A stretch of 38,079 nucleotides of DNA from Lachnospiraceae bacterium (GTDB lineage: Bacteria > Bacillota > Clostridia > Lachnospirales > Lachnospiraceae). The stretch spans positions 1-38,079 of the forward strand of contig JAEEOQ010000072.1 of NCBI GenBank assembly GCA_016284355.1. Reading direction: 5' to 3'. Shown one piece after another: positions 1-38,079 of this stretch (position 1 is the stretch's first letter; every line of letters starts with the position of its first letter). The notes beneath the pieces were generated by a model. It did no database searches. It had not been told where the DNA came from and worked only from the letters and a program-made list of their open reading frames with translations. Both the position numbers and the translations under genes were made by a program.

Positions 1-1725
1 GTAAGCCACAAGGATATAAACTTTCTTAAGTGTTCCTTCACCGTCGTTTATAGAGCTTACCAGCCAGTTACAAAGGACGAAAAGACCTGAGATAGCAAAG
101 AATCCAAGTACTATGGCGTTTATATCCATATTCTCGACTTTTGTTACCTGGTAAATATAGCCTTTTCCAACCGTAAAGAGCATATATGCCCCAAAGAATG
201 CCACATAAAGGATACTTGCGGTAACTGCATCGCCGTTCTTTTCAACTCTGATATCGTAATATCTGTCAAAAGGATGGAACGGGATCCTGCAGGCATACAT
301 GATCTCTCCGATAACAGGAAGAGAAGAAAGCTTTGCTTTTAATGCGGCCTTTGCCTGCTTTATCTTATGCTTCTTATCTATAGCTGACACGATCTTTGAA
401 AGTATGAAAAGCCCAAGTATTCCAAGCATCACGTATGAAAGATAATGCTGAAGCCAGGTGTTTCTAACTTCCCAGAAAGCATCCGAGTATGAAACTCTGT
501 TTGCAGATACCTTAAAATGCTCCATGGCATTTTCGTATTCTCTGTTGTAAAGGTATGCCTTTCCGATACCGTCATGGGCAAGAAGGGACATCTGATTAAG
601 TCTTAATACGTCTGTCCATGACTTTAGCGCATCGTCATATCTTCCCTGCTCAAAAAGATCGAGAGAGTTGTAAACCATGCCGGCATATTCGGTAGCCTTA
701 AAGCTCTGTATATAGCCTTTGTAGCTGTCTGCAGTCCATACTGTTCCCTTAGAATCAAGTGCAACGGTTGAAAGGGAGGTGTAAAGACCTGCCACATCTT
801 TTCCAAAATATCCTGCACCAAACTCGTAAATAAGTTCTCCGCTAGGTGTATACACGATAACATAACCGTCTTTTGAACAGGTTACTATGATACCCTTGTC
901 GTTAACGCAGATATCTGTCATATTTTCCCAGCCCCATACGCTGCCGGCGCCGTAAATGTTACCGCCGTCGGTACGGTGCTTTTTAAGGCCGTCAAAATGA
1001 CTTCCCATGGTGGTGGAGTATACGATACCCTTATCGTCTATGCAAAGGTTTGAAAATGTAGGCGGATTCCAGTTAAGGAGTCCTGCAAGCTGCTCTCTTG
1101 TAAAAAAGAGTGACTGAAGCTTTTGTCTGAATGAAAGCTTTGTCTTGTTTACAGCAAAGAACCCAAGGAAATCGCCGCTTTCAGCTATCTGAATGATACC
1201 GTTTGAAACGCCCTCGCCTATGATATAGATGTTCTTTCTGTTATCTACAGCAACCTTGACAGGCTCGTAAGGAGTATCTGCAAATGTAGGCGAATCAGGT
1301 CTTCCGTATGTGGTCTTAAGGCTGTGGTCTGCATTAAATACAAATACCGACTTTGCCTTGCTGTCAGCCACATAGATCTCTCCTGCGCGTGTGACAAAGA
1401 CGCCTTTTGGAGACTGAAACTCTGAGTATTTGATTTCTCCCGATACCTCGTCTTTGTTTATGTCGTATATAACAACTCTTGAATTGCCTGAATCGGCAAT
1501 ATACATAATGTCATTTTTGTCTATAAATATGTCTTCCGGCTGAGTAAGGCCAAGATCTGTAATGGTCTTATCCGGAAGATAAGCATCCTGAGTCCTGAAC
1601 CAGTAGTGGTCTTCATCCACAGTATATGTATAACTGGTGGCCTGAGAAGCAAATGCCCTGTCTGAAACTGAAAGACATACAAGAACTGCGCATGCTAAGC
1701 TTACAAGTAATCTTTTTATCTTCAT
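1..1725 (-). CDS. NHL-repeat / TPR / YIP1-domain membrane protein (partial, C-terminus beyond window)
   Basis: The frame is open from ATG at 1725 to the left edge, giving 575 codons without a stop. GGGGGGAC lies just before the ATG. Residues 1-28 form a signal peptide (KIKRLL then a hydrophobic core ending near AFA). Residues about 45-330 hold NHL-type beta-propeller blades, with repeated motifs such as QPEDIFIDKNDIMYIADSGN and SPKGVFVTRAGEIYVADS. Residues about 345-420 look like TPR helices (FEQGRYDDAL). A membrane segment lies at about 430-445, and a Yip1-like multi-pass region starts near 465 and continues off the window. It starts 9 nt after the permease gene stop, so it is the last visible gene of the sugar-uptake operon. 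Its role is not known; an extracellular propeller joined to a membrane domain suggests sensing or assembly at the transporter. The domain calls are confident, the function is not. Confidence 0.85.
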   Translation of the reverse strand, partial: MKIKRLLVSLACAVLVCLSVSDRAFASQATSYTYTVDEDHYWFRTQDAYLPDKTITDLGLTQPEDIFIDKNDIMYIADSGNSRVVIYDINKDEVSGEIKYSEFQSPKGVFVTRAGEIYVADSKAKSVFVFNADHSLKTTYGRPDSPTFADTPYEPVKVAVDNRKNIYIIGEGVSNGIIQIAESGDFLGFFAVNKTKLSFRQKLQSLFFTREQLAGLLNWNPPTFSNLCIDDKGIVYSTTMGSHFDGLKKHRTDGGNIYGAGSVWGWENMTDICVNDKGIIVTCSKDGYVIVYTPSGELIYEFGAGYFGKDVAGLYTSLSTVALDSKGTVWTADSYKGYIQSFKATEYAGMVYNSLDLFEQGRYDDALKSWTDVLRLNQMSLLAHDGIGKAYLYNREYENAMEHFKVSANRVSYSDAFWEVRNTWLQHYLSYVMLGILGLFILSKIVSAIDKKHKIKQAKAALKAKLSSLPVIGEIMYACRIPFHPFDRYYDIRVEKNGDAVTASILYVAFFGAYMLFTVGKGYIYQVTKVENMDINAIVLGFFAISGLFVLCNWLVSSINDGEGTLKKVYILVAY

Positions 1726-1734
1726 ATGTCCCCC

Positions 1735-2613
1735 CTACTTGATTCCCGAATGGCTCATGGTGCTCATGACCTTAGACTGAGAAGCGATAAACATAATAAG
1801 GTTTGGAATGAACAAAATGAGTGATCCTGCCGCAACCATACCTGCTGCCGCAACGGCATTGTTTGTGGCAAGGGAATTCAGGTAATAATATATTGTCCTC
1901 ATGACATCAAGGGTGATAAAGTTGTTTGATGCCTCCGTAGCACCCCAGGCAGTCTGGAATGTAAGGATGGCAACCGTAGCTATCGCCGGCTTTGTCATAG
2001 GGATTATGATCTTTCTTATAACCGTAAAGTTTCCGGCACCGTCTACATAAGCCGCATCTATAAGCGCGTCAGGGATTTCGTCTATGAACTGCTTCATAAG
2101 GAAAAGACCTACAGGAGTTGCTATAAGCGGGAAAATGTGGGCGCCCCAGGTATTTATCATACCGAGCTTTACGATAATGAGGTATCTTGGAACCGCAACA
2201 GCTACCGTAACGAACATAAGGGCAAGCTGGTTAAGTTCAAAGAAAACTCTTGTAATGTAGTATTTTCTCTTCTTTGAAAGAGTAAATGCACAGGATACCG
2301 TAACAAGGATGTTGATCACAACTGTAACAAGCGTGATAAACACAGAGTTTACAAGGTATCTTAACATAGGAACTCCGGTACTTCCGGAAAGTGCCATAAG
2401 TTTTTCAAAGTTATCTAAGGTAGGCTCTTTAACAAAAAGCGTAGGCGGGAAAGCATAAAGCTCGCCAAGAGGCTTAAAAGCCTGATTTATCATAAAGATA
2501 ACCGGAACTATCATAAATATGGCAATAGGTATAAGGATAAGATAAAACTTTATCTGTCCCGGTTCAAAACCCGAAGGATTTACTTTTAACTGACTTCTTT
2601 TTCGTCTCTTCAT
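1735..2613 (-). CDS. Carbohydrate ABC transporter permease, MalG type
   Basis: This 292-residue inner-membrane permease is one half of a CUT1-type sugar importer. It has an N-terminal membrane segment (about 22-45), several further hydrophobic segments, and the cytoplasmic EAA loop DALIDAAYVDGAGNFTVIRK around residues 175-200, which docks the ATPase. The basic N-terminus (MKRRKRSQLK) fits the positive-inside rule. Its ATG is 15 nt after the stop of the partner permease, with AGGAGG about 11 nt upstream, a slightly long spacing. No ATP-binding subunit is encoded in the window, so a shared MsiK/MsmX-type ATPase elsewhere probably energises it; that is inference. The substrate cannot be read from the sequence. 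Confidence 0.93.
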   Translation of the reverse strand: MKRRKRSQLKVNPSGFEPGQIKFYLILIPIAIFMIVPVIFMINQAFKPLGELYAFPPTLFVKEPTLDNFEKLMALSGSTGVPMLRYLVNSVFITLVTVVINILVTVSCAFTLSKKRKYYITRVFFELNQLALMFVTVAVAVPRYLIIVKLGMINTWGAHIFPLIATPVGLFLMKQFIDEIPDALIDAAYVDGAGNFTVIRKIIIPMTKPAIATVAILTFQTAWGATEASNNFITLDVMRTIYYYLNSLATNNAVAAAGMVAAGSLILFIPNLIMFIASQSKVMSTMSHSGIK

Positions 2614-2628
2614 CTTCGCTAAATCCTC

Positions 2629-3558
2629 CTAATTTTTCTCGGTAAAAAGTGCGCCGGCAAGCTTAGAGAAAAGCCATACCATAATAAGCAGCACAACTGA
2701 TACTGCAGCCGCATAACCCATCTCAAATCTTGAGAAAGCATAATCTTCGATGTGGTTTAATATGAGCTGACCTGAGTAGTTTGGTGTAGGGTTCATACCC
2801 GAAAGTGTAGGTCCGATCCAGCCGATGTTAAATGCATTAACAATTGCCATAACCGCACCAAAGAGCATCTGCGGCTTCATGGAAGGAATTGTAATGTAGA
2901 TAACTTCCTGAAATCTGTTTTTAATACCATCCACATAAGCAGCCTCATAAAGCTCGGTATTTACATTTAAGATACCTGCTATCATGGAAAGAAAGCCGAT
3001 ACCCATTGCAGACCAGAGTGATACGATGATCATAATGGTAGGAAGGTATCTTGCGTCCATAAGGAATGCTATAGGCTGATCTATCCAGCCATGCTGCAGC
3101 AGGAAAGCGTTTACGATACCGCGCTGCTCACCTGCAAAAATAGTTCTCCATACAAACTGCACCATAAGAGGTCCAACCATTGAAGGAGTGTAGATTGCAA
3201 GACTTAATACGGTACGCGGGATACGAGGGAGCTGTGTTACCATCCATGCAAGGATAAATGATAATATACATCCGCCCGGTCCTACGATAATAGCGTATTT
3301 AAGTGTGTTTGGCAGGATATACTTCATAAAGATGTTATCCTGTGTAAATAATGAGATATAGTTATCAAGACCCACAAAATCAGGGGTGTTGATGGCATCA
3401 AAATAGGTAAATGACAGTCCTACCGCTATGCAGACAGGCACTGCAATAAAAAGTGTAAAGAGGATCACATAAGGAGCAAGAAGCACCATTGAAGTGGCAA
3501 AATCACCATTAAGAACAAGGGCCTTGTCTCTTACCTGCTCTGTCTTTTTCTTAGCCAT
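2629..3558 (-). CDS. Carbohydrate ABC transporter permease, MalF type
   Basis: This is the partner permease of the MalG-type protein. I place the start at the ATG at 3558 ([14 protein letters not shown]), which has AGGAAAGGAG 8-17 nt upstream. A longer reading from 3606 would overlap the preceding gene and lacks a ribosome binding site. The protein has 309 residues, about six membrane segments, and the EAA motif [18 protein letters not shown] in the second half. It starts 5 nt after the stop of the large binding protein, so the ribosome binding site lies inside the end of that gene and translational coupling is likely. Family and topology are clear; the transported sugar is unknown. Confidence 0.93.
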
Positions 3559-3563
3559 GCTTC

Positions 3564-6491
3564 TTATTCTCCTTTCCTCGCATTTTCTATCTGCTCTACG
3601 ATCCATTCTTTGTCGTGGATCTTATATGGCTTTAAGATGTTTCCGTCGCTGTCTATAAATCCGAAGTCTTTCATCTTTTTTCTCATTTCTCTTTGAACTT
3701 CCATGATCTGCTTATCAACCGCAACCTGGGCGCTGCTGCCGTCAAGAGCTATCTTGTTCCAGATATCTGAAAGAGCTCTCTCAAGAAGATACTGACCCGG
3801 TGTACGAGGTACATCCTGTAAGTAAGCAAGCTGCTCTAATATAAGATGCTTGTCTTCAGTAGGAAGCGTACAGTCTTCAATAGCTGCAAGGTTTGATGGA
3901 AGCCAGATGTTTTCTTTTCCGTAAGTAGCCTGAAGTGTGTGTGCGTATTCAACCTGTACAGGTCTTGAAAGCCACCACTTCATAAATCTCCAGGCATCAT
4001 CTTTTTTATCGCTTGCTTCAAAGATAACTCCGCCTGAACCTGCTGCAACGTAGCTTCTGTCTATGGTGCCGTCTGCCTGAACTGTTCCGGGGTAAAGCGC
4101 AAGTTCCCACTGGCCCTCAAGCTCAGGAGCACCGTTTTTGATAAGGTTATAGTTTTCAAGGTTTGTGATACCGATAGGAAGGATACCGTATCTAAAGGAG
4201 TCGTTAAACTGAGGTATCTGGCTTGGTATCGAGTAAATGGAGAAAAGCTCTCCAAGGTATTTAATTCCCGCAACCGAATCAGGCTCGCTTATCATGGCAT
4301 CAAGCCCGTCTTCAGAGTATAGCTTTCCTTTGTGCTGGAAGATCATCGGAGCGGTCTGATAAAACCACTTGTATCCGATGTTTGTTGCTATATTGTGGTA
4401 GAAATTCATTCCGTATCTTTGAAGTTCAGGCAAGGTGTCTGTAAGCTCCTGCCATGTAGAAGGAGCCTCTACTCCGATACTTTGAAGTATATCTGTTCTG
4501 TAAATAAGGAGGTTAAAATCGCTTGTCTCGGGAACCGCATAAACGCCCTCGTTAAATACAAAAGGAATAAATGCACCCGGAGCAAAATCTCCCGCAAATG
4601 ACCAGAAATCATCAAACTTGCTAAGGTCGTAAAGCGCACCTCTGCAAGAAAGGTCAAAAGGCATATGTGACTGAAGACCCAAAGCAAGGTCAGGAGTCTC
4701 ATTTGCCGCTGCCGCAAGTGTAAGCTTGTTTACATCAGGTATAAGAGAGATCTTTACCTTTATACCCGTCTGCGGAGTAAACTGTGAATCTGCCATCTTC
4801 TGTAAAAGGTCTACATGAGTAACGGCTCTGTTTACCCAGATCTCAAGCTCGTCTTCCTTAGCATCCTGCTTATATTTCGGTGATGTAAAGGAATAGAAAA
4901 GAGCAGAAAGGCTGTTGCCGATGCTCTGGAAAACACTAGGGTTTTCTCTTCCCATCTTTACGTTTCCGTAGTAGATCATATCAAGCTCAAATGGCTGTTT
5001 TGCAATGTTTGAAGAAAAATCTCCAAGAAGCTTAAGCAGTGAGTTGTTGGCAGATACGCTGTTTCCTGTAAGGTTTTCTGTGTACAGCGCTATCTCGTCA
5101 GGGTACTCTTTAAGCTGATCTATTATGGCAAGAGCTCTCTTAAGCTCAGAAAGTTTTGCCGACTTTACTCCGTTTGGAGTGTAGTTTTGAAGATTGTACT
5201 GAATATCTCTTATAAGCACTTCATAGGCATTAAGGTAATCTTCGATCTCCGGAATATACTTTGTCATCTTCCAGGTTCTGTTCTTATCTGCCTGTGCTCC
5301 GGTTACTTTCTTTATATCAAGAGCAAACTGAGTAACGTGTTCTGCTATAAGTCTGCCTTCGCGCCATGACCTGGTTATTGGCTCAGACTCGCTCTTAAAG
5401 CTTAAAGAGTGCACACCTTTTGTAAGGTAAAAAAGATACGGCTTTCCGCTTTCATCAGAAAGAGTCTCATTGCCCCACTTATTGTCTGTAGTCTTTACTT
5501 CGTAGCAGGCAACCTCTTTAAACGGGATCTGTCCGTCAATTCTTATACTCTCAAAAGAACTGAAATCTTCCTTTTCGTTACGGTAGTGAAAACCGATCTT
5601 GTAAAGGCCGTCTTCAGGCGCGTTAAGTTCATATTCGATCTCTATACCTGCATCTGCCCCGGAAACTGCGTTAAGTTTCTTGTACTCTGCATTGTAAGGG
5701 GTAACAGACGGGTTTCTTTCAGACTTTAAAATAGCTGCTACAGAATTTTTCTTTACATAATCTACAGCATTAACGGAATATTCGTCATTTATCTCGCTTC
5801 CGCTGTATTTAGCTTTATATTCCTCATAACCGATAAGCGTATCTTCTTTTGGAAGAACCTTTACCGAGGAAATAACAAGTCCGTCATTTGAGATGTTTTT
5901 GATCTTTATGGTATTTTCCCCTTCTTCAAAATGGAAAAGAAGAGGATCTACGGTATAATAAGTTGTATTATAAAGTCTTGTGGTAAGAAGACCTGCATAT
6001 TTTACAGGTGCAACAGCGATCTCATCGCCGTATGAGTCTACAGGAAACTCCTTTGTCTCATCGCTCCAGGAAAGAGGAAGGATAATGGATTTCATCTCCT
6101 CATATTCCTGCTTGTCATTTATATATATTTCAACAAGATAGTCCGTAAGAGAAGCACCCTCAGAGCTGTATGCAATTTCCATTTCATAAAGCCCCTCTGA
6201 AGGAACACTTGCCTCTATTATGGTTTCGTTGTTATAGTCAAGTTTACATTCGTTAAATTCAGAGATATTTCCCTCATCTGTTCCGTAAGGAACACCGATA
6301 TTTTCAATAAATTCAGGATATCTTTTCCCCTGTATATTAAGGCTTTTGCTAAGCAGTTCAAACGCAGCCCTTCTCTCCGACTCGCTTACCGCTTCCACAT
6401 ATTCTTTTTTGCCCGCTATCCGGCTATAAATAAATACAACGGATAAAAGAACGCAGATTATGATCAGAGCCGATACTATCCTCTTTTTCAC
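3564..6491 (-). CDS. Large membrane-anchored extracellular solute-binding protein with N-terminal beta-sandwich modules
   Basis: I prefer the GTG start at 6491 ([20 protein letters not shown]), preceded by AAGGG at good spacing, over the in-frame TTG at 6512, which has no ribosome binding site; this gives 975 residues. An N-terminal hydrophobic segment (4-23) has no lipobox cysteine, so the protein is probably anchored by an uncleaved signal. Residues about 80-213 and 255-397 look like two related carbohydrate-binding-like beta-sandwiches, sharing [13 protein letters not shown] and [13 protein letters not shown] strands. A helical linker follows, then an SBP_bac_1 family domain at about 540-930 ([34 protein letters not shown]). 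At 975 residues it is about twice the usual length for the family. It lies between a normal lipoprotein binding protein and the permeases, so the operon encodes two binding proteins. Confidence 0.88.
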
Positions 6492-6518
6492 CTTGATACC
6501 CTTACCTTTCAATAAACA

Positions 6519-6538
6519 GGGGGCTGTAACCAGCCCCC
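6519..6538 (-). terminator. Intercistronic GC-rich hairpin after the binding-protein gene
   Basis: A perfect 8-bp stem (gggggctg / cagccccc) with the 4-nt loop taac sits between the lipoprotein gene stop (6571) and the next start (6491). On the minus strand it is followed by TGTTTATT, only a weak U-tract. It probably acts as a partial terminator or an mRNA 3'-end stabiliser that keeps binding-protein levels above those of the permeases; that role is inference. The plus-strand side is also T-rich, but no plus-strand gene needs it. Confidence 0.6.
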
Positions 6539-6570
6539 GTTTTGGTTTTATTATTTGTTATTTTGATAAA

Positions 6571-8199
6571 TTACTTTGTTTCGAAGTCTTTATCTGTAAA
6601 TCCGTAGTAGTTCTTAAGTGCGCTCTTAAGATCTTCTTCAGCCTGTGCAAATCTCTTGTTTGCAAGCTCGTTCCACTCAGGAAGCTTACTCTTGATCTCA
6701 TCAAGCCAGTTATCTTCTGAACGCTTAGCGCTCATAACTTCGTCTGTGTAGTAGTTTGTCCACTCATATGTACAAGCCTTGCTTACACCATCTTCTGTAA
6801 CGTACATTGGGTATGCCTTATCGGAGATATCCCAAAGATCACCCTTCTCCCAAAGTTCAACGCACTTCTGCCAGCCAGGCATCTTAGCTGCATCGCCCAT
6901 TCTCTTATGGGTATCAACAGAATACCAAACCTTCATCTGCTCATCGAAAGCATCACCTGTAACAAGTGGAAGTGAATCGTTAAGAGCTGTCTTAAGTGTA
7001 CCGTTATCACTCCAGAGCTGGTCTGCTCTAGCCTGCATAGACTCTGTAGAACCTGCCCAGAATGTAGCAAATGTATAAGCGATCTTAAGCTTGTTCTCTT
7101 CTTCCTCGCTAAGAGCAGGATCACCGTCGTCCATAGCGAAGTTGTGAACTGCCATAGGGTCAAGAACAACACCTACTGTGTTTCCCTTGTAGTCTGTAGC
7201 AGGTCTTGGGTAGATATCCCACTCATCAGACTTAACAGCACCCCAGTGACCTTCAGCAGGGTTGGCTGCATCACCCATCATCCAAGGATCTCCGTCGTTA
7301 ACAAGAACCTTCTGGTTGATGAAGAAGTTGAATGACCACCATCCGTTGGCATCCATAACCTCTGCAGGAACACCGCCTACATCGTTCTGAGTCCAGATTG
7401 TGTTCTTAGCCCATGTAGGAACAAGTGAAAGAAGGTCTTTAACTTCGTCTGAGTTAAGGTCAACGTATGGCTCGCCTGCCTTGCGGTTAACAAGCTGTGC
7501 GTTGATAGTTGAAGTACCTGTGTTGATAAAGCTCATAGGGATATCCATAGAACCCCAGAAGTTCTCTTTGTCACCCTTTGAAATAAATGTTGTAAACTCT
7601 TCGATGGTCCAGTCAGGATCAGGAACGTTGATGTTGTTCTGCTCTGCAAGACCTGTATTTACATATACGCCCCATGGCTGAATGAACTGTGGGAGACCTG
7701 CCTGGAATCCGTAGTAGTTCATCATTTCCATAATAGACTTGTTAAATGACTGATATACAGGGTCATTTGAGAATACTGAAAGGTCAGCTACAAGACCTTT
7801 TCCGATATCTTCGCCAAGTTTTCTTGAAGCCCAGATATCAGGATATTTGCCGTGCTCAGCCTTAAAGTTCTCGATCTCCTGTGCCCATGATGTATCGTTT
7901 GCATCAGGGTCGCCTGATTTAGCGTAAAGGTTGATCTTAATGTTAGGATATGTTTCGTTAAATTTCTTTGCCATAGCATAAACAGATGCTACGTTCTGTC
8001 CGGCGATATCTTCCGGAGCCCAGTTCTGATGACCAAGGTCTGTGTAGTACATACCGTCACCACTCCAAAGCATAATGTCGATCTCGCCGCTCTGGCTTGC
8101 ATCAAGTGCCTTGTACTTTTTGCTGCCGCATCCTGATAATACAGAAGCGATCATGCAGGCAAATAAAACAAGACTTACGATTCTTCTCATTTTTTTCAT
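6571..8199 (-). CDS. Carbohydrate ABC transporter substrate-binding lipoprotein
   Basis: This 542-residue protein starts at ATG 8199, preceded by an AGGAGAGAGGA purine run. Residues 1-23 are a lipoprotein signal peptide with lipobox LSGC and the modified cysteine at C24, so it is tethered to the outside of the membrane. The body is a cluster-1/SBP_bac_1-type sugar-binding fold, with the opening strand GEIDIMLWSGDGM and many aromatic residues (Trp, Tyr) that could stack on sugars. It is the first gene of the operon, with its own promoter (8352-8380) and operators. The ligand is not readable; the length is at the upper end for this class. Confidence 0.93.
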   Translation of the reverse strand: MKKMRRIVSLVLFACMIASVLSGCGSKKYKALDASQSGEIDIMLWSGDGMYYTDLGHQNWAPEDIAGQNVASVYAMAKKFNETYPNIKINLYAKSGDPDANDTSWAQEIENFKAEHGKYPDIWASRKLGEDIGKGLVADLSVFSNDPVYQSFNKSIMEMMNYYGFQAGLPQFIQPWGVYVNTGLAEQNNINVPDPDWTIEEFTTFISKGDKENFWGSMDIPMSFINTGTSTINAQLVNRKAGEPYVDLNSDEVKDLLSLVPTWAKNTIWTQNDVGGVPAEVMDANGWWSFNFFINQKVLVNDGDPWMMGDAANPAEGHWGAVKSDEWDIYPRPATDYKGNTVGVVLDPMAVHNFAMDDGDPALSEEEENKLKIAYTFATFWAGSTESMQARADQLWSDNGTLKTALNDSLPLVTGDAFDEQMKVWYSVDTHKRMGDAAKMPGWQKCVELWEKGDLWDISDKAYPMYVTEDGVSKACTYEWTNYYTDEVMSAKRSEDNWLDEIKSKLPEWNELANKRFAQAEEDLKSALKNYYGFTDKDFETK

Positions 8200-8238
8200 T
8201 GAAAAATCCTCTCTCCTTTTGTTTTAGGTTTCAGTCAT

Positions 8239-8250
8239 TAAAACGTTACT
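8239..8250. promoter_or_regulatory. Putative LacI-family operator, leader copy
   Basis: TAAAACGTTACT matches 9 of 12 positions of the perfect palindrome TAAAACGTTTTA found in front of the regulator gene. It lies in the leader of the binding-protein gene, 40-50 nt before the ATG and 87 bp (centre to centre) from the copy at 8326-8337. It is the weakest of the four copies. Confidence 0.45.
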
Positions 8251-8262
8251 GTACTTTTTTCT

Positions 8263-8289
8263 CGGGGTTTGTGGGAAATACAAACCCCG
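8263..8289 (-). other. Leader hairpin upstream of the binding-protein gene
   Basis: A perfect 10-bp inverted repeat (cggggtttgt / acaaaccccg) with a 7-nt loop lies about 57-83 nt downstream of the predicted transcription start. Neither strand has a U-tract on its 3' side, so it is not an intrinsic terminator. It may stabilise the leader mRNA or bind a protein; nothing in the sequence decides this. Confidence 0.5.
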
Positions 8290-8325
8290 GATCCAAGTAC
8301 TTAGGACTGTTTTGAAGAAATCATT

Positions 8326-8337
8326 TGTAACGTTTTA
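8326..8337. promoter_or_regulatory. Putative LacI-family operator overlapping the start of the sugar operon
   Basis: TGTAACGTTTTA matches 10 of 12 positions of the TAAAACGTTTTA palindrome. With the -10 box at 8352-8357, the predicted transcription start is near 8345, so the site covers about +8 to +19. That is a classic position for repression by the adjacent LacI-type regulator. Confidence 0.65.
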
Positions 8338-8351
8338 AATCGTATGTATTA

Positions 8352-8380
8352 TTTATACCATGATTTTCCAAAAAAATCAA
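8352..8380 (-). promoter_or_regulatory. Sigma-A-type promoter of the sugar-uptake operon
   Basis: On the minus strand, -35 TTGATT (8375-8380) and -10 TATAAA (8352-8357) are separated by exactly 17 bp. The transcription start should fall near 8345, leaving a leader of about 145 nt that holds an operator copy and a hairpin. Confidence 0.72.
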
Positions 8381-8453
8381 CCTTGATTTTACATTTTATA
8401 CAAAAAATGTATATTTTAATCTCACTTTTGTAGCAAAATGCCCATAACGTGCA

Positions 8454-8465
8454 TAAAACGTTTTT
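8454..8465. promoter_or_regulatory. Putative LacI-family operator, upstream copy
   Basis: TAAAACGTTTTT matches 11 of 12 positions of the palindrome. It lies 128 bp (centre to centre) upstream of the copy at the transcription start, between the regulator's terminator and the operon promoter, so it could support DNA looping. The rest of 8381-8528 is AT-rich and shows no gene. Confidence 0.55.
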
Positions 8466-8528
8466 AAGGTAGCGTACTAAAGTGCATTTAAAAAATTTTA
8501 AACGGGCTTATAATTATGTGAACGGGAT

Positions 8529-8561
8529 ATAAAAAAGACACAGCCCAACAGCTGTGTCTTT
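8529..8561 (-). terminator. Rho-independent terminator of the LacI-type gene
   Basis: An 11-bp perfect stem (8534-8544 with 8551-8561, AAAGACACAGC and its complement) with a 6-nt loop is followed on the minus strand by TTTTTTAT. It lies 27 nt beyond the regulator stop codon and separates the regulator from the sugar operon. Confidence 0.9.
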
Positions 8562-8587
8562 AATTCAGTATCAAATGTCTATTTATG

Positions 8588-9586
8588 TTATTTAACTATC
8601 TCACAGGAATTTCTGACTATAAGCTGACCGTCTAGCTTTCTGACCATTCCCTGCTCTCCTTTTATAAGATCAAGGAGCATATCTACCGCCATAAGGCCCT
8701 GACGTGCCATAGGGTTTCTTACCGTTGTAAGAGCCGGTGTAAAATACTGGGATACATCAAGATCGTCAAAACCTATTATACTCATATCCTTAGGTATGGA
8801 GTAGCCTTCTGACGTAAGAGCTTTGATGCAGCCGATGGCACTTTGGTCATTGCCTGCAAGCATAGCATCGGGAAGAACAAACTCAGGATGTCTTGCGGCG
8901 CTCTTTACAGAGTTATAGGTGTACTCTTCGGAAAAATATCCGGTAATCGTATGACGTTCGTCGTACTCGATACCGTATTCGGCAAGAGCGGCTCTGTATC
9001 CCCTAAAGCGCTCACGGCTATCGTACATGGTAGGAGAACCTGCAAGGAAGCCGATCTTTTTATGGCCAAGGTTTATAAGGTATCTGGTGGCGTCATAACC
9101 GCCTTTGTACGAATCAAATACTATACTTGAGATCTTTTCGTCTGCTATCTCACGGTCAAGGAATACCGCAGGAATACCGCTTCCCTTAAGGGTATTCATC
9201 TCTGCTTCGTTAAATCCCATATCTTCAAATATAAGTACGCCGTCAAGATTACGCCCCATAATGTTTGACATAATGGCAGGCACATCTTTTAATACGAAGA
9301 TAATAATGTTGTACCCGTTTGTGTCGGCTTCTCTGCACATAGCCTCTACTAGTACGTTAAAATACGGACCGCTCATGGTATTTGTAAAAAAGCCAAGAGT
9401 ACGGCTTTCACCGGATTTTAAAAACCTTCCGTTAAGATTCGGTATATAATTCAGTTTTTCTACTGCCTCAAGGACCCTTTCTTTGGTCTGGGCGTTGATG
9501 GTATCCACATCATTAAGTGCGTTGGATACTGTAGAGATGGAAACTCCGGCTTCTTTAGCCACATCTCTTATGGTTACTTTTCTCAT
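8588..9586 (-). CDS. LacI/GalR-family transcriptional regulator
   Basis: This is a 332-residue DNA-binding repressor of normal family length. Residues 3-22 form the N-terminal helix-turn-helix (TIRDVAKEAGVSISTVSNAL), followed by the hinge helix (NYIPNLNGRFLKSG) and a periplasmic-binding-protein-like effector domain. The domain ends with the typical IIGFDDLDVSQYFTPALTTV and NPMARQGLMAVDMLLDLI stretches. ATG 9586 has AGGAG about 11 nt upstream. It lies directly upstream of the sugar-uptake operon on the same strand, with its own promoter and terminator, and a perfect TAAAACGTTTTA palindrome in its own leader suggests autoregulation. The effector is presumably the imported sugar or a derivative, which is inference. 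Confidence 0.95.
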   Translation of the reverse strand: MRKVTIRDVAKEAGVSISTVSNALNDVDTINAQTKERVLEAVEKLNYIPNLNGRFLKSGESRTLGFFTNTMSGPYFNVLVEAMCREADTNGYNIIIFVLKDVPAIMSNIMGRNLDGVLIFEDMGFNEAEMNTLKGSGIPAVFLDREIADEKISSIVFDSYKGGYDATRYLINLGHKKIGFLAGSPTMYDSRERFRGYRAALAEYGIEYDERHTITGYFSEEYTYNSVKSAARHPEFVLPDAMLAGNDQSAIGCIKALTSEGYSIPKDMSIIGFDDLDVSQYFTPALTTVRNPMARQGLMAVDMLLDLIKGEQGMVRKLDGQLIVRNSCEIVK

Positions 9587-9615
9587 TTATATAATGCTCC
9601 TCTTAAATAAAACCT

Positions 9616-9627
9616 TAAAACGTTTTA
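9616..9627. promoter_or_regulatory. Putative LacI-family operator (perfect palindrome)
   Basis: TAAAACGTTTTA is a perfect 12-bp palindrome centred on CG, the typical centre of LacI/GalR sites. It lies about +10 to +21 relative to the predicted start from the promoter at 9644-9672, 30-41 nt before the regulator's ATG. It is the best match of the four copies. Confidence 0.7.
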
Positions 9628-9643
9628 CCTTATTTTCTAGGAT

Positions 9644-9672
9644 ATCATAAACCTTTTTATTTTACAAGTAAA
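9644..9672 (-). promoter_or_regulatory. Promoter of the LacI-type gene
   Basis: Minus strand: -35 TTTACT (9667-9672), 17-bp spacer, -10 TATGAT (9644-9649). An overlapping alternative, TTGTAA with TATCCT, is also possible. The predicted start near 9637 lies just upstream of the operator palindrome. Confidence 0.5.
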
Positions 9673-9712
9673 AATGTTACAAGGTTTTTGTCTGCTTTCC
9701 GAAGGGAAAGAT

Positions 9713-9750
9713 AAAAAAAGAGCTGTAATGCGTTTCCACATCACAGCTCT
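9713..9750 (-). terminator. Intrinsic terminator of tRNA-Trp
   Basis: A 12-bp stem including one G-T pair (9719-9730 with 9739-9750) and an 8-nt loop is followed on the minus strand by seven T (9713-9719). It begins 2 nt beyond the tRNA 3' end. Confidence 0.88.
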
Positions 9751-9751
9751 A

Positions 9752-9822
9752 CAGGGGACGAGAGAATCGAACTCCCACCAAAGGTTTTGGAGACCCCTAT
9801 CATACCATTTGACCAGTCCCCT
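9752..9822 (-). tRNA. tRNA-Trp (anticodon CCA)
   Basis: On the minus strand the sequence folds into a full cloverleaf of 71 nt. The 7-bp acceptor stem is AGGGGAC / GTCCCCT with discriminator G. The D arm is GTCA / TGAT, the anticodon stem GGGGT / ACCTT with loop CTCCAAA (anticodon CCA), the variable loop TGGT, and the T stem GGGAG / CTCTC with loop TTCGATT. The 3' CCA is not encoded (TGT follows the discriminator) and must be added afterwards. It has its own consensus promoter and terminator. Confidence 0.97.
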
Positions 9823-9856
9823 AGATAGGTCACTCGCTTTTCCAAGCGACTCCACT

Positions 9857-9885
9857 AGTATACAATAAACTGTTTAAGTTGTCAA
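9857..9885 (-). promoter_or_regulatory. Strong promoter of tRNA-Trp
   Basis: Minus strand: a perfect -35 TTGACA (9880-9885), 17-bp spacer, -10 TATACT (9857-9862). The start should fall near 9850. The short leader contains a 6-bp hairpin (9832-9847) just before the mature tRNA 5' end, likely removed by RNase P. Confidence 0.88.
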
Positions 9886-9942
9886 TAAAACTTTAAAAAT
9901 TAATTCAATGATTTATTGCGCCATACTGATACCGACCTATTA

Positions 9943-11307
9943 TTATTCTCCAAGCGGCTTTATGATCTTATTATATATCCTAAATAAGAAGAACAGACTG
10001 CAGGCAAGAGATGCAACCTCTGCTATAGGAAAAGCCCACCATACTGCATTTAAGCTGCCTGTAAGAGAAAGAAGGTATGCAGCAGGAAGGAGCACGATAA
10101 GCTGTCTTGCAAAAGATACGATCATGCTGTACACGCCGTTGCCAAGTGCCTGGAATATGGTTCCGCACATAATACAAAAGCCTGCGGCAAGAAAAGCAAG
10201 TGCCATTATACGAAGGGCAGGCACTCCGATCCCAAGCATATTATCAGAAGCATCAAAAAGCTTAAAGAGAACCTGAGGAATGGTCTCAAATACAAGGCAT
10301 CCGGTCCACATAAAGCCTACAGCATATACAAAGCCAAGTTTCATGGCCTTTACAAGACGTTCTTTATTTCTGGCACCGTAGTTGTAAGCTATAATAGGCA
10401 CGATACCTGAGTTAAGTCCGAATATAGGCATAAAGAAGAAACTCTGGAGTTTGAAGTATATACCGAATACTGCCGTTGCAGTAGGTGTAAAGCTCATAAG
10501 GATCATGTTCATACCTGTTGTCATAACAGAGCCAACAGCCTGCATAAGCGTAGAAGGGATACCAACTGCAAGGATCCTTCTGACCGCAGTGCCTGTAGGT
10601 CTTATGCTGAGTTTGAAATGTATTTCTTTATTAAATCTGATATTAAAAAATACCGCTACGCCAAAAGCCACAACCTGTCCGATAACCGTAGCTATGGCAG
10701 CTCCTGCTGTTCCCATCTTTGGAAGTCCGAAGTAACCAAAAATGAGGATCGGATCAAGGATAATATTTATAATAGCTCCCACAAGCTGGCTTGTCATAGA
10801 GAACATGGTCTTGCCTGTTGAAACAAGCATTCTTTCAAAAAGAAGCTGCCCGTATATGCCAAATGAAAAAGCAAGGCAAAGAGAAAGATAAACTGTTCCG
10901 TATGAGAAGATCTCAGCATCTGTAGTCTGAGTGTTAAAGTACGGCTTAACTATAGTAAAGCTTGCTATAAGCATTATAACGTAAGCGCATACCGCAAGGA
11001 ACATGGCGCTTCTTGCACTGTCATTAACATCTTTTTGATTTTTTTCGCCAAGAGCCTTTGAAAGCATTGCGTTAAGACCTGTTGCGATACCTGTTCCCAC
11101 AGCTATTATAAGAGACTGTATAGGGAAGGCAAGAGATACTGCCGTAAGGGCATTTTCACTTAAATGAGATACATATATACTGTCAACGATGTTGTATAAA
11201 GCCTGTACAAGCATAGAAAGTATCATCGGGATAGCCATATTAAGCAAAAGCTTATTTACAGGCATGGTACCCATCTTGTTTTCTTTTATCTGACCGTTAT
11301 TTTCCAC
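9943..11307 (-). CDS. MATE-family multidrug/Na+ antiporter
   Basis: This inner-membrane exporter has about 12 hydrophobic segments in two related halves, with MATE hallmarks such as LLNMAIPMILSMLVQALYNI near the N-terminus and NSGIVPIIAYNYGARNKERL in the second half. I choose the GTG at 11307 (MENNGQIKENKMGTM), which has AAAGGTGG 8 nt upstream, over the GTG at 11319, which overlaps that site; this gives 454 residues. The gene is divergent from greA and has a consensus promoter. No clear terminator follows, so some transcripts may run into the tRNA-Trp unit. The substrate is unknown. Confidence 0.93.
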   Translation of the reverse strand: MENNGQIKENKMGTMPVNKLLLNMAIPMILSMLVQALYNIVDSIYVSHLSENALTAVSLAFPIQSLIIAVGTGIATGLNAMLSKALGEKNQKDVNDSARSAMFLAVCAYVIMLIASFTIVKPYFNTQTTDAEIFSYGTVYLSLCLAFSFGIYGQLLFERMLVSTGKTMFSMTSQLVGAIINIILDPILIFGYFGLPKMGTAGAAIATVIGQVVAFGVAVFFNIRFNKEIHFKLSIRPTGTAVRRILAVGIPSTLMQAVGSVMTTGMNMILMSFTPTATAVFGIYFKLQSFFFMPIFGLNSGIVPIIAYNYGARNKERLVKAMKLGFVYAVGFMWTGCLVFETIPQVLFKLFDASDNMLGIGVPALRIMALAFLAAGFCIMCGTIFQALGNGVYSMIVSFARQLIVLLPAAYLLSLTGSLNAVWWAFPIAEVASLACSLFFLFRIYNKIIKPLGE

Positions 11308-11340
11308 TAAAAATACCACCTTTCAATTTATAACGTAAAT

Positions 11341-11369
11341 ACTATAAAAGAATAAGGAAAAGTTGTCAA
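11341..11369 (-). promoter_or_regulatory. Promoter of the MATE gene
   Basis: Minus strand: -35 TTGACA (11364-11369), 17-bp spacer, -10 TATAGT (11341-11346), about 35 nt before the chosen GTG start. Confidence 0.82.
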
Positions 11370-11383
11370 CAATTGGTATTTTT

Positions 11384-11416
11384 TTAACTCGCATCGTGGT
11401 ATATTTATACTATAAT
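11384..11416 (+). promoter_or_regulatory. Promoter of greA
   Basis: Plus strand: TTAACT (11384-11389), 16-bp spacer, TATACT (11406-11411), immediately followed by a perfect TATAAT (11411-11416) that could serve as an alternative -10. The start would be 12-18 nt before the greA ATG. It lies back to back with the MATE promoter. Confidence 0.6.
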
Positions 11417-11435
11417 AAATTTTACGAGGTGCATT

Positions 11436-11939
11436 ATGTACGACAAACTTACTAAAAGCGACATTAAGAAAATGCAGGATGAGATAGACGAAAGAACCCT
11501 TGTTATAAGGAAGCAGGCTCTTGAAGCAGTAAAAGAGGCCAGAGCCCAGGGGGATCTTTCGGAAAACTTTGAATACAAGGCGGCAAAACAGTTCAAAAAT
11601 CAGAACGAGAGCCGCATAAGATATCTTGAGAAAATGATAAAGACCGCCACCATCATCGACGATTCTTCCGCAGATGACGAAGTTGGCATGAACAACACAG
11701 TAACCGTTTATTTTGATGAAGATGACGAAGAAGAGGTTTATAAGATAGTTACCACCGTAAGAGGCGATACGCTTCACGGCCTTATCAGCATCGATTCTCC
11801 TCTTGGCAAAGCGCTTATGGGTAAAAAAGTGGGGGAGAAGGCTTACGTAGAGGTAAAAGAAGGCGTGGGTTACTACGTTACCGTAAGAGCTATAGATAAA
11901 TCCTCAAGCGACGCAGACGATAAGATCAGAAAATACTGA
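11436..11939 (+). CDS. greA: Transcription elongation factor GreA/GreB family
   Basis: This 167-residue cytoplasmic factor rescues backtracked RNA polymerase by stimulating cleavage of the nascent RNA. Residues 1-75 form the antiparallel coiled coil, with the tip motif ARAQGDLSENFEYKAAK carrying the acidic residues (D40, E43) that reach the polymerase active site. Residues 80-160 are the FKBP-like C-terminal domain, with GLISIDSPLGKALMGKKVGE typical of the family. ATG 11436 has GAGGTG upstream. The C-terminus (SSSDADDKIRKY) is a short charged extension. No terminator is visible after it, so it may be read into the nfeD leader. Confidence 0.93.
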   Translation: MYDKLTKSDIKKMQDEIDERTLVIRKQALEAVKEARAQGDLSENFEYKAAKQFKNQNESRIRYLEKMIKTATIIDDSSADDEVGMNNTVTVYFDEDDEEEVYKIVTTVRGDTLHGLISIDSPLGKALMGKKVGEKAYVEVKEGVGYYVTVRAIDKSSSDADDKIRKY

Positions 11940-11983
11940 TTAATATGAAATATTAAGAATTATTAGAGTTTTATTAGAGATAG

Positions 11984-12058
11984 CCTCACCCTATTGAATT
12001 AAGCGGATGTTTAGCATATCATTAAGCTAACAAAGAAAAAAATTCAAAAAAGGTGAGG
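11984..12058 (+). promoter_or_regulatory. Leader hairpin that masks the nfeD ribosome binding site, with a promoter inside it
   Basis: CCTCACC (11984-11990) pairs with GGTGAGG (12052-12058), and TTGAATT (11994-12000) pairs with AATTCAA (12041-12047), separated by a small 3x4 internal loop. The 3' arm is exactly the Shine-Dalgarno region of nfeD. A shorter inner hairpin is formed by tgtttagc and gctaaca. Between the arms lies a promoter-like pair, TTGAAT (11994-11999), 17 bp, TATCAT (12017-12022), with a start near 12029. RNA from that start lacks the 5' arm and so leaves the ribosome binding site free. Seen: the repeats and boxes; inferred: the function. Confidence 0.55.
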
Positions 12059-12066
12059 TGAAAAGT

Positions 12067-12513
12067 ATGGAAGCTGTTATATGGATGGTGGCTATCGTAG
12101 TCCTTATCGTTATCGAGCTTTTGACCATGGGGCTTACAACTATCTGGTTTGTGGGCGGCGCATTTTTAGCATTCTTAATTGCCCTCTTTAACGGACCGAT
12201 ATGGCTTCAGATAACCGTTTTTATCGTCGCATCCGTTTGTCTTCTTATCTGTACAAGACCGCTTGCAGTCAAGTATTTTAACAAAGACCGTAAAAAGACA
12301 AATATCGACAGCCTTATCGGAAGAGAGTGCAAGGTCATTGAAAGGATCGACAATTTCAATCAGACCGGCGCAGTCCTTCTTTCGGGGCAGGAATGGTCAG
12401 CACGAAGCTTTGTGGACAACACGGTGTTGGAACCTGGCGATAGGGCCACAGTACGAGAGATCAAGGGCGTTAAGCTCATAGTATCTAAATCAAATAAAAA
12501 GAGCGAGCTTTAA
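12067..12513 (+). CDS. NfeD family membrane protein (short form)
   Basis: This 148-residue protein starts at ATG 12067 (MEAVIWMVAIVVLIVIELLT), with AGGTGAGG 8 nt upstream; the in-frame GTG at 12058 lies inside that site. It has two or three membrane segments in residues 3-70 and a C-terminal OB-fold domain (about 78-148, LIGRECKVIERIDNFNQTGAVLLSGQ, GDRATVREIKGVKLIV). It corresponds to the short NfeD class that lacks the serine-protease domain. Such proteins usually partner with an SPFH protein encoded next door, as here (28 nt downstream). The proposed role is organisation of membrane microdomains. Confidence 0.9.
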   Translation: MEAVIWMVAIVVLIVIELLTMGLTTIWFVGGAFLAFLIALFNGPIWLQITVFIVASVCLLICTRPLAVKYFNKDRKKTNIDSLIGRECKVIERIDNFNQTGAVLLSGQEWSARSFVDNTVLEPGDRATVREIKGVKLIVSKSNKKSEL

Positions 12514-12540
12514 GCTTGCAAACATTTTGGGAGGTTTATT

Positions 12541-13458
12541 ATGGGACCATATGTAGTACTTTGTATCATTATCATTTTAGCAGTTTTTCTTCTTGCAACT
12601 AACATCAGAGTCGTTCCTCAGGCACACGCTTACATAGTTGAAAGACTTGGCGGCTATCAGACCACATGGAATGTTGGTCTTCACTTTAAGATGCCGCTTA
12701 TCGACAAAGTAGCAGGCCACGTAGTTCTTAAAGAGCAGGTGGCAGATTTTGATCCGCAGCCTGTTATCACAAAAGATAACGTTACCATGAGCATTGATAC
12801 GGTAGTGTTTTTCCAGATCACAGATCCTAAGCTTTATACATACGGCGTTGTAAATCCTATGAGCGCCATCGAAAACCTTACAGCTACCACCCTTCGTAAC
12901 ATCATCGGTGATCTTGAACTTGATGAAACTCTTACAAGCCGTGAGACTATCAATACAAGAATGAGAAGCACTCTTGATATCGCAACGGACCCTTGGGGCA
13001 TCAAAGTTACAAGAGTTGAGCTTAAAAACATCATGCCTCCTGCAGCTATTCAGGAAGCCATGGAAAAACAGATGAAGGCAGAGCGTGAAAGACGTGAGGC
13101 AGTTACAAGAGCAGAGGGCGAGAAGAAAGCAGCCATTCTTGTTGCAGAGGGTGAGAAAGAGTCTAAGATCCTTGCAGCAGAGGCTGAAAAACAGGCTGAG
13201 ATCCTTAAGGCTGAGGCTACTAAGGAAGCTACCATAAGAGAGGCTGAAGGTCAGGCAGAAGCTATCATCAAGGTTCAGCAGGCTAATGCAGACGGTATCA
13301 AGCTCCTTAACGAAGCAAAAGCAGAAAAATCAGTTCTTACACTTAAGAGTCTTGAAGCCCTTACAAAGGTTGCAGACGGACAGGCCACAAAGATCATTAT
13401 CCCAAGTGAGATCCAGAATCTTGCAGGTCTTGTTGAATGTGTAAAAGAGGTGAAGTAA
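12541..13458 (+). CDS. SPFH/Band 7 (stomatin/paraslipin-like) membrane protein
   Basis: This 305-residue protein starts with an N-terminal membrane anchor (residues 3-22). It continues with the SPFH/Band 7 domain (about 23-185; VPQAHAYIVERLGGYQTTW, TMSIDTVVFFQITDPKLYTY, GDLELDETLTSRETIN). A long alanine/glutamate-rich coiled coil follows (about 175-265, many AEGEK/AEAEK units), and then a C-terminal helix. Proteins of this type form large ring oligomers on the membrane. GGGAGG precedes the ATG. It is co-directional with nfeD and the next small membrane protein, a common nfeD-slipin arrangement. It has no catalytic residues of its own. Confidence 0.93.
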   Translation: MGPYVVLCIIIILAVFLLATNIRVVPQAHAYIVERLGGYQTTWNVGLHFKMPLIDKVAGHVVLKEQVADFDPQPVITKDNVTMSIDTVVFFQITDPKLYTYGVVNPMSAIENLTATTLRNIIGDLELDETLTSRETINTRMRSTLDIATDPWGIKVTRVELKNIMPPAAIQEAMEKQMKAERERREAVTRAEGEKKAAILVAEGEKESKILAAEAEKQAEILKAEATKEATIREAEGQAEAIIKVQQANADGIKLLNEAKAEKSVLTLKSLEALTKVADGQATKIIIPSEIQNLAGLVECVKEVK

Positions 13459-13459
13459 C

Positions 13460-13729
13460 ATGGCTGTTTCCGGTCTTTTAATGTTCATTTTAGGAATTTT
13501 GGTATTTCTCCTTGTAATTGGCTTTGGTGTTTTTGTTTTCTGGTCTCTTCTTTCAGACGAAGGAAAAAGAACCTACCACACCAACAGAATGGAGGAAGAT
13601 AAAGCCAAAGAAGAAAAAGACAACATAGAATACTTAAAAGATGAGCTAAACGGAAAACAGAAAAAATCACTTCAGCTTGATTCCTGGGTGGCAGGAAGAG
13701 AACATTGGAACAAAACAAGAAGAATTTAA
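13460..13729 (+). CDS. Small single-pass membrane protein, unknown
   Basis: This 89-residue protein has a strongly hydrophobic helix at residues 4-30 and a highly charged, lysine/glutamate-rich tail (DEGKRTYHTNRMEEDKAKEE). Its ATG is 1 nt beyond the SPFH stop codon, with AGAGGTGAAG just upstream, so it is surely co-translated with that gene. I do not recognise a family. Its position suggests it is an accessory subunit of the NfeD/SPFH membrane complex, which is inference. The operon ends in the terminator that follows. Confidence 0.8.
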   Translation: MAVSGLLMFILGILVFLLVIGFGVFVFWSLLSDEGKRTYHTNRMEEDKAKEEKDNIEYLKDELNGKQKKSLQLDSWVAGREHWNKTRRI

Positions 13730-13740
13730 CTTGTAGTTTT

Positions 13741-13770
13741 AAAAAGGCGTTGCAAAGGCAGCGCCTTTTT
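13741..13770 (+). terminator. Intrinsic terminator of the nfeD/SPFH operon
   Basis: A 13-bp stem with one T-G pair (13741-13753 with 13758-13770, core GGCG / CGCC) and loop AAAG ends in TTTTTT. A promoter-like pair for the next gene, TTGCAA (13750-13755), 18 bp, TATATT (13774-13779), overlaps it; that pair is weak. Confidence 0.88.
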
Positions 13771-13808
13771 TGATATATTATGTAAGGAAAAAATACAGGA
13801 GAAAAGTT

Positions 13809-14603
13809 ATGTTCCTTTCAAAAGAAAATATAGATATAAAACTGATAGAAGTCTCAGGCCAGGTATTTAGGATAAGCGATGATAGTAACGGCGGATTTGT
13901 TGCGGTGCATAAAGAAAATGTGCTTCGCACAAAAGAAACGGAAAGTGGCTACGAACTTGATTGCAGCAAAGAAGACTTTGACAGTATCTGGGCTGATTAC
14001 TTTGATATGAAGACTGATTACGAAGGCCTCATTAAGGCCATAGACCCGGCTGATAAGTTTCTTACTGAATCGGCAAAAGCAGGAAGAGGCATAAGGATAT
14101 TAAATCAGGACCCCTGGGAAGCAACTCTTTGCTTTATCATTTCACAAAACAACAATATCCCCCGGATAACCGGTTCTGTAAATAAGATCTGCGAAAGATT
14201 CGGGAAAAAGCTTGAAGAAGGTATCTACTCAATCCCGACGCCGGAGGTTCTTGCAGGTCTTAGCGGCAAAGAGGCGCTTTCAGGTCTCGGTCTTGGGTAC
14301 AGAGATGAGTACATATATGAGTTTTGCAAAAACTACGATGTATATGCTTTCCTAGAGGAGGTAAAAAAGCTTCCGTACGAGGAAGCAATGAAAGAACTTA
14401 TGAAGGTTAAGGGTATCGGTAAAAAGGTGGCAAACTGCATCTGCCTTTACGGCCTTCATATGGTAAATGCCTGCCCTATAGACGTGTGGGTAAAGCGAAT
14501 TATAGACGAGGAATACGGCGGGAAGCAGCCTTCCTGGATGAGCTGCAGCGCAGCCGGCATTTACCAGCAGTATGCTTTTTACTATAAGCGAAATAACAAA
14601 TAA
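13809..14603 (+). CDS. ogg: 8-oxoguanine DNA glycosylase/AP lyase, OGG1 type
   Basis: This 264-residue base-excision-repair enzyme should remove 8-oxoguanine and cleave the abasic site. ATG 13809 has AGGAG 7 nt upstream; the longer reading from 13770 overlaps the promoter region and is rejected. Residues 1-100 match the OGG N-terminal domain, and residues about 105-262 form the HhH-GPD fold. The hairpin VKGIGKKVANCICLYGL carries the catalytic lysine K206 (aligned with K249 of human OGG1), and ACPIDVWVKRI carries the catalytic aspartate D225. The asparagine-rich turn SQNNNIPRI fits the DNA-intercalating loop. It stands alone, convergent with the surface-protein gene. Function is firm by family; the exact lesion range is not. 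Confidence 0.92.
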   Translation: MFLSKENIDIKLIEVSGQVFRISDDSNGGFVAVHKENVLRTKETESGYELDCSKEDFDSIWADYFDMKTDYEGLIKAIDPADKFLTESAKAGRGIRILNQDPWEATLCFIISQNNNIPRITGSVNKICERFGKKLEEGIYSIPTPEVLAGLSGKEALSGLGLGYRDEYIYEFCKNYDVYAFLEEVKKLPYEEAMKELMKVKGIGKKVANCICLYGLHMVNACPIDVWVKRIIDEEYGGKQPSWMSCSAAGIYQQYAFYYKRNNK

Positions 14604-14615
14604 TACAATAAGCGC

Positions 14616-14656
14616 AAAAAAGCCTTACCCAAGCACTTACCGGGTAAGGCTTTCTT
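14616..14656. terminator. Bidirectional terminator between ogg and the surface-protein gene
   Basis: A perfect 12-bp stem (14619-14630 with 14642-14653, AAAGCCTTACCC and complement) and an 11-nt loop has T-rich flanks on both strands (TTTCTTTATT on plus, TTTTTTGCGC on minus). It lies 15 nt after the ogg stop and just beyond the stop of the convergent gene. Confidence 0.87.
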
Positions 14657-14664
14657 TATTGGTT

Positions 14665-17600
14665 TTAGTTAATCGTAATTGGAACCGAGATAACAGGGAG
14701 TGAGTTGATATAGATATTTGCAACTATATCGCCTGTACCTGCTGTTACTCTTGCGTTCCTTGTTCCGTTCTTTTCTACTGAGAAGGAATTTGTTACCGCA
14801 AGCTGTACTCTTACAACATCATTTGTAAAGTCAGAGTACGCTCTTCCGTACTGATCATAAGCTGTTACGTAGTTGTTGCTTGTAAGCTGGCTCCAGATTG
14901 TTGAGCTTCCCACAAGGGTTCCGGTAGGAGTTATCTTTACATCTGCTGCATAAGGCGCTGCATCAGATATCTTAACCTTTGCCTCAATTGTAGAACCTGC
15001 ACCGTCATCAACTACGATGGTGTATTTAAGTGTTGCGGTTCTGCTGTTTGTATTGCTGTCTATGGCATAACCAAGGGTCTGAAGAGTTGCCGCATCAGGA
15101 TCGATAGCGTAAGCAACTGCTCCGCCGCTTGTTCCGCTTACAAGGAATCTGTTTGCATTATCGTTTCCGTTAAGAGGATATACCGTGATCCTGTCATCAG
15201 GAATGCGGATCTTTGTTCCGTCTGCAGATACGCCGTATACTACAAATGCCTTGTTTCCTGAGTTATCTCCGTTATAAAGAAGTCCGAAGTCTTCTACTGT
15301 ATAGCCTGTCTTTACAAGAGCGTCTGAACCGTAGCTCTTTACTGTAGCCACATATCCACTGCCATCTACAAGTTTTCCGGTCCCATCCACAAGCTGGAAT
15401 CTTATGGTTGTGGTTCCTGCAAGAGAACCTGTGGTAAGTGTTGCTATAGGAAGGTTACTTCCTGTATTGGCGGTATCAGCTGCAGATGAAAGAGTCACAT
15501 CGGTATTTACAGCCGAATTTGCCGCAAATGAATTATTTACAGGAGCAAAGTCAGAAACTCTTACCTTGTACCCGCTGTTCTTGATATTTGTCTGCTGCAT
15601 CTCTGCGCCGTACTGATCTACTATCTGAAGGTCTTTCTGGCGGATGATAACCTTGCTTCCGTTTATAAGAGCTCCAAGTGAGCAACTTTGGTTGATTCCG
15701 TAGATCTTAGACGGGATCGGCTTTGAAAAGATACTGAAGTTAAATACCTTAATATTAACCGAAGCCTGCATTGTGGTTATGGAATCGTAGTAAACAGGAA
15801 GGTTAAGGGAAGCTGATGTGGAAGATCCGCTTGAGCCTGCAAGTGTAGCAGGAACATAGCGAAGCTTTGCGCTTCCGTCTGCCTGCTTAACCCACGCAAA
15901 TGTGGAACCGCCGGTTGACTTGATAAATGTGCTGTTCTTTTCAAATGTTGCATAGGTTCCGTTATCTGTAAGGCCGCAGTACTTAACGAGCGTAGCATAG
16001 CTTGTGATGTCGTTGCCGTCTGTATCTGCTACCTGGTAGTCAAGGTAGGTCTCTTTTGTCTCGTAAAGGGTCTCTGTTTGCGCAATTGTAATTGTCTTAA
16101 TACCCTTTTGAGGAGCTATGGTTATTGTAAATGTCTGGTTCTTCTTAGCTGATGATGTGGAAGAAATTGTATTTACAACAAGCATTGCCTTACCTTCTTT
16201 TATCTTGCCTGCATTAAGCGGGTAAGCAAGGTACTGCTCATTATCTATTGTAATAGCATTAATTGACTCGATTACTGTTGATGTACCCTTACGTACGGTA
16301 GCAAGAGAAAGACCTGTGGTTCCGCCTGAAAGGTTTACAACAAGTGATGAATAACCAACTCCTGCGCCGGCTGCGTTTCCGCCGTACTGATTTGTAGCCT
16401 TAAAGAGCACGTAGTAAGCTCCGCTTGTTTTTGTGTTCTTTGCTTCGCCGCCGTATGCCACGATATCAGGGTCACCCTCTGAAATATTGCAGGTGTTTTG
16501 GTCTGCCATAAGCATATATTTTTCAGTAAGTCCGTCGTATTTGTAAATACCCTTAAATTCTACAGTATCTACAAAAGCAGGTTTTGCGATCTCAACCTCT
16601 TCCTTCATGGTTACAACTTTGGTACCGCTTACATAAGTAAGCACCACGTCGTATTTTTGTCCTACTGTAATGTAGCTGTTTTCGTACTGGTAAGTAAGAA
16701 CGCCGGCAGAAGTAGGTCTGAAAACTCCGCCCGCCGTAAAATCCGTATAAGGGAAGTTCGGGTTATCTGTAATATCAAGGCCCCACTGATCGTACAGTCT
16801 GTATTTTACGGTAGCCTTCGGGTAAGTTCCGTCTGTCTGGATAAGTTTATCAAGGATAGCGTATTTTGAATCAAGAACGATCTTGTCGATCTTTCTAGTG
16901 GTACATTCTACATCGATCCCTTTTTCCGCATCGTTTATGAATACGGTGTAGGTTGCCTCCATGTAGTTACCCGGAAGACTTACTATAGCGCTGTGCTTAT
17001 CTTCGCTTATCTCAGGGCTTCCAGCTTTAAGAGTCATAACAGTGTTGCCGCGCTTTACGGTGATCTTTGTGATCTCTGTGGCGCTTGTAACTTTGATCTT
17101 ATTGGTATCTACCTGAGCTGCCGAATCAGTGTAGGCATCGTCTTCTTTTTTGTCTTTATCAGGATCACCCTCGCCGACTATTATCTCAATTACGTTACTG
17201 TCTATGGCATAATCAAAGTTTGTCTTTGAATTTCTTGCATTTGCTTTAGCGTATACAACACCGTCTGAAATGCCGGTTACCACCATACCTTTACCCATTT
17301 CGGCAACGCTGCCGTCATGCTCTACGGTACAGTCTTCATCATCATAAAGAGTTCCGTAAGTCTTGTATGTAGACTTGATCTTTGAATTGATCTCAAGAGC
17401 GTCTGCATCCGGAGTAAGGGTTCTGTTGATATCAAGAGTCTTGCCGATGGCAAGTGTTCCGTCAAAATTCTTTGGTGAAACGACTTCTATCTCAACTTCT
17501 TCTGCCCTTGTACGGCATTTAACGTAAGTACGAAGAGTTTCTGTTACGCCGTTAAGCTTGTAGGTATAAAGGATCTGCGCCTCGCCGTTACCTACGGCTT

Positions 17601-17886
17601 TAGCCTTTCCTTCTTTATCTACCTTAACGATCTTTTCGTTTGTGGAACTCCAGGTTCCCTTCATCTTTGATGTCTTGCCGTTGATGTTGTAGTCAAAATT
17701 CCACTTTTTGCCGCCGACATAAAGGAATTTTGGCTTAGCCTTCGTATAGGTCTTGTCAGGCTCCCCCTTCACATAGATCTTGGCAACAGCAGCACTTGCC
17801 CTTTGCGGAATATTTACCGCGGTAAGCGCCATAACAAATGCAAGCACCGTAACAAGTACTTTCTTCATTAAGCTACTGTTTCTCAT
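14665..17886 (-). CDS. Large secreted surface protein B (S-layer-like, Ig-like repeats)
   Basis: Start ATG 17886 (MRNSSLMKKVLVTV) has GGAGGA 5 nt upstream; a longer open frame to 18051 overlaps rfbD and is not real. The 1073-residue product has a signal peptide cut near residue 32 (ASA/AVA). The N-terminal 100 residues contain a Big2-like module (GTWSSTNEKIVKVDKEGKAK) that also occurs in the paralogue at 21522-24368. The rest is beta-strand- and Thr/Ser/Val-rich, with four collinear (D/N)Q(Y/W)G motifs (YDQWGLDIT, NQYGGN, DQYGAE, DQYGRA). No SLH, LPXTG, CWB2 or other anchor is recognised. It lies 22 nt after rfbD and is the last gene of the dTDP-rhamnose operon. Likely an exported cell-surface or S-layer protein, perhaps glycosylated. 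Confidence 0.82.
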   Translation of the reverse strand: MRNSSLMKKVLVTVLAFVMALTAVNIPQRASAAVAKIYVKGEPDKTYTKAKPKFLYVGGKKWNFDYNINGKTSKMKGTWSSTNEKIVKVDKEGKAKAVGNGEAQILYTYKLNGVTETLRTYVKCRTRAEEVEIEVVSPKNFDGTLAIGKTLDINRTLTPDADALEINSKIKSTYKTYGTLYDDEDCTVEHDGSVAEMGKGMVVTGISDGVVYAKANARNSKTNFDYAIDSNVIEIIVGEGDPDKDKKEDDAYTDSAAQVDTNKIKVTSATEITKITVKRGNTVMTLKAGSPEISEDKHSAIVSLPGNYMEATYTVFINDAEKGIDVECTTRKIDKIVLDSKYAILDKLIQTDGTYPKATVKYRLYDQWGLDITDNPNFPYTDFTAGGVFRPTSAGVLTYQYENSYITVGQKYDVVLTYVSGTKVVTMKEEVEIAKPAFVDTVEFKGIYKYDGLTEKYMLMADQNTCNISEGDPDIVAYGGEAKNTKTSGAYYVLFKATNQYGGNAAGAGVGYSSLVVNLSGGTTGLSLATVRKGTSTVIESINAITIDNEQYLAYPLNAGKIKEGKAMLVVNTISSTSSAKKNQTFTITIAPQKGIKTITIAQTETLYETKETYLDYQVADTDGNDITSYATLVKYCGLTDNGTYATFEKNSTFIKSTGGSTFAWVKQADGSAKLRYVPATLAGSSGSSTSASLNLPVYYDSITTMQASVNIKVFNFSIFSKPIPSKIYGINQSCSLGALINGSKVIIRQKDLQIVDQYGAEMQQTNIKNSGYKVRVSDFAPVNNSFAANSAVNTDVTLSSAADTANTGSNLPIATLTTGSLAGTTTIRFQLVDGTGKLVDGSGYVATVKSYGSDALVKTGYTVEDFGLLYNGDNSGNKAFVVYGVSADGTKIRIPDDRITVYPLNGNDNANRFLVSGTSGGAVAYAIDPDAATLQTLGYAIDSNTNSRTATLKYTIVVDDGAGSTIEAKVKISDAAPYAADVKITPTGTLVGSSTIWSQLTSNNYVTAYDQYGRAYSDFTNDVVRVQLAVTNSFSVEKNGTRNARVTAGTGDIVANIYINSLPVISVPITIN

Positions 17887-17908
17887 AACAATCCTCCATC
17901 CTTGGTGT

Positions 17909-18913
17909 TTATTGTAATGACTCGCTCTTAAAGTATTCATCAAGGTATTCCTTAAGAGCCTCCTCCCATGAAAGCATGGTAAAGTCGGTCTCTGTATGTA
18001 TCCGCGCGTTTTCAAGCACCGAATAAGCAGGTCTTTTTGCGGCGCAGACATATTCCATAGACCCTATAGGTATTATATCGGCATTTTTACCCAAAAACTC
18101 AAATATTTTCTTTGCAAATCCGTACCAGGTGGTACTTCCTTCGCAAACTCCGTGCCAGATACCGTATTTTTCCGTAAAAAAAAGATAAACTATAAGCCTT
18201 GCAAGCTCACTTGCACTTGTAGGGCAGCCCGTCTGATCGTCTACCACGCGAAGCTGGCGATCTGCATTATTTATCATAGTGCGTACAAAATTTTTCCCTT
18301 CTCCAAAAAGCCAGGCGGTGCGGATTATAAAATGTTTTTTGCAGGCAGATGCAACTGACTGTTCTCCAAGGAGCTTACTTTTTCCGTAGGCAGTCTGCGG
18401 ACAAGGCTCGTCTTTTTCAGTAAGGGGCTTATCCCCTTCTCCGCTAAAGACATAATCCGTAGAAACATGTACTATCTTTGCACCTACAGCGTCTGCTGCC
18501 TTTGCAAGAAAGCCCGGCGCTTTGCCGTTTAGAAGGTTTGCCGCCTCAGGCTCCTCTTCTGCCTTATCTACAGCATTATAAGCCGCGCAGTTAACTATTA
18601 CGTCAGGCATATATGAAAAAACGAATTCATTTACGGCATTTTCGTCAGTTATGTCAAGAGCCTGTACGTGTCTGTCTTCGTTGGCAAATGCCTCGTCAGA
18701 GCCGTCAAAGCCCTCATCAAGATACATCTCGCGGTGCCCTGTAAGAATGTAATCTATAGGTCTTACAAGCTGGGTAAGACCGTGGGTATTGCACTTTATC
18801 TTACCGCAGGCACACTTTGCCACCTTAATCATATTTGCCGCATTATAATAATCTATTTCTTTTATAAGAGCCCTGCCAAGCTGGCCTGCGGCTCCCGTTA
18901 TAAGTATGTTCAT
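17909..18913 (-). CDS. rfbD: dTDP-4-dehydrorhamnose reductase
   Basis: This 334-residue extended SDR enzyme carries out the last step of dTDP-L-rhamnose synthesis, NAD(P)H reduction of dTDP-4-dehydro-L-rhamnose. It has the N-terminal Rossmann motif GAAGQLGRAL, the catalytic region VSTDYVFSGEGDKPLTE and the active-site pair TAYGKSKLLGE (YxxxK), and RTAWLFG downstream. It is longer than the usual 280-300 residues because of an insert at about residues 25-85, which includes a CxCx4Cx2H cluster (C34, C36, C41, H44). Its ATG overlaps the rfbB stop by 4 nt (ATGA), so translation is coupled. Identity is firm; the role of the insert is unknown. Confidence 0.92.
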   Translation of the reverse strand: MNILITGAAGQLGRALIKEIDYYNAANMIKVAKCACGKIKCNTHGLTQLVRPIDYILTGHREMYLDEGFDGSDEAFANEDRHVQALDITDENAVNEFVFSYMPDVIVNCAAYNAVDKAEEEPEAANLLNGKAPGFLAKAADAVGAKIVHVSTDYVFSGEGDKPLTEKDEPCPQTAYGKSKLLGEQSVASACKKHFIIRTAWLFGEGKNFVRTMINNADRQLRVVDDQTGCPTSASELARLIVYLFFTEKYGIWHGVCEGSTTWYGFAKKIFEFLGKNADIIPIGSMEYVCAAKRPAYSVLENARIHTETDFTMLSWEEALKEYLDEYFKSESLQ

Positions 18914-19935
18914 TTTCTGTATTTCCCGTACATTTCATCATAGTAGTTCTGATATTCGCCGGAGATTATCTCTTCCCACCAGCTGCGGTTATCAAGATAC
19001 CACTTTATAGTCTCTTTAAGGCCCTCTTCTACCTTTACCGTAGGCTCCCAGCCAAGATCACGCATGATCTTTGCAGGATCGATGGCGTAGCGCCTGTCAT
19101 GCCCCGGCCTATCTGTAACATAGGTAATAAGGTCCTCGCCCTTTCCTGTTTCTTTAAGGATAGTGCGGATTATCTCAAGGTTTGTACGCTCGTTGTGGCC
19201 GCCTACATTGTAAACTTCTCCCACTTTTCCCTTAAATGCCACAAGCTCGATGGCAGAGCAATGATCCCCCACATAGAGCCAGTCACGCACATTAAGACCG
19301 TTGCCGTATACAGGCAGCTTTTTATCATTTACCGCATTTGCGATCATAAGTGGTATTAATTTTTCAGGGAACTGGTATGCACCGTAGTTGTTTGAACATC
19401 TTGTGATACTTACAGGCACGTTAAAGGTACGAAGATAGGAAAGTGCAAGAAGGTCAGCCGATGCCTTGCAGGCTGAATAAGGACTGCTGGCATGAAGCGG
19501 CGTATCTTCCGTAAAGAAAAGATCCGGCCTGTCAAGCGGAAGATCTCCGTAAACCTCGTCTGTAGATACCTGATGGAATCTCTTTATGCCGTAAATGCGG
19601 CAGGCATCAAGAAGCACGCCGACTCCCACCACATTTGCGTTCATAAAGCTTTCAGGATCTACAGTAGACCTGTCTACATGGCTTTCTGCCGCAAAATTAA
19701 TTACCACATCAGGCTTTTCATCTTCAAAAAGCTTATAAATAAAGGCACGGTCAGAAATATCACCCTTTATGAACTTATAATTCGGGTAATCTTCCATTCC
19801 TTTAAGATTCTTAAGGTTTCCTGCGTAGGTAAGCTTATCAAGGGCGATAAGCATATCGTCAGGATGTTTTTCTTTCATGTAATACATAAAGTTTGAGCCG
19901 ATAAAGCCTGCAGCTCCCGTAATAAGTATATTCAT
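18910..19935 (-). CDS. rfbB: dTDP-glucose 4,6-dehydratase
   Basis: This 341-residue, NAD-dependent extended SDR converts dTDP-D-glucose to dTDP-4-dehydro-6-deoxyglucose. Visible motifs are the Rossmann loop GAAGFIGSNF, the catalytic STDEVYGDL (with the D-E pair that activates C5), YSACKASADLL (YxxxK), and RCSNNYGAYQFPEKLIPL, all diagnostic for RmlB. Its ATG overlaps the rfbC stop by 1 nt (TAATG), with GGAGGAG at 8 nt. It is the second of three tightly coupled rhamnose genes. No thymidylyltransferase (rfbA) is present in the window. Confidence 0.96.
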   Translation of the reverse strand: MNILITGAAGFIGSNFMYYMKEKHPDDMLIALDKLTYAGNLKNLKGMEDYPNYKFIKGDISDRAFIYKLFEDEKPDVVINFAAESHVDRSTVDPESFMNANVVGVGVLLDACRIYGIKRFHQVSTDEVYGDLPLDRPDLFFTEDTPLHASSPYSACKASADLLALSYLRTFNVPVSITRCSNNYGAYQFPEKLIPLMIANAVNDKKLPVYGNGLNVRDWLYVGDHCSAIELVAFKGKVGEVYNVGGHNERTNLEIIRTILKETGKGEDLITYVTDRPGHDRRYAIDPAKIMRDLGWEPTVKVEEGLKETIKWYLDNRSWWEEIISGEYQNYYDEMYGKYRK

Positions 19936-20483
19936 TAAAACAACTCCTCCTGTATATCTTTTAAGAACGGATTGTTTGCATCACGCTCATTAAGTATCGG
20001 ATTGTCACAGCCCCAGTCAATGCCGATCTCCGGGTCGTTCCAGCGAAGGAAACGCTCTGCCGCAGGGTTATAGAAATTATCAACCTTGTATATAAACTGG
20101 GCTCCCGGTGTCATGGTGATATAGCCATGTGCAAAGCCTCTTGGCACAATAAGCATATGCTTTGTTTCAGCAGAAAGGATAGCCTTTGTCCACTTTAAAA
20201 ATGTAGGCGAGTCTTTACGAAGGTCAACGCACACATCCATAACTATACCTTTGACGCACCTTACAAGCTTTGCCTGACTTGCGTCACCTGCCTGAAAATG
20301 AAGGCCGCGAAGGGTATCCTTCTGAAGATTAAAGCTCTCGTTGTCCTGCACAAAATCGTAGTGAAGGTCAAGCTCTTCCATAGTCTTTTTTGACCAGGTT
20401 TCTACAAACCAGCCACGGGAATCGCCGTGGATCTCAGGTATAAGAATATATACGTCCTTTACCCCTGTTTCAATCTTTTGCAT
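19935..20483 (-). CDS. rfbC: dTDP-4-dehydrorhamnose 3,5-epimerase
   Basis: This 182-residue cupin-fold epimerase acts between RfbB and RfbD. It has the conserved DSRGWFVETW start, the active-site histidine in TLRGLHFQ, the partner VCVDLRKDSPTF, and RGFAHGYITM. The C-terminus is GIDWGCDNPILNERDANNPF, close to the usual SIPW..L.S.KD ending. Start ATG 20483 has GAGGA 7 nt upstream, and 47 nt separate it from the HAD gene stop. Length is normal. Confidence 0.95.
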   Translation of the reverse strand: MQKIETGVKDVYILIPEIHGDSRGWFVETWSKKTMEELDLHYDFVQDNESFNLQKDTLRGLHFQAGDASQAKLVRCVKGIVMDVCVDLRKDSPTFLKWTKAILSAETKHMLIVPRGFAHGYITMTPGAQFIYKVDNFYNPAAERFLRWNDPEIGIDWGCDNPILNERDANNPFLKDIQEELF

Positions 20484-20530
20484 GTTAATATCCTCTTTTT
20501 ATATGTTAATTACTATTTTTGATCTATATT

Positions 20531-21346
20531 TTACAGGTACTGCTCTAAAAACGCCGCAACTCCGTCTTCATCGTTGCTAAGAGTAATGTAATCTGCCGCT
20601 TCCTTTGCCTCAGGGCATCCATTTTCCATACATACGGAATAACCGCATTCTTCTAGCATCTTTACATCGTTGAGGCCGTCGCCAAAAGCAAGAACTCTGT
20701 CAATGTTGCTGCCAAGCTTAGCCGCAAGCTCGCCAAGCATCTTTGCCTTATCTACTCCCGGCGCCATAACCTCAAGGAAATAGCTTTCGCTAAAATATAT
20801 ACTAAGGTTATCTCCGAATTTCTCTTTAAGATCCTTTTCAACAGGAACAAGCTTGTCATGCACTCCTACAATAAGTACCTTTGGCTCGTCCCAGGTTATA
20901 TGCTCTTCAAGATTTTCTACTTTTCTGAAATTAATATTGTTTATACGTACCTCTATCTGGGCGTATTCATCGTAAGGATCCCAGGAGATAACGTCTTCTC
21001 CCTCGTAGGTAACAGGCACTACGCCGCCCTTTCTGCAGGAAGCAAAGATCTCTTTTAAGTGTCTGTTTTCAACTTCCTTTGAAAGAAGCACCTTTCTGCT
21101 TACGCAGTCCACAATACGGCCGCCGTTGTAGCAAAGAAGATAACCGCCCTTTTTATCAAGACCTATTTCTCTTGCGATAAGCGCCACGCCTGCTTCAGGT
21201 CTGCCGCTTGCAAGGACCACTTTCTTGCCCTGATCTATGGCTTTATAAAGCGCCTCCTTTGTCCTTTCCGTCACCCTCTTTTTAGAGTCGGTAACCGTAC
21301 CGTCTATATCAAGGGCGATAATGTCGTAATCTTTTAAATCAAACAT
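20531..21346 (-). CDS. Cof-type HAD-IIB phosphatase
   Basis: This 271-residue cytoplasmic HAD phosphatase has all four motifs. Motif I is ALDIDGTVTD (nucleophile D13 and acid/base D15), motif II LASGRP, motif III K in VDKAKML, and motif IV AFGDGLNDVKMLE. The C2B cap lies between motifs II and III. Such enzymes dephosphorylate sugar phosphates, FMN precursors or similar, and the exact substrate is not readable. It opens the gene string that continues with rfbC-rfbB-rfbD. Its own ribosome binding site is weak (AAGAG), and a 9-bp hairpin lies at 21368-21391 in its leader. No convincing promoter was found in 21392-21448. Confidence 0.9.
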   Translation of the reverse strand: MFDLKDYDIIALDIDGTVTDSKKRVTERTKEALYKAIDQGKKVVLASGRPEAGVALIAREIGLDKKGGYLLCYNGGRIVDCVSRKVLLSKEVENRHLKEIFASCRKGGVVPVTYEGEDVISWDPYDEYAQIEVRINNINFRKVENLEEHITWDEPKVLIVGVHDKLVPVEKDLKEKFGDNLSIYFSESYFLEVMAPGVDKAKMLGELAAKLGSNIDRVLAFGDGLNDVKMLEECGYSVCMENGCPEAKEAADYITLSNDEDGVAAFLEQYL

Positions 21347-21448
21347 AATACAATTCTCTTTCTAAGCTGTTTCTTTCCCATAAAAGAAACATTTCCACAT
21401 TTTATTTATCAAAAACCCAATACTTTCCCTACTATATACTATCATAAC

Positions 21449-21479
21449 AAAAAGAGCGCATCTTAGCAATGCGCTCTTT
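21449..21479 (-). terminator. Intrinsic terminator of surface protein A gene
   Basis: An 11-bp perfect stem (21451-21461 with 21469-21479, AAAGAGCGCAT and complement) with a 7-nt loop is followed on the minus strand by TTTTTG. It lies 43 nt after the stop codon and separates the surface-protein transcript from the HAD/rfb operon. Confidence 0.9.
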
Positions 21480-21521
21480 AAGAATTATGCTTATTAAAAC
21501 TTATTTATCTGTACTAGATAA

Positions 21522-24368
21522 TTAGTAAACAGTGATGGTTCTTGAGAATGTCTGTGTACCTACTGTGAAGATAACGGTAAGTGTTACGTCTGCATCCTTA
21601 ACTGAAGTTGTTGCTGTACCGTTATTTGTAAGTGTAGCATTCTTTGTAGTACCTGTAATAGTTACTCTGCTGCCTGTAACTGCGATAGCATCGCCGTACT
21701 GATCTTTGAAATCAAACATTGCAAGGATCTGAGCTGCTGTGTATGTTGTGTTGTTCTTAAGGTAAGCACCGCTCTTAAGCTCGCAAGTAGTTGCAACTCT
21801 TGCCTTCTCTGAGTAGTTTACAGTGAACTTGATATCAGGAGAACCTACAGCATCTGAAACAACGATCATATACTCTACTGAGTACTCATTATCTCCGGTC
21901 TTTCCGTCTGTACCGGGGTTCTCGATTGTACCTGCTACGGTACCAGGTCTAAGAACTACAGTGTAATCAGAATCTTTAAGCTTGATCTTGTTTCCTGTAG
22001 AAGCTGCTGTTCCGTATACGCTGATAGGAAGGTTTGTAGCTGCTCCGCCGCCACCGTAAACAAGTGTAGGAACTTCGATCTTGAAGTTGCTAAGCTCTGA
22101 AAGTTCTACACACTGAAGATTTGTCTGGTAATCAGATCCTGCTACAGCCTTACCGCCCTTTGTTACAGCGATATTAACTGAGTTAGAACCTGACGCAAGC
22201 GCTGCTGCTCCAATAAATGTGGCATCGCCGTTTGCAGGAGTTCCGTTGCTGCCTGCGTTAGCTACTGCTGCTGTGTTTGAACCAAATGTGATCTCAAAAC
22301 CGTAGCCTGAAGCGAATGAAGCGAGAACCTCATCAGTTGTCATTTCCTCGCCGTACTGGTTCTGAACTTTAATGTACTTGAATGGAACATTGATTGTTCC
22401 GCCCTTAACTGCTCCAAGAGAAGCATCACTCTTGATACCGAGAACGCTGTATGGATAAGCCTTCTCGTATGCAGTAAATGTCTGTGAAGTGATCTGTGCA
22501 CCAAGTGCAGGTGGCTGAGCGATAATGCTGCCGTACTGGGTGGAAGGAGTACCGTAAAGCTTAGCTGTTCCGTTTGACTGCTTCTCCCACTTCATGGTGA
22601 TACCCTGGCTCATGGAGAAGTTTACATTCTTAAGAAGATCATAAGAAGTAACTACCTGGTTGTTGTTGTCATATGCTGTAAATGAAAACTCTGTCTTTGA
22701 ACCAACCTTAAGAGTTGCAAGCTGTGAGATGTTTGAAATGCTTGAAACCTTGGTTGCTGCAGTTACTGTGATAGTACCGCTTCCTGTTACTCTTCCGTCT
22801 GCGAATGAAACAGGGACAGCTGTAACAGTTGAAGTACCTGCAAGGATCTTACCTGCCTTAACAGGGTAACCTGCTGCGAACTCTGCTCCGTTTGCCTTAA
22901 GAGCAACCGGCTTTGTTGTTGTATCAAATGCAAGTCCTGTTGCACCGACAACGCTAACGATAACGTTGTCCTTTGTAATGCTTGCTACAGGGAAAAGGTC
23001 ACCGTACTGATCTCTTACTTCAAGAGCAAGGTAAACCTGATTTGCTGTAACGTCGCCTTCCATAAGGCTTGTAGCAACATGGTTAGAACCGTCAAGTTTG
23101 TAAATACCAAGAAGTTTAACTGTATGAGGACCTGCTGCTGCAGATACTGTATATGACTTAGAGTCACTTGCTACAGTAGAACCTGAGATAGCGATTACGC
23201 TAGGAGCTACTACTGTAAGACCTGCTACGAAGTCTGTTGTGCTTGTAGCGATGATAACGCCTGCTTTTGTCTTATCTACTGTGTAACCGTTAACAGTAAT
23301 TGTAGCTGCTGAGTAGTACTTAGCTGTTACATCTGTGCCGAACTGGTCAAGGATCTTATATGTGATCTTAACCTGCTTTGAATTACCTGTAACGATGGTT
23401 GCTGCCTTACCAAACTCGATCTTTGAAGGACCTGACTGAGCCATGGTAAGCTCATAAACCTTGCCGCTCTTTAAGGTAACTGTGTAGCTTCCTGCCATAG
23501 GGTTAGCTGAGTTTGTAGTAAGTACAACTGACTTGCCGTCTGAAGAAAGTACTGCAGAAGCAAGAGCGATAGGAGCTCCGTTACACTTAACAGCGTAATC
23601 TGCTACCACATTTGTAAGGCCCTTGCCTGTAACTGTGATCTGGTTAACAGCTGTCTGCTTTGCACCTTCTGCTACATCGCTTTCAACCTTAATTGTTACA
23701 TAGTTCTCTTTATAGTATTTGTTCTTACGAACGTTAGCTTCTTTAGAGTAGTTAGCTACGAAGTTAACCTTTGTGGTTCCCTCTTTTGCTGCGTTGATCT
23801 TATACTCTGTGTTGCTGCTCTTGATTACCTGTACAACAGAAGTGTCTTCTACTTCAGGGTAAACCTTGTAAGAAGAAGCGCTGCCGCTCTGTAATGCTGT
23901 CTTGTTAACAGGCATATCGATAGAAACAGGAAGAACCTCGCCAACCTTAAGTGTAAGCTCTTTTGCGTTAACGTTCTCGCCGTTTGAGTTGATGTTAAGA
24001 GCTGTGGCACGTGTTCTTGCGTAAACGCCAGCTTTAAGCTTTGTTCCGTTCTTTGCCTTAAATGTGATGACTACGCCGCCGTTCTTAAGGGCTTTCATCT
24101 CGCCTGTAGCCTTATCGATCTTGATAACGCTAGGCTTACTTGATTTCCAGGTACCTGAGATACCTGCTGATTTCTTATTGATCATGTAGTCAAGGTTTAC
24201 AGCCTTACCGCCTACCCACATGGTAAGCTTCTTTTCTGTAGAAACCTGTGTCTTTGTTCCGCTTATGAAGATGTAATTCTTCGCTGCGTTAGCACTTGCA
24301 GCAGGTACGAGTGATACGACCATTGCAAGTACCAGAACTGCTGATAAAAATCTTGCTAATTTCTTCAT
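21522..24368 (-). CDS. Large secreted surface protein A (S-layer-like, Ig-like repeats)
   Basis: This 948-residue exported protein starts at ATG 24368, with GGAGGA 5 nt upstream. The signal peptide is cut near residue 28 (ANA/AKN). The N-terminal region (30-130) has a Big2-like module (GTWKSSKPSVIKIDKATGEM) homologous to the paralogue at 14665-17886. Four (D/N)Q(Y/F)G motifs recur along the chain (LDQFGTDVT, RDQYGDL, QNQYGEEM, KDQYGDAI), in the same order and context as in the paralogue. The body is rich in Ala, Thr, Val, Lys and beta-strands, with a single-exporter look and few cysteines. Heavy use of a small codon set (GTT, GCT, ACT, AAG) suggests very high expression. It has its own promoter and terminator. 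No known wall anchor is visible. Best guess: main S-layer-like protein. Confidence 0.85.
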   Translation of the reverse strand: MKKLARFLSAVLVLAMVVSLVPAASANAAKNYIFISGTKTQVSTEKKLTMWVGGKAVNLDYMINKKSAGISGTWKSSKPSVIKIDKATGEMKALKNGGVVITFKAKNGTKLKAGVYARTRATALNINSNGENVNAKELTLKVGEVLPVSIDMPVNKTALQSGSASSYKVYPEVEDTSVVQVIKSSNTEYKINAAKEGTTKVNFVANYSKEANVRKNKYYKENYVTIKVESDVAEGAKQTAVNQITVTGKGLTNVVADYAVKCNGAPIALASAVLSSDGKSVVLTTNSANPMAGSYTVTLKSGKVYELTMAQSGPSKIEFGKAATIVTGNSKQVKITYKILDQFGTDVTAKYYSAATITVNGYTVDKTKAGVIIATSTTDFVAGLTVVAPSVIAISGSTVASDSKSYTVSAAAGPHTVKLLGIYKLDGSNHVATSLMEGDVTANQVYLALEVRDQYGDLFPVASITKDNVIVSVVGATGLAFDTTTKPVALKANGAEFAAGYPVKAGKILAGTSTVTAVPVSFADGRVTGSGTITVTAATKVSSISNISQLATLKVGSKTEFSFTAYDNNNQVVTSYDLLKNVNFSMSQGITMKWEKQSNGTAKLYGTPSTQYGSIIAQPPALGAQITSQTFTAYEKAYPYSVLGIKSDASLGAVKGGTINVPFKYIKVQNQYGEEMTTDEVLASFASGYGFEITFGSNTAAVANAGSNGTPANGDATFIGAAALASGSNSVNIAVTKGGKAVAGSDYQTNLQCVELSELSNFKIEVPTLVYGGGGAATNLPISVYGTAASTGNKIKLKDSDYTVVLRPGTVAGTIENPGTDGKTGDNEYSVEYMIVVSDAVGSPDIKFTVNYSEKARVATTCELKSGAYLKNNTTYTAAQILAMFDFKDQYGDAIAVTGSRVTITGTTKNATLTNNGTATTSVKDADVTLTVIFTVGTQTFSRTITVY

Positions 24369-24407
24369 TCCAATCCTCCATTTGTGTAAATGTAAAAGTG
24401 TAATAGT

Positions 24408-24450
24408 AAAAAGAGTACATACCTAAAGGCTTTCCTCTAAGCATGTACTC
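24408..24450 (-). terminator. Terminator of the ABC gene, nested in the surface-protein leader
   Basis: A 17-bp stem with a few G-T pairs (24434-24450 with 24413-24429) and the 4-nt loop AAAG runs directly into TTTTT (24408-24412) on the minus strand. For RNA coming from the ABC gene (stop at 24552) this is a strong intrinsic terminator. The surface-protein promoter's -10 box (24451-24456) touches its 5' end, so RNA started near 24444 lacks the first 6 nt of the stem, leaving an 11-bp hairpin 6 nt away from the U-tract. Confidence 0.75.
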
Positions 24451-24459
24451 ATTATACCA
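24451..24459 (-). promoter_or_regulatory. Extended -10 promoter of surface protein A
   Basis: The minus strand reads TGG followed by a perfect TATAAT (24451-24456), i.e. an extended -10 (TGnTATAAT). No good -35 sits at 17 bp (sequence there resembles GAAGAC), as often seen in activator-dependent promoters. The predicted start is the A at 24444, giving a leader of about 75 nt. Confidence 0.75.
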
Positions 24460-24466
24460 CATATCC

Positions 24467-24534
24467 TGTTAAAGTCTTCACTAAACTTTGTCAATTTCCT
24501 TAAGATTTTCTTAAGGTCTGTTAAAAAGTCTTAA
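24467..24534 (-). repeat. Helically phased TTAAGA/TTAACA direct repeats upstream of the surface-protein promoter
   Basis: On the minus strand the hexamers TTAAGA (24529-24534), TTAACA (24519-24524), TTAAGA (24509-24514), TTAAGG (24498-24503) and TTGACA (24489-24494) begin 10, 10, 11 and 9 bp apart. A further TTAACA (24467-24472) follows two turns later, 22 bp on. They are direct repeats on the transcribed orientation, ending 10 bp before the -10 box. This resembles the PhoP-binding arrays of Bacillus, but phased A/T tracts could also simply bend DNA. Confidence 0.6.
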
Positions 24535-24551
24535 GAATTTCGTTTTGCAGA

Positions 24552-26294
24552 TCATCTTTCCTGTTTTATCTTTCCGCCTGCCACTCTGTACACGATATCG
24601 CAATTTTCTATGGTCTGAAGCCTGTGTGCGATAATAATGAGGGTCTTGCGGCCGTGAAGAGAATTGATGGATTCCATAATGGCTGCCTCTGTCTCATTAT
24701 CAAGGGCGCTTGTGGCCTCGTCAAAAACAAGGATGGCAGGGTCTTCAAAAAGAGCTCTTGCAATACCTATTCTCTGGCGCTGTCCGCCTGAAAGCCTTAC
24801 GCCGCGCTCTCCTATCTGGGTGTTTATGCCATCGGGAAGCTCTCGTACAAAGTCTGCAAGCTGAGCTTCTTCAAGAGCATGCCAAACCTTAGCATCGGTA
24901 TTTTCATCTTCTTTTACCGCAAATGCCACATTTTCTTTAATGGTTCCGTCAAGCATAAAGATGCTCTGCGGAATATAGCCGATGTGAGAAAGCCACTCAT
25001 CGTAAGATTTCATAACATCTACGCCGTCCGTAAGTACCTGTCCTTTTTCAGGTCTTAAAAGGCCAAGCATAATATCTACTGCGGTTGTCTTTCCTGCTCC
25101 GGAGGTACCGACGATACCAACAGATTTTCCTGCAGGTATCACCATTTCTGCATCCGAAAGCACGTGCTTGTTAGAATTTGGATAGCGATAGGTTATGTCT
25201 GAAAGCCTGACCTCGTTATTTAAGGTAAGGTCGCATTCTTTTTCTCTTGCGTTCTCTGCGGCATATTTTTCATTGTCTGATTCAAGCTGCTCTAAGTTTT
25301 CAAGAAGCTTATCAAGAGCAGGCTCCTGGAAAGCGATACCGTTTATGGCGCCCACTATACGGTTGGCGCTAGGCATAAGCTTAACTGCTGCCATGGCAAA
25401 AGCACCAAGGGTAGGCACAAGTTCGTCTATGTCTTTGCCAAAGTAGATCATAAGGGCGATGACTGCAAGCATAGAGCAGACGCAGACCATCTCTATAAGA
25501 AGACGGGGTATCTGGCTGAAGACCGAATTCCACTTTTCAGCGCTTATCATACGTCTTCCGCTTACTTCGTAGTTTTTCTCAAAGAACTCTTCTTTATCTG
25601 CCACCTTTATCTCTTTGATACCGTTTATGGCCTGAATAAGCCATTTGTTGGTAAGAGCGGAGTGTTTTTGAAGGTCAAGGCCCTTTCTTCTAAGTATAGG
25701 CCTTACCACCTTTGCTATAAGGATAAGTATGACACCAAGCATCACCGCAAGAAGAGATGACATAATAGGGTCTACTATAAAGATAGTAACGGCAAGTGCA
25801 AGTGATACAAGGGACTCTGTACCAAGCGAAAGAAGGGTCATAAGGAGGCTATAGGTGCTTCCAACATCTCCTGTTATAACTCTCATTATCTCGCCTGACT
25901 TAACATTAAGAAAATACTCGTAAGGTCTGTTAAGAAATACATGTAAAAGACGCTGCTGAGTAGCAAATCTGTTGTTAAATACAAAGCGGGCCTGTACATA
26001 GTACTGTGCCATAAGGAAAACATCTTTAAATATAAATATAAGTATAAGAGCCGCGATACAAACGATAACAAAGGTTCTGTGGGAGTGAAGGTCAAACACC
26101 CCGCAGACCCACTTTATTATCTCGTTTCTTTCTATTATATCAGGTTGCATAATGGCCTTAACAAGCGGTAGCATAAGGCCTACGCCAAGTACCTCTAAAA
26201 ACGCCCCGATCACCGTAATGACAAAAAGTATGCCGATACGCTTTTTCTGGCGCTTATCCATAAGAGTGTTAAATTTTTTTATTACACCGATCAT
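24552..26294 (-). CDS. PglK-like ABC exporter / putative glycan flippase (fused membrane and ATPase domains)
   Basis: This 580-residue half-transporter has about six membrane segments in residues 20-320 and an ATPase domain at 360-580. The ATPase motifs are Walker A GTSGAGKTT (K402), Q-loop IGYIPQSIFM, signature LSGGQRQ (501-507), Walker B ILVFDEATSALD (E526) and H-loop IIAHRL (H557). The membrane domain resembles PglK, the lipid-linked oligosaccharide flippase of Campylobacter, notably around AAVKLMPSANRIVGAINGI. It lies upstream of the surface proteins and the rhamnose genes, which supports export of a glycan precursor, but the substrate is inferred. ATG 26294 has AAAGGAAG 6 nt upstream. 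Its transcript should end at the nested terminator 24408-24450. Confidence 0.88.
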   Translation of the reverse strand: MIGVIKKFNTLMDKRQKKRIGILFVITVIGAFLEVLGVGLMLPLVKAIMQPDIIERNEIIKWVCGVFDLHSHRTFVIVCIAALILIFIFKDVFLMAQYYVQARFVFNNRFATQQRLLHVFLNRPYEYFLNVKSGEIMRVITGDVGSTYSLLMTLLSLGTESLVSLALAVTIFIVDPIMSSLLAVMLGVILILIAKVVRPILRRKGLDLQKHSALTNKWLIQAINGIKEIKVADKEEFFEKNYEVSGRRMISAEKWNSVFSQIPRLLIEMVCVCSMLAVIALMIYFGKDIDELVPTLGAFAMAAVKLMPSANRIVGAINGIAFQEPALDKLLENLEQLESDNEKYAAENAREKECDLTLNNEVRLSDITYRYPNSNKHVLSDAEMVIPAGKSVGIVGTSGAGKTTAVDIMLGLLRPEKGQVLTDGVDVMKSYDEWLSHIGYIPQSIFMLDGTIKENVAFAVKEDENTDAKVWHALEEAQLADFVRELPDGINTQIGERGVRLSGGQRQRIGIARALFEDPAILVFDEATSALDNETEAAIMESINSLHGRKTLIIIAHRLQTIENCDIVYRVAGGKIKQER

Positions 26295-26320
26295 TTTCTA
26301 CTTCCTTTCAAGTCTAAGTT

Positions 26321-26329
26321 ATTGTATCA
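26321..26329 (-). promoter_or_regulatory. Extended -10 promoter of the ABC exporter gene
   Basis: The minus strand reads TGA followed by TACAAT (26321-26326), an extended -10, about 27 nt before the ATG. No clear -35 is present. The rest of the divergent gap (26330-26448) is AT-rich. On the plus strand TTGGGC, 17 bp, TATGTA around 26405-26433 is a weak candidate for the SGNH gene. Confidence 0.45.
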
Positions 26330-26448
26330 TACTTAAAGGAAAAAAGACATAAAGAATAAATATGATAGTAATATTTTTTTAACAATATTATAGTAAGATA
26401 ATTTTTGGGCTAAATATTAGACACTTTTATGTAGTTCCGGAGGAGAAA

Positions 26449-27438
26449 ATGAAAAACAAACGAAAGAACAGAGCTGCTGCCGTCGTTGCAACCGCCGCAG
26501 CTGTGGTGGTTTACAGCGCTGCTGTCTGCTACCTTGCAAAAGATATAATGATTGCAAACGATCTTATTGATAATAACAAAATAGCGGAAGAAATCGTTTA
26601 TGAAAAACCTGTAAGCGACGAGCCTGCTGTTATAAACACTCCTGTTATAGCGGTTGCAGACACCGGCGAGACTGTAAAGATCTCAGATACCGGAAGCGGT
26701 ATTGTAAGCAAAGAAAAAGCACCTGAAAACGAGGCTGCAGACAGTTCCCCTGATGTTAATGATACAGAAAAAAAGGAACCGGATGAGGGAAAAACAGATG
26801 AACTTCCCGAAGATCCAGAGATTCCTGCTCCTGATGTTGCCTCTGAAGGCGCCATTACCGAAGAAGTTCCTTACTTTAAAGATACTCTCTTTATCGGCGA
26901 TTCAAGAACCGACGGACTTCATATAAACACCGGCGAAAAAAATGCAAAGTTTTATGCATGCAAGGGTCTTGCGGTAAACAACATCCTTACGGAAAAATTT
27001 ATAAAAGAAAAGGGCAGCAAAGAAAAGGTTACTCTTCTTAAAGCCCTTGAAGGAAAGAGTTTTAAAAAGATCTATATAAGTCTTGGAGTAAACGAGCTTG
27101 GCTGGATATCAGACAGTAAGTTTATAGGCGACTACAAGACAGTGGTTGAAGAAATTATGAAAGCTGCCCCTGAAAGCAGTATCGTAGTGCAGTCCATACT
27201 TCCTATTACGAAGAAGCGTTCCTCTTCAGACAAGGTTTATACCAACGAAAAGGTAAACACCTACAACGAACTTTTAAAGGGTATGTGCGACGAACTTGGC
27301 GTTACTTACGGAGACGTAACACCTTCTGTAGCAAATGAAGACGGTTATCTTCCGGAAGAAGGTTCTGTTGACGGAATACATTTAAAGAAAAGCTATTATG
27401 AAAAATGGCTTAAATACATTGAAGAAAAGGGAATATAA
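26449..27438 (+). CDS. Membrane-anchored SGNH/GDSL-type hydrolase
   Basis: This 329-residue protein has a basic start and a membrane anchor at about residues 8-35, an acidic Pro/Glu-rich linker (50-135), and an extracellular SGNH hydrolase domain from about 143. Block I is LFIGDSRTDGL (nucleophile S152), block II the glycine at KGLAV (G173), block III SLGVNELGW (N215), and block V VDGIHLKK (D308, H311), so the catalytic set looks complete. Such domains usually act as O-acetylesterases on cell-wall or surface polysaccharide, but the substrate is not readable. GGAGGAG precedes the ATG closely. The next gene starts 1 nt after its stop. Confidence 0.9.
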   Translation: MKNKRKNRAAAVVATAAAVVVYSAAVCYLAKDIMIANDLIDNNKIAEEIVYEKPVSDEPAVINTPVIAVADTGETVKISDTGSGIVSKEKAPENEAADSSPDVNDTEKKEPDEGKTDELPEDPEIPAPDVASEGAITEEVPYFKDTLFIGDSRTDGLHINTGEKNAKFYACKGLAVNNILTEKFIKEKGSKEKVTLLKALEGKSFKKIYISLGVNELGWISDSKFIGDYKTVVEEIMKAAPESSIVVQSILPITKKRSSSDKVYTNEKVNTYNELLKGMCDELGVTYGDVTPSVANEDGYLPEEGSVDGIHLKKSYYEKWLKYIEEKGI

Positions 27439-27439
27439 A

Positions 27440-27898
27440 ATGAAAAAGACTTTATTTACACTTGCATCCGCACTTATGATATTTGCTCTTGCCGCCTGCG
27501 GCAGCAAGGCTGACACCGAGCCTGATTTTGATAAGACGGAAAAAGCACTTCTTACCGAGATCGAATACACCGACGAACTTAACGCCATAGATGAAGACCT
27601 TGTATCTATCCTTTATACAGACCTTGATCTTTCAGACGTTACCAAATACAAAATATACGTAAGCAGCGGCGCTACCTCGGAAGAGCTGGCACTTTTCCTT
27701 TGCAAGGATCTTGACGCGGCAAAAAGAGTTATGAGCGCTGCACAAGTCAGGGTAAACGACCAGATGGAAAGCTATAAGAGCTATATGCCTGATGAAGCCA
27801 AAAGACTTGAAAACATGAGGATAATAAGAAGAGGAAACCTCGTGTGTCTGACGGTTTCCTCTTACCCTGAAAAAGCTTCTGAAATTTTTAATCGTTAA
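27440..27898 (+). CDS. DUF4358-type lipoprotein
   Basis: ATG 27440 (MKKTLFTLASALMIFALAAC) follows the SGNH stop by 1 nt and gives 152 residues; a longer frame from 27398 lies inside the SGNH gene and is rejected. Residues 1-19 are a lipoprotein signal with lipobox LAAC and lipidated C20. The body (KYKIYVSSGATSEELALFLC, AAQVRVNDQMESYKSYMPDE) fits DUF4358, a family of unknown function common in Lachnospiraceae. It is co-translated with the SGNH hydrolase, suggesting a joint surface role. Its last 11 nt overlap the end of the convergent gene, and its 3' coding part contains a hairpin that can terminate that gene. Confidence 0.85.
   Translation: MKKTLFTLASALMIFALAACGSKADTEPDFDKTEKALLTEIEYTDELNAIDEDLVSILYTDLDLSDVTKYKIYVSSGATSEELALFLCKDLDAAKRVMSAAQVRVNDQMESYKSYMPDEAKRLENMRIIRRGNLVCLTVSSYPEKASEIFNR
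27829..27863 (-). terminator. Putative terminator of the 27888-28604 gene, embedded in the convergent coding region
   Basis: A perfect 11-bp inverted repeat (27829-27839 with 27853-27863, AAGAGGAAACC and complement) lies 25 nt beyond the stop of the minus-strand gene. On the minus strand it is followed by the T-rich CTTATTAT. It is inside the DUF4358 gene. The U-tract is weak, so efficiency is uncertain. Confidence 0.45.
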
Positions 27899-28604
27899 AG
27901 AAATAATCTATAGCTTTTAGTACGTTATCTACATTTTTAGAATTTGCAACTATTCCAAGTACGGGAGATTCCTGATAACCTTTCAGGCTTCCGTACTTTT
28001 TGCTTTCCGCAAGATTTATACCCACAGGCACGCTTACGGTAGCGCTCTCATCTTCATTTGGAACATCGCACCACACAAGCTTATCTTCCAGCTTTTCGTA
28101 CTGCGAAGCAGGCAGAGTTTCGCGAAGATCAAGGAAATACTCACCATTTGCATACATCTCAAACTGAGCAGGATCTGATATGATAACATCTATATCTCCC
28201 GCAGCCACAAAGGCCATCATCTTGGTAAGCACGTTGCTTGCATCCTGGGAACCGTCGCCAAAATAAAATGTGTCGTCAAAGTAAACCTGCTCAAGCTCGT
28301 CAGTACTGCCAAGGTATGCTTTAAGGTCTTTTTGCATATCTTCTGTAACTGCATCGTCTATATAATCATTTACCACAGCCACGTAAAGTATCTGCTTTGG
28401 CTTCGGGCCGAATATGGTAACTCCAAGGTAAATAAGAAGGGCTACTCCAAGGATACCGAGTATAACAAACTTAAGATAATATTCTTTAAAATAAGAGATT
28501 CGCTCAGCGCCGCTCATCTCTTCCCATTTCTGCTTTTCAGTCTTGTCTCTGTTTCTGCTGTATATAGAAGCAGAATCGTCAAGAACCGTCTCTTTTGAAG
28601 GCAT
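27888..28604 (-). CDS. Single-pass membrane protein with extracellular binding-protein-like domain, unknown
   Basis: This 238-residue protein has a soluble charged N-terminus (1-45), one membrane helix (about 46-67, FVILGILGVALLIYLGVTIF), and an extracellular alpha/beta domain. Features such as AAGDIDVIISDPAQFEMYANGEYFLDL and GIVANSKNVDNVLKAIDYFF recall periplasmic-binding-protein folds. I do not recognise a named family. AAAGGAAG is 7 nt before the ATG, and the spacer between them is seven T. That spacer is also the U-tract of the hairpin at 28611-28666, so the ribosome binding site sits in a terminator arm. Its 3' end overlaps the convergent DUF4358 gene by 11 nt. Confidence 0.82.
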   Translation of the reverse strand: MPSKETVLDDSASIYSRNRDKTEKQKWEEMSGAERISYFKEYYLKFVILGILGVALLIYLGVTIFGPKPKQILYVAVVNDYIDDAVTEDMQKDLKAYLGSTDELEQVYFDDTFYFGDGSQDASNVLTKMMAFVAAGDIDVIISDPAQFEMYANGEYFLDLRETLPASQYEKLEDKLVWCDVPNEDESATVSVPVGINLAESKKYGSLKGYQESPVLGIVANSKNVDNVLKAIDYFFND

Positions 28605-28666
28605 AAAAAAACTTCCTTTCCGTATTAACCTTTTTCACTTGAAATATGGTAACACGAAAAGGAAGT
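28605..28666 (-). terminator. Terminator of the chemosensory operon overlapping the next gene's ribosome binding site
   Basis: An imperfect stem of about 17 pairs (28648-28666 with 28611-28630, two mismatches and one bulge) and a 17-nt loop is followed on the minus strand by a run of seven T (28605-28611), after which the ATG of the next gene begins at once. It starts 31 nt beyond the mcp stop. The 3' arm contains the AAAGGAAG ribosome binding site. A perfect TATAAT (28682-28687) with a poor -35 lies just upstream. Confidence 0.65.
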
Positions 28667-28696
28667 AAATAAAAGAAACAAATTATAAAATCTTGA

Positions 28697-30082
28697 TTAA
28701 TATTTGCTATCGGAGTTGACTCCTATGCGAAGGGGATCTGTTTCATCTTTTTCCTTCGCTTTTTTGCTGCCGGTTCCGATATAACCTGCAGTCTTGTTTT
28801 CAATGGCAGAATATCTTCTTTCACGCTTTCCTCCGCCTGCTTTGAACTTTTCAACAATGCTCTGAAGTACCCCGCTTTGTGCTGAAAGCTCCTGGCTTGA
28901 AGCCGCCGATTCTTCCGCTGTGGCGCTTGTGGTCTGGATAACGTTATTTATATCGTCTATAGCGCTTGTAACATCCGCAATGGTCTCTGCCTGCTCGTTT
29001 GTGGCTGCGCTGATCTGCCCTATTACCTCAGATATTTCCTGAACGCCGCTTACCACCTTGTTTAAGGTCTCTGCTGTGGCTCTTGCTATTTCGGTACCGC
29101 TGTTAACCGAATGAATGGTGCCTTCAATAAGCCCTGCTGTATTTGCGGCAGCTTCCTGAGACTTACCCGCAAGGTTTCTTACCTCTTCTGCAACCACTGC
29201 AAAGCCCTCGCCTGCTTCGCCTGCTCTTGCGGCTTCTACCGCTGCGTTAAGTGCAAGGATATTGGTGTTAAAGGCTATATCGTCTATGGTCTTTATGATC
29301 TTTGCTATCTCATTTGATTTTTCGGAAATGTCTTCCATGGCCTCAACCATACGGACCATGTCATCATGACTCTTATCGGCCTGTCCTCTGATATCTGTGG
29401 CCTTTTCATCTGCCTGTGAGGATTTTTCAGCATTTATCCTGATCTTTTCATTAACGATCTTCATGGTGTCTGAGACATTCTTTACAGACCCTGCCTGCTC
29501 TGTAGAGCCTTCCGCAAGGAGCTGCGCGGCAGAAGCAACGGTTTCGCTTCCCGAAGCCACAAGTTCGCTTGCCTGTGCTATCTCGCCCATAATGGAATTC
29601 ATGGTGTTATTTAAGGCATCAAGAGCTTTCCCGATATTTTTAAAATCGCCTACAAACTCAACCTCATTTTTGGTTGAAAGATCGCCGTTTGATATGGCGC
29701 TGAGTCTTCTTTCTATCTCGTTTATATAGTTTGAAAATGCCTTTGACATCAGTCCGATATCATTTGTGAGCATGCCTATCTCGTCTTTTGTATCAGACTT
29801 TGGAACCACAGAAAGATCGCCGTCTTTAAGCTTATCTACGTCCTTTGAAAGAAGTCTTATGGGCCTTGTTATCTGAAATGCCAGCATAAAGGCAGATACC
29901 ACGATTATAACGGCAAGTATAAAACCTATTACCCCAAGGCGGGTGCTGTAGGTTTTTGCAAGCTCGCTGCCGGCTGCAACGCCCTTTATACCGGTTACTA
30001 CGGTAGCGATCTCCAAAGCCAGGATAATAACAAATAACGCTATGAGTTTAACGCTAACCTTGATATTTTTTATTATTCGCAT
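28697..30082 (-). CDS. Methyl-accepting chemotaxis-type receptor with almost no extracellular domain
   Basis: This 461-residue receptor has two membrane helices at about 11-33 and 44-66 joined by only about 10 exposed residues, so there is no outside ligand domain. A HAMP domain (about 67-118, [20 protein letters not shown]) and a second HAMP-like segment follow. The long signalling coiled coil has the conserved hairpin tip at about 270-310 ([40 protein letters not shown]). The C-terminal tail is short and I see no CheR-binding pentapeptide. Its start overlaps the cheW end by 10 nt. The signal sensed is unknown, perhaps membrane state or an internal partner. Confidence 0.94.
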
Positions 30083-30588
30083 ATTTCTTCCTCGCTTTCC
30101 TCCTCAGGAGAATCGAAAATAAGTGTTTCAGGCTTGATAAGGAGTTTTACCTGTCCATCCACTTTTCCAATGCCGTATACAAATCTGTCTGCGCCGTTTC
30201 CTTTTTCGCCCTTTGGCGGCGAAACTATCTCTTCTGCAGGGATATTTACCACTTCTGAGATAGTGTCGATTATAAGACCGATAAGGGTATCCTTTACCTT
30301 AAGTATCATAATGCAGGTCCTGTCATTATAAGGGATCGGCTCCTTGCCAAATCTTATCCTTACATCTATAACAGGAACGATCTTGCCCCTAAGGTTAATG
30401 AGCCCTTTAACAAAAGGCTCCATCTGAGGCACTTCCGTAATGCTCTGGATAGTGGTTATCTCTTCCACATAGCTGATGGCTATGCCGTAATATTCGTCGC
30501 CGCACTTAAAGGTCATAAACCGGTCCTTTTGTTTATTTGAGTCTTGCACGGGAGCTTCCATTTTGTCCTGATCTTCCATATCTGACAT
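30073..30588 (-). CDS. cheW: CheW-type adaptor protein
   Basis: This 171-residue adaptor couples the receptor to CheA. It has a charged N-terminal extension (about 1-25) and one CheW-like beta-barrel domain ([40 protein letters not shown]). ATG 30588 has AGGAGG 5 nt upstream. It lies 15 nt after cheA and overlaps the receptor gene, so the array components are made in one operon. The acidic tail ([12 protein letters not shown]) is somewhat unusual. Confidence 0.94.
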
Positions 30589-30603
30589 ATGTATCCTCCT
30601 TTG

Positions 30604-32718
30604 CTAGATAATTACGCCGGGATCGATTATAAGCCCTATGCTGCCGTCACCAAGCTGAGTACAGCCCGATATTCCCTTTACCTTCTTCATATAATCAGGC
30701 AAAGCTTTAATAACTATCTCCTGCTCGCCTAAAAGCTCATCCACAAGGATGCAGGCATGCTTATCTTCGTGCTCGATAAAGGCAAGAATTGCATTTTCAC
30801 TGTCAGGAGTATCTTTCATGCCAAAGCGTTCCTTAAGTCTTATAACAGGGTAGGAATCGCCTCTTATCATAATGAATTCACCGCCGTCAGGCTGTTTGTG
30901 AAGGGTCTGTTCCCGGAGCTGTAAAAATTCTTTTACGGAATTTGTTGAAACCACAAATGTGGTCGAAGCCACTTTCATTACTATACCCTTGATTATGGCA
31001 AGAGTAAGCGGGATCTTTATGGTCATGGTGGAGCCGTGGCCCTGCACGCTGTCTATCTCAAGAGTTCCGTTGATCTCCTGGATATTTTTAACCACAACGT
31101 CCATACCAACGCCTCTTCCCGAAAGCTCCGTAACCTGCTCTTTTGTAGAAAAGCCCGGAAGTGTGATAAGATTAAAGGCTTCTTTTTCCGTATAAGCCTC
31201 TCTTGCCTTTGTAAGAAGGCCGTTCTTTTCCGCCTTGTCAAGAAGCGCGTCGGGGTTAAGGCCCTTACCGTCATCGCTTACGATAATGCAGACCTTGTCG
31301 CCGTCGTTCTTTGCCTCTATGGTTATCTTGCCTTTTTCAGGCTTGTGATTTTTGATCCTGTCTTCCTTTTCTTCGATACCGTGGTCAACGGAATTTCTGA
31401 TAAGGTGCATGATAGGGTCTGAGATATGTTCGATGATATTTTTATCAACTTCAGTCTCTTCGCCTATCATCTCAAGCTCTATATCTTTACCAAGCTTGTG
31501 GCTGGTATCGTAAACTATTCTTTTCATCTTCTGGAAGGTATTTGCAAGAGGGATCATCCTTATGCGCATGATACCGTCCTGAAGGTCGCCTGTTATCTTA
31601 GTAAGCTGTGCTGCCGCCTTGTTAAAATTGGCAAGCTCAAGCCCCGGTACCTTAAGATCCGGATTTTGCAAAACTACGGCCTCAGCTATTACAAGCTCGC
31701 CGATAAGGTCCATCAGCACATCCATTTTCTTTATATTTACACTGATATAACTCTGAAGATCCTTTGGAGCCGCCTTCGCCGGCTTTTTTACAGCCTTTGG
31801 CTTTTCAATGACGTAGTTTTCCTTTTCTTCCTGCGGAACCTGCGCCTCAGCCTCTCTTTGCTCTATAACTTCTTCAGGCACAAATCCGGCCAGAAACTCA
31901 TTTGAGTCCACTTCATTTATATCGATCTTTTCAACGCCTGCAAGATGGTCGATAAGCTCGATCACCTTTTCTTTGGACTCTTTACACTGAAGGGCGATGG
32001 CAAAACCATCCTTCATGATAACGTCATGACTTGATTCATTTGTAATAATGTCTTCAGGGATATACATAAGATCCTCTGCGATCTCTTTAAGGGAGAACAC
32101 AGCGGTATAAGCCCTTATGTTGGACATAAGGGTATCTTGACAATACGTGATCTTTATATGATAGAATTTACTGTCACTTGTTGCTACAGGAGCAATATAG
32201 TATTTTTGAGGCTCATCAGAAGATGCGCTCTCTTCATCTACCTCGGGAACAGGCGGAGCAAGCAGGATCTCCCCTGCCTTAACAGCCGCTTTATCGGATT
32301 TACCCGCAATATTTTCTTTGATCTTTGTAAGGAAGTCGCTTACCTTTTCTACGATGGGCTTTTCATCGCCGTCAGGCTCACCGCCTTCCTGGATCTTATC
32401 AAGCTGTCCGGTAACAAAATCTCCAACTTCAAGGACCAGTTCGCAGAGTTTCTCATGATCCACAGGGGGATGAGACTCGCGAAGACAAAAGAAAACATCT
32501 TCCAGTCTGTGTGTGGCTTTGGTTATGTTATCGTACATCATAATGCCGGATGAACCTTTGATGGTGTGCATTATTCGAAATATCTCGTTTATAGCGCCAT
32601 CATCAAAGTAATCTTCATCCTGATTTTCCAGCACAAGTTCCTGCAGTTTTTCAAGGAGCTGGCTGCTTTCGTACAAAAATGTCTCGAGCATTCCGTCAGT
32701 TATATAATCTTCAGCCAT
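30604..32718 (-). CDS. cheA: CheA-type chemotaxis histidine kinase
   Basis: This 704-residue kinase has the normal CheA order. The HPt domain at about 1-105 carries the phosphorylated histidine H51 in RIMHTIKGSSGIM. A P2-like response-regulator-binding domain lies at about 180-270, then an acidic/basic linker and the dimerisation domain (about 335-400). The HATPase domain (about 400-560) has N-box HLIRNSVDHGIE, G1 VSDDGKGLN and G2 GRGVGMDVV, and the C-terminal CheW-like domain lies at about 565-700. ATG 32718 has AGGAGGA at good spacing. No CheR, CheB, CheC or CheD gene is in the window. Confidence 0.96.
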   Translation of the reverse strand: MAEDYITDGMLETFLYESSQLLEKLQELVLENQDEDYFDDGAINEIFRIMHTIKGSSGIMMYDNITKATHRLEDVFFCLRESHPPVDHEKLCELVLEVGDFVTGQLDKIQEGGEPDGDEKPIVEKVSDFLTKIKENIAGKSDKAAVKAGEILLAPPVPEVDEESASSDEPQKYYIAPVATSDSKFYHIKITYCQDTLMSNIRAYTAVFSLKEIAEDLMYIPEDIITNESSHDVIMKDGFAIALQCKESKEKVIELIDHLAGVEKIDINEVDSNEFLAGFVPEEVIEQREAEAQVPQEEKENYVIEKPKAVKKPAKAAPKDLQSYISVNIKKMDVLMDLIGELVIAEAVVLQNPDLKVPGLELANFNKAAAQLTKITGDLQDGIMRIRMIPLANTFQKMKRIVYDTSHKLGKDIELEMIGEETEVDKNIIEHISDPIMHLIRNSVDHGIEEKEDRIKNHKPEKGKITIEAKNDGDKVCIIVSDDGKGLNPDALLDKAEKNGLLTKAREAYTEKEAFNLITLPGFSTKEQVTELSGRGVGMDVVVKNIQEINGTLEIDSVQGHGSTMTIKIPLTLAIIKGIVMKVASTTFVVSTNSVKEFLQLREQTLHKQPDGGEFIMIRGDSYPVIRLKERFGMKDTPDSENAILAFIEHEDKHACILVDELLGEQEIVIKALPDYMKKVKGISGCTQLGDGSIGLIIDPGVII

Positions 32719-32810
32719 GCACTGTCCTCCTCATATGGAGATAAACACAAAGCAAATCGCTTATACATCAAGTTACACGGGACGTAAAACAGGTCTTTTA
32801 AGAGAAACTA

Positions 32811-33212
32811 CTATTCTTCCTCAAGCAGACCGAGTTTTTTAAGAACGCTTTCAAACTTCTCCTGATCGATAGGCTTGCCGGCGTATGCAACGCAGCCAAG
32901 TTCAAATGCCTTGGTAACGTTTCTTCCTTCGTTAAGAGCAGTGGTCATAATGATCTTACTCTGCTTGTCTGTAGGGATACCTTTTTCCTTTTCGATATCT
33001 CTGATGGCTTTAAGGGCCTGATATCCGTCAAGCTCCGGCATCATGATATCAAGGCATACAAGGTCGTAACCTTCCCCTGCTTCAAGAGCCATAAGGAAAG
33101 CGTCAACAGCCTCCATACCGTCTACAGTAACGTCGCACTCACCGTATTTTTGGAGAAATCGCATCATAAACTTTCTGCTGGCAAAATCATCTTCTGCTAT
33201 TAATATTCTCAT
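32811..33212 (-). CDS. CheY-like single-domain response regulator
   Basis: The start is ATG 33212 (MRILIAEDDF), with GGAGGG 7 nt upstream; a TTG reading from 33227 runs through that site and is rejected. The 133-residue receiver has acidic E7/D8/D9, phospho-acceptor D55 (LVCLDIMMPELDGY), T90/T91 (IIMTTAL) and K113 (YAGKPID). There is no output domain, so it acts by protein contact, presumably as the phosphoryl target of the CheA encoded 92 nt downstream. It opens the chemosensory operon behind its own promoter. Whether it controls flagella or another output cannot be read. Confidence 0.9.
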   Translation of the reverse strand: MRILIAEDDFASRKFMMRFLQKYGECDVTVDGMEAVDAFLMALEAGEGYDLVCLDIMMPELDGYQALKAIRDIEKEKGIPTDKQSKIIMTTALNEGRNVTKAFELGCVAYAGKPIDQEKFESVLKKLGLLEEE

Positions 33213-33267
33213 ATATAAACCCTCCAAATAAATTTACATAACATTTATGGTGTCGTGTCTAACTAAT

Positions 33268-33296
33268 ATCTTATCCTTTTTCGTGAAGATTGTCAA
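33268..33296 (-). promoter_or_regulatory. Promoter of the chemosensory operon
   Basis: Minus strand: perfect -35 TTGACA (33291-33296), 17-bp spacer, -10 TAAGAT (33268-33273). The -35 lies only 8 nt after the end of the aminotransferase gene, and no terminator is visible between them. Confidence 0.75.
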
Positions 33297-33304
33297 TTTC
33301 TTTT

Positions 33305-34363
33305 TTATTTGTGGATTACTTCTTTGAGCACTGCAAACACCGTATCCATTTCTTCATCAGTTCCGATACTGATACGAAGATAATTATCTATACGAGGTTT
33401 TGAAAAATGCCTTACAAATATGTTTTTCTTTCGCAAACCCGCTGCAATATCTTCCGCCCTCATTGTCTTATGAGTGGCAAAGATAAAGTTTGTCTTTGAG
33501 TCAGGGAAAGTAAAACCAAGAGCTGCAAGCTCTTTTTTGCTTCTCTCTCTTGTGGCTATGATCTTTTCGCAGGTCTCTTTAAAATAAGCCTCATCTCTTA
33601 CAGCCTCAACGCCAAGAACCTGGCTTGGGTAGTTCATGGTGTAGGAGTTATAGGAGTTCTTAACTGCGTCCATAGCACTGATGACCTCAGTGCTGCCCAT
33701 AGCAAAGCCTATACGAAGGCCCGCCATGGAGCGGGACTTTGAAAAAGTCTGTACCACCAGAAGATTTTCGTACTTTGAAAGAAGCGAAACCGCGCTCTCT
33801 CCGCCAAAATCAATATAAGCCTCATCAACTATTACAAGGGAATCAGGGTTATTCTTTAACATCTCTTCTATAAAGGAAAGAGGCTCACATATACCTGTCG
33901 GGGCATTTGGATTTGCTATGACTATGCCGCCGTTTGGCTCCTTGTAATCATTAATGTTTATCTTAAATTCCTCATCAAGCGGTATCCTCTTATACGGAAT
34001 CTTAAAAAGCTCTGCCCAAACATCATAAAATGAATAAGTGATGTCAGGGAAAAGTACAGGCTTTTCTCCCGCAAAAAATGTAAGGAAGGCCATGGCAAGA
34101 ACGTCATCAGACCCTACTCCCACGAAAATATTCTCATTTTTAAGGTCGTACCTTGCGGCAAGCTCTTTGCGAAGAGGCTCAGCAAAAGTATTGGGGTAAA
34201 GCCGAAGATCGGAAAGCCTCATCTCATCCATAAGCTTTCTTACCCCGGGTGCCGGCGGATAAGGGTTTTCATTTGTATTAAGTTTTATGATCTTTCCTTC
34301 CACCTTTGGCTGCTCGCCCGCTACATAAGGTGTTACTTTTCTTATATTATCTTTAAAAGACAT
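33305..34363 (-). CDS. hisC: Histidinol-phosphate aminotransferase family enzyme
   Basis: This 352-residue fold-type I PLP enzyme has the HisC-like N-terminus (YVAGEQPKVEGKIIKLNTNENP), the PLP-binding aspartate region VIVDEAYIDFG, the Schiff-base lysine in QTFSKSRSMAGLRIGFA, and the phosphate-binding arginine in NYLRISIG. In the histidine pathway it makes histidinol phosphate from imidazole-acetol phosphate. No other his gene is nearby, so a broader role with aromatic amino acids is possible. ATG 34363 has AGGAG upstream. It lies 9 nt after the other aminotransferase, in one operon. Confidence 0.87.
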   Translation of the reverse strand: MSFKDNIRKVTPYVAGEQPKVEGKIIKLNTNENPYPPAPGVRKLMDEMRLSDLRLYPNTFAEPLRKELAARYDLKNENIFVGVGSDDVLAMAFLTFFAGEKPVLFPDITYSFYDVWAELFKIPYKRIPLDEEFKININDYKEPNGGIVIANPNAPTGICEPLSFIEEMLKNNPDSLVIVDEAYIDFGGESAVSLLSKYENLLVVQTFSKSRSMAGLRIGFAMGSTEVISAMDAVKNSYNSYTMNYPSQVLGVEAVRDEAYFKETCEKIIATRERSKKELAALGFTFPDSKTNFIFATHKTMRAEDIAAGLRKKNIFVRHFSKPRIDNYLRISIGTDEEMDTVFAVLKEVIHK

Positions 34364-34372
34364 TCCTAGCTC

Positions 34373-35557
34373 CTATCTGTACATATCTGCCAGTTTCTTA
34401 AATGCAGGCAGAGATCTTTCTATCATATCTTTGCTTACGCAATAAGCTATACGAACATAGCCCGGGCCTCCAAAGCTTGAACCCGGCACCAGAAGGAGGT
34501 GAAGCTCCTTTGCTTTTGCCACAAATGCTTTATCATCTTCTTCAAGGGCCTTTACCCAAAGGTAGAAGGCTCCGTCAGGCTTTACGCACTCAAAGCCGTA
34601 CTCTGTAAGGGCATTATAAAGAAGCTTTCTGTTTTCGTCATAGACATTTATGTCTGTTTTTTCGTCAAGACACTTTGCTACTGCTCTCTGTATAAGAGAA
34701 GGAGCATTTACAAAGCCAAGTATTCTTGTGGCTACTCCTGCTGCCGCTATCATATCTTCAAAATCATCTACCTCGCTTGGTATTACAAGGTATCCGATAC
34801 GCTCGCCGGGGAGCGAGAGCGACTTACTGTAAGAATAGCCGACCACAGTGTTTTTATAGTATTTTGTAAGATACGGAACCTCCACATTTCCATATACCAG
34901 CTCGCGGTAAGGCTCGTCGCTTATAATAAAGATGGAGTGTCCGTACTCTGCTTCCTTGCGGGAAAGGACCGCTGCCACAGCCTTTATTGATTCTTCCGTA
35001 TACACAACGCCTGTAGGATTGTTTGGAGTATTAATAATAACAGCCTTTGTAAGAGGCGTTACGTATTTTTCAAATTCTGCTGCATCAGGCTGAAAATCAG
35101 CACGTGTAGGCGGAACCGGTACAAGCTTTGCACCGTAGTTAGATACGTAGTTTTTGTATTCGCCAAAGAAAGGAGCAAAGGTCATTACCTCATCTCCCGG
35201 GTTTATAATGGTCTTTAAGATAACGTTAAGCCCTCCTGCTGCGCCTACCGTCATGACGATATTCTTTGTCTCAAATGCGGTATCAAAACGCTTATTAAGG
35301 CTCTTTGCAATGAGGTCTCTTACATCTTCATAGCCCGAGTTATTCATATATCCGTGTACAAGATTAGGGTTTTCCTCATCAAGTACCTGCTTTATAGCTT
35401 CTTTTACTGCTACAGGCGGCGGTGTACTTGGATTGCCAAGAGAAAAGTCATATACATTTTCAGCGCCGTACTGCGCAGCCATCTTTTTTCCTTCTTCAAA
35501 CATTGCTCTTATTACGGAACTTCCCGCTACAAGAGCCTTCATTCCCTCACTTATCAT
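34373..35557 (-). CDS. PLP-dependent class I/II aminotransferase (AspC/AspB-like)
   Basis: The start is ATG 35557 (MISEGMKALVAGSS), with GGAGGG 7 nt upstream; the ATG at 35572 precedes that site and is rejected. The 394-residue fold-type I aminotransferase has NTPNNPTGVVYTEE (PLP pocket), ISDEPYRELVYG, the lysine in SYSKSLSLPGERIGYL, and a C-terminal arginine region GYVRIAYCVS for substrate carboxylate. It likely makes aspartate or another amino acid from the keto acid, but exact specificity is not readable. The next gene (HisC family) follows after 9 nt. Confidence 0.88.
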   Translation of the reverse strand: MISEGMKALVAGSSVIRAMFEEGKKMAAQYGAENVYDFSLGNPSTPPPVAVKEAIKQVLDEENPNLVHGYMNNSGYEDVRDLIAKSLNKRFDTAFETKNIVMTVGAAGGLNVILKTIINPGDEVMTFAPFFGEYKNYVSNYGAKLVPVPPTRADFQPDAAEFEKYVTPLTKAVIINTPNNPTGVVYTEESIKAVAAVLSRKEAEYGHSIFIISDEPYRELVYGNVEVPYLTKYYKNTVVGYSYSKSLSLPGERIGYLVIPSEVDDFEDMIAAAGVATRILGFVNAPSLIQRAVAKCLDEKTDINVYDENRKLLYNALTEYGFECVKPDGAFYLWVKALEEDDKAFVAKAKELHLLLVPGSSFGGPGYVRIAYCVSKDMIERSLPAFKKLADMYR

Positions 35558-35590
35558 TGTTTTTCCCTCCATTTATGTAGATTAAAAGAG

Positions 35591-35619
35591 ATTTTAGCAT
35601 GGTAAAGTGATGATGTCAA
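35591..35619 (-). promoter_or_regulatory. Promoter of the aminotransferase operon
   Basis: Minus strand: perfect -35 TTGACA (35614-35619), 17-bp spacer, -10 TAAAAT (35591-35596). The -35 box overlaps the stop codon of the metal exporter gene. No terminator separates the two units. Confidence 0.82.
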
Positions 35620-36797
35620 GAATCCATATCATTAACAAATCCATGCTCAACCTCGATAACGCAGTTATACCGCGGGTCTATCTTTTTTACCTCTTTTGCC
35701 ACAAGCTCAGAAAGCTCGTCTTCCATGTAGATATGTTTATGGGGCAAAGTAATATCAAAAATGAGGTTAATATTCTCATTTCCGTTTACCATACGAAGAT
35801 CGTGAATAGAGCCCTTTACTTCGTATTTTTGAACTATTTTGGTAATTAGCGGCTTTAATTCCTTAAGGCGCTCGTCATTTACGGCAACAGGGTCCATGTG
35901 GATGGTAAGAAGAATGCCAAGGTCTGACATGGCATTTCTTTCTATTTTATCTACAAGTTCGTGGGCCACTACCATATCTTCAGTATCATCAACCTCGGCG
36001 TGTATAGTGGCTATAAGCTTTGAAGGGCCGTAGTTGTGTACTATAAGGTCGTGGGTGCCGTATATGCCCTCGTACCCTTCCACATAGTCGGTGATCTTCT
36101 TATAGACCTCGTAAGAGGCAGCCGTTCCGATAAGTGGCTTAAGGGTTTCTTTTATTATATTTACGCCTGCAATAAGAATAAGCACAGATACTGCAACGCC
36201 CATATATCCGTCAATATTAAAGCCTGTAAGCGTTCCGATAAGAAGTGCTGTAATCGTGGCTCCCGATGTAAGGACATCTGAAAATGAATCTGCAGAAGTT
36301 GCCTTTAAAGAGGGGGAATCGATCTTTTTGCCGAGAATCCCGTTTTCAACTCCCATCCAGACTTTAACAAGGATAAGGGCCGCAAGGATAATAAACTGCG
36401 GGGTGCTCATGGCGGTTTCCACCGGGTGCAAGATCCTGCCAAAAGAATCTTTAAAACAGGTAAGGCCAACTTCAAGAATGATAAAAGAAACCACAAGGCC
36501 AGCTATATATTCATATCTTCCGTGGCCAAAAGGGTGCTCCGCATCAGCAGGACGCCCTGCAAGCCTTGCCCCTACAAGGGTTATTACATTTGAAGCTACA
36601 TCAGAAAGATTGTTAAAAGCTTCTGCAGTAATGGCGATACTTGCAGAAAGCATACCTATTGTAAGTTTAAATGCAAAAAGAAAAAGATTGCAGAAAATAC
36701 AGCAAATACCGGATACTGTTATGTACCCGGTCCTTACCTTTGGATCTTCTGTTTTTTCACTGTTTTTTACAAATTTTTTTATAAGAAGTTCGATCAA
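35616..36797 (-). CDS. Cation diffusion facilitator exporter, probably Mn2+ type
   Basis: This 393-residue CDF exporter has about six membrane segments (25-215) and a cytoplasmic metal-binding C-terminal domain (HDLIVHNYGPSKLIATIHAEVD, VNDERLKELKPLI) plus an extra C-terminal extension of about 80 residues. The membrane metal site reads NxxxD in helix 2 (N62, D66) and DxxxD in helix 5 (D170, D174). This NDDD set matches the Mn-exporting MntE type rather than the HDHD/DDHD zinc type. HPFGHGRYEYIAG is the family signature. The start appears to be TTG 36797 with AGGGGG at 8 nt; no ATG is available before residue 49. The glycosyltransferase gene lies 37 nt upstream. Confidence 0.88.
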   Translation of the reverse strand: MIELLIKKFVKNSEKTEDPKVRTGYITVSGICCIFCNLFLFAFKLTIGMLSASIAITAEAFNNLSDVASNVITLVGARLAGRPADAEHPFGHGRYEYIAGLVVSFIILEVGLTCFKDSFGRILHPVETAMSTPQFIILAALILVKVWMGVENGILGKKIDSPSLKATSADSFSDVLTSGATITALLIGTLTGFNIDGYMGVAVSVLILIAGVNIIKETLKPLIGTAASYEVYKKITDYVEGYEGIYGTHDLIVHNYGPSKLIATIHAEVDDTEDMVVAHELVDKIERNAMSDLGILLTIHMDPVAVNDERLKELKPLITKIVQKYEVKGSIHDLRMVNGNENINLIFDITLPHKHIYMEDELSELVAKEVKKIDPRYNCVIEVEHGFVNDMDS

Positions 36798-36834
36798 TTA
36801 AAACGCCCCCTAAAGCCTTGGCTTTTATAAATCA

Positions 36835-38043
36835 TCAAAGCCCCAGCATATCAAGTATCTGTTTTACTCGTACGTCAAATGTATGCTCTGCAGCCACCTT
36901 GTTAAGGCCATTACGGGCAATTTCTTCTCGCTCAGCATCATTTCTTAGGTAGTAGTCTGCTTTTGCAATAAGGTCTTCCCTGCTGTCCCAGTAAACATAA
37001 TCTTCGCCGGCCACAAAGTGCCTTTCAAAATCAGGCTGATAGTTTGTCATAAGGAAACCGCCTGAGCCAAGTATATCAAAGCAGCGAAGCGGTATACCGC
37101 TCCTTATACTGCGAAGCGTAATGTTAAGATTTATCTTGCTGCATTTAAAAGCAAGGGGCATCTGTTTGTAGTACACAAGCGGGCCTGCAAATTCTACGCC
37201 CTCCGGCACCGCCGCCCTGTTTTCATCGTAAGAATAAAGTCTTACATTAAAATGCTTTCCAAGCAAGGCAAGAAGCTCTCTTCGCTCGATAACTGTGGCC
37301 TGCTTATTTAACATATAGTCAGTAATAAGATATTCGTAGGTCTCAACACCATCAGGCCTTATTATAAACTTTCCTGTGGAAAGAATGTCTTTAACCACCT
37401 CAGGGGTAAGACTCTCCTTTATGAAATTAAAGCCGTATACATTAAGCTGAGCCCTTATAAGACCATCGATAAAGCCTTTGGTATAATCGCTTATGCCTTC
37501 GCTCACCTGGCTGTATAGCCCGCTCTTTCCGGCTTCGCTGTAAAGAGAGCCAACAAAGGAGATGTCGGCGCCGTACTTTTCAGCTGCTTTTCTGTCAGGC
37601 TCAAGGGCTGAAAGCCTTTTAACTCCTGCAGCAAGAGGAAGATACTGCACAGTATCTATCCCTGCATTATGGAATTCTTCAAACTGCGCATAGTCAAAGG
37701 TAAGGATGAGGTTGCAGGGATTTATCGCCTGAAATGAGTAAAGATAAACTTCAGGACTGTCATAAACCCAGGAAACATACTTTACTCCTGCCTTTGCACA
37801 TACCTTGGAAATAATCGGTAAAAAGTTAAAAGAAAATACAAAGGTTGGGTCGCTGTCTTTGATCGCCTTTTCAAAAGCAGCCTCAACTTCAGGGTCTCCG
37901 CTTTCTTTTTTTCCTCTTGTATATTCATATTTATATTTGACCACCTCTATGGTTTCGCCCCTATCCCCTCTGTAATTTTTTAGGGCATCAAGCATATCAA
38001 TATTTCCAAAAAACGTCTCGATATAAATGTATAAGACCTTCAT
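36835..38043 (-). CDS. CgeB/DUF3880-like glycosyltransferase family protein
   Basis: This 402-residue soluble protein starts at ATG 38043 with GAGGAG upstream. The N-terminal half (KVLYIYIETFFGNIDMLDAL, SWVYDSPEVYLYS, LILTFDYAQFEEF) resembles DUF3880. The C-terminal part (SKINLNITLRSIRSGIPLRC, FDILGSGGFLMTNYQPDFER, GEDYVYWDSREDLIAKADYY) matches the Glyco_trans_1_2 domain of CgeB-like glycosyltransferases, which in spore formers and other Clostridia decorate surface or flagellar proteins. The acceptor and sugar are unknown. With the rhamnose genes it adds to a surface-glycan theme, but it is 10 kb away and that link is a guess. The remaining 36 nt to the window end show no gene. Confidence 0.85.
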   Translation of the reverse strand: MKVLYIYIETFFGNIDMLDALKNYRGDRGETIEVVKYKYEYTRGKKESGDPEVEAAFEKAIKDSDPTFVFSFNFLPIISKVCAKAGVKYVSWVYDSPEVYLYSFQAINPCNLILTFDYAQFEEFHNAGIDTVQYLPLAAGVKRLSALEPDRKAAEKYGADISFVGSLYSEAGKSGLYSQVSEGISDYTKGFIDGLIRAQLNVYGFNFIKESLTPEVVKDILSTGKFIIRPDGVETYEYLITDYMLNKQATVIERRELLALLGKHFNVRLYSYDENRAAVPEGVEFAGPLVYYKQMPLAFKCSKINLNITLRSIRSGIPLRCFDILGSGGFLMTNYQPDFERHFVAGEDYVYWDSREDLIAKADYYLRNDAEREEIARNGLNKVAAEHTFDVRVKQILDMLGL

Positions 38044-38079
38044 ACGTTTCTCCTCGTAGGTGTTTATATAAGTTGACCA

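Follow-up and report, generated by a model that had tools for sequence, protein, structure and literature searches.

The window, a stretch of 38,079 nucleotides from a Lachnospiraceae bacterium (contig JAEEOQ010000072.1), contains two neighboring minus-strand genes separated by an intergenic gap of 183 nt, which runs from the stop of the first (24552) to the ATG of the second (24368). The upstream gene (24552–26294) encodes an ABC transporter of 580 aa in which a membrane domain and an ATPase domain are fused; its Pfam matches are ABC_tran (8.8e-29) and ABC_membrane (4.8e-13). The downstream gene (21522–24368) encodes a product of 948 aa. This product is probably a secreted Ig-like surface protein: its N-terminus resembles a signal peptide, and its Ig-like Pfam match is weak, below the family cut-off. 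Just 3' of the surface-protein gene, a terminator-like hairpin of 12 bp is followed by a T-rich tail (21451–21479), and the gene is therefore probably transcribed alone.

The gap holds a hairpin with a U-tract, an extended -10 element, and the predicted leader of the surface-protein mRNA. This leader spans 76 nt (24369–24444, minus strand) and includes a GGAGG ribosome-binding site. The predicted mRNA also has an AUG at its very first base (24444), which opens a 51-codon frame that overlaps the start of the surface-protein gene out of frame.

The predicted terminator hairpin and the adjoining promoter

The hairpin has a stem of 17 bp and a loop of 4 nt (24413–24450, minus strand) and is flush with a U-tract, TTTTT (24408–24412). 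Together they form a 43-nt structure with a folding energy of -25.1 kcal/mol (z -7.6); none of 200 shuffled sequences, which fold at -7.2 +/- 2.4 kcal/mol, does as well. In a consensus scan of positions 14000–27000, this hairpin had the most pairs among 14 terminator-like sites. The element has the layout of an intrinsic (Rho-independent) terminator, a stable hairpin followed immediately by a U-tract, with about -24 kcal/mol and a terminator score of +17.8 (see below), albeit with a short tract of only five Us. The hairpin is much more stable as sense RNA than as antisense (-23.9 versus -10.7), owing to three G-U pairs, a strand difference that favors an RNA element over a DNA dyad. Its predicted end lies 144 nt past the ABC stop, which exceeds the 25–75 nt reported for the majority of terminators in a comparison with RegulonDB (PMC12207403).

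Directly against the hairpin lies a perfect extended -10 element, TGGTATAAT (24459–24451, minus strand), in which TATAAT occupies 24456–24451 and is preceded by TG at the spacing of the TGN-TATAAT consensus. The -10 ends at 24451, and the first base of the hairpin is 24450. From the position of the -10, transcription is predicted to start at A24444, 7 nt downstream, and thus inside the 5' arm; the bottom six pairs of the stem use bases upstream of this start. The same scan of 14000–27000 found no -35 hexamer at the right distance, and this promoter is absent from its list for that reason. Judged by its sequence, the promoter is one that depends on the extended -10. The initial annotation had described a 17-bp hairpin with TTTTT abutting the -10 box; read on the minus strand, its coordinates are correct base for base, and the folding statistics bear out the structure.

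Termination predicted to depend on transcript origin

We compared the 2 kinds of RNA that could traverse this boundary with the d'Aubenton-Carafa terminator score, in which positive values are terminator-like. Read-through RNA carrying the full stem scores +17.8, versus -55.3 for RNA begun at A24444; all starts from 24449 to 24437 score negative. RNA from A24444 retains 11 pairs, with 6 nt, GUACUC, parting the stem from the U-tract. The remaining 5'-terminal hairpin (24419–24444, minus strand) is a modest structure (-11.8 kcal/mol, z -2.7, matched by 7 of 200 shuffles; -11.1 for the stem-loop alone). No other positive-scoring hairpin was found between the ABC stop and the surface-protein gene.

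These values support termination that depends on origin, whichever start the -10 permits, since all such starts score negative. In the proposed mechanism, RNA polymerase that reads on from the ABC gene would transcribe the whole 17-bp stem and the U-tract, and would mostly terminate. Polymerase initiating from the extended -10 of the surface-protein gene itself would begin inside the 5' arm of the hairpin; the native RNA would omit the bottom six pairs, those flush with the U-tract, and polymerase would continue. The arrangement may have been retained because it is useful to both genes in a short intergenic space. Both the start at A24444 and termination at the U-tract are predictions from sequence. 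We regard it as fairly probable that the promoter is nested in the ABC gene's terminator, such that read-through RNA stops and native RNA escapes. This is the mechanism proposed in the initial annotation and it is the best reading of the locus: the 11-bp remainder and the six unpaired nucleotides are there in the sequence, and the central idea, a terminator that only read-through RNA can form, is supported by the scores at every realistic start and by the recurrence of the layout at other genes of this genome.

Codon bias of the flanking genes

We estimated expression from codon adaptation, with ribosomal proteins and part of EF-Tu as reference, and ranked 371 ORFs of at least 250 aa. The surface-protein gene reaches 0.78, the 97th percentile, similar to the reference genes themselves; such ribosomal-protein-like bias is what one would expect if, as had been proposed, the gene is highly expressed. 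The high bias also argues against a native RNA that includes the whole terminator, because such an RNA would attenuate itself. The ABC gene, at 0.515, is below the median and looks weakly expressed. Insulation is less needed where the upstream gene looks weak, and may be a by-product of the ABC gene's need for a terminator.

Recurrence of nested promoters

We searched 1.05 Mb of the same genome (39%) for positive-scoring terminators with a gene start within 200 nt, of which there were 84, and counted as nested any extended -10 whose placement deprives the native RNA of part of the stem. Nested extended -10s occur at 4 of the 84 terminators versus a mean of 0.95 (maximum 3) for 38 permuted control motifs, an enrichment that is suggestive and falls short of a clean test, as the cases were first met during scanning and the definitions of motif and region were adjusted between rounds. 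The same-size stretch right after the terminators holds 7 extended -10s.

Besides the surface-protein gene of the window (24459–24451), the nested cases are L038, L090, and L168. At L038 (C101), a paralogous gene for an Ig-like surface protein has TGATATACT in the hairpin, and the scores are +4.9 for read-through RNA versus -89.6 at best for native RNA. At L090 (C41), a sensor kinase/response regulator operon has TGGTAAAAT inside the hairpin, with +22.4 for read-through and -70 for native RNA. At L168, TGCTAGAAT precedes a gene that comes after a prephenate-dehydratase-like gene (named by eye). The native RNAs of the paralog and the kinase operon keep no terminator stem, so a stabilizing stem is not the feature common to the nested cases. 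The third paralog in the window (14665–18051) has no terminator just before it.

In a second genome of the same family, sampled over 0.8 Mb, we found 1 nested case versus 0.68 in controls. The layout is recurrent in the first genome, and the lack of excess in the second leaves its generality beyond that genome unsupported. Recurrence is probably owed in part to economy of space. It is conceivable, though we lean against it, that terminators which discriminate by transcript origin are a promoter architecture used repeatedly in this genome, the next extended -10 being set in or against the preceding terminator so that read-through RNA alone terminates, with the two paralogous surface-protein genes and the kinase/regulator operon, which shares a CTTAAG-N5-CTTAAG box with the surface-protein gene, among its members.

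Searches of relatives for a homologous leader found none, which counts against the proposed mechanism. A DNA search of 60 relatives returned short chance matches only, and a protein search of 397 family genomes returned few, distant homologs whose upstream regions are without this leader. Two scans of genome contigs gave no relatives of the surface protein; the ABC homologs in these scans are distant only (best 48–49% identity) and in other gene contexts. The only Rfam element in the window is a tRNA.

Alternative explanations

The most serious alternative shares the anatomy of the proposed mechanism and differs on what is selected, so that the two estimates are not mutually exclusive. Terminator and promoter may simply share a gap of 183 nt, the overlap being tolerated and native escape incidental, with no selected insulation; we give this somewhat less than an even chance. 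It fits the counts within this genome, where nested extended -10s are no commoner than those just after terminators, as well as the absence of excess in the other family genome, and read-through from an ABC gene that looks weakly expressed would add little. It accounts less readily for a hairpin that begins at the very base adjoining the -10, so that the native RNA loses 6 of 17 pairs, or for native escape at a paralog whose hairpin is quite different. Alternatively, the inverted repeat may mainly cap an abundant native mRNA with a 5'-terminal stabilizing stem-loop, its likeness to a terminator being secondary. An 11-bp stem stands right at the 5' end of the native RNA, and the gene's codon bias is high; yet the six outer pairs, all Watson-Crick, would be pointless in a cap, the shortened stem is as modest as its shuffles indicate, and the kinase-operon and paralog RNAs keep none of the terminator stem. 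We consider this unlikely; the stabilizing effect that the initial annotation ascribed to the native stem-loop likewise finds little support.

Two further readings would alter the anatomy itself. If transcription began further upstream, for example from the TTGACA at 24491–24486, the hairpin would lie in the gene's own leader as a regulated terminator, and its full stem does score as a terminator. No acceptable -10 follows TTGACA at 16–18 nt, whereas TGGTATAAT is a perfect extended -10, the Rfam search detected no riboregulator in the window (only the tRNA), and the folds made contain no competing antiterminator structure; a leader attenuator thus appears improbable. Least probable of all, to the point of being a slim chance, is a protein-binding operator, in which the dyad GAGTACAT...ATGTACTC over the start region would be a repressor site. 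Its outer 8 bp form a perfect DNA dyad, but the inner nine pairs fully hold only as sense RNA, and the GTACAT...ATGTAC dyad is otherwise present in just two of the genome stretches analyzed (L047 and L054), at other spacings. We set the cruciform or operator reading aside because pairing is much stronger in the sense RNA.

Relation to known systems

Dependence of RNA folding on transcript origin has a precedent in the protection of IS10/IS50-type elements from impinging transcription. A transcript that enters from outside carries the complete inverted repeat and folds, hiding the ribosome-binding site; one from the internal promoter starts within the repeat and does not fold. The present locus resembles these elements in that folding depends on origin, and differs in that the outcome would be termination, at an ordinary chromosomal gene; here, GGAGG lies outside the terminator hairpin in the folds. 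The leaders of Escherichia coli ompA and Bacillus subtilis aprE carry 5'-terminal stabilizing stem-loops. The predicted native RNA likewise starts with a stem-loop, although this one is modest, contains three G-U pairs, and is absent from the paralog and kinase-operon cases.

Shared boundaries between transcription units are known in E. coli, where the promoter of ampC overlaps the frd operon and a single hairpin is both attenuator of ampC and terminator of frd (Grundstrom and Jaurin 1982, recounted in PMC13228080 and PMC11838884). In both settings, as far as these accounts go, a downstream promoter meets an upstream unit and one hairpin serves as the upstream terminator, here by geometry and score only. 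By the same accounts, the ampC attenuator, at +17 to +37, attenuates ampC itself (PMC13228080, PMC11838884). Unlike ampC as there described, the surface-protein gene has its predicted start inside the 5' arm, and its native RNA should escape; the score of -55 gives no indication that the hairpin attenuates the downstream gene. In Clostridium saccharoperbutylacetonicum, the promoter Pasr overlaps the loop of the terminator that ends the sol operon and drives a regulatory RNA, Assolrna; mutation of Pasr lowers sol mRNA (PMC9402939). This is a clostridial promoter that overlaps a terminator loop, as in the C101 paralog, and the passage on Pasr does not describe origin-dependent termination (PMC9402939). 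Our search of the open-licence literature found no description of the exact layout. Shared promoter/terminator boundaries should be regarded as already known, and the predicted escape of the downstream gene as the difference from ampC.

If true, the arrangement would mark the boundary between two co-directional genes compactly and by sequence alone, sorting polymerases by their start point. It would suit tightly packed genomes neatly and be usable as an insulator-promoter part. It also provides a warning for annotation pipelines: a gene need not be attenuated by a strong terminator that spans its start site or lies a little upstream of it.

A candidate regulatory box upstream of the promoter

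A CTTAAG-N5-CTTAAG box at 24499–24515, roughly -55 to -71 relative to the predicted start, is a candidate response-regulator site. The motif has 7 exact sites in its own genome versus 1 for the reversed control, and 0 or 1 site in each of 40 relatives. The sites are those in the window (24499–24515) and in L005, L038 (at 7426), L064, L067, L068, and L069. The sensor kinase/response regulator operon (L090:2503–4753), which encodes an OmpR-type regulator (Response_reg and Trans_reg_C), has one copy of the box just upstream. This placement suggests a two-component regulon, autoregulated and with the surface-protein gene among its members. Our guess is that the OmpR-type regulator binds the box, and the direct-repeat spacing of 11 bp is consistent with this.

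At three sites (L067, L064, and window 24451–24515), the box is separated from the next -10-like element by about 23, 33, and 42 nt. These distances differ by steps of about one helical turn of DNA, as expected for an activator site. In the leader of the kinase operon (L090:4770–4815), the native RNA can pair GGGGA of the terminator 3' arm with a downstream CUCCCC, a pairing that possibly forms an alternative hairpin.
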